DNA from: Candidatus Melainabacteria bacterium
GTDB lineage: Bacteria > Cyanobacteriota > Vampirovibrionia > 2-02-FULL-35-15
NCBI GenBank assembly: GCA_023250195.1
Contig: JAHFBF010000006.1
Span: 1 to 64,000, forward strand
DNA: 64,000 nucleotides
Reading direction: 5' to 3'
In this document: positions 1 through 64,000 of the stretch, one piece after another
Position numbering within the stretch: the first letter of the stretch is position 1
Layout of the letters: the number at the start of each line of letters is the position of its first letter
Notes under the pieces: model-generated
What the model was told of the DNA's origin: nothing
What the model saw: only the letters and a program-made list of their open reading frames with translations
Database searches by the model: none
Program-made: the position numbers and the translations under genes

Positions 1-31
1 TGGTATAATTAATTTTAAGAGGCAAATAAAT

Positions 32-265
32 ATGCGTTCAGTTAAAAAGGTAAAACATTTAAATGATTATAAACTTGAAGTTGAGTTTAACTCAGGTGAA
101 ATAAAAGTAGTTGATTTATCAAGTCACTTAGATGGAGAAATTTTTGAACCTTTAAAGAAAGTAGAGTATTTTAAAACAGTTAAAGTAAATCCAGAATTTG
201 AAACAATTTACTGGGAAAATGGTGCTGATATTGCACCTGAATTTTTATTTGACATTGGTAAGTAA
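32..265 (+). CDS. DUF2442 domain protein
   Basis: A 77-residue protein that fits the small DUF2442 family along its whole length. Seen: an N-terminal beta-hairpin-like stretch (VKHLNDYKLEVEFNSGE), then VDLSSHL, then the C-terminal IYWENGADIAPEFLF typical of the family. Known: these proteins are often encoded beside a DUF4160 partner and are suspected toxin-antitoxin-like modules, but their function is unproven. A DUF4160 gene, if present, would lie left of the window. The ATG is preceded by an AGAGG ribosome site. The stop codon is followed at once by a repeat in the same reading frame (269-422), so the 3' end may have been shortened or joined to the repeat. Family assignment is fairly sure; function is not. 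Confidence 0.75.
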   Translation: MRSVKKVKHLNDYKLEVEFNSGEIKVVDLSSHLDGEIFEPLKKVEYFKTVKVNPEFETIYWENGADIAPEFLFDIGK

Positions 266-268
266 AAA

Positions 269-422
269 TCGGGACTCAGGTACAAAGTGAGAACTAAATT
301 AATGGAGCATAATGGTCATATTTACATACCTGACTTAGCTCCTGCTGCGTGATTTAACAGGACCCCTAGTGCTCTTCGTTATTGTTTATCCACTACTCAC
401 AGGGACAGATTTGGTTTATCAT
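269..422 (+). repeat. Direct repeat, copy 1: 28-codon coding relic plus conserved tail
   Basis: The first of three direct copies (others at 1771 and 3619). Its first 84 bases read as 28 codons ending in TGA, beginning SGLRYKV and containing GHIYIPDLA. Copies 1 and 2 differ at five sites in this part, all at third codon positions and four of them silent. The following 70 bases, ending in the motif GGGACAGATTTGGTTTATCA, are also shared with copy 2. There is no upstream extension of the frame (TAA at 263-265) and only weak start codons. I read it as the 3' end of a repeated gene, perhaps a transposase, that has lost the rest. I do not recognise the protein family. Confidence 0.75.
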
Positions 423-428
423 GCAAAA

Positions 429-1598
429 TTATAAGATATTACAATCTTTCCAGGGAAGAATATTTATGCCATTTCGTTTTTGGCTATCATTGCCTCCATA
501 TATCAAGTAAGAATCTTTACTAGTCTTCCCTGCAATCTTTCTCCAATATTCTATATTCTTAAACATTTCGCTATTTATAGTCTTTCCTGATTTGATTTCA
601 ACAGGAGTTAAATTCAATCCTTTATCTAATATACAATCAATTTCATGCCCAACCTTATCTCTCCAAAAATAAAGATTTGCTCTTGAACCCTTATTAAACC
701 TACATTTTAGCAATTCACTTACAATGAATGTTTCAAATATATTGCCTCTAAGTGGATGGCTTTGAATCTGGTTCTTTTTTTTAATTTCTAGAAGTGAACA
801 CATTAATCCAGAATCAAGGAAATATAGCTTTGGCATTTTAACTAACCGTTTGTTAAAATTTTTATGATGCGGATAAAGTAGATAAATAATAAAACTTGCT
901 TCAAGAATTGAAATCCAGGATTTAATAGTATTATGACTTACTCCACAATCAATAGATAAAGAGGATAAATTAAGTAATTGTCCAGACCTTCCTGCACACA
1001 TTTTTATAAATTTTTGAAATGAATTTAAATTTTCAATGTTTTTTATCGATCTGACATCCCTCTCCAAATATGTTTGTATATAACTAGGGTAGAAATCTAA
1101 GGGATTTATTTTAGAGCTATATAGCCTTGGATACATTCCTTTAAATAATATTTCCTCAAGGGATGTCACTTTTCCTACTGATGAGATTAGTTCATCAATG
1201 GATAAAGGTAAAAGATTTAACAAGGCAACTCTTCCAGCTAAAGTTTGAGTTATTTTTTCTAGGAGTAAAAAATGTTGAGAACCACTTAAAATAAACATTC
1301 CAGGCTTATTTATATCATCCACAATACCTTGAATATAGGAGAATAAATGTGGAGATCTTTGGACTTCGTCTAGAATTGCACCTTTTGGATATTCATTTAA
1401 AAACCCTCTTGGATCATTCTCTGCATAAGCTAACATTTCAGGGATTTCAAGGGAAACGTAAGGCTTGTTCTTAAACACATTCTTTATAAGAGTAGTTTTA
1501 CCAGATTGTCTTGGTCCTACCACAGAAACAACAGGATATTTTTTTGATAAGTATTCTAATTTCTTTGTAAGGCTTCTTTTTATCATGACATTCATCAT
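429..1598 (-). CDS. AAA+ ATPase with DUF4143 domain
   Basis: A 389-residue ATPase of the common AAA/DUF4143 family. Seen: Walker A GPRQSGKTTL near residues 28-37, Walker B AILDEVQ near 95, arginine-rich sensor region, and a C-terminal DUF4143 part with the nuclease-like EIDCILDKG...PVEIKSGKT motif near 320-340. Known: the family is widespread and mobile, with no firmly assigned role; the C-terminal D/EIK pattern resembles PD-(D/E)XK folds. The start chosen is the ATG at 1598; a nearby in-frame ATG makes a shorter form possible. The gene stands alone between two direct repeats (269 and 1771), with a perfect inverted repeat just upstream (1609-1641), suggesting self-regulation and cassette-like mobility. 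Confidence 0.9.
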   Translation of the reverse strand: MMNVMIKRSLTKKLEYLSKKYPVVSVVGPRQSGKTTLIKNVFKNKPYVSLEIPEMLAYAENDPRGFLNEYPKGAILDEVQRSPHLFSYIQGIVDDINKPGMFILSGSQHFLLLEKITQTLAGRVALLNLLPLSIDELISSVGKVTSLEEILFKGMYPRLYSSKINPLDFYPSYIQTYLERDVRSIKNIENLNSFQKFIKMCAGRSGQLLNLSSLSIDCGVSHNTIKSWISILEASFIIYLLYPHHKNFNKRLVKMPKLYFLDSGLMCSLLEIKKKNQIQSHPLRGNIFETFIVSELLKCRFNKGSRANLYFWRDKVGHEIDCILDKGLNLTPVEIKSGKTINSEMFKNIEYWRKIAGKTSKDSYLIYGGNDSQKRNGINILPWKDCNIL

Positions 1599-1608
1599 AT
1601 ACCACAGT

Positions 1609-1641
1609 GGACAAATTGTAAATCTAACTTACAATTTGTCC
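1609..1641. promoter_or_regulatory. Perfect 13-bp inverted repeat upstream of the DUF4143 ATPase
   Basis: Arms GGACAAATTGTAA and TTACAATTTGTCC are exact complements separated by seven bases. The palindrome ends ten bases before the ATPase start codon at 1598, where an operator or a 5' mRNA hairpin would act. An operator bound by the gene's own product or a linked regulator is inferred, not shown. Confidence 0.6.
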
Positions 1642-1770
1642 ATATCATAAGTGATGATTTTGACACTAGCAGGATTTGAACTATAATTCCAGAAGTTTGA
1701 ACCAGTTTATCTACAATAAACTGGGATATGCTTAGGAATTCGACGTAAGTATTTTTGGTTAAGATAAACG

Positions 1771-1919
1771 TCGGGCCTCAGGTACAAAGTGAGAACTAAA
1801 TTAATGGAGCATAAGGGGCATATTTACATACCAGACTTAGCTCCTGCTGCATGATTTAACTGTACCCCCTAGTGCTCTACACTATTGTTTTACTCACAGG
1901 GACAGATTTGGTTTATCAT
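1771..1919 (+). repeat. Direct repeat, copy 2
   Basis: Nearly identical to copy 1 through the 28-codon frame ending in TGA (1852-1854) and through the tail to GTTTATCAT. The tail has lost a few bases relative to copy 1. A stop codon in the same frame lies at 1765-1767, so the frame is not part of a longer gene here. Copies 1 and 2 flank the DUF4143 ATPase gene in direct orientation. Confidence 0.75.
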
Positions 1920-2052
1920 TACTATTGATTTTAGAGTAGTTTTAATATACACAAGTATAAACTATACAAAAAAACTATCTTTTAGATTGATATCAAACAA
2001 TTTTTAATAAAACTAGATTATACTTTAGTTGATCTATTGCATACCTAAATAC

Positions 2053-3015
2053 ATGAAATCAAATTTAAAATGGGTTTATATCTGTTCTATTATCATAGCG
2101 TTAATTATATTAGTGGAATATAAAGCAGAATCAAAAAATAATTTTTATCAGGTTAGTCGCTTTGAAACAACAAACAGTTCAAGTCAATTTAGTATCCCTG
2201 CCTGTTCAAACTGTGATTCAGCATCTGAGCCAATCTGTTCAGGAACTACATCACCACAATGCCCGCTAGATGATAGTGCTTCACCAAGTTGCCAGTTTAT
2301 TGGTAATCTTTGTAGTCCTAGTTGTCCTGGTACAGTCTTAGATCCAAATACTGGCTTTCCCGTTCCTGCTACCCCTTTCTGTAACACAAAGTATCTTATA
2401 ATCGATGGCTTAGGTGCTGGCATACAAATTTTTAGTACAAGTGACAATCCTTTAAAAATCACAACAGCAGTAAACTCTACAACATTCTCTGATGGATTAA
2501 TTAACAGCCCTGACCAGAAATGTCCAGGGGCAGACTTATACTTTGATGGAACAATTTTTAATTATGTACAGAATAGTCTTGCTCCAGAGCCATGTGGTTT
2601 TGGACATGTTGTAATCTTTAACAAATTACCAGAACGTTTAAGCCTGGTTTCAAAAATCATAACAAGCACAGAGCATGCACGTTCTAGTGCAGAAGGGTTC
2701 TTTCATCTTGACTATGGAACCGCATTAAATGAGGTAATCTATTATTCAAATAAACTTAATGAATTAAAAAACTTGATTGCTAAATCAAAAGATTTAAAGT
2801 CTGCAAAAAAGAAAACAATCTTACGCAAGATTGAATTAATAGTTAGAGCAACTGCAATTGCCAAATCAAATCTTTCAAACCTGGCAAATGCTCAGAGTAA
2901 GTTTGAAGATATGGATCCTAATCAAAGAGATGCAACACTTAATGCGCTATCAAAAGCTCAGGATACTGAAGTGGAAATATTTAAGATACTGTTAAAGTTT
3001 GACAAGATTCAATAA
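2053..3015 (+). CDS. Secreted Cys-rich protein of unknown function
   Basis: 320 residues from the ATG at 2053; a TTG at 2029 would add eight residues, but the ATG places a normal signal sequence at the N-terminus (MKSNLKWVYICSIIIALIIL). After it comes a stretch of about 90 residues rich in Cys, Pro and Ser with patterns such as CSNC, PICS, PQC and CSPSC. A globular middle part follows, then a helical, charged C-terminal third (about residues 225-320) that looks like a coiled coil. The next gene starts nine bases downstream and also encodes a secreted Cys-rich protein, so the two are probably co-transcribed and may work together outside the cytoplasm. I do not recognise a family. Confidence 0.7.
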   Translation: MKSNLKWVYICSIIIALIILVEYKAESKNNFYQVSRFETTNSSSQFSIPACSNCDSASEPICSGTTSPQCPLDDSASPSCQFIGNLCSPSCPGTVLDPNTGFPVPATPFCNTKYLIIDGLGAGIQIFSTSDNPLKITTAVNSTTFSDGLINSPDQKCPGADLYFDGTIFNYVQNSLAPEPCGFGHVVIFNKLPERLSLVSKIITSTEHARSSAEGFFHLDYGTALNEVIYYSNKLNELKNLIAKSKDLKSAKKKTILRKIELIVRATAIAKSNLSNLANAQSKFEDMDPNQRDATLNALSKAQDTEVEIFKILLKFDKIQ

Positions 3016-3024
3016 AGGAGAAAA

Positions 3025-3570
3025 ATGGAAAGAAGTAAATTAATCGCACTTGTTTTCTTAATACTGTTTTCTGTAACATTTGCCAGTACAGAAAATGTAA
3101 AGGTTAAAGGACAAGAAACTTCGATAATCCTTGATAACAATTTTATTGGTACCTGGCAAGGTAAAAACCCAGCTCCTGAGTTTAGTTCAACTAGTCTTGC
3201 AAACTGTGAAACATCAGTTGATTGTCCTCAAAAAAATATTCACTGTGATCATGAAGAACTATATTTAGTTCAAACATGCGATATGTGTGCACGTTGCGTA
3301 AAAGCTTCGCATATAATTACGCTTAAACTTTGTTTAGTTGATGGAAAAATACAAGGCACTGTTCAGCAAGGCGGTATTCTAAATAAAGGAACAATAATAT
3401 CCCAAACGGTTTTTGCACCAAGTAATGTTGTTCTAAATATCCAGGATAATAAGGGAAAATTAAGTACATTAACTTTAAAATTATCAGCTGATGGCAAAAA
3501 ACTTCATGGAACTTTCTCTTATGGTATAGGCTTTGATGCAAGAAAGTTAAAAGCAATTGGTTGTGGCTAG
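3025..3570 (+). CDS. Secreted Cys-containing beta-rich protein, unknown
   Basis: 181 residues with a clear signal peptide (MERSKLIALVFLILFSVTFA). Eight or more cysteines lie at residues ~60-115, including CDMCARC, so disulfides or metal binding are possible. The C-terminal half is beta-rich with alternating hydrophobic residues (GTVQQGG, VVLNIQDNKGK, LTLKLSADGK) and ends GCG. A strong AAAGGAG ribosome site precedes the ATG, which is nine bases after the previous gene. The TAG stop is followed in frame by 16 more codons and then repeat copy 3 (3619-3702), so the frame stays open for 44 codons beyond the stop. Confidence 0.7.
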   Translation: MERSKLIALVFLILFSVTFASTENVKVKGQETSIILDNNFIGTWQGKNPAPEFSSTSLANCETSVDCPQKNIHCDHEELYLVQTCDMCARCVKASHIITLKLCLVDGKIQGTVQQGGILNKGTIISQTVFAPSNVVLNIQDNKGKLSTLTLKLSADGKKLHGTFSYGIGFDARKLKAIGCG

Positions 3571-3618
3571 CTTCTGTTGGCTGGGAACCAATCTACATTC
3601 TCTAACATAATTGATTTT

Positions 3619-3702
3619 TCGGGACTCAGGTACAAAGTCGGAACTAAGTTAAGAGAATATATAGGGCATATTTTTATTCCGGATTTGGCTCTGTCTAACT
3701 GA
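3619..3702 (+). repeat. Direct repeat, copy 3 (diverged, same 28-codon frame)
   Basis: Same length and same TGA end as copies 1 and 2, but more diverged. Most base changes in GHIFIPDLA and RYKV are silent or conservative (for example ATA to ATT, CCT to CCG, GAC to GAT, TTA to TTG, TAC to TTT). This pattern shows that the ancestor was translated. The tail shared by copies 1 and 2 is missing here. The frame is continuous with the gene ending at 3570 apart from its TAG. Confidence 0.65.
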
Positions 3703-3713
3703 TTAGTTTCAAT

Positions 3714-4547
3714 CTAGTTATTATTTTTATTAGATGTTTTAGTTAAGCGCGTATGTATAGGAATGAAGTGACTATCATACTGCCTTAGTACAACACCTAT
3801 GTCAACCAATAAATCATAAATATAGTCTGCACCTCTTTTTGCGTCGCAAATCTCAAAAGAATATATTGCATAGCCCAAACGCTCATGCAATGCTTTTGCA
3901 AAAATGAATGGTACGCCTATTCTTCTTGAATCCAAAACATGATCATAATTTATTTTTAAAAACGTAGCCGCTGATGGGCAATTATAAGCATTCTGAAGCA
4001 CAGATTTATATTGTTCAAATAAACCTCTATATAAAATGTCAAGAAATTTTACTGCTCTTACTGATAATCTTCTATTTATGTAAGGTAAAGATCTAGCAGG
4101 AGAATAAGAAATTATTGAATTATTTAAGCGACTGACTGCCGCCATTCCTAACATTCCCACAGGATGAAGATCTTCCGGAGGAGTAACACCCTCAAGGCCA
4201 GTTATTACGCAATCGCTGCCGCTACTTGAAATTGCAGGAGTACTGCCACTTGATGAAGCACATGTTACAAAATCTTCTGAGCTAGCTGGTGGCACTGAAT
4301 CAGTCATGATGGGCGGTACATCAGGTGCTAGAAGCGGTATTCCAAGATCATTACCAACATATCCTTCTTTACAAGCTTTGAAATTTTGATCATGATCACA
4401 TTCATAAATACTGTTGTAATCAACACAGTCACACCCATAAATAGGATCGCGATTAGTACAATCTTCACGTGATGCCGAAAAAGATGGAAGCAATAAATAT
4501 AAAATTATAACTACCAAAAGCAAAGAAATAATATTTATTTTTTTCAT
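3714..4547 (-). CDS. Secreted protein of unknown function
   Basis: 277 residues with a signal peptide (MKKINIISLLLVVIILYLLLP). A Cys-rich segment follows (REDCTNR, YGCDCVDYNSIYECDHD, CKEGYVG), loosely like EGF or similar disulfide domains, then a Pro/Ser/Thr-rich linker near residues 70-120. The C-terminal 150 residues look helical and globular (LNNSIISYSPARSLPYINRR, KALHERLGYAIYSFEICDAKRG). It resembles its neighbours at 2053 and 3025 in being secreted and Cys-rich, but I see no sequence relationship. The following tRNA is on the same strand about 90 bases upstream. No family recognised. Confidence 0.65.
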   Translation of the reverse strand: MKKINIISLLLVVIILYLLLPSFSASREDCTNRDPIYGCDCVDYNSIYECDHDQNFKACKEGYVGNDLGIPLLAPDVPPIMTDSVPPASSEDFVTCASSSGSTPAISSSGSDCVITGLEGVTPPEDLHPVGMLGMAAVSRLNNSIISYSPARSLPYINRRLSVRAVKFLDILYRGLFEQYKSVLQNAYNCPSAATFLKINYDHVLDSRRIGVPFIFAKALHERLGYAIYSFEICDAKRGADYIYDLLVDIGVVLRQYDSHFIPIHTRLTKTSNKNNN

Positions 4548-4639
4548 TATATTTTTCCTGTCAGCTGGTTTTTTTAAGACAACTTCAAAAAGTAATAATA
4601 GTGACGAAAATACAATAGCAATGTTTCAGAAAAGACTTA

Positions 4640-4713
4640 TCGGACCGGCGAGATTTGAACTCGCGACCCCTACCACCCCAAGGTAGTGCTCTACCAAGCT
4701 GAGCCACGGCCCG
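4640..4713 (-). tRNA. tRNA-Pro (anticodon GGG)
   Basis: On the minus strand this folds as a complete 74-base cloverleaf: acceptor CGGGCCG with CGGTCCG (one G-U), D-arm GCTC/GAGC, anticodon stem CTACC/GGTAG around loop TTGGGGT, and T-arm GCGAG/CTCGC around TTCGAAT. The discriminator is A. CCA is not encoded. The anticodon GGG reads proline codons CCC and CCU. Confidence 0.96.
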
Positions 4714-4789
4714 ATAAGAAATCATTTTAACTTATTTTTTAGTGAGCAAAAGCTAACTAACACTAAACATTATATAACCAGTATGATCT

Positions 4790-5701
4790 TTATTTTGACA
4801 ACCATTGCAATAATTCTGGTGATGAAGCTCTTTCGAGTTGTTTATAAAAACTGTCTACTTCGTTTGCCAATCTTATTTCTTCTGGTCTTCCTATGCAGTT
4901 AATAGTTGTCCACCACCATGCACTACGTAGTGAACTTGGTAAGATCCCGTTTTCTATTGCATCTGCTACACGATTGTTTGCTTCTATTTGCTCATCCGGA
5001 GTTAAAGAACAAAATTCATTAGCTGCTTCTTCTGGAATTCCTAAGACCTTTCCTCTTTTTAAATCATCTTCTTTGCTATAACCAGTTTCTCTTAAAAGAA
5101 GTAAACTGGCTAGCTTTTCTTCAGAAGCACCAACGTATATTACAAACTCTTCAAAAGTATGTTGCTCATTAATAAATTGATGTGTTATCCCATTCCTCAT
5201 AAATTCTTTCCAGTAAGGATTGACATTGTAGTAAAGATCGCTATTAAGATGAAGCAAGCTTCTAGACTTATTTGTAATGCCCCACCAGTTTTCAAAAGAT
5301 GAATTTATGTCTCTTTTTTTGGAAATAGGATCTGCCATTAGAAATTCACGATTAATTTTAACTCCAAGATGATCTGGCACAAAACGTACTCTTTCTATAG
5401 CAAAGGGTATTGGTAAAACTAACCTCTGTAATTTTTCATAAATTTTCTGAGCTAGAAGTGCATCATTAGGTTGATCATAGACATTCTGTGTAATAAAAAC
5501 ACCAGCAGGTTTTAAGTCTGGTCTTGCTATTACAAGTGCAAGCTCTTTTAGATATATCCCAGACAAGACACTGGTTTTAGGCATTACTTCTAAAACACTT
5601 ATTGTTTCACTTAATCGATTATTCGAATCAAGTGATTGTCCAGGATTGCTAGGAAGAGCAATAGCTCTACAATAGCCTTGTATTGCAGAAAGATTATTCA
5701 T
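4790..5701 (-). CDS. Hypothetical cytoplasmic protein
   Basis: 303 residues, no signal peptide or membrane segment. I do not recognise it. Visible parts are a beta-rich N-terminal half with an acyltransferase-like look (SVLEVMPKTS, IYLKELALVIARPD, AGVFITQNVYD, but no clear acetyl-CoA loop), a Trp-rich middle (FENWWGITN), and a helical C-terminus with a WWW run (RSAWWWTTINCIG). The ATG at 5701 lies six bases after an AATAAT -10-like box and has no Shine-Dalgarno site, matching the leaderless pattern in this window. It is between the tRNA and the beta-CASP gene, on the same strand as both. Confidence 0.65.
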   Translation of the reverse strand: MNNLSAIQGYCRAIALPSNPGQSLDSNNRLSETISVLEVMPKTSVLSGIYLKELALVIARPDLKPAGVFITQNVYDQPNDALLAQKIYEKLQRLVLPIPFAIERVRFVPDHLGVKINREFLMADPISKKRDINSSFENWWGITNKSRSLLHLNSDLYYNVNPYWKEFMRNGITHQFINEQHTFEEFVIYVGASEEKLASLLLLRETGYSKEDDLKRGKVLGIPEEAANEFCSLTPDEQIEANNRVADAIENGILPSSLRSAWWWTTINCIGRPEEIRLANEVDSFYKQLERASSPELLQWLSK

Positions 5702-5707
5702 TGGTGA

Positions 5708-5713
5708 ATTATT
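5708..5713 (-). promoter_or_regulatory. Possible -10 box of a leaderless transcript
   Basis: AATAAT on the minus strand, followed by six bases and the ATG at 5701. The spacing would put the transcription start at the start codon. No good -35 box seen; weakest member of the set. Confidence 0.3.
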
Positions 5714-5781
5714 TAAATAATACTACTTAAATTCACGAATAATGATACTATACTATTTTTATTTCAGGAATTAATTTACCT

Positions 5782-7197
5782 TTATTTAATCTTGTCCATA
5801 TCTAGTGTTACTTCATGCCCAAGCAAAGTTACTTTTTGACGACCTTTGGCTTGTTCTCCATTTAACGACTCAGGAACAACACCGATGCCTCTTGCTTTTG
5901 GTAGATTAGTTAAATCAAACTTTTCAAGCAAAGCAGGTGTAAAAATCTTTTCCTCTGGACAGATCCCTCTTTGAATTATTGCTTCTTTTAATAGTGTTCT
6001 GGAGTCATCTTCTCCGTGATCCAGAAAAACAAATTTGGCTCCAGTTCGCTCTAACCATCTTATAAGCTGAGTTCTATCTGGATGTGAAGAAAACCCACTT
6101 AAAGTAAATGATTTGGCTTTAAGAGGAACGTGGATTCCACTTGTTCCAATTATTTTTTCTCCAGAAGCTATGGCGCGAAGTGGAGAACCTTCAAGTGTGT
6201 GTGAAACAATAGCGACTGAATTATTTTCATTGCCAAGATCTCGAAAATGCTTTCTAAATCTACCTCTTAAGCCATCTAAACCAGAACTTGCCAGAATTAT
6301 ATTTTTACCTCCAGCCTTAATTTCAGTAGTGTAATTAAAAGGATGCACCCTGGAATGATTTCTGAAGAATTGTCTTGCTCCATCACTGTAAAGTCCTCTG
6401 TGAGTTTCGTTGCCGTAAATTTCAGTTATTGCTTCTCCTAAAGTTGAATCAACAACAATATTCAAATCATCCGGAATTAATCCATTTTCAAGGGCTGAAT
6501 TTAAATGAAACAGTACTTCCTGCAATTTATTAATTGATAAAACAGGAATAAAGAAATCCCCTCCTTTTAGATAAGTTTCTATTATTCCCTCATAAAGTTC
6601 TGCAAGGGATAAATTAAAATCAGGATGAAGTTCTCTATACCCATAGGTACTTTCAAGTATTACTATATCTGCCTGTGGTACTTCTCCGCTGCTGTCTAAC
6701 ATTTGCTTGTTAGTGTTTCCTAAATCACCTGAAAATAAAACTCTAAGGTTTTCTTTTTCAAATTCCAGAAGGATTGATGATGCTTCTAAAATATGTCCCT
6801 GAGCTGAATAAAAAGTAGCATATACTCCTTCTGCAATTTCAAATCTTTCTAAAAGATTTCTGGGGGTTTGATATCTTTCAAATACACCATCTACTAATGC
6901 TCTGGGATAATTATCACGAAGAAGTGCTTCTGTTACTTCTTTAGTCCCTCTTGTTGATTCGATTTTCCCATTAAACCCGGCTTTAACTAAAGCAGGCAAC
7001 CCTCCAACATGATCCGTATGTCCATGTGATGCCAGTAAAACTTCAATTTTTTCAGGTTCTAATAAACTAAAATCAGTTTCAGGAATTGGAACTCCTTTTT
7101 TAGGTATTGCATCACCATAGTCAAGTAAAAAAGAATCTAAACGAATCCTGGAAGGAATTACGTTTCCACCAGCACCCCCATAAAATGTTAACTTCAT
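5782..7197 (-). CDS. Beta-CASP metallo-beta-lactamase-fold hydrolase (RNase J / CPSF-like)
   Basis: 471 residues. Seen: N-terminal MBL core with SHGHTDHVGG near residues 56-65 (the HxHxDH zinc motif), LFSGDLGN near 155, an ILESTYGYR motif, a beta-CASP insert in the middle, and a late SGFSSHPDR motif with a conserved His, followed by FLDHGEDD. Known: proteins with this layout are mostly RNases that process or degrade RNA in the cytoplasm. It is shorter than typical RNase J (~550 residues) and has about 60 extra residues beyond the last motif, so it may be a YhfI/CPSF-like branch instead. Alone in its transcription unit. The start at 7197 follows a TAGATT box by six bases. Confidence 0.85.
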   Translation of the reverse strand: MKLTFYGGAGGNVIPSRIRLDSFLLDYGDAIPKKGVPIPETDFSLLEPEKIEVLLASHGHTDHVGGLPALVKAGFNGKIESTRGTKEVTEALLRDNYPRALVDGVFERYQTPRNLLERFEIAEGVYATFYSAQGHILEASSILLEFEKENLRVLFSGDLGNTNKQMLDSSGEVPQADIVILESTYGYRELHPDFNLSLAELYEGIIETYLKGGDFFIPVLSINKLQEVLFHLNSALENGLIPDDLNIVVDSTLGEAITEIYGNETHRGLYSDGARQFFRNHSRVHPFNYTTEIKAGGKNIILASSGLDGLRGRFRKHFRDLGNENNSVAIVSHTLEGSPLRAIASGEKIIGTSGIHVPLKAKSFTLSGFSSHPDRTQLIRWLERTGAKFVFLDHGEDDSRTLLKEAIIQRGICPEEKIFTPALLEKFDLTNLPKARGIGVVPESLNGEQAKGRQKVTLLGHEVTLDMDKIK

Positions 7198-7203
7198 AAC
7201 TTA

Positions 7204-7209
7204 AATCTA
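7204..7209 (-). promoter_or_regulatory. Leaderless-type -10 box of the beta-CASP gene
   Basis: TAGATT on the minus strand, then TAAGTT, then the ATG. No Shine-Dalgarno site in between. The transcript would start at or next to the A of ATG. Confidence 0.45.
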
Positions 7210-7327
7210 CCAAAGAAATAATTGAATTACTGAAAATATAATGTAAGAAGTTTCCTTAATAGATTAAATAGCTTTAATTTTCATCAAACTTTTTAATTTC
7301 GAATATAGATTTATATTGTTAAGTGAT

Positions 7328-7465
7328 TTATTGCTTAAACACACCACTTATATTAAGCACATTTAATAATCCAGATGAAGCAATGGATAATGTGATCACT
7401 GAAATTATTATTAAGCTAATTATACTTGTGTTTCTATCTAATTTAGTACTAAAAATTCCCAACAT
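7328..7465 (-). CDS. Possible small membrane protein (45 aa)
   Basis: An ATG at 7465 has AAGGA six bases upstream and opens a 45-residue frame with one clear hydrophobic segment (TSIISLIIISVITLSIASSG) ending GVFKQ. A longer in-frame start at 7519 adds a basic tail. The opposite strand also has an open frame over the same bases, so coding is uncertain. It lies alone in the gap between the beta-CASP and GH116 genes. Confidence 0.35.
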   Translation of the reverse strand: MLGIFSTKLDRNTSIISLIIISVITLSIASSGLLNVLNISGVFKQ

Positions 7466-7640
7466 AATATTTCCTTTTCCACTTTGTGGTTTTCTGATTT
7501 TTCTTTTTTTATATTTCATTGCTAAGACATCATTCCTCAAAGAAAGAATTTTCTAACGCAAGATAAATTAAAAGATTCTTAAATAAAGAATATATATCCC
7601 TTATCCCTGAATTGGGAATACATTTATTTTGGTTGGGAAG

Positions 7641-7672
7641 TAGTAGAGGCTTACCGTAGCGAACCTCTACTA
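7641..7672. repeat. GTAGAGG-type hairpin
   Basis: TAGTAGAGG and CCTCTACTA pair around a 14-base loop. Similar stems lie at 10596, 14308 and 63264. It is in the otherwise empty gap upstream of the GH116 gene; there is no T-run, so a plain terminator is unlikely. Confidence 0.5.
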
Positions 7673-7830
7673 TCTATGAAACCTCACAATATTGAAACTT
7701 CATAACCTATATACGTGTCATATGTAAATATGATAATTAGCGAAATAAGGATTTGTCCGATATCCGTCAAACTTAAAAAGATAATAGCAAAGTGATCTGT
7801 GTAGCAGCCACTGAGCGTTATAAAAAAACC

Positions 7831-10122
7831 ATGATAATTCCAGATATTGCTTGGAAACGAAAAATAGGTGAACCTCTTCAATTGCCCGGTGTGGTAAAAG
7901 TCATTGGACCTGAGGGTGGGTTACCAAATTTTGATGACGGTTACTTTCAGGGAATGCCGCTTGGTGGATTTGGAGCAGGGACATTTGCACAGTCGTATAG
8001 AGGAGATTTTTCAAGATGGCATCTTGAAATTGGAAAACATATTCACAAAATAATCTCTACGTGTCAATTTGGAATATATGAAGATGGAAAAGCATTTATT
8101 TTAAATGAATGTAAACCGGAAGATGGAACTCTTTCAGAATGGAACTTTGAAAGACCAAATGGAATGTACCATGCTCTTTATCCAACAGCATATTTTGAAT
8201 ACAAAGATTTAAATATAATTCAAGAACAATTTTCTCCAATAATTCCACACAACTATCAGGAAACAAGTTATCCTCTTGCTGTCTTTAAATGGCACATTAC
8301 AAATCCAAAAAATGCAGAAAGGGAAATCTCGATTTTATGGAGCTGGGAGTCTCTTTTTGGTAGTAAAGAAAATATTTTTTACCAGGAAAATACATTTTGT
8401 GGATTAGTGTTTGATAATTTAATTCAGGATAAGACCTACAAATATGGACAGATGGGAATTTTTTCACAGACACAGGAAGTTGAAGTGAGTTATATAAATG
8501 CTTTTCCGAAAGGCGGAGATGGAAAAGAGATCTGGGATACTTTTTCAAAGGAGGGCACGCTTCAAATGACTCCTGTAAATAAACGGAATAAAGATTTAAA
8601 GGATTCTCCAGGAGCTATCTGTGCAAAAGTAAAACTTGCACCAAGGGAAAGCAAAACAGTAACATTTGTTCTTGCATGGGATTTCCCGATTTTGGATTCT
8701 GGTTTTGGAACAAAGTGGTACAAACGGTATACAAATCTTTTTGGAAAAGATGGTAGAAATGTTACCAGAATTGCACGCAAAGCTTTTAATAATCATGAAA
8801 GATGGATAGCTGAAATTAAAAAATGGCAGGAGACTTACTTAAAGATTGATAAGCCCGACTGGTTTAAAACACTTTTAATTAATGAACTTTACTTTCTTGC
8901 TGATGGAGGGACTCTTTGGACAGCAGGCAGACCAGTCGAAATTCCATCCAGTGAGACTAAAGTTAAAGAAAAAGAAATGATCTCCGTAAGAAGACAGGAA
9001 GAGCATTTTGGATCGCTTGAATGTTACGATTATCCGTTTTATGAAACGCTTGATGTGAGATTTTATGGCTCGTTTCCACTTTTGTTTTTATGGCCTGATC
9101 TTGAAAAGCTCATAATGAAAGACTATTTCAGAACGGTTGATCTGGAAATGAAGGAAAAGAAATATTTTGATCATCCGCTTGATAAGACTACAGCAGAAAG
9201 AAAACTAAAGGGTGCTGTACCGCATGATCTTGGAGCACCTTTTGAAGAACCTTTTTTAAAGGTAAATGCCTACAGTCACATAAATATAAACCGGTGGAAA
9301 GATTTAAATTCAAAGTTTGTTCTTATGGCTTACAGAGATTTTTATTTTACAGAGAAAAAAGATATTGATTTTTTGAAAGCTTCATGGATTCCAATAGTGG
9401 ATGCACTTAAGTATTTGAAACAGTTTGACAGGGATAATGATTGTCTGATTGAAAACGATAATATCCCGGATCAAACTTATGATAATTGGACAATGCATGG
9501 ACCAAGTACTTACTGTAACGGACTTTGGCTTGCAGCACTGCGGGCAGCAATTGAAATTGCAAAGCTCTTAAATCATGATTATAAAATTTTCGAATCCTGG
9601 TTTGAAACTGGAAAAATGAATCTTGAATCAAAGCTCTGGAATGGTGAATATTATTTATATGATACAAAAAGTTCTCATGGAAAAGCCATAATGGCAGACC
9701 AGCTTTGCGGGCAATGGTATGCAGATCTCTTAGGGCTTGGAGATGTTTTTCAAAAAGAACGGGTTGATAAAGTCTTAAAAAAGATTTTTGATTTTAATGT
9801 AATGAAAGTTGGAGATGGAAATATTGGTGCGATAAATGGAATAAACCCGGATGGAAGCTTATTACCTGAAAGCCAGATATGGAAATTAAACACACAGTCA
9901 AATGAAATCTGGTCTGGTGTTACTTTAGCGCTGGCATCGCATATGCATTTAAGAGGGATGAAAAAAGAGGCAATGCAGACAGCATTTGGTGTATATTCAG
10001 TTATTTATGAGAAAAAAGGATACTGGTTTAGAACACCGGAAGCCTGGGATGTAAATGGAAATTTTAGAGCCTCAATGTATCAGCGGCCTGGTGCTGTATG
10101 GGCATTTGAATTTGTAAAATAG
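7831..10122 (+). CDS. GH116 family glycosidase (GBA2 / bile-acid beta-glucosidase-like)
   Basis: 763 residues from the ATG at 7831 (a GTG at 7792 gives 776). Seen: the N-terminal GH116 signature (GMPLGGFGAGTFAQSYRGDF), a beta-sandwich half, then an (alpha/alpha)6 half with ECYDYPFYETLDVRFYGS and DQTYDNWTMHGPSTYCNGLW. Known: in the family a Glu nucleophile and an Asp acid/base act together. By position these are Glu397 and Asp551; the 154-residue spacing agrees with the 152 I recall for the Thermoanaerobacterium enzyme. Likely substrates are beta-glucosides or beta-xylosides, including glucosylceramide-like lipids in eukaryotic homologues. No signal peptide, so probably cytoplasmic. No sugar transporter or regulator is adjacent. 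Confidence 0.9.
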   Translation: MIIPDIAWKRKIGEPLQLPGVVKVIGPEGGLPNFDDGYFQGMPLGGFGAGTFAQSYRGDFSRWHLEIGKHIHKIISTCQFGIYEDGKAFILNECKPEDGTLSEWNFERPNGMYHALYPTAYFEYKDLNIIQEQFSPIIPHNYQETSYPLAVFKWHITNPKNAEREISILWSWESLFGSKENIFYQENTFCGLVFDNLIQDKTYKYGQMGIFSQTQEVEVSYINAFPKGGDGKEIWDTFSKEGTLQMTPVNKRNKDLKDSPGAICAKVKLAPRESKTVTFVLAWDFPILDSGFGTKWYKRYTNLFGKDGRNVTRIARKAFNNHERWIAEIKKWQETYLKIDKPDWFKTLLINELYFLADGGTLWTAGRPVEIPSSETKVKEKEMISVRRQEEHFGSLECYDYPFYETLDVRFYGSFPLLFLWPDLEKLIMKDYFRTVDLEMKEKKYFDHPLDKTTAERKLKGAVPHDLGAPFEEPFLKVNAYSHININRWKDLNSKFVLMAYRDFYFTEKKDIDFLKASWIPIVDALKYLKQFDRDNDCLIENDNIPDQTYDNWTMHGPSTYCNGLWLAALRAAIEIAKLLNHDYKIFESWFETGKMNLESKLWNGEYYLYDTKSSHGKAIMADQLCGQWYADLLGLGDVFQKERVDKVLKKIFDFNVMKVGDGNIGAINGINPDGSLLPESQIWKLNTQSNEIWSGVTLALASHMHLRGMKKEAMQTAFGVYSVIYEKKGYWFRTPEAWDVNGNFRASMYQRPGAVWAFEFVK

Positions 10123-10131
10123 TTGTAGAGC

Positions 10132-10353
10132 GTCAATGGAGCTCATCTCAAAACTCTTATAGGGTAAGTTTGCATTTTGTCACATAAATATTGATTGAAA
10201 AACAAAATGTCATTCCGGGCTTGACCCGGAATCCAGACGGTTACACAATAGCGTACTTATCTGGATTCCCATTTTCATGGGAATGACAATTGACCTTATG
10301 TTGAAAAAATTAGTTAAGCTCATAGTAGGACTTTTGAGATAGCCTCCAACGAC
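10132..10353. mobile_element. Small inverted-repeat element (MITE-like), with an inner palindromic repeat
   Basis: The ends carry imperfect inverted repeats of about 20 bases: GTCAATGGAGCTCATCTCAA at left and, read on the other strand, GTCGTTGGAGGCTATCTCAA at right. The GGCTxTCTCAAAAGTC pattern resembles the ends of IS5/IS1182-type insertion sequences as I remember them. Inside (10209-10287) is a second palindromic unit whose outer arms are GTCATTCC and GGAATGAC, with inner GGAATCCAG and CTGGATTCC. No protein is encoded. It separates the GH116 gene from tatA. Confidence 0.6.
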
Positions 10354-10398
10354 GGTTAACATAAACATTTATATTTATTGTGCTAAAATCAAAGTATT

Positions 10399-10599
10399 AT
10401 GCTGCCATTTAATCTTGGAATCCCGGAAGTAATAGTTATTTTAGGTGTAGCTTTAGTAATCTTTGGCCCAAAGAAATTACCTGAGCTTGGGCGTAGTTTA
10501 GGAAAAGGGTTAAGAAACTTCAAGGACTCCCTTACTTCAGCTGCCAGTGAAATAAAAGTTGGCTTAACAGAAGATAACGATCAAAGCGATAAGAAGTAG
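10399..10599 (+). CDS. tatA: Twin-arginine translocase subunit TatA/TatE type
   Basis: 66 residues, the usual size. A short N-terminal membrane helix (IPEVIVILGVALVIFGPKKL) has a conserved Glu near residue 10 and the FGPKKLPELGRSLGKG hinge and amphipathic helix, then an acidic tail. Known: TatA oligomerises to pass folded Tat substrates across the membrane with TatC. tatC is not in the window. Single-gene unit; the stop codon lies inside a hairpin (10596-10629). Confidence 0.93.
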   Translation: MLPFNLGIPEVIVILGVALVIFGPKKLPELGRSLGKGLRNFKDSLTSAASEIKVGLTEDNDQSDKK

Positions 10600-10629
10600 T
10601 AGAGGTATTTCATGAAACGCCTTTACTAC
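10596..10629. repeat. GTAGAGG-type hairpin at the tatA stop codon
   Basis: GTAGTAGAGG pairs with CCTTTACTAC (one G-U) around a 14-base loop. It overlaps the TAG stop of tatA, so it may stabilise or end the transcript, but no T-run follows. Confidence 0.5.
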
Positions 10630-10759
10630 AAAGTTAACTTTGAAAGTTTTATTTTTATTTAAGCTTTAAAGCCTGTTTTTTATTGAAGGTTAAGAGGTTA
10701 ATACTCTTTTTCGGAGTAGAATGTTTTTAAGTTGTAGTACTTAATTAAAAAGATAAAAC

Positions 10760-13087
10760 ATGCAGCTATCTTCAATAAATCATACAAGAGCACCTTCGCT
10801 TCCTTCTACTACTGGTTTTTGGCGTACACCATTAGTTAGAGGCTATGGAGAATCATATGTAAGCCGTGGAACAATTCCAGCAGCTGCTTTAGGTTTATTG
10901 GGGATATGGGACACATTTAGGACAGCAGCTAATCAGGAAGGAGAGCATTTTTCATTTTGGAATAATCTTTTCCGTCCCCTTAGCTGGGCATTGATGGCAG
11001 GGTTTACTTATAGTGTTACGAAACCACCAAACAATTTATTTCAAACGGATTTGGTTACTAATAGTGTAAAAGATATAGTTGACAACATTGTAGGAAAAAT
11101 AGGAGATAAAGATTCTTTTGTACAAATACTAAAAAAAGAATCAGTAGAAAATCTAAACACTGCAGTTGATGGAATAATGAACAAGTCCTGTAAAGTAATA
11201 GATACTTTTTTTGATAATTTGAAAGACGATAGAAGAGAGCAGACACTTAGCATGGAAGCTATTGGTTCTTTAGCAGGTAGAGGTACACCACTGTCTGATT
11301 TATATAGTGAGGTAATTGTTAATCAAGATGGTACAGAAACCGATTATAGAGATAGGCCTGCCAAGTTAAAAGAATTACTTAAAGATAGAAGAGGTAATTG
11401 GCTGCAGATGCTTAGTGCACAAAAACGTTCTCTTGCAGAGGAAATAATATCTGCTGTTTTTGCTCCTGAAAAAAACGAGAGTGAAAGTGCACAAATTGCA
11501 ACTATAAGAAGAGAAATTAACACAGCTATTGAACCAATGGGATTAACTTTATCAGCGATTCAATATAATAAATCAAGTGATCAAATAAAATTATATTTTA
11601 TTAATATGAAAGGATATTCTAATGGAAGTAATAGTAATGATTCATCATTGCACCTGCTCGGGAATATAGTTACTGTAAATCCAGGCACTTTTCTTAATTT
11701 AGCAATAGATACTGCTGATAAGGTTAGTGAGCTAAGTAGAAGTGAAAATGTAGATGAAGCTCTGGCTGGGAATGATGGACCAAGGATAAAGAGACTCAAT
11801 CAGGAATTTTTAGGAAAGATTAGTGAATGGATTCCCGGGTTAACTCATCACAATTGTATACAGCCTCTTCATGTTGTTTATGATTCAACAACAAATACTT
11901 ACACATACAATAGTCTTGATCCAACAACTAGAATTACCCTGAATGATCCTTCAATGAAAAAGCTTAGGGAAATACTGGGTCAAGGTTCAAGTTATAGTAT
12001 GTTTGGTTCTGTAGCAGGTTTAGGTGGGGCTTATCCCGGTCCAAATTTAAGAAGAGAAGATCCTGGGGAAATGGAGCCTGTTAGAGCAGGAACAGGAAAC
12101 AGAGCTACAGGAACTGTTGCTGATTATAGTGAACTTAATAGAGATGAAGGAGTGCGTCCAAAAAAGAGACTTGATCCAGCAGTTGAGAAAGAACGAGTAG
12201 AAAGTGAAAAACTTTTAAACTTAATCCTAAAAACAGAGCTTGGTATAGAATTAAGAAAAAATGAAGATTCTAAATTAGTTGAACTAAAGCTGGCTCTGGT
12301 TGCCCGCCAATTAATGTATAACAGAGAAAAATCTGTACTTGGGAAAAAAGCTCTTGAATTAAGAAAAGATACTTTCTGGAAAAATCATAATTCTGAAATT
12401 GAGGCAGAGAAGAGAAGGATTGTTGCTGAGATTACAGGAAGAACAAAAGATAAAATTACTGATCAAGGGGCGATAGATAAGGAGATTGCTATAAGGCTTG
12501 AGCAATATATGCAAACTCTCTTTGATAAGAACTTTGAAAAAGAATGCTCAGCCGGGAAAATAAAAATTGAAGAAAAAGAAATCAAATTAAAGCAATTATC
12601 AGATGAAAATATGAGAATAATTAATGATGATTATTCAGATAGTGTAGAAAGAGTATTGGCAGCATTAAATGAATTATTACCAAAGAATAGTTATTGTGGT
12701 GGAGATACTCCTGGATTAGAAGGAATTAGAAAAATGGGCGAACTTGCAAAGAACTTTAACTTAAAACAGTTCCTTATGGTTGCATTAGAAGGATTAATTA
12801 CTAGAAAAGGAGATGGTACTAAAGTTACCATTGAAGATAAAAATAAGCTTTCTATAAAAGAACTTTTTAGGGAATTAGCAAAGGCTACAGGGGATAAAAG
12901 CACAACCAATGCGATGGGTTGGCTAGGAAAACTTTTTAAAGTTCTGGATGAAGATCAAGCTATTGGCTTAAGAGAGCAGGCATTAGCTTTAAAAGAAGAA
13001 GCAGATGACCTGTCGGATAAAGCAAGAGTACAAGCAAGTGGCAATGATGCTTCTGTTAGTAGCTCAGCTCCTATTAAAGCCAAGTAG
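10760..13087 (+). CDS. Large hypothetical protein (775 aa)
   Basis: I do not recognise a family. The N-terminal 100 residues contain two weak hydrophobic stretches (TIPAAALGLLGIW and PLSWALMAGFTYS). A globular middle part runs to about residue 440. After a Gly/Pro-rich linker (GLGGAYPGPNLRREDPGEM) the protein becomes strongly charged and helical (residues ~480-640: KKRLDPAVEKERVESEKLL, SEIEAEKRRIVAEITGRTKD), which looks like coiled coil. The C-terminus is Ser/Ala-rich. Codon and base use look like the neighbours. The opening (residues 1-80) has a weak likeness in layout, not in clear sequence, to the paralogous proteins at 28341 and 56277, which also begin with a disordered tail and a hydrophobic domain. 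Possibly a membrane-associated scaffold. Confidence 0.75.
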   Translation: MQLSSINHTRAPSLPSTTGFWRTPLVRGYGESYVSRGTIPAAALGLLGIWDTFRTAANQEGEHFSFWNNLFRPLSWALMAGFTYSVTKPPNNLFQTDLVTNSVKDIVDNIVGKIGDKDSFVQILKKESVENLNTAVDGIMNKSCKVIDTFFDNLKDDRREQTLSMEAIGSLAGRGTPLSDLYSEVIVNQDGTETDYRDRPAKLKELLKDRRGNWLQMLSAQKRSLAEEIISAVFAPEKNESESAQIATIRREINTAIEPMGLTLSAIQYNKSSDQIKLYFINMKGYSNGSNSNDSSLHLLGNIVTVNPGTFLNLAIDTADKVSELSRSENVDEALAGNDGPRIKRLNQEFLGKISEWIPGLTHHNCIQPLHVVYDSTTNTYTYNSLDPTTRITLNDPSMKKLREILGQGSSYSMFGSVAGLGGAYPGPNLRREDPGEMEPVRAGTGNRATGTVADYSELNRDEGVRPKKRLDPAVEKERVESEKLLNLILKTELGIELRKNEDSKLVELKLALVARQLMYNREKSVLGKKALELRKDTFWKNHNSEIEAEKRRIVAEITGRTKDKITDQGAIDKEIAIRLEQYMQTLFDKNFEKECSAGKIKIEEKEIKLKQLSDENMRIINDDYSDSVERVLAALNELLPKNSYCGGDTPGLEGIRKMGELAKNFNLKQFLMVALEGLITRKGDGTKVTIEDKNKLSIKELFRELAKATGDKSTTNAMGWLGKLFKVLDEDQAIGLREQALALKEEADDLSDKARVQASGNDASVSSSAPIKAK

Positions 13088-13129
13088 CTTTTACCAATAA
13101 ATTTGTAAGAAAGAAAAATTATAAATTAC

Positions 13130-14194
13130 TTAGCTGCCAGCACTTACAGTTTGCTTTTGATCGTTATCTTTATCTATCTCGACGTTTCCAGTCTTCTTCT
13201 TCTTAGGTCCTGCCCACCACTCGGCGCCGCCTTTGCCTTTGCCGTAAATGTGAGTGGAAACTGCACCGGCTGCACTGGCTGCTTCACCGAATTCCATTAC
13301 TATTAAGTGTCTTTTACCCGGATATTCAGTAGCATCGCCTACTGCAAAAATCCCCGGAAGATTTGTTTTGCACATTTCATGTGTTTTAATAAATCCCTTT
13401 TCATTTAAGTCTAAACCCCATTTTTTAAGAGCATCTGCAGTAGGTTTAAAACCTGCACAGATAATAATGCTTTGTATTGGCATAGATTTTTCTTCATTTG
13501 TCTGGTTATTAAATAGAGTTACTTTTTCTACTTTCCCTTTCCCTTCAATGTTTTTAATTTCATAGGGAATAAACATATTAATTTCACCGGCTTCTGCCAT
13601 TGCTTTTACCTGATTTACTGCACCAATATGTGCTTTAAACCCATCACGTCTGTGAATGAGAGTAACACTTTTTGCTACATCTTTAAGAGTGCATGTCCAG
13701 TCCATTGCACTATCGCCGCCACCAACGATTAAAAGATCCTGTCCTTTAAAAGCTGCAATGTGTTTAACACTGTAAGAAAGTCCTTTTCCATAGTATTCAT
13801 CTTCACCCGGGGCATTGAGTTTTATTGGAGAAAATGCACCTTTGCCGGTAGCTACAACCACGGCTTTAGTTTGATAAACTTTTCCTGATTTGCAGATTAA
13901 ATTCCAGATCCCGTCAACTTGTTTTATTTCATCTACACTTTGATTAAACTCTAAATGAGGTTCAATTTGCATAACCTGTTCAGTTAAGCTGTCAGAAAGT
14001 TCTTGACCGGTGCATTCTAAGATTCCCGGGACATCATAAACAGGTTTTTCAGGATAAAGAGCAGCAGATTGACCGCCTAAAAAATCAAGTGCTTCTAAAA
14101 TCATTGGTTTCATCCCGCCGGTTCCACAGTAAAACGCAGTCATTAAACCTGCCGGCCCGCCACCAATAATTATTACGTCGTATATTTTGTCCAT
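13130..14194 (-). CDS. Thioredoxin-reductase-like ferredoxin/flavodoxin-NADP+ reductase
   Basis: 354 residues with FAD motif IIGGGPAGLMTAFYC at residues 10-24, NADPH motif IVGGGDSAMDW near 156-166, and FAVGDATEYPGKRHLI near 290. The catalytic CxxC of thioredoxin reductase is absent, so it belongs with the TrxR-like ferredoxin-NADP reductases (YumC type, EC 1.18.1.2), which exchange electrons between NADPH and ferredoxin in the cytoplasm. The C-terminal ~30 residues (from about 325) are a hydrophilic Lys-rich tail not usual for the family. AGGA precedes the ATG. Divergent from the oxidoreductase gene at 14377. Confidence 0.88.
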   Translation of the reverse strand: MDKIYDVIIIGGGPAGLMTAFYCGTGGMKPMILEALDFLGGQSAALYPEKPVYDVPGILECTGQELSDSLTEQVMQIEPHLEFNQSVDEIKQVDGIWNLICKSGKVYQTKAVVVATGKGAFSPIKLNAPGEDEYYGKGLSYSVKHIAAFKGQDLLIVGGGDSAMDWTCTLKDVAKSVTLIHRRDGFKAHIGAVNQVKAMAEAGEINMFIPYEIKNIEGKGKVEKVTLFNNQTNEEKSMPIQSIIICAGFKPTADALKKWGLDLNEKGFIKTHEMCKTNLPGIFAVGDATEYPGKRHLIVMEFGEAASAAGAVSTHIYGKGKGGAEWWAGPKKKKTGNVEIDKDNDQKQTVSAGS

Positions 14195-14307
14195 TTTTAT
14201 TTCCTAGATAAGATGTTTAGTTTGATCTGACGATTAACAAGAATATTTGTTTATGTTTATAAACACATTATTTATACTATAAATTTAGAAAATATATTGT
14301 AATGCGC

Positions 14308-14338
14308 TGTAGAGATGCACCGTCGGGGCGTCTCTACA
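14308..14338. repeat. GTAGAGA-type hairpin
   Basis: TGTAGAGATGC and GCGTCTCTACA form a stem with one mismatch around a nine-base GC-rich loop. It lies in the divergent gap between the reductase and the oxidoreductase genes. Very similar dispersed hairpins are common in cyanobacterial genomes, from memory. Confidence 0.55.
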
Positions 14339-14376
14339 CACGTTATAATAAATAATTGTTGTAAGGAGAAAACACG

Positions 14377-15408
14377 ATGATAAATGTTGCAATTTTAGGA
14401 TGCGGCGGATTAGGTCAGAATATGGCTTTGCTTATTGAGCAAAAAAAGGATTTTAAGCTTGTTGGAATCTGCGATCGTAATGCATATGTATTTAATGAAA
14501 ATGGAATTCCCGGGCTCCTTGTTAAAGATGCAAAATCAGTTGAAAAGATGAAAGGTGCAATTATCTCGCCTAGCTCAATTAAAGATTTGATTTCTGCTCA
14601 CAAAGAGAAAATAGATGCAATTTTTATAGCACTTCCAAATTTGCCAAATGAGTTTATCCCAAATGTAGCCAAAGAAATTATCTCAATTGGATATAAGGGC
14701 GTGATTGTTGATGCTCTAAAAAGAACAAAAGCAGTTGAAATGATTAAAAATCTTGACGGAGATTTTAAGAAGTCCGATATTTTATATTTAACAGGATGTG
14801 GAGCAACACCGGGGCTTCTTACAGCAGCAGCAGCACTTGCAGCTCAGTCATTCGTAGAAGTTCTGGATGTAACTATTACATTTGGTGTTGGCATAGCTAA
14901 CTGGGAAATGTATAAAGCCACAATCCGTGAAGATATTGCTCATCTTGAAGGATTTAATCCTGAGATTGTTTCAATGATGACCGATGAAGAAATTATAAAA
15001 GAACTGGAAAAACGAAACGGCATTTTAGAGCTTCATCATATGGAACATGCAGATGACATAATGCTTGAGCTTGCAAATGTATGTTCAAGAGACAGAGTGA
15101 CTACAGGTGGGATTGTAGACACAAGAAATTCTAAAAAACCAATTTCAACAAATGTAAAAATCACCGGTAAAACATTTGAAGGAAAAATTTCAACTCATCA
15201 GTTTGTCCTGGGTGATGAAACTACGATGGCTGCAAATGTAAATGGACCAATTTTAGGTTACATGAAAAGCGGATTATGGTTATATGATCTTGGTGTAAGA
15301 GGGACTTTAACTTCAGCACAAGTAATGCCGCATTTCGGGGTGGCTAAAGCTGAATATCTGGAGATTCAAAAGAGGCAATCTTCTGAACCTGCTGTAGCCG
15401 TTAAGTAG
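14377..15408 (+). CDS. Saccharopine-dehydrogenase-like oxidoreductase
   Basis: 343 residues. Seen: Rossmann motif AILGCGGLGQNMALL at the N-terminus, then FIALPNLPNEFIPNV, YLTGCGATPGLLTAAAALAAQ, GVGIANWEMYKATIREDIAHL, HHMEHADDIMLELA, and FVLGDETTMAANVNGP. These blocks match, as I recall, a conserved cyanobacterial protein annotated as saccharopine-dehydrogenase-like, almost end to end. It should bind NAD(P), but its substrate is unknown to me and true saccharopine dehydrogenase activity is doubtful. A strong AAGGAG site precedes the ATG. Single-gene unit with a long stem-loop 22 bases after the stop. Confidence 0.82.
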   Translation: MINVAILGCGGLGQNMALLIEQKKDFKLVGICDRNAYVFNENGIPGLLVKDAKSVEKMKGAIISPSSIKDLISAHKEKIDAIFIALPNLPNEFIPNVAKEIISIGYKGVIVDALKRTKAVEMIKNLDGDFKKSDILYLTGCGATPGLLTAAAALAAQSFVEVLDVTITFGVGIANWEMYKATIREDIAHLEGFNPEIVSMMTDEEIIKELEKRNGILELHHMEHADDIMLELANVCSRDRVTTGGIVDTRNSKKPISTNVKITGKTFEGKISTHQFVLGDETTMAANVNGPILGYMKSGLWLYDLGVRGTLTSAQVMPHFGVAKAEYLEIQKRQSSEPAVAVK

Positions 15409-15429
15409 TGGTTTTTGCAAATAAAAAAA

Positions 15430-15460
15430 CAAGAGGCTGCGTAGCTATCGCAGCCTCTTG
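15430..15460. terminator. 12-bp perfect stem-loop
   Basis: CAAGAGGCTGCG pairs exactly with CGCAGCCTCTTG around TAGCTAT. It is just downstream of the oxidoreductase gene, so it probably ends that transcript. The T-run is on the other strand: read leftwards the stem is followed by seven Ts, whereas rightwards it is followed only by AAGTATCCTTTTCT. Confidence 0.6.
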
Positions 15461-15552
15461 AAGTATCCTTTTCTATACTTGTTGGTTAATCCTTATAAAT
15501 TGATCATCGCAAATTAATGCTTCTTATGTCAACTAAGGATTGATTAAAATAT

Positions 15553-15688
15553 TGTCATTGCGAGGAGGACGAAGCTTCATGGAAGCTATCTTTGGTAGTT
15601 CATGTCATTCTGAGGAGCAAAAGCGACGAAGAATCTCACAAAATTGATATCGGTCAATAGAGATTTTTTGCTAACGCTCAGAATGACA
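15553..15688. repeat. Dispersed palindromic repeat of the TGTCATT type
   Basis: Two units in tandem. The first begins TTGTCATTGCGAGGAGGACG. The second (15603-15688) starts TGTCATTCTGAG, ends TCAGAATGACA, and holds inner complementary stretches (GAATCTC and GAGATT). Such units are common non-coding repeats across bacteria. No coding potential. It fills the gap before hisI; related outer arms occur at 10209 and 35091. Confidence 0.55.
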
Positions 15689-15707
15689 TTGATGGTGGGT
15701 TAAAATA

Positions 15708-16061
15708 ATGTTAATGAATTACCAAGAAATTATAAATAAAATAGACTTCTCAAAAATTAATTGGAACAGTATTGGACTTGTTCCTGCAATAGTTCAGGAC
15801 TACAAAGATAATGAAATCCTGATGGTTGCATTTATGAATAAAGAATCTTTAGGACTTACACTTGAAAAAAAAGAAACTTATTTTTACAGCCGCTCACGAA
15901 ATGAGCTCTGGCATAAAGGACATAAATCCGGTGAGGTACAAAAAGTAAAAGAGCTTTATTATGACTGTGATAGTGACACGATCTTAGTAAAGATAGAACA
16001 GATTGGTGGAGTGGCTTGCCATACGGGGAAGAGGAGTTGTTTTTTTAATAGAGTCATATAA
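15708..16061 (+). CDS. hisI: Phosphoribosyl-AMP cyclohydrolase
   Basis: 117 residues, the size of stand-alone HisI. Seen: LVPAIVQDYKDNEILMVAFMN, YFYSRSRNELWHKGHKSGE, DCDSDTILVKIEQ and CHTGKRSCF, including the DCDxD magnesium site and the zinc cysteines. It opens the purine ring of phosphoribosyl-AMP in the third step of histidine synthesis (cytoplasm). HisE is neither fused nor adjacent, and no other his gene is near, so the pathway is scattered. The start is the first of two close ATGs. Confidence 0.95.
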   Translation: MLMNYQEIINKIDFSKINWNSIGLVPAIVQDYKDNEILMVAFMNKESLGLTLEKKETYFYSRSRNELWHKGHKSGEVQKVKELYYDCDSDTILVKIEQIGGVACHTGKRSCFFNRVI

Positions 16062-16063
16062 TT

Positions 16064-16264
16064 ATGTGGTTAATAATAGGGATTTTATTTGTTCTGTCTG
16101 TAGTAATGATCTCTTTCATTGGACTTTTGTTATTTAAGGATTTACCTAATGTAAAAGAGAGACTAAAGTTTGCTATTCCAATTTTAATTGTATTTGTGGT
16201 TATTGCACTGTGTTATTTGTTTAGATGGCATGTTCCCACAGGTGAGATTGGGAAATTTATTTAG
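16064..16264 (+). CDS. Small membrane protein, unknown
   Basis: 66 residues with two hydrophobic segments (IIGILFVLSVVMISFIGLLLF and FAIPILIVFVVIALCYLF) joined by a short charged loop (KDLPNVKERLK). The start codon is two bases after the hisI stop, so it is translated from the hisI message. No family recognised; no sequence link to histidine synthesis. Confidence 0.6.
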   Translation: MWLIIGILFVLSVVMISFIGLLLFKDLPNVKERLKFAIPILIVFVVIALCYLFRWHVPTGEIGKFI

Positions 16265-16290
16265 GTGAATCTAAATTTTCTTTATATTCT

Positions 16291-16337
16291 TGTAACCCTG
16301 GATTACATTGATTGGAGTAATGTAACTGTAGGTTACA
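16291..16337. promoter_or_regulatory. Twin 17-bp palindromic operators
   Basis: Two similar palindromes, TGTAACCCTGGATTACA (16291-16307) and TGTAACTGTAGGTTACA (16321-16337), are exactly 30 bases apart start to start, about three helical turns. They lie just upstream of a TATAAT box at 16359. The shared TGTAAC/GTTACA half-sites and phasing suggest a dimeric regulator binding twice on one face. No regulator gene is adjacent. Confidence 0.6.
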
Positions 16338-16358
16338 TGGATTTTAACTTTTGTTGTG

Positions 16359-16364
16359 TATAAT
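16359..16364 (+). promoter_or_regulatory. -10 box upstream of the 74-aa membrane protein
   Basis: A perfect TATAAT eight bases before the GTG at 16373, immediately downstream of the twin palindromes. No TTGACA-like -35; the second operator covers that position, which fits an activator or repressor acting there. No Shine-Dalgarno site before the GTG. Confidence 0.5.
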
Positions 16365-16372
16365 CTCTCTCT

Positions 16373-16597
16373 GTGATTACTGAAGAACAAAAATATAAAT
16401 CTTATGTCTCAAGCATTGCAGGGTTTGCATTAATGACACCGTTTGGAAAACTGTGGTTAGATTTCTATGAAATTATTAGAAATATTGGCATTAGAGGATT
16501 TATTACTTATACTTTAATATGTGGTGGTTTCTTTGTAGTTGGATTGACATTTATAGAGCATGGTCGTAGCATGTTAATTGAGAAAAGGAAAGTTTAA
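16373..16597 (+). CDS. Small membrane protein, unknown (GTG start)
   Basis: 74 residues. A soluble N-terminal stretch (ITEEQKYKSYVSSIAGF) is followed by hydrophobic segments around residues 15-30 and 44-62 (FITYTLICGGFFVVGLTFIEHG) and a basic tail. The GTG start lies directly after a promoter-like TATAAT, so the message may be leaderless. It overlaps no other gene; a second small membrane ORF starts one base after its stop. No family recognised. Confidence 0.55.
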   Translation: MITEEQKYKSYVSSIAGFALMTPFGKLWLDFYEIIRNIGIRGFITYTLICGGFFVVGLTFIEHGRSMLIEKRKV

Positions 16598-16598
16598 A

Positions 16599-16730
16599 AT
16601 GGAAGTTGAACATCCAGAATATATAATCATAATGTTGGTTTTGTCTTCATTTATTTTTATAGCATGTTTTGTTGTTCTTAAGTATTGGGTATATGACCCT
16701 GAAAAAAAAGAGAAATTGTCAAAGAAGTAA
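16599..16730 (+). CDS. Microprotein with one membrane helix (43 aa)
   Basis: ATG at 16599, preceded by AAAGGAAAGTTTAAA inside the end of the previous gene, giving good ribosome binding. The 43 residues start MEVEHPEY, have one membrane segment (IIIMLVLSSFIFIACFVVLK), and end in a Lys-rich cytoplasmic tail (EKKEKLSKK). Start follows the previous stop by one base, so the two are translationally coupled. It ends one base before the convergent gltX. Reminiscent of small subunits of membrane complexes, but no family is assigned. Confidence 0.55.
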   Translation: MEVEHPEYIIIMLVLSSFIFIACFVVLKYWVYDPEKKEKLSKK

Positions 16731-16731
16731 A

Positions 16732-18174
16732 CTACACCAAAACAGCTAACGCTCTCTCAACCCTAACTTTTACCTTGTCTTTTCCAAGCAGTGAAATTAT
16801 TAAACCCAGGTCAGGACCTTTGTTTGAGCCACTTAGGGCTACTCTGACAGGCCAGTATAAATCCTTCCCTTTTAAACCTAATTCTTTTCCGATTTCATCT
16901 ATTGTCTTTTTACAGTCATGTGAATCTTTAAAGTTCATTGAGTCAAGAGTTTTTAAAACCTTATCTAATATTTTCTTTGCATTTTCACTGTTCAGGGCTT
17001 TTTGATTTTCACCTTCATTTAAATTAAACTTATCATCAAAGAAAAACTTTATTAATCCCGGGATTTCATCCAGCTTATTTATACCGGCTCTTACCAGATC
17101 AATCATCTTTAAAAGCTGATCTTTGGGATACATTGAAAGGTCTAAATCTGTTTCCAGAAAGTGTTTAGAGAGGTTGTATATTTCTTCAATGGATTTTTCT
17201 TTCAGATAGTGATTATTAAACCAGTGTAATTTAGGAAGATCATAGACAGCAGAACTCTTGCTGATTCTACCAAGCTCAAACTTTTCAATGACTTCATCCA
17301 GTTTAAATATCTCAGCTTCCGGATTATCAGGCTGTGTCCAGCTCATGTGAACTAGATAATTTGCCAGTGCTTCAGGAAGATATCCTTCTCTCTGATATTT
17401 GTCTATATTTGCAATGTCGCCATGTTTTCTTTTGCTTAATTTTTCTCTGTCGTGAGTAAAAATAAGCGGAGCATGTGCAAAAATCGGAACAGGATAACCA
17501 AGTGCTTCAAAGATTGGTATTTGCTTAGCTGTGTTATGCAGGTGATCATCTCCACGAATTACATGACTGATTTTCATGTCTCCGTCATCTACTACTACGG
17601 CAAAGTTATAAAGTGGTACTCCATCAGCCCGCATAATGACTGGATCCCCGCCAAGGTCATTTGTGTTTACACAAACAGATCCTCTAATTTCATCATTCCA
17701 CTTGATATCGACATGATCAGGAAGTTTAAATCTAGTGACTGGCTTTTTCCCTTCAGCTAAAAACTTATTCTTTTGATCTTCTGTAAGATTTCTATGCCTG
17801 TTATCGTATTTTTCCGGGACTTTTGCTGCTCTTTGAATTTTTCTTAACTCATCCAGCTCTTCCTGTGTACAGAAACAGCAATAAGCTTTTCCTTCATCCA
17901 TTAATTTTTGTGCAAGCTTACGATAAAGATCCATTCTTTCGCTTTGATAGTAAGGGCCTTCGTCGAATTTGATATTTAACCAGTTAAAGCCATCTAATAT
18001 GCCTTTAGTATATTCATCTTTATTTCTTTCCTGATCAGTATCTTCAATTCTTAAAATAAATTTCCCTTTATTTTTTTTTGCAAAGAGATAATTATAAAGA
18101 GAAGTTCTAACAGTTCCCAGATGTAAGCTGCCTGTGGGACTTGGAGCTATTCGGACTCTTATTTCTTTTTGCAT
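16732..18174 (-). CDS. gltX: Glutamyl-tRNA synthetase
   Basis: 480 residues, full length for a bacterial GluRS. Seen: the class I HIGH-type motif APSPTGSLHLG at residues 10-20, RIEDTDQERN near 42, and the KMSKS-type KLSKRKHGD near 245. The C-terminal half is the helical anticodon-binding domain. It charges tRNA-Glu in the cytoplasm, and in organisms lacking GlnRS also tRNA-Gln for the amidotransferase route. The start at 18174 has no Shine-Dalgarno site. Just upstream is a 12-codon relic of another gltX start separated by a hairpin repeat (18199-18258). Confidence 0.96.
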   Translation of the reverse strand: MQKEIRVRIAPSPTGSLHLGTVRTSLYNYLFAKKNKGKFILRIEDTDQERNKDEYTKGILDGFNWLNIKFDEGPYYQSERMDLYRKLAQKLMDEGKAYCCFCTQEELDELRKIQRAAKVPEKYDNRHRNLTEDQKNKFLAEGKKPVTRFKLPDHVDIKWNDEIRGSVCVNTNDLGGDPVIMRADGVPLYNFAVVVDDGDMKISHVIRGDDHLHNTAKQIPIFEALGYPVPIFAHAPLIFTHDREKLSKRKHGDIANIDKYQREGYLPEALANYLVHMSWTQPDNPEAEIFKLDEVIEKFELGRISKSSAVYDLPKLHWFNNHYLKEKSIEEIYNLSKHFLETDLDLSMYPKDQLLKMIDLVRAGINKLDEIPGLIKFFFDDKFNLNEGENQKALNSENAKKILDKVLKTLDSMNFKDSHDCKKTIDEIGKELGLKGKDLYWPVRVALSGSNKGPDLGLIISLLGKDKVKVRVERALAVLV

Positions 18175-18198
18175 AATTGGTTTTATTTTAAATTAGCA

Positions 18199-18218
18199 GG
18201 ACAGGATTTATCCTGCCC
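18199..18218. repeat. Small GC-rich hairpin between the two gltX starts
   Basis: GGACAGGAT and ATCCTGCCC form a stem (one G-U) with a two-base loop. With the flanking bases it resembles the common dispersed unit GTAGGGGCAGGATAAATCCT. It interrupts the relic gltX frame after codon 12. Confidence 0.5.
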
Positions 18219-18258
18219 CTACAGGTGCTATACGAACACGGATTTCTTTATTTGACAT
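18208..18258 (-). pseudogene. Relic 5' end of a second gltX
   Basis: From the ATG at 18258 the minus strand encodes MSNKEIRVRIAP, then four codons from the hairpin repeat and TAA. KEIRVRIAP is identical to residues 3-11 of GltX, yet five of these codons are spelled differently (for example CGT against AGA). A TAGAAT box seven bases upstream remains. I infer that the start of an older gltX survived when another gltX replaced the rest. It might also act as a 16-codon leader peptide. Confidence 0.6.
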
Positions 18259-18377
18259 AATTTATATTCTAACGTAAAAGGAATCTTAAGACCAGGTAAA
18301 ACTTAAAGATTTTATCAACTTCTGCATGTGCATTACTTTATATAAAATAAGGGTACAAATTTACTTTTGGTGGGAAA

Positions 18378-20033
18378 ATGCCGAGAATATGTCGACAAAG
18401 AGTTGTTTATCAACAGCAATGCACTACTGTTCATTATAGTTATACTTCATACCAAACACAGGTTCAACCCGTTCAGCCTCAACCAGTTCAAGTTCAGAAT
18501 CTAAGAACTTTAGAAGCATCAAATCCAAGTGTTTATGCCAGTGTAATCAGGTTTGATGTTCCGGCAGGCTCACATGTACCAATTACTTACAGCGGAACTC
18601 TTTCAAATGGTCCATCTTTTACAAACTGGAATGGAACTCTTGGAAATAATGGAACTCCAGTAGTAAACTCTGCTGTTTATATAAGGAGAGAAAGAAGAAA
18701 TGGAAGAGACTATTACGTAATAGGGACTCGAGCAGGGTGTACAGCAACGTTTAATATAGCTGGTAGAACAGCTTCTTCAGCACTGCCAGTTGTTCAAACT
18801 ACTGCCCAACCGACCTCTTCCCCCTCTGCACAAGTACAATCCTTAGTTACTCCAGTAAGCGTAGTTGAAGTAGGGCAAAGATTACAAGTGCCTCTAGGCA
18901 TAAGTAATATTGATATGTTAAGAGTTAGATTTTCAGGTGGCCCTGTAGCACCTCCAACAGTTATAACTCCAGCTGATATAAATGAAGCTCTAAGACAGTA
19001 TGAATTAGTAGACTCTACTATAAATAGTCAGTCAGGAGACTTATTATTGGATAGTCATATTAAAGAAAATGCATACAAATTTTTGTCTGGTTATGCAACT
19101 GCTCTAGCAAATTATTATCAAAGACATGGAAATGGAGCATTAGATAGAGTTAAAATGCAAAGGTATAGGAGTGAAGCAGCTCGGTACCAAGCTTTAGCAA
19201 CCCAGATTGCGCCGGAAGCAAGAACAGTAACAGTTGCAAGGCAAATAGTGACTCAAGGGAATTTTCGCGGAGGAGAACCTTCTGACTTCCTTCTGCTTGC
19301 TGGTTCTCTTGCCGGGTTGAATACTTTAGAAGGTGAAAGGATATTCCTGGAAAGCATTAGTAGTTCAAGTGCATCCAACATAACCTTCCATGTCCCTCGG
19401 GCCCTTATTAACAGTAACGATGTAACACTGGTTAATCAGGATTTTGAAAGAATTACGGCTCTTGCTGATAGGGTGCGAACCAGAGAAAGTGTATCTGAAG
19501 AGACAAAAAGAAAAATTTATAGATTATGTGTTGCATATGCAAGGAGTTTATCAAATCATTATCGTGTGACTGATCCGGAAAGATCTGCTCGATTAGAAGT
19601 TACTGCACAAATGTATGAATCTTATTTGCCAAGACAAAACACTGGACAAGCACAAACGACTCAGCAAATACCCCGACCTACTCCCCCAGATCCAAATCAT
19701 TTCCTTAATTTTACATTTGGTGATGCACACTCGAGTCAGCGAAATGACTATAGCAGGGCAATTTGTTTTGATTTTCATTGTGGTTCAAGTATTACAATTA
19801 GCTATCATGGAACAATAAATGAAAATGGAATAGTAAGAACTGTATCTGGTTCAACACATGATATAAATCACATAAATAATGCTCCATATGCAAATGTTCC
19901 TAATGTACTTTATGCAATGAGACAATCAAATGGGAATGGAACAGGACGTTGTGGAATTGGTATTTGTCATGGCTATAAAGGAAACATTACAATTACAGTA
20001 AATGGAAGATCTCATACATTATTTGTCCCGTAA
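18378..20033 (+). CDS. Hypothetical protein with a duplicated domain
   Basis: 551 residues, no signal peptide seen. A Gln/Pro/Val-rich N-terminal region (residues ~10-50) is followed by a beta-rich domain starting VIRFDVPAGSHVPITYSGT. The C-terminus repeats this layout: AICFDFHCGSSITISYHGT and then a GRCGIGICHGYKGNITITV ending. The second copy carries four or more cysteines that the first lacks. Between them is a mostly helical region with two related segments (near 200-270 and 310-400, both with YA.ALANYYQRHG or YARSLSNHYRVTD). So the protein seems to have grown by internal duplication of a helical-plus-beta unit. No family recognised. Confidence 0.72.
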   Translation: MPRICRQRVVYQQQCTTVHYSYTSYQTQVQPVQPQPVQVQNLRTLEASNPSVYASVIRFDVPAGSHVPITYSGTLSNGPSFTNWNGTLGNNGTPVVNSAVYIRRERRNGRDYYVIGTRAGCTATFNIAGRTASSALPVVQTTAQPTSSPSAQVQSLVTPVSVVEVGQRLQVPLGISNIDMLRVRFSGGPVAPPTVITPADINEALRQYELVDSTINSQSGDLLLDSHIKENAYKFLSGYATALANYYQRHGNGALDRVKMQRYRSEAARYQALATQIAPEARTVTVARQIVTQGNFRGGEPSDFLLLAGSLAGLNTLEGERIFLESISSSSASNITFHVPRALINSNDVTLVNQDFERITALADRVRTRESVSEETKRKIYRLCVAYARSLSNHYRVTDPERSARLEVTAQMYESYLPRQNTGQAQTTQQIPRPTPPDPNHFLNFTFGDAHSSQRNDYSRAICFDFHCGSSITISYHGTINENGIVRTVSGSTHDINHINNAPYANVPNVLYAMRQSNGNGTGRCGIGICHGYKGNITITVNGRSHTLFVP

Positions 20034-20110
20034 GCTAAGTTGAGTTAGAATCCAAAAATTATAATTCTACCAAGCATATTCTCTCTATTAAGAGCAAGTA
20101 TTAATCTTGT

Positions 20111-20647
20111 TTATTGTGGACTAATTGATCTAATAATCACAGTCACTTTGTTTATCTCACTATTTGGAATTATATGAGTGCTTCCGTCTGAGTCTCTAAG
20201 AGTAGTTGTTCTTAAATTCATTTTTTCTACTGTGCCGGAATGAGTACCAATTTTTACTTTATCGCCTATCGTAAACTGATCCTCAAGCAAAATAAAAAAA
20301 CCATTAATCACATCTTTCATAAGATTTTGTGCTCCTAAGCTAAACGCTACACCCAGTAAACCAGCACTTGCAATTATGGGGGTGATGTTTAGACCAAGCT
20401 CATGTAAAATCATAATTATTGCAAGTCCAATAACTACCACATGAGAGCTTGAAGCAAGAATTTGTCTTATTGTTTCAACTCTTCTAATTTGTCTTAGCTT
20501 TTGTAAAAAATTATTGGTAGCAAGATCAATTAAATACCTGGCAAAAAAAGCAATTGCAATTATAAGTAACACTTTAAAGATACTTGGAAGAATCAATGTA
20601 GAAAGGGTTTCAAAGAAATTTTGGGAAAATGAAATAAAAGATGACAT
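20111..20647 (-). CDS. Small mechanosensitive channel, MscS family (short form)
   Basis: 178 residues. Membrane helices near 20-40 and 70-90, then the pore helix region GLLGVAFSLGAQNLMKDVINGF and the beta-domain start FILLEDQFTIGDKVKIG...GTVEKMNLRTTTLRDSDG. It ends soon after the beta domain, so the large C-terminal alpha/beta vestibule of E. coli MscS (286 aa) is missing. Likely role: tension-gated release of solutes during osmotic downshock at the inner membrane. The start follows TAAAAT by six bases with no ribosome site. It lies beyond the alpha subunit of ATP synthase, separated by a small plus-strand gene. Confidence 0.85.
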   Translation of the reverse strand: MSSFISFSQNFFETLSTLILPSIFKVLLIIAIAFFARYLIDLATNNFLQKLRQIRRVETIRQILASSSHVVVIGLAIIMILHELGLNITPIIASAGLLGVAFSLGAQNLMKDVINGFFILLEDQFTIGDKVKIGTHSGTVEKMNLRTTTLRDSDGSTHIIPNSEINKVTVIIRSISPQ

Positions 20648-20653
20648 AAGAGT

Positions 20654-20659
20654 ATTTTA
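20654..20659 (-). promoter_or_regulatory. Leaderless-type -10 box of the mscS gene
   Basis: TAAAAT on the minus strand, six bases (ACTCTT), then ATG. No Shine-Dalgarno site. Confidence 0.45.
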
Positions 20660-20772
20660 GCAGTGTAGAGAATTATATCTGTATTTTTTAATTACAGGTT
20701 GACCACATTAAGTAAATTATGTATACTCAAACATTCGTTAGCAATTTTTTTATATTTCAGGAGGTAATTTCA

Positions 20773-20973
20773 ATGTCAATGTCAGTAGTAAGAGTATATG
20801 ATAATAATAATAGACCAATTCCAGTAAAGGTCATAGATTTACCTGGGGTAGGATTACCAGCATACAAAAGACTTGATCTAGCTGATAGCATACTTCAAAG
20901 AGCTTCTAAAAGTGATTTAACACCAACTGAAGCAGTACAACTGTTTAGTAATTACGATACTTCTAATAAATAA
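20773..20973 (+). CDS. Small hypothetical protein (66 aa)
   Basis: The start at 20773 has a perfect AGGAGG site eight bases upstream, whereas the upstream open frame from 20719 does not. The 66 residues (MSMSVVRVYDNNNRPIPVKV...) have a beta-strand N-terminus and a helical C-terminus (LADSILQRASKSDLTPTEAVQLF). Ends two bases before the convergent end of atpA. No family recognised. Confidence 0.6.
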   Translation: MSMSVVRVYDNNNRPIPVKVIDLPGVGLPAYKRLDLADSILQRASKSDLTPTEAVQLFSNYDTSNK

Positions 20974-20975
20974 GT

Positions 20976-22496
20976 CTAAGTAAACAGGCTATCTCTAAAT
21001 TTCTCAAGTGTAATTCTTAATTCTTTCTTTTCATTATCGTCAAGAGCTGTACCTGTATTTAATTTATCTTCCAGCTTTTTGCCGCTTGCACTTAAGTATT
21101 TAAACCACTCGGATTTAAATCTTTGAATCTCTTTTGTGCTTACGTTGTCTAAAACACCTTCATTTGCTGCATAGAGTATGCTTACCTGCTGAGCTACTGA
21201 AAGCGGGCTGTACTGAGGCTGTTTTAAAACCTCAGTAAGTTTTTGACCGCGTTTGATTTGCTGCTGTGTAGCAGGATCTAAGTCAGATGCAAACTGTGCA
21301 AAAGCTTCCATTTCTCTAAACTGTGCAAGGTCAAGTCTTAATTTACCGGCTACCATTTTCATTGCTTTTGTCTGAGCAGCACCACCGACACGACTTACAG
21401 AAATACCAGCATTGATGGCAGGCCTTGTCCCGGCATTGAATAAATCTGTTTCTAAGAAAATTTGTCCATCAGTAATAGAGATGATGTTTGTAGGAATATA
21501 TGCAGAAACGTCACTTGCCTGGGTTTCAACAATTGGAAGTGCTGTCATTGAACCGCCACCAAGTTTATCGCTTAGCTTTGCTGCACGTTCCAGAAGTCTG
21601 CTGTGTAAATAGAAAACGTCTCCTGGATATGCTTCACGTCCTGGTGGTCTCTTAAGCAAAAGACTCATTGCGCGATATGCCCAGGAATGTTTTGTAAGAT
21701 CGTCATAAATAATTAAAACGTGCTTACCGTTTTCCATGAACTCTTCGCCGATTGAAGCACCTGCAAATGGAGCTATGAATTGAACTGCTGGTGGGTCAGT
21801 AGAAGCAGAAGATACAATAACTGTATATTCCATTGCACCGGCATCTTCCAGAACTTTTTTAATCTGTGCTACTGCACCCTGTCTTTGTCCTATTGCAACA
21901 TAGATGCAGATCGGTCTGTTTGTCTGATTCTTTTGATTAATGATGGCATCAATTGCAATTGCAGTTTTTCCGGTTTGTCTGTCACCGATAATTAACTCTC
22001 TTTGTCCACGTCCAATTGGAATCATGGAGTCAATTGCTGCAATTCCAGTTTGAAGCGGTTCACATACCGATCTTCTTTTTATAATTCCAGGAGCAACTTT
22101 TTCAACTGGTCTGAATTTATTTGATTTAATTTCACCTTTTCCATCCAAAGGTTTTCCAATCGGACTTACAACACGTCCGATTAAGGCATCGCCGACAGGG
22201 ACTGATGCAATTCTTCCTAAAGTTTTTACCTGAGTACCTTCTCTTATCTCTTTTGCATGTCCAAGTAAAACTACTCCTACACTGTCTTCTTCAAGGTTTA
22301 ATACCATACCTAAAGTTTTATCTTTATCATCAAATTCTACAAGCTCACTTGACATTGCCTGCTCAAGTCCGTGAATTCTTGCAATGCCGTCTCCAACTGA
22401 AATAACAGTTCCTATATTGCTTACGCTTAATTTTTCCTCGTATTGATCTATTTGTTCTTTTAATATGCTGACTATTTCATCTACTTTAATTGTCAT
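20976..22496 (-). CDS. atpA: ATP synthase F1 subunit alpha
   Basis: 506 residues from the ATG at 22496 (an in-frame GTG three codons upstream is less likely). Seen: Walker [14 protein letters not shown] near residue 170, the conserved [20 protein letters not shown], and [17 protein letters not shown]. It forms the non-catalytic nucleotide-binding subunit of the F1 head. Last gene of the c-b'-b-delta-alpha cluster, 40-odd bases after delta. The gamma gene that normally follows is absent; a convergent small gene is there instead. Confidence 0.97.
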
Positions 22497-22545
22497 TGCA
22501 AACACCCATCCTTTGTTTATTTTTCCTTCATCTTTTCTTTTGCCG

Positions 22546-23091
22546 TTAACATAATTTTTGTTTCAAACTCTCCAGCCGTCCCTTAATACTTCCATCATAT
22601 ACAAGATCATTTATTTTGACTTTTATGCCGCCTATCAGAGAGCGTTCAATCTTTGATTCTACTTCTATCTTTTCATCCCGTCCAATTGTATTTTTAATAC
22701 TTTGCTTTAGTTTTTCCAGTGTATTTGTATCAATATCAACTGCTGAGTAAACTTCAGCAATTACAGTTCCTCTTGATTTATTTACAAGCTTGTTCAGTTG
22801 ATTTTGTATTTCAGAAAGTATGCCAAATCTTTTATTGTCAATAAGTAAGAATAAAAGATTTAAAACTTTTTTATTGAGTTTTCCAGAAAATATTTTTTTT
22901 ACAAATTCTTTTTTTTCATCTTTTGAAATGCCAGGACTGTTAAAAAATCCCCATGAATTGTCTACAGCATTCAGGGATTCATTTATAGTTTTAATTTCAT
23001 TTAAAAAGATTTCCTGTAACAGCAAATCATTTTTTGTTAACTCAATAAGAGCCTGTGCGTAGTTCTTTGCGATTTTTTGAGATTGTTTCAT
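22546..23091 (-). CDS. atpH: ATP synthase F1 subunit delta
   Basis: 181 residues, normal size. N-terminal helical bundle starting [15 protein letters not shown], and the C-terminal family signature with [24 protein letters not shown]-like ending (positions ~150-170: [20 protein letters not shown]). It joins the F1 head to the peripheral b/b' stalk. Lies seven bases after b and before alpha, the usual cyanobacterial order. Confidence 0.93.
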
Positions 23092-23098
23092 ATTTCAA

Positions 23099-23644
23099 TT
23101 AATTCTTACTGGGCTTATTCAACTCATTCACAAAGTCCTCCATTAATTTTTTCTGTACCTCGTAATTACTTACTACTTTACTTAGAGCCTCCTCAGCCAG
23201 TTTGATGGCAGAATCACTTGCTGATTTTTTAATCACCTGAATTGTTTCTTCCTGGTTTGAATTAATTTCTCTTTTGATTTTTTGATTTACCTGTTCAAGC
23301 TCTTTTTCTGTTTCTTCCTGCATTTGTTTTTTAATTACTTCAGCAGTTTTCCCAGCTTCAGTTTTTATTTCTTCAATCTCAAAAATTAGATTTTCAGTTT
23401 TTTTCTTAATAGTCGAAAGTTCTTCTTCTGCTTTGGCTCTTGCCTGTTTCGCGTCTTCCAGCTCTTTACTTATTTGTTTTTTCCTCTGGTCTATAATTTG
23501 CGGCAGAAATTTATTTCCAAGATAAACAAAGGCAAGAGCTAGAATCAGTACATTTAAAAGATCTGATTCTACAAGTATCTGCCAGGGTCCTGTCTCTGAA
23601 CTCTGATTTCTGATTTCTGATTTCTGATTAGTGTGAGCTGACAA
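23099..23644 (-). CDS. atpF: ATP synthase F0 subunit b
   Basis: 181 residues: an N-terminal hydrophilic stretch (1-22), a membrane helix near 25-45 (LLNVLILALAFVYLGNKFLP), then a long charged helix (QIIDQRKKQISKELEDAKQ...) forming the peripheral stalk. It overlaps the end of b' by 17 bases. The first codons are made of four tandem heptamers (23603-23629), so the N-terminus NQKSEIRNQSSE is repeat-encoded and unusual for subunit b. Downstream of b', upstream of delta. Confidence 0.9.
   Translation of the reverse strand: MSAHTNQKSEIRNQSSETGPWQILVESDLLNVLILALAFVYLGNKFLPQIIDQRKKQISKELEDAKQARAKAEEELSTIKKKTENLIFEIEEIKTEAGKTAEVIKKQMQEETEKELEQVNQKIKREINSNQEETIQVIKKSASDSAIKLAEEALSKVVSNYEVQKKLMEDFVNELNKPSKN
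23603..23629. repeat. Tandem heptamer repeat inside the start of atpF
   Basis: Three exact copies of CTGATTT and a fourth of six bases (plus strand), overlapping the last codons of b' upstream and the first codons of atpF. The unit is not a multiple of three, so gain or loss of one copy would shift the atpF reading frame. Confidence 0.8.
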
Positions 23645-24074
23645 GTGTTTTCCCCATCCCTAAGATTTTATTTGTAATTAAATCAGTCAACATTTTTATT
23701 TCTTTTTCAAGCTTCTGCATTACGATCTTTTTTTCTTCCTCAATTTTTTTAAAGGATTCTTCTTTTTCTTTATTTAAAGTCACCATAAGCCAGGAAATCT
23801 TTTCTTCTTTTAGTTTTTGTGCTTTTTGTGCAGATTCCTGAATTATCGCGTGTGCCTCATGTCTTGCCGCTTTGATTTTATTCTTATAATTTTCAAGTGA
23901 TTCATTTGCTTTATTGGTTAGTTCTTTTGCCCTTGCATACTCACCGTCAATCAGCCTTTTTCTGGATTCAATGACTTTGCCAACGGGTTTGTATAAAGTC
24001 ATGTTTAAAAGGTAAATAAATACCAGGAAACTAACTGCAAATAAGACTAGAGTAAAATTAATTTCAAGAAGCAT
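23628..24074 (-). CDS. ATP synthase F0 subunit b'
   Basis: 148 residues. A membrane helix at 5-25 (LVLFAVSFLVFIYLLNMTLY), then a typical charged coiled-coil helix (KPVGKVIESRKRLIDGEYARAKELTNKANE...). A separate b' beside b is typical of photosynthetic bacteria and of Cyanobacteria and their relatives; the two form a heterodimeric stalk. In cyanobacterial naming it is AtpG. Its ending overlaps the atpF start by 17 bases, which suggests coupled translation. Confidence 0.88.
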   Translation of the reverse strand: MLLEINFTLVLFAVSFLVFIYLLNMTLYKPVGKVIESRKRLIDGEYARAKELTNKANESLENYKNKIKAARHEAHAIIQESAQKAQKLKEEKISWLMVTLNKEKEESFKKIEEEKKIVMQKLEKEIKMLTDLITNKILGMGKTLVSSH

Positions 24075-24129
24075 ATAACCTCATGGATCGTGCCCCCTCA
24101 GTCACTTGCCGAGGGACACGAATCACGAT

Positions 24130-24411
24130 TTATTGTAATTGCAGGAATAACAAAATTGCAATTAAGAAAGCAAACAAACCAAGTGCTTCAGCAAGTGCTG
24201 CAAAAATTAAGGTATTTGCCAGGAGCCTTCCTGTAGCTTCAGGCTGACGTGCCATTCCTTCAAGTGCTTTACTGGCTGCAAGACCTACTCCGATAGCTGG
24301 GCCACCAACACCTGTTACTGCTAAACCAGCACCAATAGCTAATCCCATTTTTGCTAAATCTGAACCATGACTGGCAGTTTCTGTAGCTTGAGCAATTAAA
24401 ACTGGATCCAT
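24130..24411 (-). CDS. atpE: ATP synthase F0 subunit c
   Basis: 93 residues with two membrane helices. Loop SKALEGMARQPEATG; proton-binding Glu in LIFAALAEALGLFAF. Helix 1 has no Gln and the residue after the Glu is Ala, so the Na+ signature is missing; proton coupling is inferred. The N-terminal extension (MDPVLIAQATETASHGSDL) is longer than in many c subunits. A strong AGGAGG site precedes the ATG. The a subunit that usually comes before c is not here; hicA is instead. Confidence 0.96.
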   Translation of the reverse strand: MDPVLIAQATETASHGSDLAKMGLAIGAGLAVTGVGGPAIGVGLAASKALEGMARQPEATGRLLANTLIFAALAEALGLFAFLIAILLFLQLQ

Positions 24412-24454
24412 GTTTTCCTCCGTATTTCCTTGTGAAAATCGATTTTAACCTTAA

Positions 24455-24486
24455 GGATTATAACATTAAGAAAATACGGAGTACGG
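24455..24486 (-). promoter_or_regulatory. Promoter sequence of the ATP synthase cluster, repeat copy A
   Basis: Read on the minus strand this 32-base stretch contains an extended -10 box TGTTATAAT about 47 bases before the atpE start. It recurs at 25011-25042 with 27 of 32 bases identical (21 in a row exact) and in the same orientation. The two copies flank hicBA. Confidence 0.65.
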
Positions 24487-24515
24487 ATTTTAGAGGGTGG
24501 AATGTAATTTTATTA

Positions 24516-24737
24516 CTACTGATTTAGCCAGTCTTCTTTACTAATTTTTGCTTGTCTTAGAATCCTTATAAGAAGAGCAACTCCAATATCTCCTTTGTGG
24601 GGGTTTGGAATTGTCAAAACTAAATTACCTTTTCCCATATATGGATGTCTTCCACCAATAAATGGTCCACTAAAACCAAACTGTTGTAATTTTCTTACAA
24701 ACTCTTTCCATCTAATTGGGATTAGCCTTTGTCCCAT
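24516..24737 (-). CDS. hicA: HicA-type toxin
   Basis: 73 residues with the HicA double-stranded-RNA-binding-like fold: WKEFVRKLQQFGFSGPFIGGRHPYM, with the catalytic His in the G-x-H region, then NLVLTIPNPHKGDIGVALLIRILRQAKIS. Known: HicA cleaves mRNA to stall growth and is neutralised by HicB. Here hicB comes first, four bases upstream, so antitoxin and toxin are co-transcribed and translationally close. The pair lies directly upstream of atpE on the same strand. Confidence 0.85.
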   Translation of the reverse strand: MGQRLIPIRWKEFVRKLQQFGFSGPFIGGRHPYMGKGNLVLTIPNPHKGDIGVALLIRILRQAKISKEDWLNQ

Positions 24738-24741
24738 TAAC

Positions 24742-24990
24742 TTAGTATCTTATTTTTATTGCTTTCAAGCTGTAGTTTTTTATTTTAGGGATCGGTAGTT
24801 TTCTTTGTAAACGAATAATTAACCAACCTTCAAGTGTATGGAGTAAATTTTTTTTGCAGTCTTTTAAAGTTTTACCTGTTGCCCAAACACCTTTACATAT
24901 AGGTATTTCAGCATAATATTTTTCTTTTTCGCCTTTTAAAATCTCATACTTTGCTTTTTTGAGAGCTGCATTTAAATAATCTAAAATCAT
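24742..24990 (-). CDS. hicB: HicB-type antitoxin (short)
   Basis: 82 residues matching the partial RNase-H-like HicB/UPF0150 fold: AKYEILKGEKEKYYAEIPICKGVWATGKTLKDCKKNLLHTLEGWL. The DNA-binding (HTH or ribbon-helix-helix) C-terminus of classical HicB is lacking, so it may not autoregulate. AGGAG precedes the ATG. Upstream promoter repeat copy B (25011-25042). Confidence 0.82.
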   Translation of the reverse strand: MILDYLNAALKKAKYEILKGEKEKYYAEIPICKGVWATGKTLKDCKKNLLHTLEGWLIIRLQRKLPIPKIKNYSLKAIKIRY

Positions 24991-25010
24991 GACAATCTCC
25001 TAATAATTAT

Positions 25011-25042
25011 GGATTATAACATTAAGAAAATGTGGAGTGTAG
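25011..25042 (-). promoter_or_regulatory. Promoter sequence of hicBA, repeat copy B
   Basis: Same 32-base unit as 24455-24486, with the same extended -10 box TGTTATAAT on the minus strand, here about 23 bases before the hicB start. The copies suggest that hicBA came in by an event that duplicated the atp promoter, or that it borrowed it. Confidence 0.65.
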
Positions 25043-25083
25043 TGCACAAAACAGATGAAAGACAAATTCTGGTGTAATTACTT

Positions 25084-25392
25084 TTATTTTATTACAGCTG
25101 ATATTCCATTTTGGCCTTTATTCCAAAGCCTTTCTCTGATTTTCTCAATTGTTCTTGGGCCTAATTGTTTAGGGAGTTCTATAACAGCATACTTAATACC
25201 ATTTGGGAAGGTATCAATTTTTACACTTGCACCTTCTATTTGGAATCCTGATAAAATGACTTCAACGCGAGCTTTCATTTCAGCTGAATCTCTTTTATCT
25301 TCAGGGACTATTATCCTTTGTGTAATAACATCCCATGTGCAATATCGATTTCTTGTAACATCCTGCAATGTCCCAGCAATACTCAGTACCAT
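25084..25392 (-). CDS. Small hypothetical protein (102 aa)
   Basis: Two alpha/beta halves: TLQDVTRNRYCTWDVITQR with a middle EVILSGFQIEGASVKIDTF and a C-terminal AVIELPKQLGPRTIEKIRERL. A strong AAAAAGGAGA site precedes the ATG. Lies just upstream of the hicBA module on the same strand, possibly the gene originally next to the atp cluster. No family recognised. Confidence 0.6.
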   Translation of the reverse strand: MVLSIAGTLQDVTRNRYCTWDVITQRIIVPEDKRDSAEMKARVEVILSGFQIEGASVKIDTFPNGIKYAVIELPKQLGPRTIEKIRERLWNKGQNGISAVIK

Positions 25393-25583
25393 AGAATCTC
25401 CTTTTTGTATTAATTGTACTTAAATAAAAAGACTAAGTCATTGTACTGATTACTGGTAACTTAGTCAATAAAAACGGAGATTAAATTTTTTTAATGTTTT
25501 AATCAAGTTTCATGCGTACATACCATTGTAATGAGAGATAGAATTAGCTCATAACAGTTTGACAGCTGAAAGCTTTTTCCAAA

Positions 25584-28280
25584 ATGATATTTAAAAAACT
25601 TATACTAAAAAATTTCATGTCTTATTCAAATGCTGAAATCGATCTTTCAGAAATACATGTAGCGTGTTTAATCGGCGCAAATGGTGCAGGAAAATCCAGC
25701 CTGCTTGATGCTATTACATGGACTTTGTGGGAAGAAGGAAGAGCAAGAACTGATGAACTTATAAAACTTGGTACTGATGAAATGTCCTGTGAAGTTGATT
25801 TTTATATGGAAGAAAATCTTTATAAGATTTACAGATCAAGAAATAAGGCCCTTAAAAATTCTCAAGGAAAATCAAATTTGGAATTTCAGATTTTTAATCC
25901 AAAAGATAGAAGCTGGAAACCACTTACACTTAGCGCTACGAGACAAACTCAGGAACTGATTATAAAAACAATAAAGATGGATCATCAGACGTTTGTTAAT
26001 AGTGTTTACCTCAGGCAGGGGAAAGCAGATGAGTTTACTGTAAAAAGACCAAATGAAAGAAAGCAGATACTGGCAGATATTTTAGGACTTGAAGTTTATG
26101 ACAAACTTTGCGAAACAGCAAAGTTAAAAATAAGAGAAATTGAACAAGGGATATTGTTTGAGCAAAACGTAATTTTATCTTTAAAAGAAAAAATACAAAA
26201 GGAAAATGAGATTCAGGAAAGCCTTTCAAGGGTTACTATACAAGCCTCTAATGAAGAAAGTGAACTTGGTAAGGTGAAAGACCTTTTGAAAGCAAAAGAA
26301 AAGGAATTAAATGAAAAGAAAGAAAAAGAAAAACAAATTCAAACCCTTGAAAAATCCAGACAAAATCAGGAAACTTTAATTAAAATCCTCGATGAGCAGT
26401 TTAAAAATATTAAAAACAAAGAAGAAAAATGCAAAGAACTTATTGATAATAAATCCAATATTGTTAAGCAATACAATGAATATTTAAAATTAAAAGAAGA
26501 ATCTGAAATCGCTGAATTTAATAAAGAAAAATTTAACAAACTTACCCTGGAAAAGAGTCATCTTGATCAAGAATTGAAAGACAAAATAAGGGAGACAGAA
26601 CAGGATCTTGCTGTTTACAAATCAAAGCTGAAAGATAGAAACAATTCCAAAATTAAATTAGATAAAAAGCTTGGAAATGAAAACAAATTCAGTGATTTTT
26701 TATATCGTGCAGAAAGTGAAATAAGTTCTTTTAGAAATCTCCAGGAATTTTTGTCAAAAGTAGAAACTGAAGGTCTGGAATTAAAACATAAGAAAGATTT
26801 GCTTTTAATTGAGATTCAAAAACTGGCAGATGACAAAAATGAAATAAATAAGAAAATTGAAACATTGAGCCATCATGGTCATTCTGAACCATGTCCTTTA
26901 TGTAAGGGCTCTATCAAAGACAAGGAAAAAATAATCGAGTTTTATAAATCTGAAATCTTAAATTTAGAAAATAAAGAAGAATTTCTTAATAAAGAAATTA
27001 AACTTTTAGAAAATAAACTTCAAATAAAAAGAAAAGAACATTCTGATGCAAAAGAAAAAATAAATAATTTTGGAAAAATAATAATGTCGATTTTGCCGGA
27101 ACTGAAAGAAATAAAGCAGGAAGAAATTAATATAAGAGCTATAGAAAAAGCCAATAGTGCAGAAGCAGTATCATTTTTAGCATCCCAGCTTGAGATTTCG
27201 AAGAGTGAGTTCCAGAAAGCAAGGGAACAAATTACACTTCTGGATAAAGAAATAAGTACTTTTCATAATGAAATTAATTCACTGGATATTTTTTTAATTA
27301 GTGGAAGCTTAATAAAAGAAGTTACAGAAAAGATTAACAATGTTAAAAACCAGATAAGTAATTTAAAATATTTACCTGAACTATACGATAGACTAAAAAA
27401 GAGCTTAAGAGAAAAGGAAGATATTGTTTCAGTTTACAGTGCGCTTAATGAAGCAGAACCAGAGATTTTATCCCTTAGGGAAGAATCTGAGAGCTTGACA
27501 TTAAAAACATCTTCAGGAAAGAATGAGTTAAAAGAACTTGAGAGTCTAATTATTGTAAATAGGAAACAGATTGAAAATATTGATTCTTTGGTGAGTGAAG
27601 TAAGTGAATTAAAACAAAAAGAATCCGAAAGAAATATAAAATTAAACGAAATCAAAAAACAATTAGTTATAGCAGAACAAACAATTGAAGAAATAAAAAA
27701 TTCAAAACAGCAGCTAAAAGAAAAGGAAAGTAAAATTGAAAGCTTTTTAAATGAGAAGAAAGAGCTTGAAATCTTAGAAAAAGCATTCAGCAAAAATGGT
27801 ATTCAGGTAGCTATTATTGAAACGATAGTGCCGGAGATTGAAAAAGAAGCAAATAGAATTTTAGGCAGACTTACTGAAAATCAGATGCACATTGCACTTA
27901 AGACACAGAGAGAAAAGAAAAGCAGCACTGGTTTAACTGAAACGCTTGATGTAGTTATAGCTGATAATCTTGGGACAAGAAATTATGAACTTTACAGTGG
28001 GGGAGAAGCTTTTAAAATTGATTTTGCACTTAGGTTAGCTTTATCAAGACTTCTTGCAAACAGAGCTGGTGCAAAATTACAGACATTAATTATTGATGAA
28101 GGGTTTGGTTCTCAGGATGATGCTGGAAAAGAAAGACTTGTAGAAGTAATAAAATCCATTCAGAATGAATTTGAATTAATCCTGGTGGTTACCCATTTAG
28201 ATGAACTTAAGGAAGCCTTTCCTGCACAGATTTTGGTTTCAAAGGATGATGAAGGATCAAAGGTTAGACTAATCACTTAA
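25584..28280 (+). CDS. sbcC: SbcC/Rad50-type SMC-like ATPase
   Basis: 898 residues. Walker A GANGAGKSS at 31-39, Q-loop (YLRQGKADEF) near 147, long coiled coils on both sides of a zinc-hook CPLC (Cys437 and Cys440), then ABC signature YSGGEAFKIDFALRLALSRLL and Walker B TLIIDEGFGSQDDAGKERL near 840. Known: the enzyme partners SbcD/Mre11 to open and process DNA ends and hairpins in the cytoplasm. No sbcD is next to it, unlike the usual operon. Upstream is a 190-base gap with a weak inverted repeat (GACTAAGT/ACTTAGTC at 25431-25466). Confidence 0.93.
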   Translation: MIFKKLILKNFMSYSNAEIDLSEIHVACLIGANGAGKSSLLDAITWTLWEEGRARTDELIKLGTDEMSCEVDFYMEENLYKIYRSRNKALKNSQGKSNLEFQIFNPKDRSWKPLTLSATRQTQELIIKTIKMDHQTFVNSVYLRQGKADEFTVKRPNERKQILADILGLEVYDKLCETAKLKIREIEQGILFEQNVILSLKEKIQKENEIQESLSRVTIQASNEESELGKVKDLLKAKEKELNEKKEKEKQIQTLEKSRQNQETLIKILDEQFKNIKNKEEKCKELIDNKSNIVKQYNEYLKLKEESEIAEFNKEKFNKLTLEKSHLDQELKDKIRETEQDLAVYKSKLKDRNNSKIKLDKKLGNENKFSDFLYRAESEISSFRNLQEFLSKVETEGLELKHKKDLLLIEIQKLADDKNEINKKIETLSHHGHSEPCPLCKGSIKDKEKIIEFYKSEILNLENKEEFLNKEIKLLENKLQIKRKEHSDAKEKINNFGKIIMSILPELKEIKQEEINIRAIEKANSAEAVSFLASQLEISKSEFQKAREQITLLDKEISTFHNEINSLDIFLISGSLIKEVTEKINNVKNQISNLKYLPELYDRLKKSLREKEDIVSVYSALNEAEPEILSLREESESLTLKTSSGKNELKELESLIIVNRKQIENIDSLVSEVSELKQKESERNIKLNEIKKQLVIAEQTIEEIKNSKQQLKEKESKIESFLNEKKELEILEKAFSKNGIQVAIIETIVPEIEKEANRILGRLTENQMHIALKTQREKKSSTGLTETLDVVIADNLGTRNYELYSGGEAFKIDFALRLALSRLLANRAGAKLQTLIIDEGFGSQDDAGKERLVEVIKSIQNEFELILVVTHLDELKEAFPAQILVSKDDEGSKVRLIT

Positions 28281-28340
28281 TTTAGTATTTCAAATCCTAT
28301 ATATTAAAATATAACTACTAAAATAATATAACTTTTTAAT

Positions 28341-29648
28341 ATGCCTTCTATTTCAGCAAAACCAATATCAACAAATCAATCTTTTACTACAATTGCAAAA
28401 AGATATGCAGGAGTTATAGATTCAAGAGAATCTACCTATAGAACTGCTCTTGATGTAACTGGTTTTTCACTTCCAATAATTGTAGCAAGTGCGTTTAGAA
28501 ATGTATGGAATTTTCTTGAGTCGGTTTTTGAAGGAACAATAGATATAGTAATGATAGCTCTAGCCCCTCAAGTAACAAACTTAACCGGAAAATTCTTTGG
28601 TACCCAGATTTTAAATGCTGATGAAAAAAAAGATTATTTGAAATATTTATATTTTCAAATGACTGAATTGGATGACATGAAAACTTTTCAAGAAGGGCTT
28701 GAAAGAATAAAAACACAAGAAACCAAGGATAAATTAAGAATTGCTGAATTATATAAAGCTGCAGGAAAAAATGAACAAGCTGAACAATATGAAAATCAAG
28801 CTAAGGATACAAAACATTTTGCGGAATCATTTATTTGTACAGAGGAAAAAAGGCAGAAAATTAAACAACTGAAAAAATCAGTGATTATTGGACAAAGTGC
28901 ATTAGAAGGACTTTTATGGGCAAATAAACATTTTTTTGTGAGAGTATTCAGAAAACACATTCTTGGAAAAGAAAATTTTACAGGCACTTCAAGTTATTTG
29001 GATGAGGGTAATGTTGGACTACACCCACTTCAAAAAATTGGTATAGGGGTATCTCAGGTTATTTCTCCTGTTACAACTTGGTTTTTATTAAATAAAGCTG
29101 ATAGTCCTGAAAAAAGAAAAGAAAGTAAATTCTTTTCAATGGTGCATAATCAGCTAGATATGACTCATGGATTATTTCCTAAGCTTGGACTTTTATTTAA
29201 TTATTTACAGATTCCTGTTATGTTAGGTGCAGTATGCAATGCTCAAGGTAAGTATGAAATTGCTGAGAAACTTATAAGAGATTTAAATCTAATGGGTTCA
29301 TGGTGGTTTGGTCATAGAGTTACAAATGGTTTAGTTGCATTAAATGCTGATAAAAAATTAGGAAAAGAATTTGGTAAAAAAGGAATTCTTGTAGAAAAAG
29401 ATGTCTATGAAAAATCTAACAATGATGGATTTTGGACTAAACTTGGAAAAAATCTTCCAGAACCAACAAGAATACAACATGTACTTGATGAAACAGAAGG
29501 AAATGAAAAACTTAGGGAGAAAGCAGTTAATGCACATGCAAAATCACTTTATTTTGGATTTGGTTTACACTCGCTTCTTGTTTGCCTTAATATGATGGGA
29601 GTTGCATGGCTTACAAAATTAAGAGTTAATTCTGATCAAGGCAATTAA
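28341..29648 (+). CDS. Lineage-specific protein, paralogue of the gene at 56277
   Basis: 435 residues. It aligns over nearly its full length with the protein at 56277-57644: SRESTYRT near residue 33, FSLPIIVASAFRN, a helical middle, NQLDMTHGLFPKLGLL, SWWFGHRVTNGL, KEFGKKGILVEK, and a final hydrophobic helix. Several segments are hydrophobic (LPIIVASAFRNVW, PVMLGAVCNAQG, LHSLLVCLNMMGVAWL), so it may be membrane-attached. I do not recognise the family. It precedes a small helical protein (29822) on the same strand but the gap is 170 bases. No signal peptide. Confidence 0.75.
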   Translation: MPSISAKPISTNQSFTTIAKRYAGVIDSRESTYRTALDVTGFSLPIIVASAFRNVWNFLESVFEGTIDIVMIALAPQVTNLTGKFFGTQILNADEKKDYLKYLYFQMTELDDMKTFQEGLERIKTQETKDKLRIAELYKAAGKNEQAEQYENQAKDTKHFAESFICTEEKRQKIKQLKKSVIIGQSALEGLLWANKHFFVRVFRKHILGKENFTGTSSYLDEGNVGLHPLQKIGIGVSQVISPVTTWFLLNKADSPEKRKESKFFSMVHNQLDMTHGLFPKLGLLFNYLQIPVMLGAVCNAQGKYEIAEKLIRDLNLMGSWWFGHRVTNGLVALNADKKLGKEFGKKGILVEKDVYEKSNNDGFWTKLGKNLPEPTRIQHVLDETEGNEKLREKAVNAHAKSLYFGFGLHSLLVCLNMMGVAWLTKLRVNSDQGN

Positions 29649-29821
29649 ATTTATTAAAGAGCTTTCTAGTACAAGTCGTAGTTTCAAAGTTTCAAAATAG
29701 TATTGATTTAAAGTTAAATTGGCAACTATTTGGTTAACAGCTAGTTAAAACATAAAAAAAATTGGTTTCATTCCTTTATACAAAGTGGAAAATAGAGATA
29801 ACTACAAAGGAGAATTTATTT

Positions 29822-30574
29822 ATGTCATCAACAACTGCACTTAGCAATTTTATTACAACAGCAAGCACTCTTACACAAAAAGCAGGGCCGCTACAACAAT
29901 TATTTGAAGCAGCAGCTGCATCAAGTCTTAGAACTCCTCCAGCAGTCAAAGGTGATGGTGTTAAAGATGCTACCGTAACGGCAAATGCATTTCAAGCGGG
30001 CACAATAACATTGCCGCCAGGTACAAATCCATATCTTGCTCCTGTAATTAATTCGATTAATAACTTAAAAACATCAGATGAAATGAAGCAACGACTAGTT
30101 GGTTTTGCAATTATGGCATATGGAGAAGATCAAATTACTGGTTTAGATGTAGAGCATCCTACAAAAGCAATAGAAGCTATGGATAAAAATTTTACTCTGA
30201 TAAGAGAAATAAAAAATAAAACACCTGATCTTATAGCAGAAGATGCTCCAGCTTCATTAGAAGATCTTAGAAATTTATTTACAGGAGATCTTAATAAAAC
30301 GCTTGAAGCCCTTTCAAAAATAGGTGATCTTGCTTCTTTGCATACTCATATAGGTGAAATCAGAGCTCTTGCAGAACAACATCCTGAAATTGCTCATATG
30401 CTCGTGCATCTTAATGAAAGATATAGGCTTACTGATGTAACAGAAAGTCCCTTTGTTGAAGCAGAAAAAGCATTGAAAGGTGATGCTGAAGGTAGGGTTG
30501 AAACTGCAGTGAGGGATTATCTAACAACATTTGCAGGCCACATCGATGCCTATTTGACAAGTAAAACAGACTAA
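29822..30574 (+). CDS. Hypothetical helical protein (250 aa)
   Basis: The start at 29822 has AAAGGAG nine bases upstream; the open frame extends left to 29762 without one. 250 residues, mostly helical, with an N-terminal Ala/Thr/Ser-rich tail (SSTTALSNFITTASTL) and PPG near residue 61. Later helices include SDEMKQRLVGFAIMAYGEDQ and PASLEDLRNLFTGDLNKTLE. Cytoplasmic by lack of signal. The style resembles small scaffold or effector-like proteins, but no family is recognised. It is followed by a 336-base gap before relA. Confidence 0.6.
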   Translation: MSSTTALSNFITTASTLTQKAGPLQQLFEAAAASSLRTPPAVKGDGVKDATVTANAFQAGTITLPPGTNPYLAPVINSINNLKTSDEMKQRLVGFAIMAYGEDQITGLDVEHPTKAIEAMDKNFTLIREIKNKTPDLIAEDAPASLEDLRNLFTGDLNKTLEALSKIGDLASLHTHIGEIRALAEQHPEIAHMLVHLNERYRLTDVTESPFVEAEKALKGDAEGRVETAVRDYLTTFAGHIDAYLTSKTD

Positions 30575-30910
30575 CATTCCAAAATCTCAAATCAAATCAA
30601 ATCTTAAAACAGAGCAAATACTGTTATCTGTATTATTTTTAGGAAAATTCTGAAGATATTACAAAGAAACGAATAAAAACCCTCGTATTTGTCTATAATT
30701 CAATATAAGAGGCTCAAGTTGCCAGCTTATGTAACATTTCTAAGTAGACTATTTATACAGTAAGATTTTGATGATTCATTTGGCAAAATCTGTAGAATGT
30801 TATAAGTAGCGGGCCATGAGCATTTTGCAAAGCCTGACAAGCGAAGAATGAGCGAGGAAGGCGGTAGTAAATAACAGATTCAATGATGAATTTATAAATA
30901 GAAGAAAATA
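30575..30910. other. 336-base gap upstream of the RelA/SpoT gene
   Basis: No gene seen. It contains two AT-rich parts and a GC-richer stretch (about 30810-30880) resembling a non-coding repeat with GACAAGCGAAGAATGAGCGA, which recalls the SSR-like units at 15603. Probably part of it is the 5' leader of the RelA/SpoT gene. Confidence 0.4.
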
Positions 30911-33133
30911 TTGAAAACCTTGAATGATAAAACCGAAACAACCTTAGTAACACAATTTTTAGATAAATTCTCAAAGCTAAACAGGCCTAAAGCAGATTTT
31001 GAAAAGATTAAAAAAGCTTTGAATTTTGCCTGTAAGTTACATGGCGGGCAAAAACGTGTCAGTGAAGAGCCTTATATTATCCATCCTATTTCTGTAGCAG
31101 AAATTTTAATTGACTTAAATTGCGATACTGATACAGCTTGTGCCGGCTTATTGCATGACACTCTTGAAGATACTGCCATAGATATAGTTCAGCTTGAAAA
31201 AGAATTTGGTACTGAAATTACAAAACTTGTAGAAGGGGTTACCAAAATCGGCAAGCTGAGTTTTGTTTCTACACAGGAACATCAGGCAGAAAACTTTCGT
31301 AAAATGCTTATGGCAATTGCTCTTGATATAAGGGTAGTTCTGGTAAAGATTGCTGATCGTTTACATAATATGAAGACCTTGAATTATCTGTCACTTGAAA
31401 AACAAAAACGAATTGCACAGGAAACCCTGGATATCTTTGCACCTCTTGCAAACAGATTTGGTCTAAACAAAGCAAAAAATGAGCTTGAGGATTTATCGTT
31501 TTTTTATCTTGAGCCTGAAAAGTATAAAGAAGTCGAAAGACTGGTAATGGGAGACAGGGAATATAGCGAAAAGAAAATAAAAGAAATAATTTCAAAGTTA
31601 AAAACCGAACTTGAAAAAGCAGGGATTAAAGCTGAAATTTATGGCAGACCAAAACATCTCTACAGTATTCATCGAAAAATGCAAAGGCTTGCTACAAAAG
31701 AGCTCTATGATTTGCTTGGTATAAGAATATTAGTGGATAGAGAAAGACAATGTTATGAAGTAATGGGAATTATTCATGATCTTTTTAGACCAATTCCCGG
31801 CAAATTTAAAGATTATATTGCAATTCCAAAACCTAATATGTACCAGTCTTTGCATACTGCTGTAGTAGGACCTCATGGCAGACCTGTAGAAATCCAGATT
31901 CGTACTGAAGAAATGCATCAGATAGCTGAGTATGGTATCGCAGCACACTGGAAATATAAAGAGGGAGGTTCATCTAAAAAAGCTGATGATATTTATGATG
32001 AAAAACTTTCATGGATTAGGCAGTTAATAGAGTGGCAGAGTGATCTGAAAGATCCGGAAGAATATATTGATGCGGTAAAACTGGATTTCCTTTCTGACGA
32101 AGTATTTATCTTAACTCCAAAAGGGGAAGTAATAGATTTACCCAGGAATTCAACTCCTATAGATTTTGCATATAGAATACACACAGATATTGGGAACAGA
32201 TGCATTGGTGCAAAAGTAAACGGTAGAATAGTCCCTTTAAGTACCACTTTAAAAAATGGAGATATTGTAGAAGTCATTACCGGTAAAAATGCTCATCCAA
32301 GTCTTGACTGGTTGAACTATGTGGTTACGAGCTCTACGAAAAATAAGATACGTCAGTGGTTCAAGAAACAACACAGAGATGTTCATATTGAACAGGGTAA
32401 AAAGCTTATTGCCAGTGTATTTGGTGAGGATAAGGCTGATGAAGTTTTATCTTCTCACGATTTCGATGAAGCAGTTCAAAAACTAAACAGAGCTACAAAA
32501 GAAGATTTGCTTGCATCGCTTGGCTGTGGTGATTTAACAGTTGCTCAGATTAAAGGGAAACTAAAAAGCTTTCTGCCTCAAGAAATTGAAGTTGAAACAG
32601 ACGTTTATGTTACAGAGAAAAAATCAGAAGAAGAGGTTGCTGAGCTGGATGGCATGCTGCATCATTTAGCAAAATGCTGCTCTCCTCTTCCGGGAGAAGA
32701 TATTGCAGGGGTAGTTTCCAAAGGTAAAGGCATAATAGTCCACAGGAATGATTGTCAGAATCTGGATGTAATAGAAAATGAAAGAATAATTCCAATTCAG
32801 TGGCATGGTTCTAAAAACAAAACTTACAGTGCAGCAATTGAAGTGGAATGTATTGATAGAGTTGGAATCTCAAGAGATATTTTAAATAAAGTTGCAGATG
32901 AAAAAATAAATGTACGGGATCTGAGATTAGTTGGCAGAACTACAAATGATACAGCAGTGATAAAAATAGTAGTGGAGGTCTCTGATCTTTATGATTTAAG
33001 AAAAATTATGTCCAGTATAAGCAGGGTGAGTGATGTTTTAAATGTGTTTAGATCCGGTGAATATAAGAGATCAATTTTATTTAAGAAACAAATAAACGGC
33101 AAAGATAAAAACATAAGAAAAATTGATAGTTAA
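30911..33133 (+). CDS. Bifunctional (p)ppGpp synthetase/hydrolase (Rel/SpoT)
   Basis: 740 residues with all Rel domains in order: HD hydrolase (LLHDTLEDT near 80), synthetase (YGRPKHLYSIHRKM and YQSLHTAVVGPHGRPVEIQIRT near 300-335), TGS (VFILTPKGEVIDLP near 400), a CC/zinc region (LHHLAKCCSPLPGEDIAG near 580), and a C-terminal ACT domain. It makes and degrades (p)ppGpp in response to starvation. No ATG opens the frame; TTG at 30911 or 30923 is the likely start. The stop overlaps a convergent small ORF by three bases. Confidence 0.95.
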   Translation: MKTLNDKTETTLVTQFLDKFSKLNRPKADFEKIKKALNFACKLHGGQKRVSEEPYIIHPISVAEILIDLNCDTDTACAGLLHDTLEDTAIDIVQLEKEFGTEITKLVEGVTKIGKLSFVSTQEHQAENFRKMLMAIALDIRVVLVKIADRLHNMKTLNYLSLEKQKRIAQETLDIFAPLANRFGLNKAKNELEDLSFFYLEPEKYKEVERLVMGDREYSEKKIKEIISKLKTELEKAGIKAEIYGRPKHLYSIHRKMQRLATKELYDLLGIRILVDRERQCYEVMGIIHDLFRPIPGKFKDYIAIPKPNMYQSLHTAVVGPHGRPVEIQIRTEEMHQIAEYGIAAHWKYKEGGSSKKADDIYDEKLSWIRQLIEWQSDLKDPEEYIDAVKLDFLSDEVFILTPKGEVIDLPRNSTPIDFAYRIHTDIGNRCIGAKVNGRIVPLSTTLKNGDIVEVITGKNAHPSLDWLNYVVTSSTKNKIRQWFKKQHRDVHIEQGKKLIASVFGEDKADEVLSSHDFDEAVQKLNRATKEDLLASLGCGDLTVAQIKGKLKSFLPQEIEVETDVYVTEKKSEEEVAELDGMLHHLAKCCSPLPGEDIAGVVSKGKGIIVHRNDCQNLDVIENERIIPIQWHGSKNKTYSAAIEVECIDRVGISRDILNKVADEKINVRDLRLVGRTTNDTAVIKIVVEVSDLYDLRKIMSSISRVSDVLNVFRSGEYKRSILFKKQINGKDKNIRKIDS

Positions 33134-33252
33134 CAATTAGTAATTAAAAATTTAACAGCGGCCTGCAATAAAACTACTAAAACAAAAATATAGAAGCAGC
33201 TGTTAGAAATAATCAACAATTTCCCAAATGATTCCCACATTAAAAAACTCAT
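33130..33252 (-). CDS. Possible membrane microprotein (40 aa)
   Basis: ATG at 33252 preceded by AAGAAGGTATTTATTT gives a fair ribosome site. The 40 residues (MSFLMWESFGKLLIISNS...) hold one membrane helix (CFYIFVLVVLLQAAVKFLI). It follows maf by 58 bases on the same strand and its TAA overlaps the relA stop from the opposite side. Too short for a confident call. Confidence 0.35.
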   Translation of the reverse strand: MSFLMWESFGKLLIISNSCFYIFVLVVLLQAAVKFLITNC

Positions 33253-33310
33253 AAATAAATACCTTCTTACCTGTTAATTGTCTTTTGAATCTTGATTTTG
33301 TTCCGACTCT

Positions 33311-33928
33311 TTAAGAAATTTCTGATAAGAATCTTTTAAGTGGTAATCCAACTACATTAAAGTAACATCCTGAAATCTTTTTTATAAACTTTTTGCCCCT
33401 GCCCTGAATTGCATATGCACCGGCTTTATCGAGTGGTTCCTTTGTTTTTATATAAGCTTTTGCTTCTTGTCTTGAAATCTTCTTCATATAAACCCTGGTT
33501 ACTTCTGAATCAGAAACTATTATTTTTTTCTTCAAATCAATTAACCCTATCCCTGTGTAAACTCTATGTTCTTTATTGCTTAAAAACAAAATAATATTCA
33601 GAGCATCTTTTATATTTTTTGGTTTACCTATAATTTTTTTTCTACATTCGATTAAGGTATCAAAACCAACAATAATCTCATTACCATTTAAGGGCTTATT
33701 TAAACAAACCCATAAGGCTTTTCCAAGACTTAGGAATTTAACTAATTTTTTTATGTTATGTTTCTTGAATTTACGGGTTATTAAATCTTCATTTAGAATA
33801 GGTTTTACTATTTTAACTTTTAATCCAATCTGATTTAATAACTTTATTCTACGGGGAGATGCTGAAGCAAGAATAATTTCTCTTTTCCTGGTAATATATC
33901 TATTCTTTTTGTTTGTTTTATGTTTCAC
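33311..33928 (-). CDS. maf: Maf-like nucleotide pyrophosphatase
   Basis: 205 residues. Seen: ILASASPRRIKLLNQIG at residues 19-35 (substrate-binding SxSPRR), IIVGFDTLI near 90 (catalytic Asp), IGKPK and later PLDKAGAYAIQGRG, with GCYFNVVGLPL at the end. Known: Maf proteins hydrolyse dTTP, UTP and modified nucleotides to monophosphates, with roles in cell-division arrest and nucleotide cleaning. The N-terminus has a Lys/Arg-rich 15-residue extension. Upstream gene is the TPR protein, divergent. Confidence 0.9.
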   Translation of the reverse strand: MKHKTNKKNRYITRKREIILASASPRRIKLLNQIGLKVKIVKPILNEDLITRKFKKHNIKKLVKFLSLGKALWVCLNKPLNGNEIIVGFDTLIECRKKIIGKPKNIKDALNIILFLSNKEHRVYTGIGLIDLKKKIIVSDSEVTRVYMKKISRQEAKAYIKTKEPLDKAGAYAIQGRGKKFIKKISGCYFNVVGLPLKRFLSEIS

Positions 33929-33985
33929 GCTTTATATTTCTTTCCCCTTGCTTCATAAGTCGGTTCTTTGGTAACATAATATCTG

Positions 33986-35059
33986 ATGTTAAGCAGAAAT
34001 AAAAAAACTATCGTCTCTCTTCTTTTATTAGTCTTGGTTTTTGCCTTCAGCTATTCATTTGCAGAAGTTGAAGATAAAAATGAAGCTCAAATTTTAGATA
34101 AACAGCAGGGAACTGTGAAAAGCAGTTCAAAATCTGCAATCTGGACTGAAACATTAACTCTTCAGGATTTCTTTCTTTCCCCTGATTACAGTGAAGTAAT
34201 GGGTAAGATAAAAGAGTATAAGAAAGTTCTTGCTAAAACATACAGTGAAACCCCTTCAGTTTTTAGTACAGCTATTTATTATGGGTTGCTCTTAATAGAT
34301 CTTGGTGAACTTGAAAAAGCCAAACTTGTATGGAATGGAGCTCTAAAGGATTTTCGTTCAAATGAAACCCCAAAAGCTTATAAAGCCTGGCTTGATGCAA
34401 GGTTAGGTAATTATCAGGCAGCAAAAGATGCCTGGTACCCAATTGCAAAACAGAAAGTTGATGATGGAATTATTGGCTCTCATGCAGGAATCTGGTTAGT
34501 TCACCATACTGACTCAGTGGTTGGACTTTATTTGATAAAAGATTACTTGCCGGAAACTCAGAGAGAAGAAGTCTCTCGAGTTGTAGATTCAATAGTTGGA
34601 TCTATACCGCAAAATCCAAAGTTTGCAGCAATTCTTATAAATGAATATTTGAAATCTGGTCAGCTTGAAAAAGCGGCAGTACTTTTGGCTGGTGCATTAC
34701 AAACTAATCCAGATGATCCAGTTTTAATAACATTACTTGGGATTGCTCAGTTAATGAAAAACCATCATGATGAAGCACTTCAATTATTTGACAGAGCAAG
34801 GGAAATAAATCCAAACATTCTTACAAATCGTATTATGAGAGCAAGAGCTTTATTTGCTCTTCATAAGGAAAAAGAATCTTTTGAAGAACTTGATGAAGCT
34901 ATGAAATTAAATCCTGATTTGAATATTGCAGAGAATAAAAAGAAAAAATATCTTGCTGCAAAAAGTTATATAGCTTTAAAAAAACTAAAAAAAGAAAAAG
35001 AATTCAAAGAATCTAAAGAAGATAAAGATTTAAGCAAGGCATTTGTTCCTAAGAATTAA
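33986..35059 (+). CDS. Secreted TPR protein
   Basis: 357 residues with a signal peptide (KKTIVSLLLLVLVFAFSYSFA) and several TPRs (LLIDLGELEKAKLVWNGALK, QLEKAAVLLAGALQTNPDD, HHDEALQLFDRAREINPN). The tail is Lys/Glu-rich. The last ~100 residues resemble the TPR part of the next gene: both have LLGI, then EAL.LFD.A..I.PN, RALFxLH, and KYLAA. So the two genes arose in part by duplication. Presumably it lies in the periplasm; TPRs bind partner proteins, perhaps the barrel protein at 35236. Gap to that gene is about 177 bases. Confidence 0.78.
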   Translation: MLSRNKKTIVSLLLLVLVFAFSYSFAEVEDKNEAQILDKQQGTVKSSSKSAIWTETLTLQDFFLSPDYSEVMGKIKEYKKVLAKTYSETPSVFSTAIYYGLLLIDLGELEKAKLVWNGALKDFRSNETPKAYKAWLDARLGNYQAAKDAWYPIAKQKVDDGIIGSHAGIWLVHHTDSVVGLYLIKDYLPETQREEVSRVVDSIVGSIPQNPKFAAILINEYLKSGQLEKAAVLLAGALQTNPDDPVLITLLGIAQLMKNHHDEALQLFDRAREINPNILTNRIMRARALFALHKEKESFEELDEAMKLNPDLNIAENKKKKYLAAKSYIALKKLKKEKEFKESKEDKDLSKAFVPKN

Positions 35060-35090
35060 ATTTTATAACAATTGATTATTTGTCATTCAA

Positions 35091-35139
35091 AGTAATCCAC
35101 TCAGATTGATGTTTTAGCGTTTTAATCCGAGGAATGACA
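35091..35139. repeat. TGTCATTC...GAATGACA palindromic unit
   Basis: Short inverted repeat with arms TGTCATTC and GAATGACA around about 33 bases. Same outer arms as the repeats at 10209 and 15603. It is in the gap between the two TPR genes. Confidence 0.45.
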
Positions 35140-35235
35140 CTTAAAACATAAAGATTGAAATTTTCATGAAACTTATGGGTGATAATATGTTGTCAAATGT
35201 AAATAAGGACAGATATTTTACGTCCTTACTCTAAT

Positions 35236-38200
35236 ATGAAAACCCTCAGGTTTATTTTTATATCAATTACATGCTTGATGATGTTACTTTCTTTTGGTAA
35301 CTATGTTCAAGTATTTGCAATACAGCCGGATAAGCCGGCAGGAAGAATTGTAAGCCTTTCAGGAACAGTTACTATTAAAAAAGGAGGAGTATCTTCTGCT
35401 GCAAAGCCTTTTGAGACACTGGATTCAGGAGATGTAGTAGCTACAGGAGTATCGTCCCGGGCAGCAATTTTATTACGCGATGAAAGTCTGGTTAAATTAA
35501 ATTCAAATTCACAAATTACTATTAAAAATGTTTTACCTGCTGTAAAATCTGTTTCGACAGGTGGAGTTAGTAAAACCGAATTACGCCAGGATGTAGGTGA
35601 AATGTGGGTCAGAACGAAAAACCGACTTGGGGAAATGGAAATAGATACAAAGTCGGGGTCAGCTGCTATACGTGGAACAGAATTTACTATAGTTGCAGAT
35701 GAAAATAAAACCCTTTTAACTCTTGTTAATGGTCAGGCAGAATTATCCAATTCTCTTGGTACTGTTCTTGTTGCGGAAAATGAACAAGGCGAAGCTACAC
35801 CTAGTACTGCACCGGTAAAAAGGACACTTACTATTGAAGAAACTGATAATGCAGTTCAATGGATATTTTACTGGCCTCAGAATTTGAAATTTAAAGAAAA
35901 TATTCTTGATACAAACCTGGAAGTTCTTACTAAAAATTACAATGACAGACCAAATGAAGCAGAACCAAAAACACTTCTTGGAATTAAAAAATTAGCTGGT
36001 GGTAAATATGAAGAAGCTCTCAAACTTTTTGATGAAGCAAATCAAATAGATCCAAACTCAGCTACAAACAATTTGATGAAAGCAAGAACATTATTTGTTC
36101 TGCACCAGCAAAAAGAAGCACTTGCGACAATTAATAAAGCTATTGAACTTGATTCCTCCTGGTATCTTCCAAGGGCAGAAAAAAGTAAATATCTTGCAGC
36201 TCAGGGAGATCTAATTTTGGCTGAGAAGGAAGCTAAGAAAGCACTTGAGCTTGACCCAAGTTCACCCGAATCACTTATCAGCCTTGGTGAAATTCACTAT
36301 GCTTTTGGAAGGGTAAAACCGGCAGCTCTAAGCTTTGATAGAGCATTAAGCGCAGATCCAAATCTTGCAGAGGCACATATTGGAAAAGGAAAAGCTTTAA
36401 TTAGTCAGTTCCATAATAGCGAAGCAATTGATGAATTTTTAAGTGCAGTTCTTTTAGAGCCAGGCTTGTCCAGAGCGCATTTGTATCTTGGGCAGGCATT
36501 TTATCAAAACAAAGAAACAGAAAAAGCAATAACAGAAATAAAAGAAGCTCAAAAAATCGATCCTAAAGATCCACTTGTTTTAAACAGCTTATCAATTATT
36601 TATGATGTTGCACACAGATACGGAGAATCACTTGAACTTGACGAAATGACTATTGCAATTACTCCTAACCTTTTAGAATCTGGAGCACGTCAAAGCAGGA
36701 ATCTTTCAGCAGCAAGCGGAAACCTTGGTATTGAGCCGCTTAGATTTGGTTTGACTGACTGGGCATTTTTTCAGGCAAATAAAGCTTTAAGAGAAAATCC
36801 AATAGACGGTGCAAGTCACTTTACACTCGGGACTATTTATAACAGTAACAACGTTGAACCCATTATTCCAAAAGGTGATAGTGCTGGTGCTGCTCAGGCT
36901 CAGTTAAGTACAGGTCAGGTAAGAGGATTAAAAGGTACAAACCTTACCGGGGTTAATGCCAAAACGTCTACAAATGAATTTGACAAAGGATTTAATTTTG
37001 CATCTGATTCAGAAAGATTGGTTGGTAAATTATTAACACCCAGTGTTATTGGTTCACCAAACGGAAGATATAGATTTTTTAGAGCTCCAGAACTTTATGT
37101 AACCACGAATGGTTTTTTTGGTCAGCAGCAAATTTCTTTATTAAGTGAAGGTTCAATTGCTGCAAATGGTTATCTTGGAACACCCTGGAATATTTATACT
37201 AACAGTGAGTTCATGGGGGGATATGTAAAAGATGTTTTTGGAGATTTAACAGGGAGAGGGAACAGATCATTTTTTAAACAGGATCTTGCCTTCAGTCCAT
37301 CTAAAAAACTTGACATTATTGCTTCTTATACAAGAGCTGATGTAAATCTAAGAGTATTTGATAAGAAATTTCCAAAAGGCAGATCACTCTTTACACCTGA
37401 TTTAAATGACTTTGATGCTTCATTTAATTTCCACCCAAATACACACAATGTAGTCTTAGGCAGATTCTTTGGTCTAATCGCATCTACGAGATTAGATGGA
37501 AGCACTCCTGAGATTGGGGGGTTAAAGTCGTTTGCTGGAGTTTTCCCAAGAAATTATGGATACCAGACAAGGTATCTTTTAAATCATAATAAGCAGAGAT
37601 TTACTGCCGGCGCAGAGTGGTTACACTCTCAAAATCCGGCTCAGGTAAGAACTGATTTCTTTAGCGCAGGTCTTGTTCCGCCTGTTCAGACAATTGCATA
37701 TTTAAAGGAAAGATCCAAATATGACATTATAACCGGGTACACTCAAAATCTCTATAGAGCAAATAAGAAAACCGATCTTGTTCTTGGGCTCAGATATGAT
37801 CAGATTTTCCAGAGAACAAGAGATAATACAACAGCTCAAACTATAGCTGACAGCATGAGTTCAAGCATAGTGAGTTTTGACAGAAGAAATAAAGACAGGC
37901 TTTCAATAAGTCCTCAGATAGGTGTTGCTTATAATCTTGGAGATAATACAGTTGTTAGATTGGCATCTCAGCACAAAGCTTTTTACAATACTTTTTTACC
38001 TGAATTAGGACCACAGGATGTTGCAGGGTTACCGTTTAGTAATCAGGGAGACTTCTTTACAAGAGGTACAGAAGGCTGGGAACATGCAGCCAGCATAGAG
38101 CAAAGACTTCCTTTTAATGCTTTTGTCAGGTTTAAACCATTTTATAGAAGAATGCTGGTTAGAAACTTTGACAGCTTAGCTGACTATCAGGTACAAAGAA

Positions 38201-38685
38201 TTAGAAATAGTGGTTTTGAAATCAGCTATAACCAGCTATTTTATAAACAGGTAGGTTTCTTTGCTAATTATGTTTATCAGCACATTATGGATAGAACTCC
38301 ATACAAAATATTTAATGATTTAACAAGTACTCTTATTGCTGTGAATGGTACTATTCCAACGCTTCAGGTCCCAAATAGATTTCGCTTTGGGTGGACGTGG
38401 CATAGTCCTTCAGGATTCAGTTTAAATTACATAAACACTTATATTGGACCAAAGTTTGGTGCACTTGGGAACTCAGGAGATAAAATAACCGGATATCTTC
38501 TTGGTGATGTAAATCTAAGTTATGAATCTCCAAGAACAAGAAGCTATCTGGTTACATTTGGTGTGAACAATATTTATGGAGCAGCATTCAGGCAGACACT
38601 ACGCCAAAGAGATCCTGGAGTTACCTTTTATGGAAACTTTGAAATAAGAGGTGTTTTGCCTCTAAGTAAATATTTCTGGAAGTAA
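35236..38685 (+). CDS. FecR-TPR-outer-membrane beta-barrel fusion protein
   Basis: 1149 residues. Signal peptide 1-29. FecR-type domain about 35-185: GRIVSLSGTVTIKKGG, LDSGDVVATG, RAAILLRDESLVKLN, and AAIRGTEFTIVADENKT. TPR array about 235-490 (KYEEALKLFDEANQIDPN and further units). From about 580 to the end is a beta-barrel: many alternating amphipathic strands with aromatic girdles (RYRFFRAPELYVTTNGFFG, KLDIIASYTRADVNLRVFD, GFSLNYINTYIGPKFG) closing with LPLSKYFWK. Known: TPR plus barrel occurs in exopolysaccharide exporters such as BcsC and PgaA; FecR-like domains appear in secreted cyanobacterial proteins. The barrel's C-terminal part also resembles TonB-dependent receptors, but no plug domain or TonB box is seen. 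Function is inferred only as an outer-membrane export or anchoring protein. Confidence 0.85.
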   Translation: MKTLRFIFISITCLMMLLSFGNYVQVFAIQPDKPAGRIVSLSGTVTIKKGGVSSAAKPFETLDSGDVVATGVSSRAAILLRDESLVKLNSNSQITIKNVLPAVKSVSTGGVSKTELRQDVGEMWVRTKNRLGEMEIDTKSGSAAIRGTEFTIVADENKTLLTLVNGQAELSNSLGTVLVAENEQGEATPSTAPVKRTLTIEETDNAVQWIFYWPQNLKFKENILDTNLEVLTKNYNDRPNEAEPKTLLGIKKLAGGKYEEALKLFDEANQIDPNSATNNLMKARTLFVLHQQKEALATINKAIELDSSWYLPRAEKSKYLAAQGDLILAEKEAKKALELDPSSPESLISLGEIHYAFGRVKPAALSFDRALSADPNLAEAHIGKGKALISQFHNSEAIDEFLSAVLLEPGLSRAHLYLGQAFYQNKETEKAITEIKEAQKIDPKDPLVLNSLSIIYDVAHRYGESLELDEMTIAITPNLLESGARQSRNLSAASGNLGIEPLRFGLTDWAFFQANKALRENPIDGASHFTLGTIYNSNNVEPIIPKGDSAGAAQAQLSTGQVRGLKGTNLTGVNAKTSTNEFDKGFNFASDSERLVGKLLTPSVIGSPNGRYRFFRAPELYVTTNGFFGQQQISLLSEGSIAANGYLGTPWNIYTNSEFMGGYVKDVFGDLTGRGNRSFFKQDLAFSPSKKLDIIASYTRADVNLRVFDKKFPKGRSLFTPDLNDFDASFNFHPNTHNVVLGRFFGLIASTRLDGSTPEIGGLKSFAGVFPRNYGYQTRYLLNHNKQRFTAGAEWLHSQNPAQVRTDFFSAGLVPPVQTIAYLKERSKYDIITGYTQNLYRANKKTDLVLGLRYDQIFQRTRDNTTAQTIADSMSSSIVSFDRRNKDRLSISPQIGVAYNLGDNTVVRLASQHKAFYNTFLPELGPQDVAGLPFSNQGDFFTRGTEGWEHAASIEQRLPFNAFVRFKPFYRRMLVRNFDSLADYQVQRIRNSGFEISYNQLFYKQVGFFANYVYQHIMDRTPYKIFNDLTSTLIAVNGTIPTLQVPNRFRFGWTWHSPSGFSLNYINTYIGPKFGALGNSGDKITGYLLGDVNLSYESPRTRSYLVTFGVNNIYGAAFRQTLRQRDPGVTFYGNFEIRGVLPLSKYFWK

Positions 38686-38717
38686 ATATTTATTTGTGGA
38701 TGAGATACTTAGTGTAA

Positions 38718-39434
38718 TTATTTCTTTTTTATTACTTGTGGCAGATTAAAATAAAAAGCAGCAAATATCGTGTGATTTAAATGATCTTGAGCTGGTGATA
38801 TAAAATTAACATACTGTAATTGATAGCCAAGATCTACATTTAAGTTTTCACTTATTACTTTATTGATTCCAAAAAATGAATTTATTCTATCCAATCCTGC
38901 TTTTGGACCACGTGGACGGGTATTTAGTGTTACGAAAGGTTCTGTCTGGGCAACTAAAGACCAAATCTTTTTTTTATCCAAGGGATATTGAAATCTAAAA
39001 TAGTATCGTGTTCTTACTGATACACCATCTACATGTTCTAAAAAACGTTCCTGTAGTCGAAATCTGCTGGTAAAAGTTAGCTTTGGAAAATGATGCTGCC
39101 AAAGTGCCTGCTGCCAGATGTGTTGTTCATTAATATGCCTTGGATAAAAGCTTGGATTCCAGGCATATCCTTGCCAGACAGAAAAATCTTTAGTTAACTG
39201 ATATCCTAATGCAGGTCTTAGAACATTTTGATTTAAGTGATGAAAATTTTCTCCAATACGGACAGTTTCTTCTATGTTAAATTTAATCTTTTCAGTTATT
39301 GGTAATGTAATGTAAGTAGATGTCCAATCATGCAAATCGTTTTCTACTGCAAATGCAGCCTTTACTGTAAGACCTATACAAAGAAATAATGAGATTATAA
39401 AGTGATAGATAAATTTTCTCATATACTTCATCAT
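38718..39434 (-). CDS. DUF2490 outer-membrane protein
   Basis: 238 residues with a signal peptide (FIYHFIISLFLCIGLTVKAAFA) and a beta-barrel-like rest: HDWTSTYITLPITEKIKFNIEE, ALGYQLTKDFSVWQGYAWNP, SRFRLQERFLEHV, RTRYYFRFQYPL and a closing FAAFYFNLP. This is the usual DUF2490 pattern; its function is unknown, though it is often near metal or RND genes. It is the fourth gene after TolC, adaptor and RND pump on the same strand, 26 bases downstream of the pump, so it is likely part of that operon. Confidence 0.82.
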   Translation of the reverse strand: MMKYMRKFIYHFIISLFLCIGLTVKAAFAVENDLHDWTSTYITLPITEKIKFNIEETVRIGENFHHLNQNVLRPALGYQLTKDFSVWQGYAWNPSFYPRHINEQHIWQQALWQHHFPKLTFTSRFRLQERFLEHVDGVSVRTRYYFRFQYPLDKKKIWSLVAQTEPFVTLNTRPRGPKAGLDRINSFFGINKVISENLNVDLGYQLQYVNFISPAQDHLNHTIFAAFYFNLPQVIKKK

Positions 39435-39460
39435 GATTAATAAACGATATCAATTTAATT

Positions 39461-42400
39461 TTATTCAACTTTTGCCATAAACTTTTTATAAACTACTGGA
39501 ATAACAAGGAGTGTCAGTGTTGTAGCGCTAAACATTCCGCCTAGAATTACTATTGCAAGAGGGTGTTCTATTTCTCTTCCGGCTCCTGGAAATAAAGCAA
39601 GCGGTAACATAGCTAATGCAGCAGTAAGTGCAGTCATAAGTATTGGTGGTAGCCGATCTAATGCTCCTTGTTTAATTACAGCGTCTATTGGTAAGGATGG
39701 ATTTTCTGTTTGAATGTCAACAAATCTATTTACAAGCAATATTGCATTTCTGGTTGAGATTCCAAATAAAGTTATAAAGCCAATTACACTTGCTATGCTT
39801 AAGGTACCGTTTGTCAGTGCTATTGCAATAATACCTCCAACCAGTGCAAATGGTAAATTAAACATAATTATTGTAGCTACCTTGAATGATTTAAATGCTA
39901 GTGAAAGCAGAATATAAATTAAAACAAGTACAAGCAAACTAATTAAGAAAAGCTTTTTATTTGCTTCTTTCTGCTGTTCATAATCTCCTTCAAAATCAAT
40001 GCTGTAACCCTCTGGCAGTATTATATTTTTGTGGATAAGGTTTTTAGCTTCTTCTACTGCTCTTGAAAGATCACCTTTTTTTGCATCAGCCTGAACTACA
40101 ATTCTCCTTGAGACTTTTTCCCTGTTAATGACATTTGGTCCAAGGGATTCTTTTACTTCTGCTAGCTGCCCAATTGGTATTTTGATTCCACTTGGTGTAT
40201 CAATAAGTGTGTTTTTTATAACCTCAAGATTATTTCTATAGGATTTTTCAAACCAGATAAAAAGATCAAATGCTTTTTGTCCTTCAATAACTCTTTGGTT
40301 TGCAGCTAAACCGTTATATGCAGTCTGAATCGTTTTTAAAAGGTCTCCAATTTTTAGTCCATATCTTGCAGCAATTTCTCTTTTTATTTTTATATGAATC
40401 TGTGGAATGTCAGAGATAGGTTCAACCATTACATCTTTCAGCACTTTAATTTTTTGAAGCAATTTTGCAATTTCATTTGCCTTGCTATAAAGAATTTTAA
40501 GATCGTTTCCATAAATCTTTATAACAACCGGTGATTTTTGACCAGTTAAAACATCTTCAATGGCTTCTGTAACAAATGATCTTACAAGTGGTTCGATTCC
40601 AGGGATATGATTAAAATCCCTCCTGATTTTTTCAATTAACTTTTCTTTTGCAGCCTGAGAAATACCTCTTTTTAAGGTTATATCAAAATGACTTAGATTT
40701 GATGAAATCGGCTCATCGTCAGTTTCTGATCTTCCGGCCCTGTTTCCAACCCTTATAATTTCAGGATATCTTCTTAATCGTTTTTCCATTCCAAGTGCAA
40801 CTCTTTGTGTAACATTAAGGCTGCTTCCCGGTGGAGCATATGCCATAACAACTAGATTTTCTTCCCCGAATTCAGGTAAAAATGTACGACCAAGGGTTAT
40901 GAAAATAACTATTGCAATAAATGAAAGAACCAATGTAATCGTTATTAATTTTTTAGGATTGATTAAAATATTGTCAAGAAGTTTTAAATATAATTGTTTT
41001 AGTCTTGAAATAATTTTTGGCTCTTCGTCTTTCAGATTTTTACCTTTTGATAAAAGATAAAAACACATCGCCGGAGTAATAGTTAAAGCTACAAATAATG
41101 AAGCAAGAATAGCTGCTATATAAGCCCAGGCAAGAGGTTTAAATACCTGCCCGGCAAGTCCGCTTAAAAATAAAACTGGAATTAAAACTATTGCAATAAT
41201 ATAGGTCCCATAAACAACTGAATTTCTTACCTCACAGGAAGCATTAAATATTACTTCATATACTGGTTTTGGGTCTGGTTTTAATTTGTTTTGTCTCAGT
41301 CTTTTATAAATATTTTCTACGTCAATAATTGCATCATCAACAATTTCTCCAATGGCTACAGCCAGCCCACCAAGAGTCATTGCATTTATTGACTGACCAA
41401 ATGATTCCAGAACAATAGTTGCAATTATTAATGATAGAGGAATTGCAATTAAACTTATAAATCCTGATCTCAAACTTCCAAGGAATAAAAACAAAACAAT
41501 AATTACAAGAATTGCTCCCTGAAGAACTGCAGAAAGTATATTTTTTATAGAAACATTTACAAAATCTGACTGGTTATAGGTCTGAATTGTTTTAATATCT
41601 TTTGGAAGAGTTTTCTTTAAGTCATTGATAGCTTGTATGATTTTCTCATTTAAGCGTACAGTGTTAACCCACGGCTGTTTACTGACTTTTATTATCACTG
41701 CTTCTCTGCCATCAACACTTCCATAGCTTCTTTTAAAAGCCGCTCCAATTTTTACTCTTGCAATATCTTTTAAATAAACAGGAACACCATTTTTTTCACT
41801 TATTACAGAGTTCTTTAAATCTTCAATTGACTGTATTCTGCCAATTCCTCTAATCAGGTACTCTCTGTCGCCCTGAACTAAATATCCACCGCCAACAATT
41901 ACATTTGCTTCGTCGCTGGCAGTAATTACCTGATTTAAACTAATGTTGTATTGTCTTAGTTTTATCGGATTAACTAAAATTTGATATTGTTTTAAGTCTC
42001 CACCATAAACTTCGGTTTTTGCAACACCTGGAATTGAAAGTAATTTATTTCTTATTTCCCAGTCTGCATAAGTTCTTAAATCAATTAAAGGAGTATTTTT
42101 TCCTGTTAAAGCAAAAAAGTAAACACCACCAATAGGTGCAGTTATAGGGGATAAAAAAGGAGGTTTTATATTTGAAGGAAAGCGTGAGGCTATACTCTGA
42201 ATTCTTTCAGTAACAAATTGTCGTGCAGCAAAAATATCTGTATCCCAGTCAAACACAACTGTAATAAATGAAAGCCCTTCAATGGAACTGCTTCTAATTA
42301 CCTGTACCCTTGGCATCCCACTTAAAGCAGTTTCAAGAGGAATTGTTACTATTGATTCTATTTCTTCTGCTGCAAGACCGGGAGCATTAGTCTGAATTAC

Positions 42401-42541
42401 TACCTGTGTCGGAGCAAATTCAGGCAGAATGTCAATTGGAACATCATGAGCAGAAATTATTCCTGAGACAAAAACCATTAATCCAAAAATTATAATAAGA
42501 AGTCTGTTGTCTAATGACCATTTTATTATTCTTTTAATCAT
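39461..42541 (-). CDS. HME-RND efflux pump, CusA/CzcA family (pump 1)
   Basis: 1026 residues, full length. N-terminal membrane helix, two periplasmic loops, and TM4 region with LGGLAVAIGEIVDDAIIDVENIYKRLR. This TM4 motif differs from the DFGxxxDGA of zinc-type CzcA, so it is of the other HME branch and its substrate is uncertain. Known: proton-driven efflux across the envelope, working with an adaptor and a TolC-type channel. In an operon: TolC (43818), adaptor (42544), pump, DUF2490; pump starts two bases after the adaptor stop. Confidence 0.93.
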   Translation of the reverse strand: MIKRIIKWSLDNRLLIIIFGLMVFVSGIISAHDVPIDILPEFAPTQVVIQTNAPGLAAEEIESIVTIPLETALSGMPRVQVIRSSSIEGLSFITVVFDWDTDIFAARQFVTERIQSIASRFPSNIKPPFLSPITAPIGGVYFFALTGKNTPLIDLRTYADWEIRNKLLSIPGVAKTEVYGGDLKQYQILVNPIKLRQYNISLNQVITASDEANVIVGGGYLVQGDREYLIRGIGRIQSIEDLKNSVISEKNGVPVYLKDIARVKIGAAFKRSYGSVDGREAVIIKVSKQPWVNTVRLNEKIIQAINDLKKTLPKDIKTIQTYNQSDFVNVSIKNILSAVLQGAILVIIVLFLFLGSLRSGFISLIAIPLSLIIATIVLESFGQSINAMTLGGLAVAIGEIVDDAIIDVENIYKRLRQNKLKPDPKPVYEVIFNASCEVRNSVVYGTYIIAIVLIPVLFLSGLAGQVFKPLAWAYIAAILASLFVALTITPAMCFYLLSKGKNLKDEEPKIISRLKQLYLKLLDNILINPKKLITITLVLSFIAIVIFITLGRTFLPEFGEENLVVMAYAPPGSSLNVTQRVALGMEKRLRRYPEIIRVGNRAGRSETDDEPISSNLSHFDITLKRGISQAAKEKLIEKIRRDFNHIPGIEPLVRSFVTEAIEDVLTGQKSPVVIKIYGNDLKILYSKANEIAKLLQKIKVLKDVMVEPISDIPQIHIKIKREIAARYGLKIGDLLKTIQTAYNGLAANQRVIEGQKAFDLFIWFEKSYRNNLEVIKNTLIDTPSGIKIPIGQLAEVKESLGPNVINREKVSRRIVVQADAKKGDLSRAVEEAKNLIHKNIILPEGYSIDFEGDYEQQKEANKKLFLISLLVLVLIYILLSLAFKSFKVATIIMFNLPFALVGGIIAIALTNGTLSIASVIGFITLFGISTRNAILLVNRFVDIQTENPSLPIDAVIKQGALDRLPPILMTALTAALAMLPLALFPGAGREIEHPLAIVILGGMFSATTLTLLVIPVVYKKFMAKVE

Positions 42542-42543
42542 TT

Positions 42544-43818
42544 TTATGATGTTTTAGATTTTCGTACTTTTAGTATGATGTAAATAATCCCAAGGATAAT
42601 AAGACCTATAAAAATAAGTAATTTTATAGGTAGTTTGTTCTGAAGTGAATCTGTTTCTTCAGTTTTTTCCCCATACTGCAGCTGATAGGCTCCTTCAGTA
42701 ACAATAACCTCACCATCTGTAAGTCCTGAAATTACCTCTACAGAATTTGAATCGTGAGATTCTACCTGTATTTTTTTTGGAATAAACAAATTTTTCTTAG
42801 TAGAATCCTTTATGTAAACAACATGCTCATGACCGGCATCAGTTTCTTCTTTATCATTTTCTGTAAGTGCTGTTCTTGGAATAACTATGGACTTTTTTCT
42901 CTGACCAGTATGGATCTCCATCTGAATAAAAGCTCCGGGTTTAAGTAATTCGTCTTTATTGCCCAGGATAACTTTTACTGGTAAAGTTCTGGTATCTTTA
43001 TTTACTACAGAACCTATATAAGTGATATTGCCTTCAAATTTAGTATTAGGAATTCCATCAAGCATTATAAATGTTTTTTGCCCAAGCTTAACTTTCCCAA
43101 GATCTTTTTCATATATGTCAGCATGTGCCCATACAGTAGAGAGATCTATTCCGCGAAATAAAATCTGATTTTGATTTATTACCTGTCCAACTGCAATATT
43201 TCTTTCTGTTACTGTTCCTCTTTTTGGAGCTAAAACATCAAATTCTCCTTGTTCTGCACCACTCGATAAGTTTGTCAAAATCTTTAAATTATTTTCTGCA
43301 GCACTGAGTTTTGCTTCTCCACTTGCAAGAATGGCTTTTATAGCATCAAAATCTTTCTTTGGACTTATACCTTTTTCATACAGAGTTTTTTCCCTTTCAT
43401 GGTTTGTTTTTGCAAGTTCAAGCTCTGCTTTTAGCTGATCAATTTCAGCTTGTAACTTTGAAATCTCAGTACTTTTTATAATTATTAAAGGTTCTCCGGT
43501 TTTTACAATATCTCCAAGATCTACAAGAACAGATTTAATCACTCCCTGAACCGGACTGTTTACGTCAAAGTGATTTTTTGGTATTTCTTCTATCTGACCG
43601 GTTGTTTCTATTATTTCATTGAGATCTTGTTCAATTACTTTCTCTGTTTTAATCCCGAGAGTTTTAATGTCATCTGTGTCAATTGTGATTTTTCTGTGTA
43701 CAACTTTTGATCTGAATCCGGAATCTTCTGAACAGACCGGCAAGAAAGACCACAGAGAAGAGATTATGGATAGTATACCGATGATTAAAAACTTTTTAAG
43801 TCTATAGTCTCTAACCAT
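42544..43818 (-). CDS. RND efflux periplasmic adaptor subunit (pump 1)
   Basis: 424 residues. N-terminal membrane/signal segment (FLIIGILSIISSLWSFLPV), then barrel-sandwich hybrid parts (SPVQGVIKSVLVDLGDIVKTGEPLI; APKRGTVTERNIAVGQVI) around a coiled-coil hairpin (KLQAEIDQLKAELELAKTNHE), and a membrane-proximal domain. Unusual: a second hydrophobic helix at the very C-terminus (PIKLLIFIGLIILGIIYIIL) followed by basic residues. It overlaps the TolC gene's stop by one base (ATG/TAA) and precedes the pump gene. Likely bridges pump 1 and the TolC channel. Confidence 0.9.
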   Translation of the reverse strand: MVRDYRLKKFLIIGILSIISSLWSFLPVCSEDSGFRSKVVHRKITIDTDDIKTLGIKTEKVIEQDLNEIIETTGQIEEIPKNHFDVNSPVQGVIKSVLVDLGDIVKTGEPLIIIKSTEISKLQAEIDQLKAELELAKTNHEREKTLYEKGISPKKDFDAIKAILASGEAKLSAAENNLKILTNLSSGAEQGEFDVLAPKRGTVTERNIAVGQVINQNQILFRGIDLSTVWAHADIYEKDLGKVKLGQKTFIMLDGIPNTKFEGNITYIGSVVNKDTRTLPVKVILGNKDELLKPGAFIQMEIHTGQRKKSIVIPRTALTENDKEETDAGHEHVVYIKDSTKKNLFIPKKIQVESHDSNSVEVISGLTDGEVIVTEGAYQLQYGEKTEETDSLQNKLPIKLLIFIGLIILGIIYIILKVRKSKTS

Positions 43819-45140
43819 TATTTCTCCGTAAGTCCATACAGCGGTACACCAACAGCATACTCTAAGCTTGCAAGTGCCAGCTGATAGTTTAACAAGCTCT
43901 CCAGATATTTTTGTCTTAAATCCCTGTTTTGTTGTTCTGCATTTAAAACATCGGTTAGTGAAAGCTTACCTTGTTTGTATCCTTCTTTAATCAGCTCTAA
44001 AATATTTTCTGACTGACTGAGAAGATTTCCTTCAAATCTCTGAACCTGCTCTTCCCTGACTTTTAAGTCCTGTAGGGAGTTTGCAACATCAATGTTTATA
44101 TCGTGTTCAATTCTTTCTCTTTCTTTTTCAAGATATGCAACCTGTGCCTTGGCTTGTTTAATTTCTCCTTGTTTTCTGTTAAAAAGGGGTAATTCTGTTC
44201 CTAACCCTGTGTACGCTCCCCAATAATGATCATTAATATTAGGTTTAACAGGACCAGCCTGTAGATTCAAATTCGGGATTCTTTCCCACTGCGCTTTTTT
44301 AATTTGTGCCCTTGCAATACCAAAATCTTTTTCAAGAATTGCCACTTCAATTCTTTTACTTAAAGCTTCACTTAAAATGTTTTTTATAGGTTCATATTCA
44401 TCTATTTTAATTTTTGGTTTTAATTCTTCTGGGTTTTCAAGATCAATTTCAGAATATGATTCACGTCCTAAAATATGGTTGAAATCAACCCTCGCTCTTT
44501 TTAATTTACCTGTAAATTCACTAAAGTCATTTTCAGCACTTAAGAGCTGCATCTTTGCCCGGTCCAGTTCAAGCTTTGAAATGTCTCCTGCCTGAAATCT
44601 TTTTTCTGCAATATCTACAAGGGACTTATAAAAGTCTGTTCTTGCTTTTGCCAGATTTAAAAAATCGATTCCTGTTGATAAAGCAGCATATGTGCTATGG
44701 ACCTGTGTATGAACTTCCCAAAGAACTTTTGCTATTTCTAATTCTGTTTTTGAAACCTGTTCTTTTGCCAGTCTTATTCTCCAGTATCTTTTTCTGCCAA
44801 CTTCAAAATCTTTGGTAATGTCAGATGGATGCATTGCTCCACCTTTTGCATTTTCACGATAGCTAAAGACATAGGGATTTGGTCTGTACTTTGCAATGAT
44901 TATATTTGCTTCAGAAATTGGAAGCGTGGCAACAGCAGATTTAACGTGATGGTTGTTTTCCATTGCCTCTTCAATAGCCTGTTTTAGTGTTAACTTATTT
45001 GTTTTTTCCGATGAATCTTTTTTGTCTTCAAGTTTTATAGAATTTGCAGTATTATCTTCAGCGTAAATTGCTACTGGTAAATAAGAAATAATTAAACTTA
45101 CAGTAAGGATAATAAAAAAAGTTTTCTTTTTTATGGACAT
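43818..45140 (-). CDS. TolC-family outer-membrane efflux protein (pump 1)
   Basis: 440 residues with a signal peptide (TFFIILTVSLIISYLPVAIYA). Two OEP repeats: LTLKQAIEEAMENNHHVK and AILEKDFGIARAQIKKAQWE; between them long helices (SKLELDRAKMQLLSAENDFSE). Known: forms the trimeric outer-membrane channel for RND pumps. It is the first gene of the operon. Pump 2 (45401 and on) lacks its own channel and may share it. The start has a nearby transcript start region shared with the divergent 45401 gene. Confidence 0.93.
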   Translation of the reverse strand: MSIKKKTFFIILTVSLIISYLPVAIYAEDNTANSIKLEDKKDSSEKTNKLTLKQAIEEAMENNHHVKSAVATLPISEANIIIAKYRPNPYVFSYRENAKGGAMHPSDITKDFEVGRKRYWRIRLAKEQVSKTELEIAKVLWEVHTQVHSTYAALSTGIDFLNLAKARTDFYKSLVDIAEKRFQAGDISKLELDRAKMQLLSAENDFSEFTGKLKRARVDFNHILGRESYSEIDLENPEELKPKIKIDEYEPIKNILSEALSKRIEVAILEKDFGIARAQIKKAQWERIPNLNLQAGPVKPNINDHYWGAYTGLGTELPLFNRKQGEIKQAKAQVAYLEKERERIEHDINIDVANSLQDLKVREEQVQRFEGNLLSQSENILELIKEGYKQGKLSLTDVLNAEQQNRDLRQKYLESLLNYQLALASLEYAVGVPLYGLTEK

Positions 45141-45400
45141 GATTGTTCTTTAGTGAATAACGTGGAAATAACCTGTTTATTCTTTAAAATTGACGAGATT
45201 TTGCTTAATAGGTTCATGGCATGGATTTAATTGTACCGTTTCCCGCATATTATCTAATTACTAGCATTGATTTTGGAGGTTTTGTAATTACACAAGCTTA
45301 TTTTAATTTGTCATGTTCAGAAAAATAAATTAACATGCAGTTATCTGATAATTTAAATAGGGAAGTTAATAAATAAGTACAGCTTTAATAAAAAAATAAA

Positions 45401-46630
45401 ATGATTTTTAATAAGTACACAATAAATAATCAGTATGTAAAAACTGAACAAGCAATAGCTTTGTTATTTTTAATTTTTCTTTTAGTAGGTTGTTGCTTTA
45501 AGCCAGAGTTAACTTCATCACATCTGATTGTAAAGAGTAAGGATTCAAAACGGTTTTTAAAAGTTTCTAATGAAACAGCAGCAAGTATAGGGCTTGAGAC
45601 TGAAGTGGTTGAGAATAAAAAGGTAAGCTTTAATATTAAATATAACGGGATTGTTAAATCTGTTCCAAGTAAAACTTTTTATGTTTCATCTCCTGTAAAT
45701 GGCAGGGTTTCAGGAGTTTTTGTAGAGCCTAACCAGGCTGTTATAAGTAATCAGAATCTTGCAGAAATTTCCAGCCAGGACATAGCTGAACTTCAGTTTG
45801 ATGTTACAAAAGAACAAATTGATCTTGAAGGCAGTGTTCAGGAAGCAATGCTGGAGTTAAGCCTTGCACAAAACAGTTATGATAGAGAGAAGAAATTATA
45901 TGAAGATGGGATTACCGCGAAGAAGGAATTTCTTGAAGCAGAAAATAATTATAAAATTGCTGAAAGTAAATCAGCAATTTTTGAAAAAAAGAAAAAATCA
46001 GTTGATGAACTTGCAGAAAAACGCCTTAGAATACTTGGGTCTAATACTGAAAGCGCTGCTTCAAATCCTGGATATGTGGGAATCAAATCTCCTCTCTCCG
46101 GCTTTATTTTAAAAAGACTGATTAATCCCGGTGAGGTTGTTGAAAAAGACAAAGTTTTATTTGAGGCGAGTGATCTCTCTGAGGTACTTCTTGAGTCAAA
46201 AATTTACGAAAAAGACTTACCAATTATAAGCCTTGGTAAAAAAGTAACCTTTATTACTGAAGCTTTGCCTGGTAGTGTTTTTCACGGTGAAGTAAATTAT
46301 GTTTCACAGACGGTTGATCCTGATACCAGAACTATTGCAGTAAGAGCAAAAATACACAACCCTGGCTATAAATTAAAACCTGAAATGTACGGAAAGATAT
46401 TTATCAGCCTCTCTGACAAAACCACACTTGTTATCAGTAAAGAAGCAGTGGAGAAGGTAGATAACCAGGATATTGTATTTGTAAAAACTGCATTTGGTTT
46501 TAAAGAAGTAAAAGTTCAACTTGGTAAGGAGTCTGATGGAATTATAGAAGTACTTGCTGGATTAAAACCAGGCCAGGAAACAGTTACAAAAGGAAGTTTC
46601 TGGTTAAAATCAGAACTTCATACTGATTAG
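45401..46630 (+). CDS. RND efflux periplasmic adaptor lipoprotein (pump 2)
   Basis: 409 residues. N-terminal lipobox LLVGC (Cys near 31) marks it as a lipoprotein. Then hybrid-barrel segments (SSPVNGRVSGVFVEPNQAVI, IKSPLSGFILKRLINPGEVV) and a coiled-coil (ELQFDVTKEQIDLEGSVQEA). Divergent to the pump 1 operon over a 260-base gap that holds no gene. It starts 14 bases upstream of pump 2. An ATG start with only AT-rich bases before it. Confidence 0.9.
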   Translation: MIFNKYTINNQYVKTEQAIALLFLIFLLVGCCFKPELTSSHLIVKSKDSKRFLKVSNETAASIGLETEVVENKKVSFNIKYNGIVKSVPSKTFYVSSPVNGRVSGVFVEPNQAVISNQNLAEISSQDIAELQFDVTKEQIDLEGSVQEAMLELSLAQNSYDREKKLYEDGITAKKEFLEAENNYKIAESKSAIFEKKKKSVDELAEKRLRILGSNTESAASNPGYVGIKSPLSGFILKRLINPGEVVEKDKVLFEASDLSEVLLESKIYEKDLPIISLGKKVTFITEALPGSVFHGEVNYVSQTVDPDTRTIAVRAKIHNPGYKLKPEMYGKIFISLSDKTTLVISKEAVEKVDNQDIVFVKTAFGFKEVKVQLGKESDGIIEVLAGLKPGQETVTKGSFWLKSELHTD

Positions 46631-46641
46631 TCTATAAAAAA

Positions 46642-49600
46642 ATGATAAGTAAAATTATAGATTTTTCATTAAAACAACGACTGGTAATTCTTGTTTCATC
46701 TGCCATGCTTGCAGTGTGGGGTTTTAATTCATTTTGGAATATTCCTATAGAGGCATTCCCTGATGTTACAGATACAATGGTTCAGATTATTACGCAGTAT
46801 CCGGGAAAAGCAAGTGAAGAAGTTGAAAAGCAGATTACACTTCCAATTGAAACTGAGTTAAATGGTCTTCCACATCAAACACAGGTTAGATCCCTGTCAT
46901 TAAACGGCTTATCGGTAATAACTGTTATTTTTGATGACAGTGTGGATAAATATTTTGCAAGGCAGCTTGTTCTAGAACGTTTACGAAATGTTAATTTACC
47001 TCTAGAAGCTGATGTAAATCTTGGACCACTTTCCACTCCAATTGGAGAAATATACAGATATACTCTTGAATCACCACTGCATTCATCTATGGAATTAAGA
47101 ACAATCCAGGACTGGATTATGAGGCGTAATTTGAAGAAAGTACCTGGCGTAGCAGATGTAGTAGGTTTTGGTGGAAAAGTTAAACAGTTTCAGGTCCAGG
47201 TTGATCCACTTAGATTAAAAAGTTTAGGACTTACATTACAAGATATTTTTGATGCTTTAGCTTCCTCAAATAAAAATACTGGTGGCGGTTATTTAAAGAT
47301 TGACAATGAGAGATTTATTGTACGTGGAATAGGATTGCTTACTTCCCTTGATGATATAAAGAACACAGTAATAAAAACAACTAATGGTGCACCAATAAAA
47401 ATGGGGAACATCGGCAGGGTTATTATTGGTCCGCAGGTTCGCCAGGGAATTGTAGGGAGAGATTTAAAAAAAGATGTTGTTGAAGGAATTGTTTTAATGA
47501 GAAGGGGAGAAAACCCTTCTAAAGTTCTTAATGCTGTTAAGGAAAAACTTTTAGAACTTCAGGATACACTGCCTAAAGAAGTAAAAATAGTTCGTGTTTA
47601 TGATAGAGAAGAATTAATAAAAAGAACACTTGAAAATGTCAAGGATACCTTGCTGATTGGCGGAGCTCTGGTATTTTTTATACTAATAATTTTTACAGGG
47701 CAAAGATCCATTGCCACAATTGTTACTGCAATTGTTCCCCTTTCTCTTCTTATTGCATTTATTCTGATGCGGTTTGCACATGTTTCTGCAAACCTGCTTA
47801 GCCTTGGTGCCATTGACTTTGGAATTATTATTGATGGTGCAGTAGTTATGACAGAAGCAATTTTTGTAATGCTGGCTGAACATCCTGAATCCAAAGATAT
47901 AGCTCCGCTTATCGTTAAGGCTGGTGCAAGAGTTGGTAAACCAATATTGTTTGCAAAAGTAATTATTATAATTGCTTTTTTACCGCTCTTTGCCCTGCAG
48001 AGAGTTGAAGGCAGATTGTTTGAACCACTTGCTCTGACGATGAGCTTTGCAGTACTTGGAGCTTTGTTTTTTACACTTACACTGGTTCCAGTTTTATGTT
48101 CAGTGATATTTAAAAATAAGGTTGAAGAAAAAGAAATCTGGGTTACAAAACAAATTGAAAAATTTTATACACCTATTTTACACTGGTCTATTAAAAAACC
48201 AAAAAGAGTTTTAATGATTGCTGTATGGTCTCTTCTGGGAAGCCTATTTTTTATACTACCATTTCTTGGATCTGAGTTTTTGCCTCAGGTTGATGAAGGG
48301 GCAATCTGGATAAGAGCTACAATGCCGATTGATATAACACTTGAAGATGCTCATGCAATAGTACCAAGCATAATAAAAAAAATAAAATCATTTCCTCAGG
48401 TTAAAACCACTGTTTTTCAAATTGGAAGACCTGAAGATGCAACTGATCCAAACCTTCAGAACAATACTGAAATTTTTGTAGATTTGATTCCCAGAAGGAA
48501 GTGGGGATGTACAAAAGAGCAGCTTATTGAAAAAATTGATAATGTTCTTGAAATGGATTTTCCGGGAATTGCTTTTAACTTTTCACAGCCAATTGCAGAT
48601 AATGTAGATGAGGCTATTGCAGGGGTAAAAGGGCAGGTTGCAATTAAACTTTTCGGACCAGATTTAAAAATTCTTTTAAAGAAAGCAAAAGAAGTTTATA
48701 AAATACTTTCAAATGTACTAGGTGTTACAGATGAATTTGTTGATCAGTTAACTGGTCAGCCTGAACTCCTTATAAACATTGACAGGGATTTGTGTTCACG
48801 ATATGGGATTAAAGTTGGGGATGTACAAAATGTTATTGAAACAGCACTTGCTGGAAAAGTTGCAACACAGTTTCTTGATGAAGATAGAAGATTTGATGTA
48901 GTTGTCAGGCTTTTGCCCGAGTATAGAAGTGATGTTGAATCCATAAAAAATTTACAGATTGATTCAACAGATGGTTCACAGCATATTCCCATTGCACAGC
49001 TTGCTACTTTTACAAAATCAATAGGAGCACCAATTATATACAGGGAGAATAATAAAAGAAGAGCAGCAGTTAGGTTTAATGTAAGAAAACGTGATATGGG
49101 TGGACTGGTGGCTGAGGCACAGAAACTGGTTAATAAAGAAGTAAAATTACCAAAAGGATATAGCATAGTCTGGAGCGGACAGTTTGAAAGTCAGCAAAGA
49201 GCAATGAACAGATTAATGTTTATTACACCGCTCAGCATACTTCTTATTCTTATTATTTTGTTTGCTGATTTTGGTTCAATAAAAAATGCACTGCTTATAC
49301 TTATTACTATCCCTCTTGCGGCAATAGGAGGAATTATTGGTTTATTTTTTACTCAGACTCACTTAAGTGTTTCTGCCGCAGTTGGATTTATTGCATTGTC
49401 AGGTGTAAGTGTTCAAAATGGTATTATTCTTGTTTCAGTTTTTAACAGACTAAGACAGGAAGGTCATGAACTTAGTATTGCAATTGTCCGTGGGGTGAAG
49501 GAAAGATTAAGACCAATAATAATGACTGCACTGCTTGCTTCTATGGGATTACTTCCAGCAGCTCTTTCTACTGGTACAGGTTCAGAAACACAAAAACCAT

Positions 49601-49716
49601 TTGCAGTTGTAATTGTTTTTGGAATGATTTCAGCAGTAATTTTAACCTTAATTGTTTTACCTGCAATGTATGGCTGGCTTGAACGAAATTCTCAAAAAAC
49701 AACATCTAATATTTGA
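46642..49716 (+). CDS. HME-RND efflux pump, CzcA type (pump 2)
   Basis: 1024 residues. The TM4 motif LGAIDFGIIIDGAVVMTEAIF carries the DFGxxxDGA signature that in CzcA-type pumps marks divalent metal (Zn/Co/Cd) efflux. Otherwise a standard two-loop, 12-helix RND. It follows its adaptor by 11 bases; no outer-membrane partner is in this unit. Compare pump 1, which has the VDDAIIDVEN form. Substrate is inferred from family only. Confidence 0.93.
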   Translation: MISKIIDFSLKQRLVILVSSAMLAVWGFNSFWNIPIEAFPDVTDTMVQIITQYPGKASEEVEKQITLPIETELNGLPHQTQVRSLSLNGLSVITVIFDDSVDKYFARQLVLERLRNVNLPLEADVNLGPLSTPIGEIYRYTLESPLHSSMELRTIQDWIMRRNLKKVPGVADVVGFGGKVKQFQVQVDPLRLKSLGLTLQDIFDALASSNKNTGGGYLKIDNERFIVRGIGLLTSLDDIKNTVIKTTNGAPIKMGNIGRVIIGPQVRQGIVGRDLKKDVVEGIVLMRRGENPSKVLNAVKEKLLELQDTLPKEVKIVRVYDREELIKRTLENVKDTLLIGGALVFFILIIFTGQRSIATIVTAIVPLSLLIAFILMRFAHVSANLLSLGAIDFGIIIDGAVVMTEAIFVMLAEHPESKDIAPLIVKAGARVGKPILFAKVIIIIAFLPLFALQRVEGRLFEPLALTMSFAVLGALFFTLTLVPVLCSVIFKNKVEEKEIWVTKQIEKFYTPILHWSIKKPKRVLMIAVWSLLGSLFFILPFLGSEFLPQVDEGAIWIRATMPIDITLEDAHAIVPSIIKKIKSFPQVKTTVFQIGRPEDATDPNLQNNTEIFVDLIPRRKWGCTKEQLIEKIDNVLEMDFPGIAFNFSQPIADNVDEAIAGVKGQVAIKLFGPDLKILLKKAKEVYKILSNVLGVTDEFVDQLTGQPELLINIDRDLCSRYGIKVGDVQNVIETALAGKVATQFLDEDRRFDVVVRLLPEYRSDVESIKNLQIDSTDGSQHIPIAQLATFTKSIGAPIIYRENNKRRAAVRFNVRKRDMGGLVAEAQKLVNKEVKLPKGYSIVWSGQFESQQRAMNRLMFITPLSILLILIILFADFGSIKNALLILITIPLAAIGGIIGLFFTQTHLSVSAAVGFIALSGVSVQNGIILVSVFNRLRQEGHELSIAIVRGVKERLRPIIMTALLASMGLLPAALSTGTGSETQKPFAVVIVFGMISAVILTLIVLPAMYGWLERNSQKTTSNI

Positions 49717-49760
49717 TAAGTGTTTCAAAATTAATAAGATCACCTTTAATTAATTGAGGT

Positions 49761-50318
49761 TTAGGAATTGATTATATAAAGTTTATTGTCTTCTACGTTA
49801 TATAACAGAGGTACAAAAATGATGGGAAGATATTTTTCTTTAAGTCTTTTGCTTTCACTGACAATAAATTCTATTTCATTCTCTATTTCAAAAAATGGCG
49901 CAAAGGAATTAAAGTGGTTCTCTGCCTGTTCTTTTGTCCAACCGGCATTTTTGATAAGACCGGTTACAAATTTTTCTTTTTTCGAAGTCAAATTTACCAT
50001 GCCGCAGTTTGTATGAGCTATAAGTGCAACAAATTTAATATCAGCAAATCCAATTGCAAATGATAGTTTAAATTCACTTCCTGTAATTCTTGCTCCTGCT
50101 GTTCTTAAAATATATGCAAATTTAGCCGGTATATTAAGCTGTTTCCTATTATCCATGCACATTACAATAGCCATTTCTGCTGTTTCATGCTCTCTAAATT
50201 TTATTGAAAAATTGTGATATTTCAACAAGTCGGCAATTGGAGTATTCAAAAGATTGTCAGGAATATCTTTCTCATTACAGATATCTCTAAGCTGATATTT
50301 TGAAGTAAAGTCTTTCAT
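49761..50318 (-). CDS. Beta-carbonic-anhydrase-like protein
   Basis: 185 residues. Seen: VMCMDNRKQ near residue 53 (Cys-x-Asp-x-Arg, zinc ligand plus the Asp-Arg dyad), LRTAGARI near 70, and ALIAHTNCGM near 98 (His and Cys ligands). So all zinc-site residues of beta-CAs are present, though the protein is divergent and shortish. Likely it interconverts CO2 and bicarbonate in the cytoplasm. It follows the ArsR gene (16 bases downstream) on the same strand and both face the divergent SulP transporter. The three form a probable bicarbonate-handling unit. Confidence 0.8.
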   Translation of the reverse strand: MKDFTSKYQLRDICNEKDIPDNLLNTPIADLLKYHNFSIKFREHETAEMAIVMCMDNRKQLNIPAKFAYILRTAGARITGSEFKLSFAIGFADIKFVALIAHTNCGMVNLTSKKEKFVTGLIKNAGWTKEQAENHFNSFAPFFEIENEIEFIVSESKRLKEKYLPIIFVPLLYNVEDNKLYIINS

Positions 50319-50333
50319 AATAAAAATTTTAAA

Positions 50334-50711
50334 TTATGCCCAGTAAGAAAAAATTTCTGAGTAAGTCGATAAGAGCTCACTATTTACTGCCAGTTGATAA
50401 CCGATTAAATGAAGTGCACTGATAAGTACCTTGGAGATTTTTTTCGTTGCGGTAAGACTGTAAAATACTTCCTTACCTCTTCTTTCTTCGACCACAAGCT
50501 TATTTGCTTTTAAAAGTGAAAGATGCTGTGAAATATTTGATTGACTGGTTTTCAATTCTGCTTGAATTTGATTTACGCTTAGGGTTCTTTTCTTTTTTAA
50601 CAACCACAGGATCTTTAATCTTAATGGATGAGAGAGTGTTGAAAATAAATTTGAGACTGAATTTATTTGCTCATCGGGGGCTTTGTTAAGTGTCTTTTTC
50701 TTAGGATTCAT
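50334..50711 (-). CDS. ArsR-family transcriptional regulator
   Basis: 125 residues with a winged-helix domain: LFSTLSHPLRLKILWLL, LSVNQIQAELKTSQSNISQHLSLLKANKLV, and EERRGKEVFYSL. It has no cysteine at all, so the thiolate metal or redox sites of ArsR, SmtB and BigR types are impossible; the effector is unknown. It starts 24 bases from a perfect 26-bp palindrome that lies at the divergent SulP promoter, so it probably controls itself, the carbonic anhydrase and SulP. Confidence 0.9.
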   Translation of the reverse strand: MNPKKKTLNKAPDEQINSVSNLFSTLSHPLRLKILWLLKKKRTLSVNQIQAELKTSQSNISQHLSLLKANKLVVEERRGKEVFYSLTATKKISKVLISALHLIGYQLAVNSELLSTYSEIFSYWA

Positions 50712-50735
50712 AGTTTCAAGATTATATCAATAAAT

Positions 50736-50761
50736 AACATATTAGAATATTCTAATATGTT
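50736..50761. promoter_or_regulatory. Perfect 26-bp palindrome, presumed ArsR operator
   Basis: The left half AACATATTAGAAT is followed directly by its exact reverse complement, with no spacer. Length and AT-rich form fit a dimer of ArsR dimers or one ArsR dimer. It spans the divergent promoter region and ends 13 bases before the chosen SulP start. Confidence 0.75.
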
Positions 50762-50774
50762 AGGATCTTTAAAT

Positions 50775-52310
50775 ATGATGAATTCTAATACTCACAACTA
50801 TTCTATAAATGAACTAAAAAATGATTTCTTTGCATCTCTAGTTGTTGTTCTGGTTGCAGTCCCTTTGTGTCTTGGTATTTCTATTGCATCTGGAATGCCA
50901 CCTGAAGCAGGCTTAATATCAGGGATTATTGGTGGAATTATAGTTGGTAGTTTATCAGGATGTCCGCTTCAGGTAAGTGGCCCTGCTGCTGGACTGGTAG
51001 CAATAGTATTTGAAATAATTCAAGAGCATGGAGCTGATCATCTAGGAGCAGTTTTATTGTTTGCAGGATTTATTCAAGTTATTGCAGGACTTCTGAAACT
51101 TGGTCCCTGGTTTAGAGCTGTTTCACCAGCAGTTATACAAGGAATGCTTGCAGGAATAGGTATTTTGATACTTTCAAGTCAATTTCATGTAATGGTTGAT
51201 GATTTGCCTAAACATTCTGGAATTGAGAATATAATTTCACTTCCAAAAGCTTTTTTAAAGGGAGTTGTTCCTATGGATACATCAGTACACCATTTAGCGG
51301 CATTTGTAGGTTTAATAACCATCTGTGGTATGTTTCTTTGGAAAATTACATTTAAAAAACTGACAAGTATTCCTTCAGCGTTAGTTGGGGTTTTAACAGC
51401 TACAGTTGTCTCTTACTTTTTAAAATATCCGATTAAATATGTTTCTATTCCAGACAATCTTTATCAGGCAATTAGATTTCCCTCTTTAGAGAGCTTTAGT
51501 TGTCTTTTAAGCTGGGAAGTGCTGGTTGAAGCTTTAACAGTAGCGTTTATAGCCAGTGCTGAAAGTTTGTTGACATCAACAGCAGTTGATAAAATGCAAA
51601 CAAACCATAGAACAAATTATAATAAGGAAATCATTGCTCAAGGAGTTGGCAATTCTTTAGCCGGTTTAGTGGGAGCGCTTCCAATTACAGGAGTAATAGT
51701 ACGTAGTTCAGCAAACGTTACTGCAGGTGCTAAAACACGGGTTTCATCATTTCTTCATGGAATATGGATATTATTGTTTGTTATTTATTTTTCAGGGTTA
51801 CTTAAGGTTATTCCAACTGCTAGCCTTGCAGCAATTTTAGTGTATACCGGTTACAAATTAATAGATCTAAATGCAATAAAAAATCTTGCCAGAATTGGTA
51901 AATGGGAAATTATAATATATTTTACAACTCTTTTTGTAATAGTTATGGATAGTTTGCTTGAAGGAGTGCTGGTAGGAATTGTTCTTTCTATAATTAAACT
52001 GCTTTATGATTTCTCAAGATTAAAGGTGCAGGCTGATGAAGATTTGAACTCTGATACTGTTCATGTTTATATAGATGGGAATGCTACTTTTATTAATCTT
52101 CCAAATTTTGCTGAAGCTTTAGAAAAAATTAAGTTTGGAAAAAATGTATTTGTTCATTTCGAAAAGCTTTTACATATTGATCATGCAAGTCTTGAATTCT
52201 TGATTAATTGGGAAAAACAATATATGGCAAATGGTGGAACTGTAACAATTGAGTGGGATGAAATTGAAACGAAATTTTACAATAAAATCCTTGTACATCA
52301 GAGCAAATAG
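50775..52310 (+). CDS. SulP-family anion transporter with STAS domain
   Basis: 511 residues from ATG at 50775 (AGGA about nine bases upstream; an in-frame ATG lies in the palindrome and the open frame runs further left). Seen: N-terminal LVAVPLCLGISIASGMPPEAGLISGI, SGPAAGLVAIVFEII, many membrane helices, and a C-terminal STAS-like domain (VHVYIDGNATFINLPNFAE to the end). Known: SulP carriers move sulfate, bicarbonate or other anions; BicA-type members bring in bicarbonate with sodium. The neighbouring carbonic-anhydrase-like gene favours bicarbonate here. Divergent from the ArsR gene. Confidence 0.88.
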   Translation: MMNSNTHNYSINELKNDFFASLVVVLVAVPLCLGISIASGMPPEAGLISGIIGGIIVGSLSGCPLQVSGPAAGLVAIVFEIIQEHGADHLGAVLLFAGFIQVIAGLLKLGPWFRAVSPAVIQGMLAGIGILILSSQFHVMVDDLPKHSGIENIISLPKAFLKGVVPMDTSVHHLAAFVGLITICGMFLWKITFKKLTSIPSALVGVLTATVVSYFLKYPIKYVSIPDNLYQAIRFPSLESFSCLLSWEVLVEALTVAFIASAESLLTSTAVDKMQTNHRTNYNKEIIAQGVGNSLAGLVGALPITGVIVRSSANVTAGAKTRVSSFLHGIWILLFVIYFSGLLKVIPTASLAAILVYTGYKLIDLNAIKNLARIGKWEIIIYFTTLFVIVMDSLLEGVLVGIVLSIIKLLYDFSRLKVQADEDLNSDTVHVYIDGNATFINLPNFAEALEKIKFGKNVFVHFEKLLHIDHASLEFLINWEKQYMANGGTVTIEWDEIETKFYNKILVHQSK

Positions 52311-52317
52311 GTCTTAT

Positions 52318-52986
52318 TTACGCTCTCATTGCGCTAATTGTTTTCTGAATCTCTACTTGAGATTTTAAACTGTAAATGGCATTTCCAGCTACTAAGACAT
52401 TAGCTCCCGCAGAACGTACTATCGGAGCGGTTTGTGTATTTATTCCACCGTCTACTTCAATATATTTGCCACTTAAGTTTGCTTCCTGGAAAAGTTTTTT
52501 TACTTCAGAGATTTTTGGAACAACAGAGCTGATAAATTTTTGTCCGCCAAACCCGGGATTTACAGTCATTACTAAAACCAGATCAACAAGTTCTAAAACA
52601 TATTTTAAAGGATCTACCGGGGTGTGAGGATTAAATGAAACTCCTGCTTTGCATCCAAGTTCTTTAATATAGGAAAGTGTTCTTTGAAGATGTGGACATG
52701 CCTCAGCATGTACAGTAATAATACCTGCTCCGGCACCTGCGAAATCTTTTATGTGTTTATCCGGATCAATAATCATTAAGTGAACATCCAGAGGAAGTTT
52801 TGTGATTTGTTTTATGCATTTAACAACAGGAGCACCAATTGTAATGTTTGGTACAAACTGACCGTCCATAACATCTACATGAATCCAGTCAGCGCCTGCA
52901 TCTTCTACTTTTTTAATTTCATTTCTTAAATCTGAAAAATCTGCAGAGAGTATCGATGGTGCAATTAGTATTTTTGAGTTTGACAT
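52318..52986 (-). CDS. rpe: Ribulose-phosphate 3-epimerase
   Basis: 222 residues with the full TIM-barrel pattern: APSILSADFSDLRNEI, WIHVDVMDGQFVPNITIG, DVHLMIIDPDKHI, VLVMTVNPGFGGQKFI and EVDGGINTQTAPIV. Interconverts ribulose-5-phosphate and xylulose-5-phosphate in the pentose phosphate and (in photosynthesisers) Calvin cycles. Divergent from phzF across only 29 bases. Confidence 0.97.
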   Translation of the reverse strand: MSNSKILIAPSILSADFSDLRNEIKKVEDAGADWIHVDVMDGQFVPNITIGAPVVKCIKQITKLPLDVHLMIIDPDKHIKDFAGAGAGIITVHAEACPHLQRTLSYIKELGCKAGVSFNPHTPVDPLKYVLELVDLVLVMTVNPGFGGQKFISSVVPKISEVKKLFQEANLSGKYIEVDGGINTQTAPIVRSAGANVLVAGNAIYSLKSQVEIQKTISAMRA

Positions 52987-53009
52987 ATGAACATTCTAGC
53001 GCATAATAT
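52980..53009 (+). promoter_or_regulatory. phzF promoter (leaderless type)
   Basis: TTGACA (52980-52985), 18 bases, TAATAT (53004-53009), then six bases to the ATG at 53016. A clean sigma-70 promoter that would start transcription at the ATG. The -35 box overlaps the rpe start codon. Confidence 0.75.
52993..52998 (-). promoter_or_regulatory. rpe -10 box (leaderless type)
   Basis: TAGAAT on the minus strand, six bases (GTTCAT), then the rpe ATG. It lies inside the spacer of the phzF promoter, so the two promoters overlap and may compete. Confidence 0.55.
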
Positions 53010-53015
53010 TTAGAT

Positions 53016-53918
53016 ATGAGAACTTTTAAACTTCTTCAGGTAGATACTTTTACAGATAAATTATTTGGCGGGAATCCTGCTGCTGTAGTCTTTAATGCAG
53101 AAAGTTTATCAGATAATGAAATGAAACAAATAACCAGAGAAATGAATCTCTCTGAAACAGCATTTATATTGCCGAGTAAGGCAGGCAACTTTCGCTTACG
53201 ATATTTTACCCCTGGTGGAAATGAAATAAAGTTTTGTGGACATGCAACAGTTGGTACTTTACATGCAATAGCCTGTGAAAACGAATTTGGAATTACGAAA
53301 GCAGGAGTTTATCCATTAAAAGTAGAAACTAATGCAGGTTTAATGGACATGATTATTGATTATAAGAAAGAAAATGATATTTCAATTGAGTTTGATTCTA
53401 CAGGAATTGATTTAATAAATGATAAATACGAGCATAGTGTAATTGCTGAAAAATTAGGCATAAATGCTGAAATTATAGACAAAAACATTCCAGTAATGCG
53501 CGATAGAACAAATAATTATGTTTACTTGAAAATAAAATCACTGAATGATCTTGAAAATATAAACTATGATGTAAAAAGTGCTTATGATTTTGCTTCAATT
53601 GATGGAACAGTTATTTTTTGTTTGATGGTAAATGAAACATTTGATAAAAACAATCAAATTCACTCCAGATGTTTTGCTCCGCTTGTTGGGGTAAATGAAG
53701 ATCCTGCTACAGGCTCAGCACAGGGAGCTTTAGCTACTTATGCGCTTTTAAATAAGCTAATTCCAGATGATTTAAAAGTCATAGGGGCTGAGCAAGGGCA
53801 TTTTATAGGTAGGCCAAGTCAGATTAATATAAAGATTACTAAAGAAAACGGAAAGTATAAAGCAGCTGTATTAGCAAAGGCGATATCTGTTTTTAAAACC
53901 GAGTTGAAGCTTAAGTAG
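53016..53918 (+). CDS. PhzF family isomerase
   Basis: 300 residues. Conserved parts: LLQVDTFTDKLFGGNPAAVVF, EMNLSETAFILP (catalytic Glu near 45), FTPGGNEIKFCGHATVGTLHA, and EDPATGSAQGALATYAL. Known: the DapF-fold family includes the phenazine isomerase and many isomerases of unknown substrate. No phenazine genes nearby, so only the family is assigned. Divergent to rpe. Confidence 0.9.
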   Translation: MRTFKLLQVDTFTDKLFGGNPAAVVFNAESLSDNEMKQITREMNLSETAFILPSKAGNFRLRYFTPGGNEIKFCGHATVGTLHAIACENEFGITKAGVYPLKVETNAGLMDMIIDYKKENDISIEFDSTGIDLINDKYEHSVIAEKLGINAEIIDKNIPVMRDRTNNYVYLKIKSLNDLENINYDVKSAYDFASIDGTVIFCLMVNETFDKNNQIHSRCFAPLVGVNEDPATGSAQGALATYALLNKLIPDDLKVIGAEQGHFIGRPSQINIKITKENGKYKAAVLAKAISVFKTELKLK

Positions 53919-53956
53919 TTTTGTTAACCTAAGAACTATAAGTTATTCCCACTTAA

Positions 53957-54658
53957 AAGTTAAGAAGATTAAATTTTTCTAATAAATTTGGAAAATCAAG
54001 AATAGATTCAAGTCCTGATCTACAGATAGATGGAAGTCACTCTATAGAAGTTACAGGAAGTCCTGGTGCTAACCTCACAACATGTGAAGAAGCTGTAGTT
54101 ATTGAAAGTCCGAATTTTGTAGGGACTAACAGTATTGATTTAAGAATTACAAGTAGTGCTGGTGCTACTGTTAATAATAGTCCTATTGTAACTCTTACAG
54201 ATAGTCCAGGGACTAATTTGGACAGTTGTTCTAAATCTATAGTTATTAGGAGTGGAGACTTTACAGGAGAAGGTAGTTCAAGATTGAACATTGTAGATAG
54301 CTCAGGTTCATCTATTACAGAAAGTCCTCGAGCAACACTAGAGAAAAGCCCAGGTTCAAAACTTATTACAAGTAATAGGCCTACTTTAGTTGAAAGTGCA
54401 AATTCTACAATTCATAATTGTGATGGGGGAATAATCACAAGAAGTCCTGGTACTTATACTGAAGATAGCTCTGATGTAAAAGTTACAAATAGTCCAAATA
54501 CAAAGGTAATAGATAGTATTGATGCAAATGTGGTAGAAAGTCCAGGAGCACACTTGGAAACTGCTGCTGGCTCTGAAGTAGTAAGAACACCAAATATTCA
54601 TTTAGTAAATGAGCAAAATGCTAGATATGTAAACGGTGTAAAAGTAATCTTGAACTAG
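53957..54658 (+). pseudogene. Octapeptide-repeat solenoid ORF without a normal start codon
   Basis: Open for 233 codons from after a TAA (53954-53956) to TAG (54656-54658). From 54011 to 54634 it is exactly 26 contiguous octapeptides with no indel. The pattern is S-P-x-x-x-(I/V/L)-x-(polar): for example SPGTNLDS, SPNTKVID, SIDANVVE, SPGAHLET. Position 1 is Ser, Cys, Thr or Ala in 25 of 26 (Cys in units 4, 10 and 18). Position 6 is Ile, Val or Leu in nearly all. Probably a beta-solenoid. There is no ATG or GTG in frame before the repeats; the only ordinary start is TTG at 54218, inside unit 9. So it is a 5'-truncated gene, a frameshifted one, or starts at a rare codon. It may also be the 3' part of a longer surface protein. 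Confidence 0.75.
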
Positions 54659-54776
54659 CTCTTATGACTCGACTACTATCTTATATCTACAATCTGTAAT
54701 TATAATAACCGGATTTTTTATAAAGCAGAGGTTATTTGTGATTCTCTGATTCTCTAATTTCTGATACTCTAGAACT

Positions 54777-56288
54777 ATGGGTTTTTTAAGAAGAAATTTC
54801 CGGCTTTTTATAATAATAATTACTATTTTTGTTTCTTTTTCATCCTTCTTTACTATTTATTTAAGTGGATCTTACAAGCACTTAAAGAAACTGGAATCAG
54901 GACTTTCTCAGGCGAGGTTGCAAAAAGAATCAATATTAACTGAAAGAGTGGTTGGATTAAATGAAACTGCTCTAGAAGATCCTGTTCAGCAATTCAAAAA
55001 AGAAAAAGATGTTTCTAACCAAACTATAAAAGAAATAGATACCAAAATAAAAGGGTCACAGATTCTTCTTCAAAATTCTCTTATCACAGTTCTTACACAA
55101 CTTAAACTTGGTCTGGATCTGGTGGGAGGGGCACAGCTTACATTTCAGGCTTTAACCGGTCCTGATGTAAAAGAAATAAACAAGGATGTTATTGCTGGTT
55201 TAATTAAAGTATTTGAAAACAGGGTAAATGCTTCAGGTACTACAGAAGCAATTGTTCAGCAGGTAGGGAAAGATCGAATACTTGTAGAAATACCGGGAGC
55301 AGATCCGGAGGTTGTAAAAAGAAGGCTTTTAAAGACTGCATTTTTAGAGTTTAAGGAACCTGCAAAGTACATTGATAAAAAACCTGGAGATGTTATCGAT
55401 CCAACAAAGCCAGCTCAGTTTATCTGGTATTCAAGTGGAATTACAGGAAAAGATCTTAAAAAAGCACAGGCAGTTACTGATGGAGCGGGAAACTGGTTAA
55501 TTGCTTTTTCGCTTAGAGGTCCTGCAATTGAGAAATTTGGAAGATTGACAGAAAGATTAGTTGGTAAGCCAATTGCAATTTTTCTGGATGGAAGGTTAAT
55601 ATCCAGCCCAACAGTACGCTCAGCAATTACCGGTGGTGAAGGACAAATAGAAGGAAGATTTACTGCAGAAGAAGCTCAGGATCTTGCGGTTCAGCTTAAT
55701 GCCGGTGCACTGCCAACACCTGTAAAAATTATTCAGGAACGATCAGTCGGTGCTACCCTTGGTCAGGATTCAATAGATAAAAGCCTTCACGCTGGTTTAT
55801 ATGGAATATTGTTTGTAATTTTATTTATGATTGTTTTTTATAGGCTGCCTGGTTTGATTGCAGGTTTTGCACTGGTTTTGTATACTCTTGTAACCATTGC
55901 AATTTTTGAACAGACAGTTACGCTGACTTTAGCCGGTGTTGCAGGTTTTATATTAAGTATTGGTATGGCAGTAGATGCAAACATTCTTATTTTTGAAAGA
56001 ACAAAAGAAGAACTAAGAGCAGGAAAAAGTTTCTTTAATGCAATTGATGCAGGTTTTGAGAGAGCGTTTACCAGTATTTTTGACAGCAACATAAATACGC
56101 TGATAGCATGTTTTGTACTTTTAATTTTTGGGGCCGGCATTGTAAGAGGCTTTGCCATTACTCTTGCAATAGGCGTTCTGGTCAGTATGTTCTCAGCGAT
56201 TTTTGTTACAAAGACATTGCTTTCAGTTATTACAAAGATTCATGCATTTAGAAATCCTGTTTTGTTTGGAGTGAAATTAAGCAGCTAA
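54777..56288 (+). CDS. secD: Protein translocase subunit SecD
   Basis: 503 residues. N-terminal membrane helix (FRLFIIIITIFVSFSSFF), conserved LGLDLVGGAQLTFQAL near 112, periplasmic P1-type domain, then six-helix membrane part with GLYGILFVILFMIVFYRLPG, SIGMAVDANILIFERTKEEL and FGAGIVRGFAITLAIGVL. Known: SecD with SecF helps SecYEG export proteins using the proton gradient. SecF, usually next to or fused with SecD, does not follow; a convergent gene overlaps its last 12 bases. The upstream 100 bases have repeated CTGATTCTCT-like runs. Confidence 0.95.
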   Translation: MGFLRRNFRLFIIIITIFVSFSSFFTIYLSGSYKHLKKLESGLSQARLQKESILTERVVGLNETALEDPVQQFKKEKDVSNQTIKEIDTKIKGSQILLQNSLITVLTQLKLGLDLVGGAQLTFQALTGPDVKEINKDVIAGLIKVFENRVNASGTTEAIVQQVGKDRILVEIPGADPEVVKRRLLKTAFLEFKEPAKYIDKKPGDVIDPTKPAQFIWYSSGITGKDLKKAQAVTDGAGNWLIAFSLRGPAIEKFGRLTERLVGKPIAIFLDGRLISSPTVRSAITGGEGQIEGRFTAEEAQDLAVQLNAGALPTPVKIIQERSVGATLGQDSIDKSLHAGLYGILFVILFMIVFYRLPGLIAGFALVLYTLVTIAIFEQTVTLTLAGVAGFILSIGMAVDANILIFERTKEELRAGKSFFNAIDAGFERAFTSIFDSNINTLIACFVLLIFGAGIVRGFAITLAIGVLVSMFSAIFVTKTLLSVITKIHAFRNPVLFGVKLSS

Positions 56289-57644
56289 CATATTTTTTGC
56301 TCTTAACTTAGTTATACTGTTTACAATCATATTTATTCCCCAAACTAATCCTGCATGTAGAGCAAAACCCTGATAAAGGCATTTTGCATGTTTCTCTTCA
56401 GCTTCAAGTTTTAGTACTTCTTTTCTTGAATTATCCAGATCCGTTGCTTCAACTGCTTTAAACACATGGTTGATTTTTGCTGGTTCAGGGAATTTATTTC
56501 TTGCTCTCATAAACAAACTGTCATTTGAATTAGTATTTGAGTAGCTTGAATCAACAAGAATCCCTTCTTTAATGCCGTATTTTTTAGCTAGTTCTTTATC
56601 AGCTCTTTTTGCTAGAAGCCCATTTGTAAACCTGTGTCCAAACCACCAGGATGTTACTACTGTAAGAAGTTTTAAAATCTTTTCACCTCTCTCTAGACTT
56701 CCTTGGGATAAACAAATTTGTCCAATCCATTTTGGTGGTACTGTATAGGACAAAAGAAGTCCTAGCTTTGGATAAACACCGTGAGTCATATCCAGTTGAT
56801 CCTGAACTATGTTTAAAAATCTGTTATTTGCCACAATCTCTTTATTGCTGGATTTATTTAGGAGTATTGCATTGGTGATAGGTGAAAGAAAACACATTGC
56901 ACCGGTTAGAATTTTTTGAAACATATTAAGTTCTTCTGAATCACCTGTTATGTTGCTTTCTTCATCGCTTACATAGCTTTTTGTACCGGTAAATCGATCT
57001 TCACCCAGGATACATTTTCTGAATAATCTTGTTGCTAACCCAACACTTGATGACCAGCTTCCTTCTACTAAACTTTCAATTATAATTACTGAGCTTTTTA
57101 ATTTTCTTATATGTTTAGCCATTTCTTCTGATGGAGTGAAATTATGGGAAAATTCTTGAATTTCTTTTCCTTCTTCTTCAAATTTGTTCGCTTGCTTTTC
57201 TTTTCCTGCTTTTTTAAATAATGATGCTATAAAATTTTTATCTTCAGTCTCTTCAACGTTGAGCCTATTAATCCCTTCTTTTAAGGACTCAAGATTTTGT
57301 GTTTCTTTCATGCTGAATTTTAAATATTGTTTTGTGTATTTTTGAAGCTCATGTGGCAAAGTCATTTTCCCTACAATATTTGCGACGGAAGAAGTTATAA
57401 ATGGAGAAGTAAATAATATAGCTGTGCCATATAAGCATTCAAAAGTGGTATCTAAAAAGTTTTTATAATTTCTAAATACACTTGCTAGCATTGCTGGAAG
57501 ATCAAATGAGACTAAATCAAGAAATGTTCTATACGTAGATTCACGTGAGCATATAATATTTGCAAAGTTGGTTAATCTGCTTGTTTGTCTTCTTGTTGGA
57601 ATTGGATTTCCAATAGAAACATTTTTTGTGGTTATGCTACTCAT
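56277..57644 (-). CDS. Lineage-specific protein, paralogue of the gene at 28341
   Basis: 455 residues from the ATG at 57644. Matches the protein at 28341 along its length: SRESTYRTFLDLVSFDLPAM, ASVFRNYKNFLDTTFE, DQLDMTHGVYPKLGLL, TSWWFGHRFTNGLLA, KKYGIKEGILVDS. N-terminal Ser/Thr-rich tail, hydrophobic segments in the middle (AMLASVFRNYKNFLD, GTAILFTSPFITS) and a last helix near 430. Its 3' end overlaps secD by 12 bases on the other strand. Family unknown to me; two members in 64 kb suggest an expanded lineage-specific family. Confidence 0.75.
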   Translation of the reverse strand: MSSITTKNVSIGNPIPTRRQTSRLTNFANIICSRESTYRTFLDLVSFDLPAMLASVFRNYKNFLDTTFECLYGTAILFTSPFITSSVANIVGKMTLPHELQKYTKQYLKFSMKETQNLESLKEGINRLNVEETEDKNFIASLFKKAGKEKQANKFEEEGKEIQEFSHNFTPSEEMAKHIRKLKSSVIIIESLVEGSWSSSVGLATRLFRKCILGEDRFTGTKSYVSDEESNITGDSEELNMFQKILTGAMCFLSPITNAILLNKSSNKEIVANNRFLNIVQDQLDMTHGVYPKLGLLLSYTVPPKWIGQICLSQGSLERGEKILKLLTVVTSWWFGHRFTNGLLAKRADKELAKKYGIKEGILVDSSYSNTNSNDSLFMRARNKFPEPAKINHVFKAVEATDLDNSRKEVLKLEAEEKHAKCLYQGFALHAGLVWGINMIVNSITKLRAKNMLAA

Positions 57645-57837
57645 ATAATACAATTTGAAAAGCTTCTCTTAAATATTGATTTCTAATTTGTAAATAGATA
57701 CTATCTCAACTGTTTATGAGATGAAATATACAGTTCCTGAAATTCTGACTACTACAGTTGCTTTTTTATTAAAGTTTTCTAAATTATGTCTTTAATTACC
57801 TTAACTAACCATAATATATTGCTTGTATTTATGGGAA

Positions 57838-57843
57838 TATAAT
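57838..57843 (+). promoter_or_regulatory. -10 box of the MocR gene (leaderless type)
   Basis: TATAAT, six bases (CAATTA), then ATG at 57850, no Shine-Dalgarno site. No clear -35. Confidence 0.5.
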
Positions 57844-57849
57844 CAATTA

Positions 57850-59280
57850 ATGCCAATCAAAGTCGAAAAATACATTTATGAAGATATTGCAGATAAGCTT
57901 GCAAATCAGATTACAAAAGGGGTTTATAAAGTTGGTGAACAAATTCCCTCTGTAAGAAAACTTAGTCAGGATCTTGGCATCAGCACAAAAACAGTTGAGC
58001 AATCATACATATTTCTTGAAGGTTTAGGATTAATAGAAGCAAAGCCACAGAAAGGATATTATGTCCGTAATATTACAAGTAAAATTCTGTGCGAGCCTGA
58101 AAAACCCGAGATAGAAATTTCTGCAAACTCATACTCGGGAGAAGAATTAGTCGGAGAGTTTGTTAAGTCAGCAAAGATTCCTGATGCCGTGCTATTAGGA
58201 CTTGCAGTACCTTCAAATGAAATTCTCCCCGGGAAAAAACTGAACCAGATTTTAGCCAGAATATGCAAGGATTCAGATACAAAAGGAATCGGGTATGAAT
58301 TTCCCCCTGGAAATTACGATCTAAGACAGCAAATTGCTAAACGATCAATTGAATGGAAAGAAAGCCTTTCTCCAGACGATATGATTATTACTAATGGTAC
58401 AACTGAAGGATTAATGCTTGCTCTGCAATCTGTTGCAAAATCTGGTGATTGTATTATTACAGAATCACCGACAAGTTTTGGAATCCTGCAGGTAATAGAC
58501 AATCTTGGAATGAAAACAATTGAAATACCAACTCATCCAAGATCAGGCATTGATATTACTGTTTTAAGATCAGCTTTAAATTCTCATAAAGTTGGAGCGG
58601 CAATTTTATGTCCTAATATAAGTAACCCTTTGGGTTCAATTATGCCAGATGAAAGTAAAATAGAGCTTTATAAGATGTTTTTAAAAAAAGAAATTCCAAT
58701 TATTGAAGATGATGTTTATGGAGAATTATATTTCAGCTCTGCAAAACCAAAATCAGTAAAAGCTTATGACGAAAAAGGGATTGTTATTTATTGTTCTTCA
58801 TTTTCAAAAACAATTGCTCCTGGTTATCGCATTGGCTGGATGTATCCAGGGAGATACTTCAAAAAAGCAAATAAGCTTAAGATATTTACCTCATATGCCT
58901 CTGCTACATTGCCTCAGATGGCAATAGCTGAATTTCTGAGAACAGGAGGCTATGACCGAAGTTTAAGAGAACTAAGGAAGAAGTATGAGTCTCAAACTTC
59001 AATAATTTCAAGATATGTAAGTGAATATTTCCCTGAAGATACCAAATTATCAAAACCGCAGGGAGGATTTTTCCTATGGATAGAGCTTCCTAGAAAGGTA
59101 AGTTCCCTCGAATTACAAAAATTAGCACTAAAGAAAAAAATCACGATTGCGCCAGGTCCACTATTTTCTACTCATATAAACTATCTGAATTATATTAGAC
59201 TTAGTTGTGGTTTTCCTCTTACGCCTGAAATTAAAGATGCAATTAGAACGCTTGGACTACTTTGCAAGAGCTTGATGTAG
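57850..59280 (+). CDS. MocR-type GntR/aminotransferase regulator
   Basis: 476 residues from ATG at 57850 (the open frame begins with TTG at 57823). Winged-helix GntR domain at the start: IYEDIADKLANQITKGVYKVGEQIPSVRKLSQ and STKTVEQSYIFLEGLGLIE. Then a fold-type I PLP domain with ITNGTTEGLMLALQSVA, PNISNPLGSIMP, and CSSFSKTIAPGYRIGW, whose Lys should hold PLP. Known: MocR proteins sense PLP or amino compounds and control genes of vitamin B6, GABA or amino acid metabolism. Its target is not clear here. It ends 24 bases inside the end of convergent wecG. A plain aminotransferase with a regulatory domain cannot be excluded. Confidence 0.9.
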   Translation: MPIKVEKYIYEDIADKLANQITKGVYKVGEQIPSVRKLSQDLGISTKTVEQSYIFLEGLGLIEAKPQKGYYVRNITSKILCEPEKPEIEISANSYSGEELVGEFVKSAKIPDAVLLGLAVPSNEILPGKKLNQILARICKDSDTKGIGYEFPPGNYDLRQQIAKRSIEWKESLSPDDMIITNGTTEGLMLALQSVAKSGDCIITESPTSFGILQVIDNLGMKTIEIPTHPRSGIDITVLRSALNSHKVGAAILCPNISNPLGSIMPDESKIELYKMFLKKEIPIIEDDVYGELYFSSAKPKSVKAYDEKGIVIYCSSFSKTIAPGYRIGWMYPGRYFKKANKLKIFTSYASATLPQMAIAEFLRTGGYDRSLRELRKKYESQTSIISRYVSEYFPEDTKLSKPQGGFFLWIELPRKVSSLELQKLALKKKITIAPGPLFSTHINYLNYIRLSCGFPLTPEIKDAIRTLGLLCKSLM

Positions 59281-60021
59281 ATATTTTTCTTTAACCACCA
59301 TCCATACAAACTTTGGTAGTGATTTTAAGATTCTTGTTGCTCTTGCAGGCTGAGTAATCACTCTGTAAAACCACTCCAGATGATTATCTCTAAATAACTT
59401 TGGTGCTCTTTTTACTTTTCCTGACCAGACATCTAAACTCCCGCCAATTCCGATCATTACACTTTGTGGAAAGAGGTGAGAATGTTTATTTATCCAGATT
59501 TCCTGCCTTGGACTTCCAAGAGCTACTAAAACCAAGTCAGGATTCTCACCTGCAATTTCTTCTGCAATCTTTAAATCCTTTTCAATTCCCTGATAACCAT
59601 CAATAGCTTTTACAAGATTAATACTAGAATATTTACTTTGTATTGCAAAAACCACTTTTTCCAAAGTTGAAATTGAGCTTCCAAAAATCGCAACTCTTTT
59701 TTTAAATTCATCTGCTGAATCTAAAATCTTTTCTGCAAGTTCAATACCAGGAACCCGTTCTATTTTTGCTGAGCCATTCTTTTCTTCGTTTTTATTTAAG
59801 GTCTTAAATGCCCAGACTGTACCTGTTCCATCCGGAACAATAAGATTGGCATTGTTTATTGCAGCCTGAAGCTCAATATTTTTTGTAGCATTTACAATCA
59901 TTTCAGGATTTAAAGTTACAATTTTTAATTGCTTTGGATTTGATAAAGCCATTCTTGCAAAAAATACAACTTCATCTAAAGTGAAAGTATCAATTGGCTG
60001 ATTTAGTACACGTTTGCGCAT
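59257..60021 (-). CDS. WecG/TagA/CpsF family glycosyltransferase
   Basis: 254 residues. Conserved TLNPEMIVNATKN near 38, IVPDGTGTVWAF near 66, RVPGIELAEKILD, VALGSPRQEIWINKH near 178, and GIGGSLDVWSGKVKRAP near 200. Known: the family transfers N-acetylmannosamine-type sugars onto lipid-linked precursors for wall polymers or O-antigen-like glycans at the membrane. Next to csaB (18 bases downstream) and convergent to mocR. Its own -10 box lies six bases before the start, so it may also be expressed apart from csaB. Confidence 0.9.
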   Translation of the reverse strand: MRKRVLNQPIDTFTLDEVVFFARMALSNPKQLKIVTLNPEMIVNATKNIELQAAINNANLIVPDGTGTVWAFKTLNKNEEKNGSAKIERVPGIELAEKILDSADEFKKRVAIFGSSISTLEKVVFAIQSKYSSINLVKAIDGYQGIEKDLKIAEEIAGENPDLVLVALGSPRQEIWINKHSHLFPQSVMIGIGGSLDVWSGKVKRAPKLFRDNHLEWFYRVITQPARATRILKSLPKFVWMVVKEKYLHQALAK

Positions 60022-60027
60022 GAAAAT

Positions 60028-60033
60028 ATTATA
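60028..60033 (-). promoter_or_regulatory. -10 box of the wecG-like gene (leaderless type)
   Basis: TATAAT on the minus strand, six bases (ATTTTC), then ATG. It lies in the 18-base gap after csaB. Confidence 0.45.
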
Positions 60034-60039
60034 CCTTTT

Positions 60040-61119
60040 TCAAGTCAAGACTTTTTTTAACATTTCAATATTTCTTTTGTTTAACTCATGTACTTTCTTT
60101 TTTGTCAGTTTGGCTTTATCAATTGAGTGCTGCATGTTCTGCCAAAAATAATTCCATGGCTGCTCCATATCATCTCTAAATCCAACCCCTACCTGAGATG
60201 CAAAATCAAGAAGTGATTTGACTTTCTGATCATAAATTAATCCAAATACAGGCTTTTCATTTGATAGTGCAACTAAGAGAGAATGATACCTCATACCCAT
60301 TAATGCGTCACAACTTGCAAGCACTCCTGCTTGCTGTGGTACTGAAAGGGATGGAAAAGTTTCAAGCATAATTATTCTGTTTGGCTCATTTACTTTTTTT
60401 ACTGCAAGATCCTGTAATTCATATAAAATTGGAGAATCTTCCTGGGCTGTGCATGGGATAAGTACTATCTGCCAGTCTTTCATTCCATTTACAATTCTTG
60501 ATAGCTTATCGGCAAAATTTGATATGTGACGGCTCTTTAGATATTTGTCATTTCTAAGTGAGACACCAAGTATTGGAAGTTGCCAGTTCACCTCTTTTAT
60601 TAATTTTTGAAAAGAATAATCAAATTCAATTCCCCATACAGGATCACAGGTTACAAACACATTGCTTCCATCTGAAATATATTCTGCAGAAGCTTGATCT
60701 CTTACTGAAATCCACTTTACAGCTTTCATTCCAAAATTAAATAATCTCTGTGATATCTTTCTTTGAAACGGACCAATTCCTGCTCCAAAAAATGTAATTT
60801 CTTTCCCGAATAACCCTGCAAAAAAAAGTTGCAGAAAGTAATAAGCAAAGCTTTTAAAGCTTGTTTTATCCTGAAATACTCCCCCTGTAAAAATTAATTT
60901 ATTATGTGTAAGTAAGGCATTAAATACTTCAAATGGATTCCATCTATTTACAGCATTTACATTGTAGATGTTTGATGTAATATCTGGTTTGTTTGATAAT
61001 ACAGTTATATTAGTTCTTTGAACACCAAGTTCCACAAGATGCTTAACTAGAACATAAAGCAGTGCTTCATCTCCAAAATTGTCGAATCCAAAATATCCAC
61101 TGATTAGAACTTTTTGCAT
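60040..61119 (-). CDS. csaB: Polysaccharide pyruvyl transferase CsaB
   Basis: 359 residues. N-terminal ISGYFGFDNFGDEALLYVLV near residue 5, LIFTGGVFQDKTS near 75, FFGAGIGPFQ near 108, WISVRDQASAEYI near 135, and GMRYHSLLVALSNEKPVFGL near 275. Known: CsaB adds pyruvate to wall polysaccharides, the anchor for SLH-domain proteins. Its pairing with wecG suggests synthesis of a pyruvylated secondary polymer. First gene of the two-gene unit; no Shine-Dalgarno at the start is obvious. Confidence 0.9.
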   Translation of the reverse strand: MQKVLISGYFGFDNFGDEALLYVLVKHLVELGVQRTNITVLSNKPDITSNIYNVNAVNRWNPFEVFNALLTHNKLIFTGGVFQDKTSFKSFAYYFLQLFFAGLFGKEITFFGAGIGPFQRKISQRLFNFGMKAVKWISVRDQASAEYISDGSNVFVTCDPVWGIEFDYSFQKLIKEVNWQLPILGVSLRNDKYLKSRHISNFADKLSRIVNGMKDWQIVLIPCTAQEDSPILYELQDLAVKKVNEPNRIIMLETFPSLSVPQQAGVLASCDALMGMRYHSLLVALSNEKPVFGLIYDQKVKSLLDFASQVGVGFRDDMEQPWNYFWQNMQHSIDKAKLTKKKVHELNKRNIEMLKKVLT

Positions 61120-61316
61120 AAGTCAGGACTAACCCTATTTTTTATCAAGTAGAAATAATCTATTTGCCGCTGCTTGTTTGATTTTAAGCTTTTTGTGGCA
61201 AATTTATCAAGAGAAGCCCTATTTTTATTAATAAATAAGAAAAGAGGCTTTTTATCTGATTATTAATTCGGCCAGGGGTATCTGATTTGTTCCTGTGCCT
61301 AGCAAAATATAAAAAA

Positions 61317-61967
61317 ATGGAAACGACTACACCACAAGTTTTAACATCTCCAGTTTTAGTTGGGGAGCTTGCTGAATTTAATTTGGTTCATATACTTCAA
61401 CTACTCAATGAATGTAATACTAATGGAGTTCTGCAGGTAAAAAAAGGTGCATTATATGGAGTTATGTACTTTGAACATGGTCAAATAATTGATGCTCATG
61501 TTCTTACATATGATGGTGAAGATGCAATTTATGAAATATTTTTATGGTTGACAGGCAAGTTTTCATTTTATTCTCTTTCAGTCCAAAGACCAAAAACAAT
61601 TAAGCGCCCAACGGAAGATTTAATTCTTACCGGGGCACGCTATGACGAGAGATGGAGAAAACTGTGTAAACTTGGTATTAATTCAAGAACGATTTTAAAA
61701 TCAAAATCAGATGAAGAAATTGCAAGGATGATAGCTGAAGAAGAAGAAGGAACCATACATTTAGCTCAGGCAGATCAGGAATTTCTTCATGCTGCAGATG
61801 GAATAAAGCCTCTTGGTGAAATAGCAAGTCAGCTTGGATATAACAGACGAAAACTGGTTACAATTTTATCTTTCTTACTTACAAACAACTTTTTAGACAT
61901 TATATCTGTAGACACTAACACTCCTTTTAGTGATGGTACACAGGCTTTTATGCCGGAACTGGATTAG
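61317..61967 (+). CDS. PATAN (DUF4388) domain protein
   Basis: 216 residues from the ATG at 61317. The PATAN domain spans about 15-110: LVGELAEFNLVHILQLLNECNTNGVLQV, YGVMYFEHGQIIDAHVLTYDGEDAIYEIFLWLTGKFSF. A C-terminal winged-helix-like part follows (LAQADQEFLHAADGIKPLGEIASQLGYNRRKLVTILSFLLTNNFL; split here as a domain of about 60 residues). Known: PATAN is typical of cyanobacterial PatA/PixG response regulators controlling motility and heterocyst patterning; here there is no receiver domain. It points to a cyanobacterial relative. Divergent to csaB and convergent with mraY. Confidence 0.85.
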   Translation: METTTPQVLTSPVLVGELAEFNLVHILQLLNECNTNGVLQVKKGALYGVMYFEHGQIIDAHVLTYDGEDAIYEIFLWLTGKFSFYSLSVQRPKTIKRPTEDLILTGARYDERWRKLCKLGINSRTILKSKSDEEIARMIAEEEEGTIHLAQADQEFLHAADGIKPLGEIASQLGYNRRKLVTILSFLLTNNFLDIISVDTNTPFSDGTQAFMPELD

Positions 61968-61969
61968 TA

Positions 61970-62917
61970 TCATTGCAATGACACTAAGACTACTATCCCA
62001 ATCAAAGTACAAATAACCTGAAAGATAAAAAATCTCTTTACTATATCGGTCTCTTTCCACCCGATTAATTCAAAATGATGGTGTAAAGGTGCCATTTTGA
62101 ATAATCTTTTATCAATTCCAAGTAACCTTTTCGAATATTGATAACTTCCGACCTGAAGAATTACTGATAATGCTTCAATAATTGGAATGGTTGCAAAGAA
62201 GATTAAAAATAACTCAGATCTCGATGCAATTGCAAGAGCTCCAATAGTCCCGCCAATTGCTAGACTTCCAGTATCGCCCATAAAGACCTTTGCCGGGTAC
62301 CGGTTAAAATACAAAAATCCAATTAATGCTCCAGAGAAAATAAGAGAAAAAGTTAATAGCTCAAACTTTCCAGTATGGTAAAACAAAACAAAGAATCCAA
62401 GAAAACTTATTAGTGTAATACTGCCCAGAAGTCCATCTAAGCCATCTGTAAGATTGTATGAGTTGCTGGCCCCAGCAATAATAAAAAAGAACCATAGCAG
62501 ATAAAGAATATTACCCCCTTCTTTATATAGATGAAAGATTGAATAACTTACAAGAAGTTGTATTAATAGTTTTATCCACCCAGAGATTCCTTTATTGTGT
62601 TTTTTCCTGACTTTAAGGTAATCATCTATAAATCCAAGTGCTGCCATTACAAAGGTTGTACATAAAACAATAGTTAAATCCAGAGTAAGAAAATCTTTTT
62701 TTGTTAAACATAATATCAAAGTAATAAAAAATACAGGAATTAAAAAAATTAGTCCGCCTATTGTCGGGGTTTGGGATTTTTTAGTTATGTGAGAAGAAGG
62801 ACCATCTTCTCTTATGATTTGCTTTGCATTTAAGGATTTAAGGATTGGGATTAAAAATTTTCCAATAATTAACGATAAAATAAGTGAAATTATGAATAAA
62901 ATACAAGTACTTAGCAT
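61970..62917 (-). CDS. mraY: Phospho-N-acetylmuramoyl-pentapeptide transferase
   Basis: 315 residues, about ten membrane helices. Motifs: DGPSSHITKKSQTPTIGGL, FIDDYLKVRKKHNKGISG, NLTDGLDGLLG, VFMGDTGSLAIGGTIGALAI and MAPLHHHFELIGW with the His cluster. It moves phospho-MurNAc-pentapeptide to undecaprenyl phosphate to make lipid I for peptidoglycan. Slightly short but complete. It follows yggT by eight bases, and a TATAAT box overlaps the yggT stop seven bases before its ATG. Confidence 0.96.
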   Translation of the reverse strand: MLSTCILFIISLILSLIIGKFLIPILKSLNAKQIIREDGPSSHITKKSQTPTIGGLIFLIPVFFITLILCLTKKDFLTLDLTIVLCTTFVMAALGFIDDYLKVRKKHNKGISGWIKLLIQLLVSYSIFHLYKEGGNILYLLWFFFIIAGASNSYNLTDGLDGLLGSITLISFLGFFVLFYHTGKFELLTFSLIFSGALIGFLYFNRYPAKVFMGDTGSLAIGGTIGALAIASRSELFLIFFATIPIIEALSVILQVGSYQYSKRLLGIDKRLFKMAPLHHHFELIGWKETDIVKRFFIFQVICTLIGIVVLVSLQ

Positions 62918-62924
62918 ATTGCAG

Positions 62925-62930
62925 ATTATA
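62925..62930 (-). promoter_or_regulatory. -10 box of mraY (leaderless type)
   Basis: TATAAT on the minus strand, seven bases, then the mraY ATG. It contains the TAA stop of yggT. Would give mraY a separate, leaderless message besides read-through from yggT. Confidence 0.4.
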
Positions 62931-63177
62931 AAAGTCGTCCTAGAAGAGTTGTTATAAGTTGTAGTACAAAGAAACCAAGAATTGGCGAGATATCAATGCC
63001 GTTTATTGGGGGAATAATTCTTCTAAAGGGTTCAAGGAAAGGAATAAAAATTCGGTCAAGAAATCTGTAGAATCCTGAAAACCTTAAATCAGGAATCCAG
63101 GATAAAACCACCCAAATAAACATTAAAAAGGTATACCCCTGAACTAAAGTTAGTAAGATCGTTATTATTGAAGACAT
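62926..63177 (-). CDS. YggT family membrane protein
   Basis: 83 residues, two membrane helices with FLMFIWVVLSWIPDLRFSGF and the linker RFLDRIFIPFLEPFRRIIPP, then ISPILGFFVLQLITTLLG. Known: YggT-like proteins (CCB3/YlmG in cyanobacteria and plants) are linked to chromosome segregation, division sites and cytochrome assembly. Cotranscribed with mraY, eight bases apart. Confidence 0.92.
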   Translation of the reverse strand: MSSIITILLTLVQGYTFLMFIWVVLSWIPDLRFSGFYRFLDRIFIPFLEPFRRIIPPINGIDISPILGFFVLQLITTLLGRLL

Positions 63178-63263
63178 TTTGGCGTTTTAAAACCCTCTTT
63201 TTATTATTATACAGTTCCTATTTGCCTGGAGCAGTTTGCAGTGGCATGCCGCTACAAAAGACT

Positions 63264-63303
63264 CAGCCGTAGAGGATATCTCGAAAGAAACCCTCTACGG
63301 CTG
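63264..63303. repeat. GTAGAGG-type hairpin with a 12-bp stem
   Basis: CAGCCGTAGAGG and CCTCTACGGCTG pair exactly around a 16-base loop. Same core as the hairpins at 7641, 10596 and 14308. Confidence 0.65.
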
Positions 63304-63313
63304 AAAATTAAGC

Positions 63314-63343
63314 AGTAGAAGCATGCTTTAGCATGCTTCTACT
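63314..63343 (-). terminator. 13-bp perfect stem-loop after the Lys-rich ORF
   Basis: AGTAGAAGCATGC pairs exactly with GCATGCTTCTACT around TTTA. It begins six bases beyond the stop of the minus-strand 19-codon ORF and is followed by GCTTAATTTTC on that strand, so it likely ends that transcript. Confidence 0.6.
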
Positions 63344-63348
63344 TCAAA

Positions 63349-63408
63349 TTATCTTTTTCTTTTCTTTGCTGTTTTCTTTGCTGTTTTCTTTTTAGCTTTC
63401 TTTTTCAT
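63349..63408 (-). CDS. Lysine-rich microprotein (19 aa)
   Basis: ATG at 63408 with a strong AAGGAG site eight bases upstream encodes MKKKAKKKTAKKTAKKRKR and stops at TAA. Fourteen of 19 residues are Lys or Arg, with a KKTA repeat as in tails of histone-H1-like proteins. It is too short for normal gene finders. The ribosome site, the perfect stem-loop beyond the stop, and isolation between hairpins and a non-coding gap support translation. A nucleic-acid-binding peptide is plausible; nothing else is known. Confidence 0.5.
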   Translation of the reverse strand: MKKKAKKKTAKKTAKKRKR

Positions 63409-63639
63409 CCGTTTCTCCTTTCTTTCGATAATTGTTTTTTATCTAAACTTGTAAACTTCTCTTAGACACGCCACAGATTTTAATTTTTTTTCACATGAAA
63501 ATTTTAATCTGGCCAAAGTTTGATTAATCAATATAGAAGTGGGAACTATTGCCAAGTCTGTACTGTAAGTGCGTTTGTCAATTTCGCTGTCTTTGTTTTT
63601 AATTTGTTTTTTCTTAATCATTCTAAGGTTTTTATTTTT

Positions 63640-64000
63640 TGTTGTTGATATTGCTTAACAATCTTCTTTTACTACACTAATTAATTTCCCAGATATCTAT
63701 ACCCTACCTTAATAGCAAAGTAACGTTTTTTTAGAATTTAGTCAATTACAGTTTTAGAAAAATAACATTTACGATCATCATAAATGACTTTAAGACAATC
63801 AATTTGTTTCTCAAAAAGGGACTCATCTATCTAATAAATAATGATTAAATCAATTCATAAAGTAAGGTTTTGTCTGGTTTATCCAGCAAAATCTGCACAA
63901 AGCAAGGGATAGCATATTGGAAGCACTCTGCAAAGTGACACGATTTTATCAGAACATTGTGTCGTGATTTAATAATTTCTCAAAAACTCTTTTTTGTAAG
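63640..64000. other. AT-rich gap at the right edge, no gene seen
   Basis: About 360 bases with no convincing frame on either strand and no tRNA fold. A weak feature is TTTATCCAGCAAAATCTG near 63880. It may be the leader of a gene beyond the window. Confidence 0.4.

Follow-up and report, generated by a model that had tools for sequence, protein, structure and literature searches.

An octapeptide-repeat frame without a start codon in a Melainabacteria genome: probably the truncated last copy of a lineage-restricted solenoid gene

How can a long and very regular octapeptide array stand in a fully open frame that has no start codon? Such a frame lies in the window (the whole stretch of 64,000 nucleotides analysed here, from a Candidatus Melainabacteria contig). 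The reading that we consider probable is that a lineage-restricted family gene has left here its last copy, without the 5' part and most likely a young pseudogene, and that intact members of this family would serve as intracellular scaffolds or binding surfaces. The features on which the argument relies are as follows.

53957..54658, + strand: open frame of 233 codons plus stop, read as a 5'-truncated member of the cap-plus-octad solenoid family
53957..54010, + strand: putative remnant of the end of the cap (N-terminal) domain, KLRRLNFSNKFGKSRIDS, aligned in register with a relative's KLGKQTFSSNAEGNFVDN
54011..54634, + strand: octad array, 26 octapeptide units, equal to 13 coils of 16 residues
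54059..54346, + strand: 6-octad (48-residue) block duplicated internally, units 3-8 versus 9-14, with 20/48 residues identical
54218..54658, + strand: sub-frame of 146 aa from a TTG, the first conventional start, which may give a shortened product
54635..54658, + strand: C-terminal tail GVKVILN and stop, compared by eye with a relative's C-terminal end ..VCNGKIVVIKN..

The octad array and its predicted fold

The array proved as regular as originally predicted: its 26 octads fill 54011-54634 without remainder, stop or shift of register, and residue counts over the 26 units bear out a fixed pattern, position 1 being Ser in 20 units, Cys in three and Ala, Thr or Glu in one each, position 2 Pro in 11, position 6 Val, Leu or Ile in 22, and position 8 polar or Gly in every unit. 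The period-8 information amounted to 273 bits, whereas 2000 shuffles of the residues averaged 94 bits and never exceeded 133. At the nucleotide level, the units are well diverged without any indel, as had also been described (mean identity 45%, maximum 71%). Ser codons were always AGY at position 1 and always TCN at positions 2 to 5, the pattern to be expected if a single ancestral unit was copied in tandem long ago. In addition, unit-to-unit identity was highest at a shift of six units, and units 3-8 and 9-14 look, in their sequences, like a 48-residue duplication. The tail comparison with one relative suggests that the 3' end of the gene is complete.

The original prediction had further proposed a two-sided beta-solenoid built of 16-residue double units, since Cys at position 1 falls only in even units. 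Indeed, these Cys occur in units 4, 10 and 18, which alone is weak evidence (about 0.11 by chance, by our own arithmetic), and a test over all octad positions separated odd from even units (P = 0.013), SP[GN] being the usual opening of odd units while all three Cys stand in even ones. A 24-residue unit was not supported (P = 0.17). The AlphaFold2 model of the window protein, made with four aligned sequences (mean pLDDT 90.4, pTM 0.85), supports the 16-residue unit, with strands of three and five residues that alternate and repeat every 16 residues. The window protein is therefore predicted, with high confidence, to be a needle-like beta-solenoid with two octads per 16-residue coil, in which the core would be lined by the position-1 serine (sometimes cysteine) and the position-6 Val, Leu or Ile, with the polar positions facing outward.

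A lineage-restricted family with an N-terminal cap

With the window protein as query, relatives were found in other genomes of the same taxonomic family (E down to 5e-11), and an octad profile built from these relatives, without the window protein, recovered the window copy at E 3.4e-14. The cap-plus-octad solenoid family is defined in this analysis, from Melainabacteria genomes; three named relative records belong to 'Candidatus Melainabacteria' isolates nzgw190, nzgw191 and nzgw193. The window protein alone had no match in the genome contigs, whereas an alignment of three relatives used as query did find matches there; viral contigs held no relatives at E <= 1e-3, and 11 aligned members differed too much from one another to allow a pattern search.

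Complete relatives begin with an ATG, followed by a recognisable N-terminal domain of ~100 aa and then by octads; only in a 515-aa member (in genome G005) is the N terminus so divergent that the domain profile missed it. They span 265-515 aa, the long ones having 435-515 aa and those that neighbour ffh or nanE 265-367 aa, and their coils are in places separated by insertions. Length is thus not fixed in the family, and the selection on length that had been deduced from the indel-free array is not supported by the relatives. In the model of a full-length relative, strands and helices make up an N-terminal domain, and a 16-residue-coil solenoid interrupted by low-confidence inserts follows it; the domain would cap the start of the solenoid, from which the octads wind into coils, two per coil. 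The window protein matches the octad profile of the family, and AlphaFold2 gives 16-residue coils for both it and the relative, while of the ~100-aa N-terminal domain with its start codon only the last 18 residues are recognisable. On these grounds, we identify the window protein as a truncated member of the family.

The family appears, among the genomes searched, in only one group of non-photosynthetic relatives of cyanobacteria. The cap-domain profile gave only chance-level matches outside the taxonomic family (60 relatives) and, in 386 genomes drawn from the phylum, no match at E <= 0.001 outside it; what matched weakly in the other families of this class was either a different repeat protein or chance. 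In Pfam and NCBIfam, no model matched the window protein at a meaningful score, and Rfam gave nothing. The earlier remark that no family has this exact octad therefore holds for Pfam, NCBIfam and PHROGs, the coil length being that of ice-nucleation proteins, and the solenoid family is, as judged from these comparisons, undescribed in the libraries searched.

In two relatives, the cap domain with a few octads is joined to a RecB-like nuclease of the TM0106 type, which has an RNase_H_2 domain (L067:2476-4680, 735 aa; L069:758-2845, 696 aa). These fusions occur in one genus, sister to that of the window, and an ordinary, unfused TM0106 paralogue is present in 10 of the 11 genomes (the exception, G010, is 79% complete). 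The fusion suggests that the cap domain and first coils may act as a targeting or assembly module, and provides the first lead to the role of the cap. By eye, the relatives have no obvious signal peptide, so that the most plausible guess at their role is a scaffold or a binding surface within the cytoplasm; intact members are most likely rigid. The family, uncharacterised, lineage-restricted and very regular in its octad, adds to the few known proteins with 16-residue coils, and sister genomes offer complete members for studies of structure and function.

The missing start and the origin of the truncated copy

Neither ATG nor GTG precedes the repeats in frame, as first noticed, and in-frame TTG is absent there too; the first conventional start is the TTG at 54218, within unit 9. 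Three explanations had been offered: a remnant of a larger protein, an upstream frameshift, and a start at a rare codon. The first gains support from the N-terminal domain of the relatives, which is undetected genome-wide here, and the second fails as the sole cause, because only 38 bases separate the stop of the preceding phzF-like gene from the frame and a simple frameshift cannot hide a cap domain in them. For the same lack of room, a cap domain in another upstream frame was rejected. The opening 18 codons, which are non-repeat sequence, pair in register with the closing residues of the cap domain, with 4-5 identities over 18 residues only (fixed-register shuffle test, P about 0.003). Another alignment, with the window protein on top, joined its N terminus to the cap start; it was judged spurious, and alignment to the solenoid ends of the relatives was used instead. 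The window frame opens just where the cap domain of the relatives would end, and lacks a start codon because the front part that they carry was probably lost here.

The cap-domain profile had no match anywhere in the window's genome, which is 98.9% complete, and no full-length copy was found elsewhere in it, the family searches matching the window copy only. Both loci that hold a member in same-genus genomes, nanE-ffh in G001 and ilvE-methyltransferase in G002, are without one in the window's genome. The window copy is thus the genome's only detected member, although octad proteins unlike the family profile would escape these searches. At the locus itself, DNA similarity to sister genome G002 runs through the phzF-like gene, ends at the stop codon of that gene and returns just before secD, with the same order of the two flanks; between them, a small ORF and a transaldolase gene stand in G002 instead of the octad frame. 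We suggest that the gene lost its start codon through a deletion or rearrangement, which joined it, from the last cap codons on, to the phzF-like gene's end; the result would be a young pseudogene in which decay has not yet reached the repeats. The fragment would either have moved to the phzF-secD locus or have stood there first.

Since the frame is fully open, the loss must be recent or the frame must still be in use. Its 233 open codons with ordinary codon-position composition are unlike an old pseudogene and count against a relic; we nevertheless think it distinctly the better-founded choice, given that the sequence offers no start before unit 9. Expression of a cap-less solenoid from a non-standard codon (such as ATA at 54002) or from the TTG at 54218, the product working without its cap, is the strongest competitor, albeit unlikely. 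It would account for 702 bases without a stop or register slip, and even with no cap present the AlphaFold2 model is a well-formed solenoid. A Shine-Dalgarno-like site is lacking at the relatives' own ATGs likewise, so that its absence at the window frame says little. However, there is no conventional start before unit 9, promoter-like sites around the frame are no more frequent than in shuffles, and the other members found retain their start and N-terminal part. If such a product were still made from a non-standard or internal start, it would represent a domain-shedding step in a family that, in a sister genus, also has its cap joined to a RecB-like nuclease, a scenario to which we give slightly less weight again. 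That the genome holds a complete gene whose 5' part was removed by a misjoin seems very improbable: the genome is a draft in 7 contigs and repeat genes are prone to misassembly, but the first 18 codons are non-repeat, the cap domain was found nowhere else in the nearly complete genome, and the phzF and secD flanks match the order of the sister genome. The truncated relic thus remains the preferred reading, and the puzzle of the missing start codon is most likely one of ordinary gene decay.

Several smaller features were noted around these loci. Just downstream of the frame, at 54700-54745 of the window, an inverted repeat (AATAACC...GGTTATT), possibly a terminator, was not among the hits of the terminator scan. 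In G002, an inverted-repeat element (CATTGCGAGGAGC...GCAATGACG, L057:2570-2860), MITE-like by eye, lies between the transaldolase gene and secD and is absent from the window. A short family member stands beside ffh in three genera (L065, L068, L078), a position from which the window's genome has lost it; in L065 and L068 it neighbours a small gene with no Pfam match.

Comparison with known solenoids and other octad proteins

One of the closest likenesses is to the ice-nucleation proteins (INPs; InaZ, PbINP; PF00818), whose tandem octads are also paired in the 16-residue coils of a predicted beta-solenoid. INPs have a 48-residue higher-order repeat, an order common to the window protein (units 3-8 and 9-14). 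That the window protein is an ice-nucleation or ice-binding protein, a 16-residue-coil solenoid with a water-ordering face, is nonetheless the least credible of the readings considered. It shares the coil length and the two octads per coil with the published INP model, and its serines would form ladders that face inward as they do in that model (PMC9418140). However, only 2.5 of the 16 residues per coil match the INP consensus AGYGSTQTAGEESSLT in the best register (shuffles: mean 1.87, maximum 2.54), whereas at least 6 residues match in every repeat described (PMC9418140). SLT and YGS are absent, TxT occurs only twice, and the window protein thus lacks the TxT/SLT/YGS arrays; PF00818 has no match at E <= 10. 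INPs also have ~50-80 coils, compared with 13 here, and the N-terminal domain of the relatives is unrelated to theirs. Ice nucleation by the window family is, on these sequence comparisons, not supported: the 16-residue coil of INPs is known, and what seems new is a lineage-restricted family that fails their sequence test.

The C-terminal trimerisation domain of T4 gp5 (PF22178, VxGxxxxx) is likewise an octapeptide repeat with one regular hydrophobic position. PF22178 gave a sub-threshold match in one relative (E 0.36) and none in the window protein, where the Gly two residues after the hydrophobic position occurs in only 3 of the 26 units, at odds with VxGxxxxx; the window protein is, moreover, predicted to be a single-chain solenoid. 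A general solenoid architecture is also common to right-handed beta-helix and pentapeptide-repeat proteins (AlgG, tailspikes, QnrB, HetL; Foldseek E down to 6.8e-6), but all those listed have a TM-score by query length below 0.4 and longer coils or a different repeat, and none matches the window protein in sequence. A pentapeptide-repeat protein was itself rejected, the period being 8 rather than 5 and a Pfam match lacking. Among the solved structures listed, none reached a TM-score of 0.4 by query length, either for the window protein or for the full-length relative; the best structural match by TM-score was a predicted 502-aa viral protein (BFVD A0A7D3UWC8; TM 0.78 by query length, rmsd 4.0).

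Other members of the same class also encode long repeat proteins of octad period (L012, L031, L033). In contrast to the window protein, with which they have no pairwise similarity, their octads follow A-x-x-x-[SA]-x-V-x, without the SP[GN] motif and without a cap domain; the one in L012 matches phrog_15773. Those at L031:1-2265 and L033:1-2511 are very long (frames of 1287 and 917 aa), of the AxxxAxVx type and from large-genome members of the class, with no Pfam family above cut-off. In G021, octad-repeat genes stand in tandem (L029:607-1335 and 1339-2037), the second of which has a match to phrog_15773 (E 3e-17) and a weak one to phage baseplate proteins.
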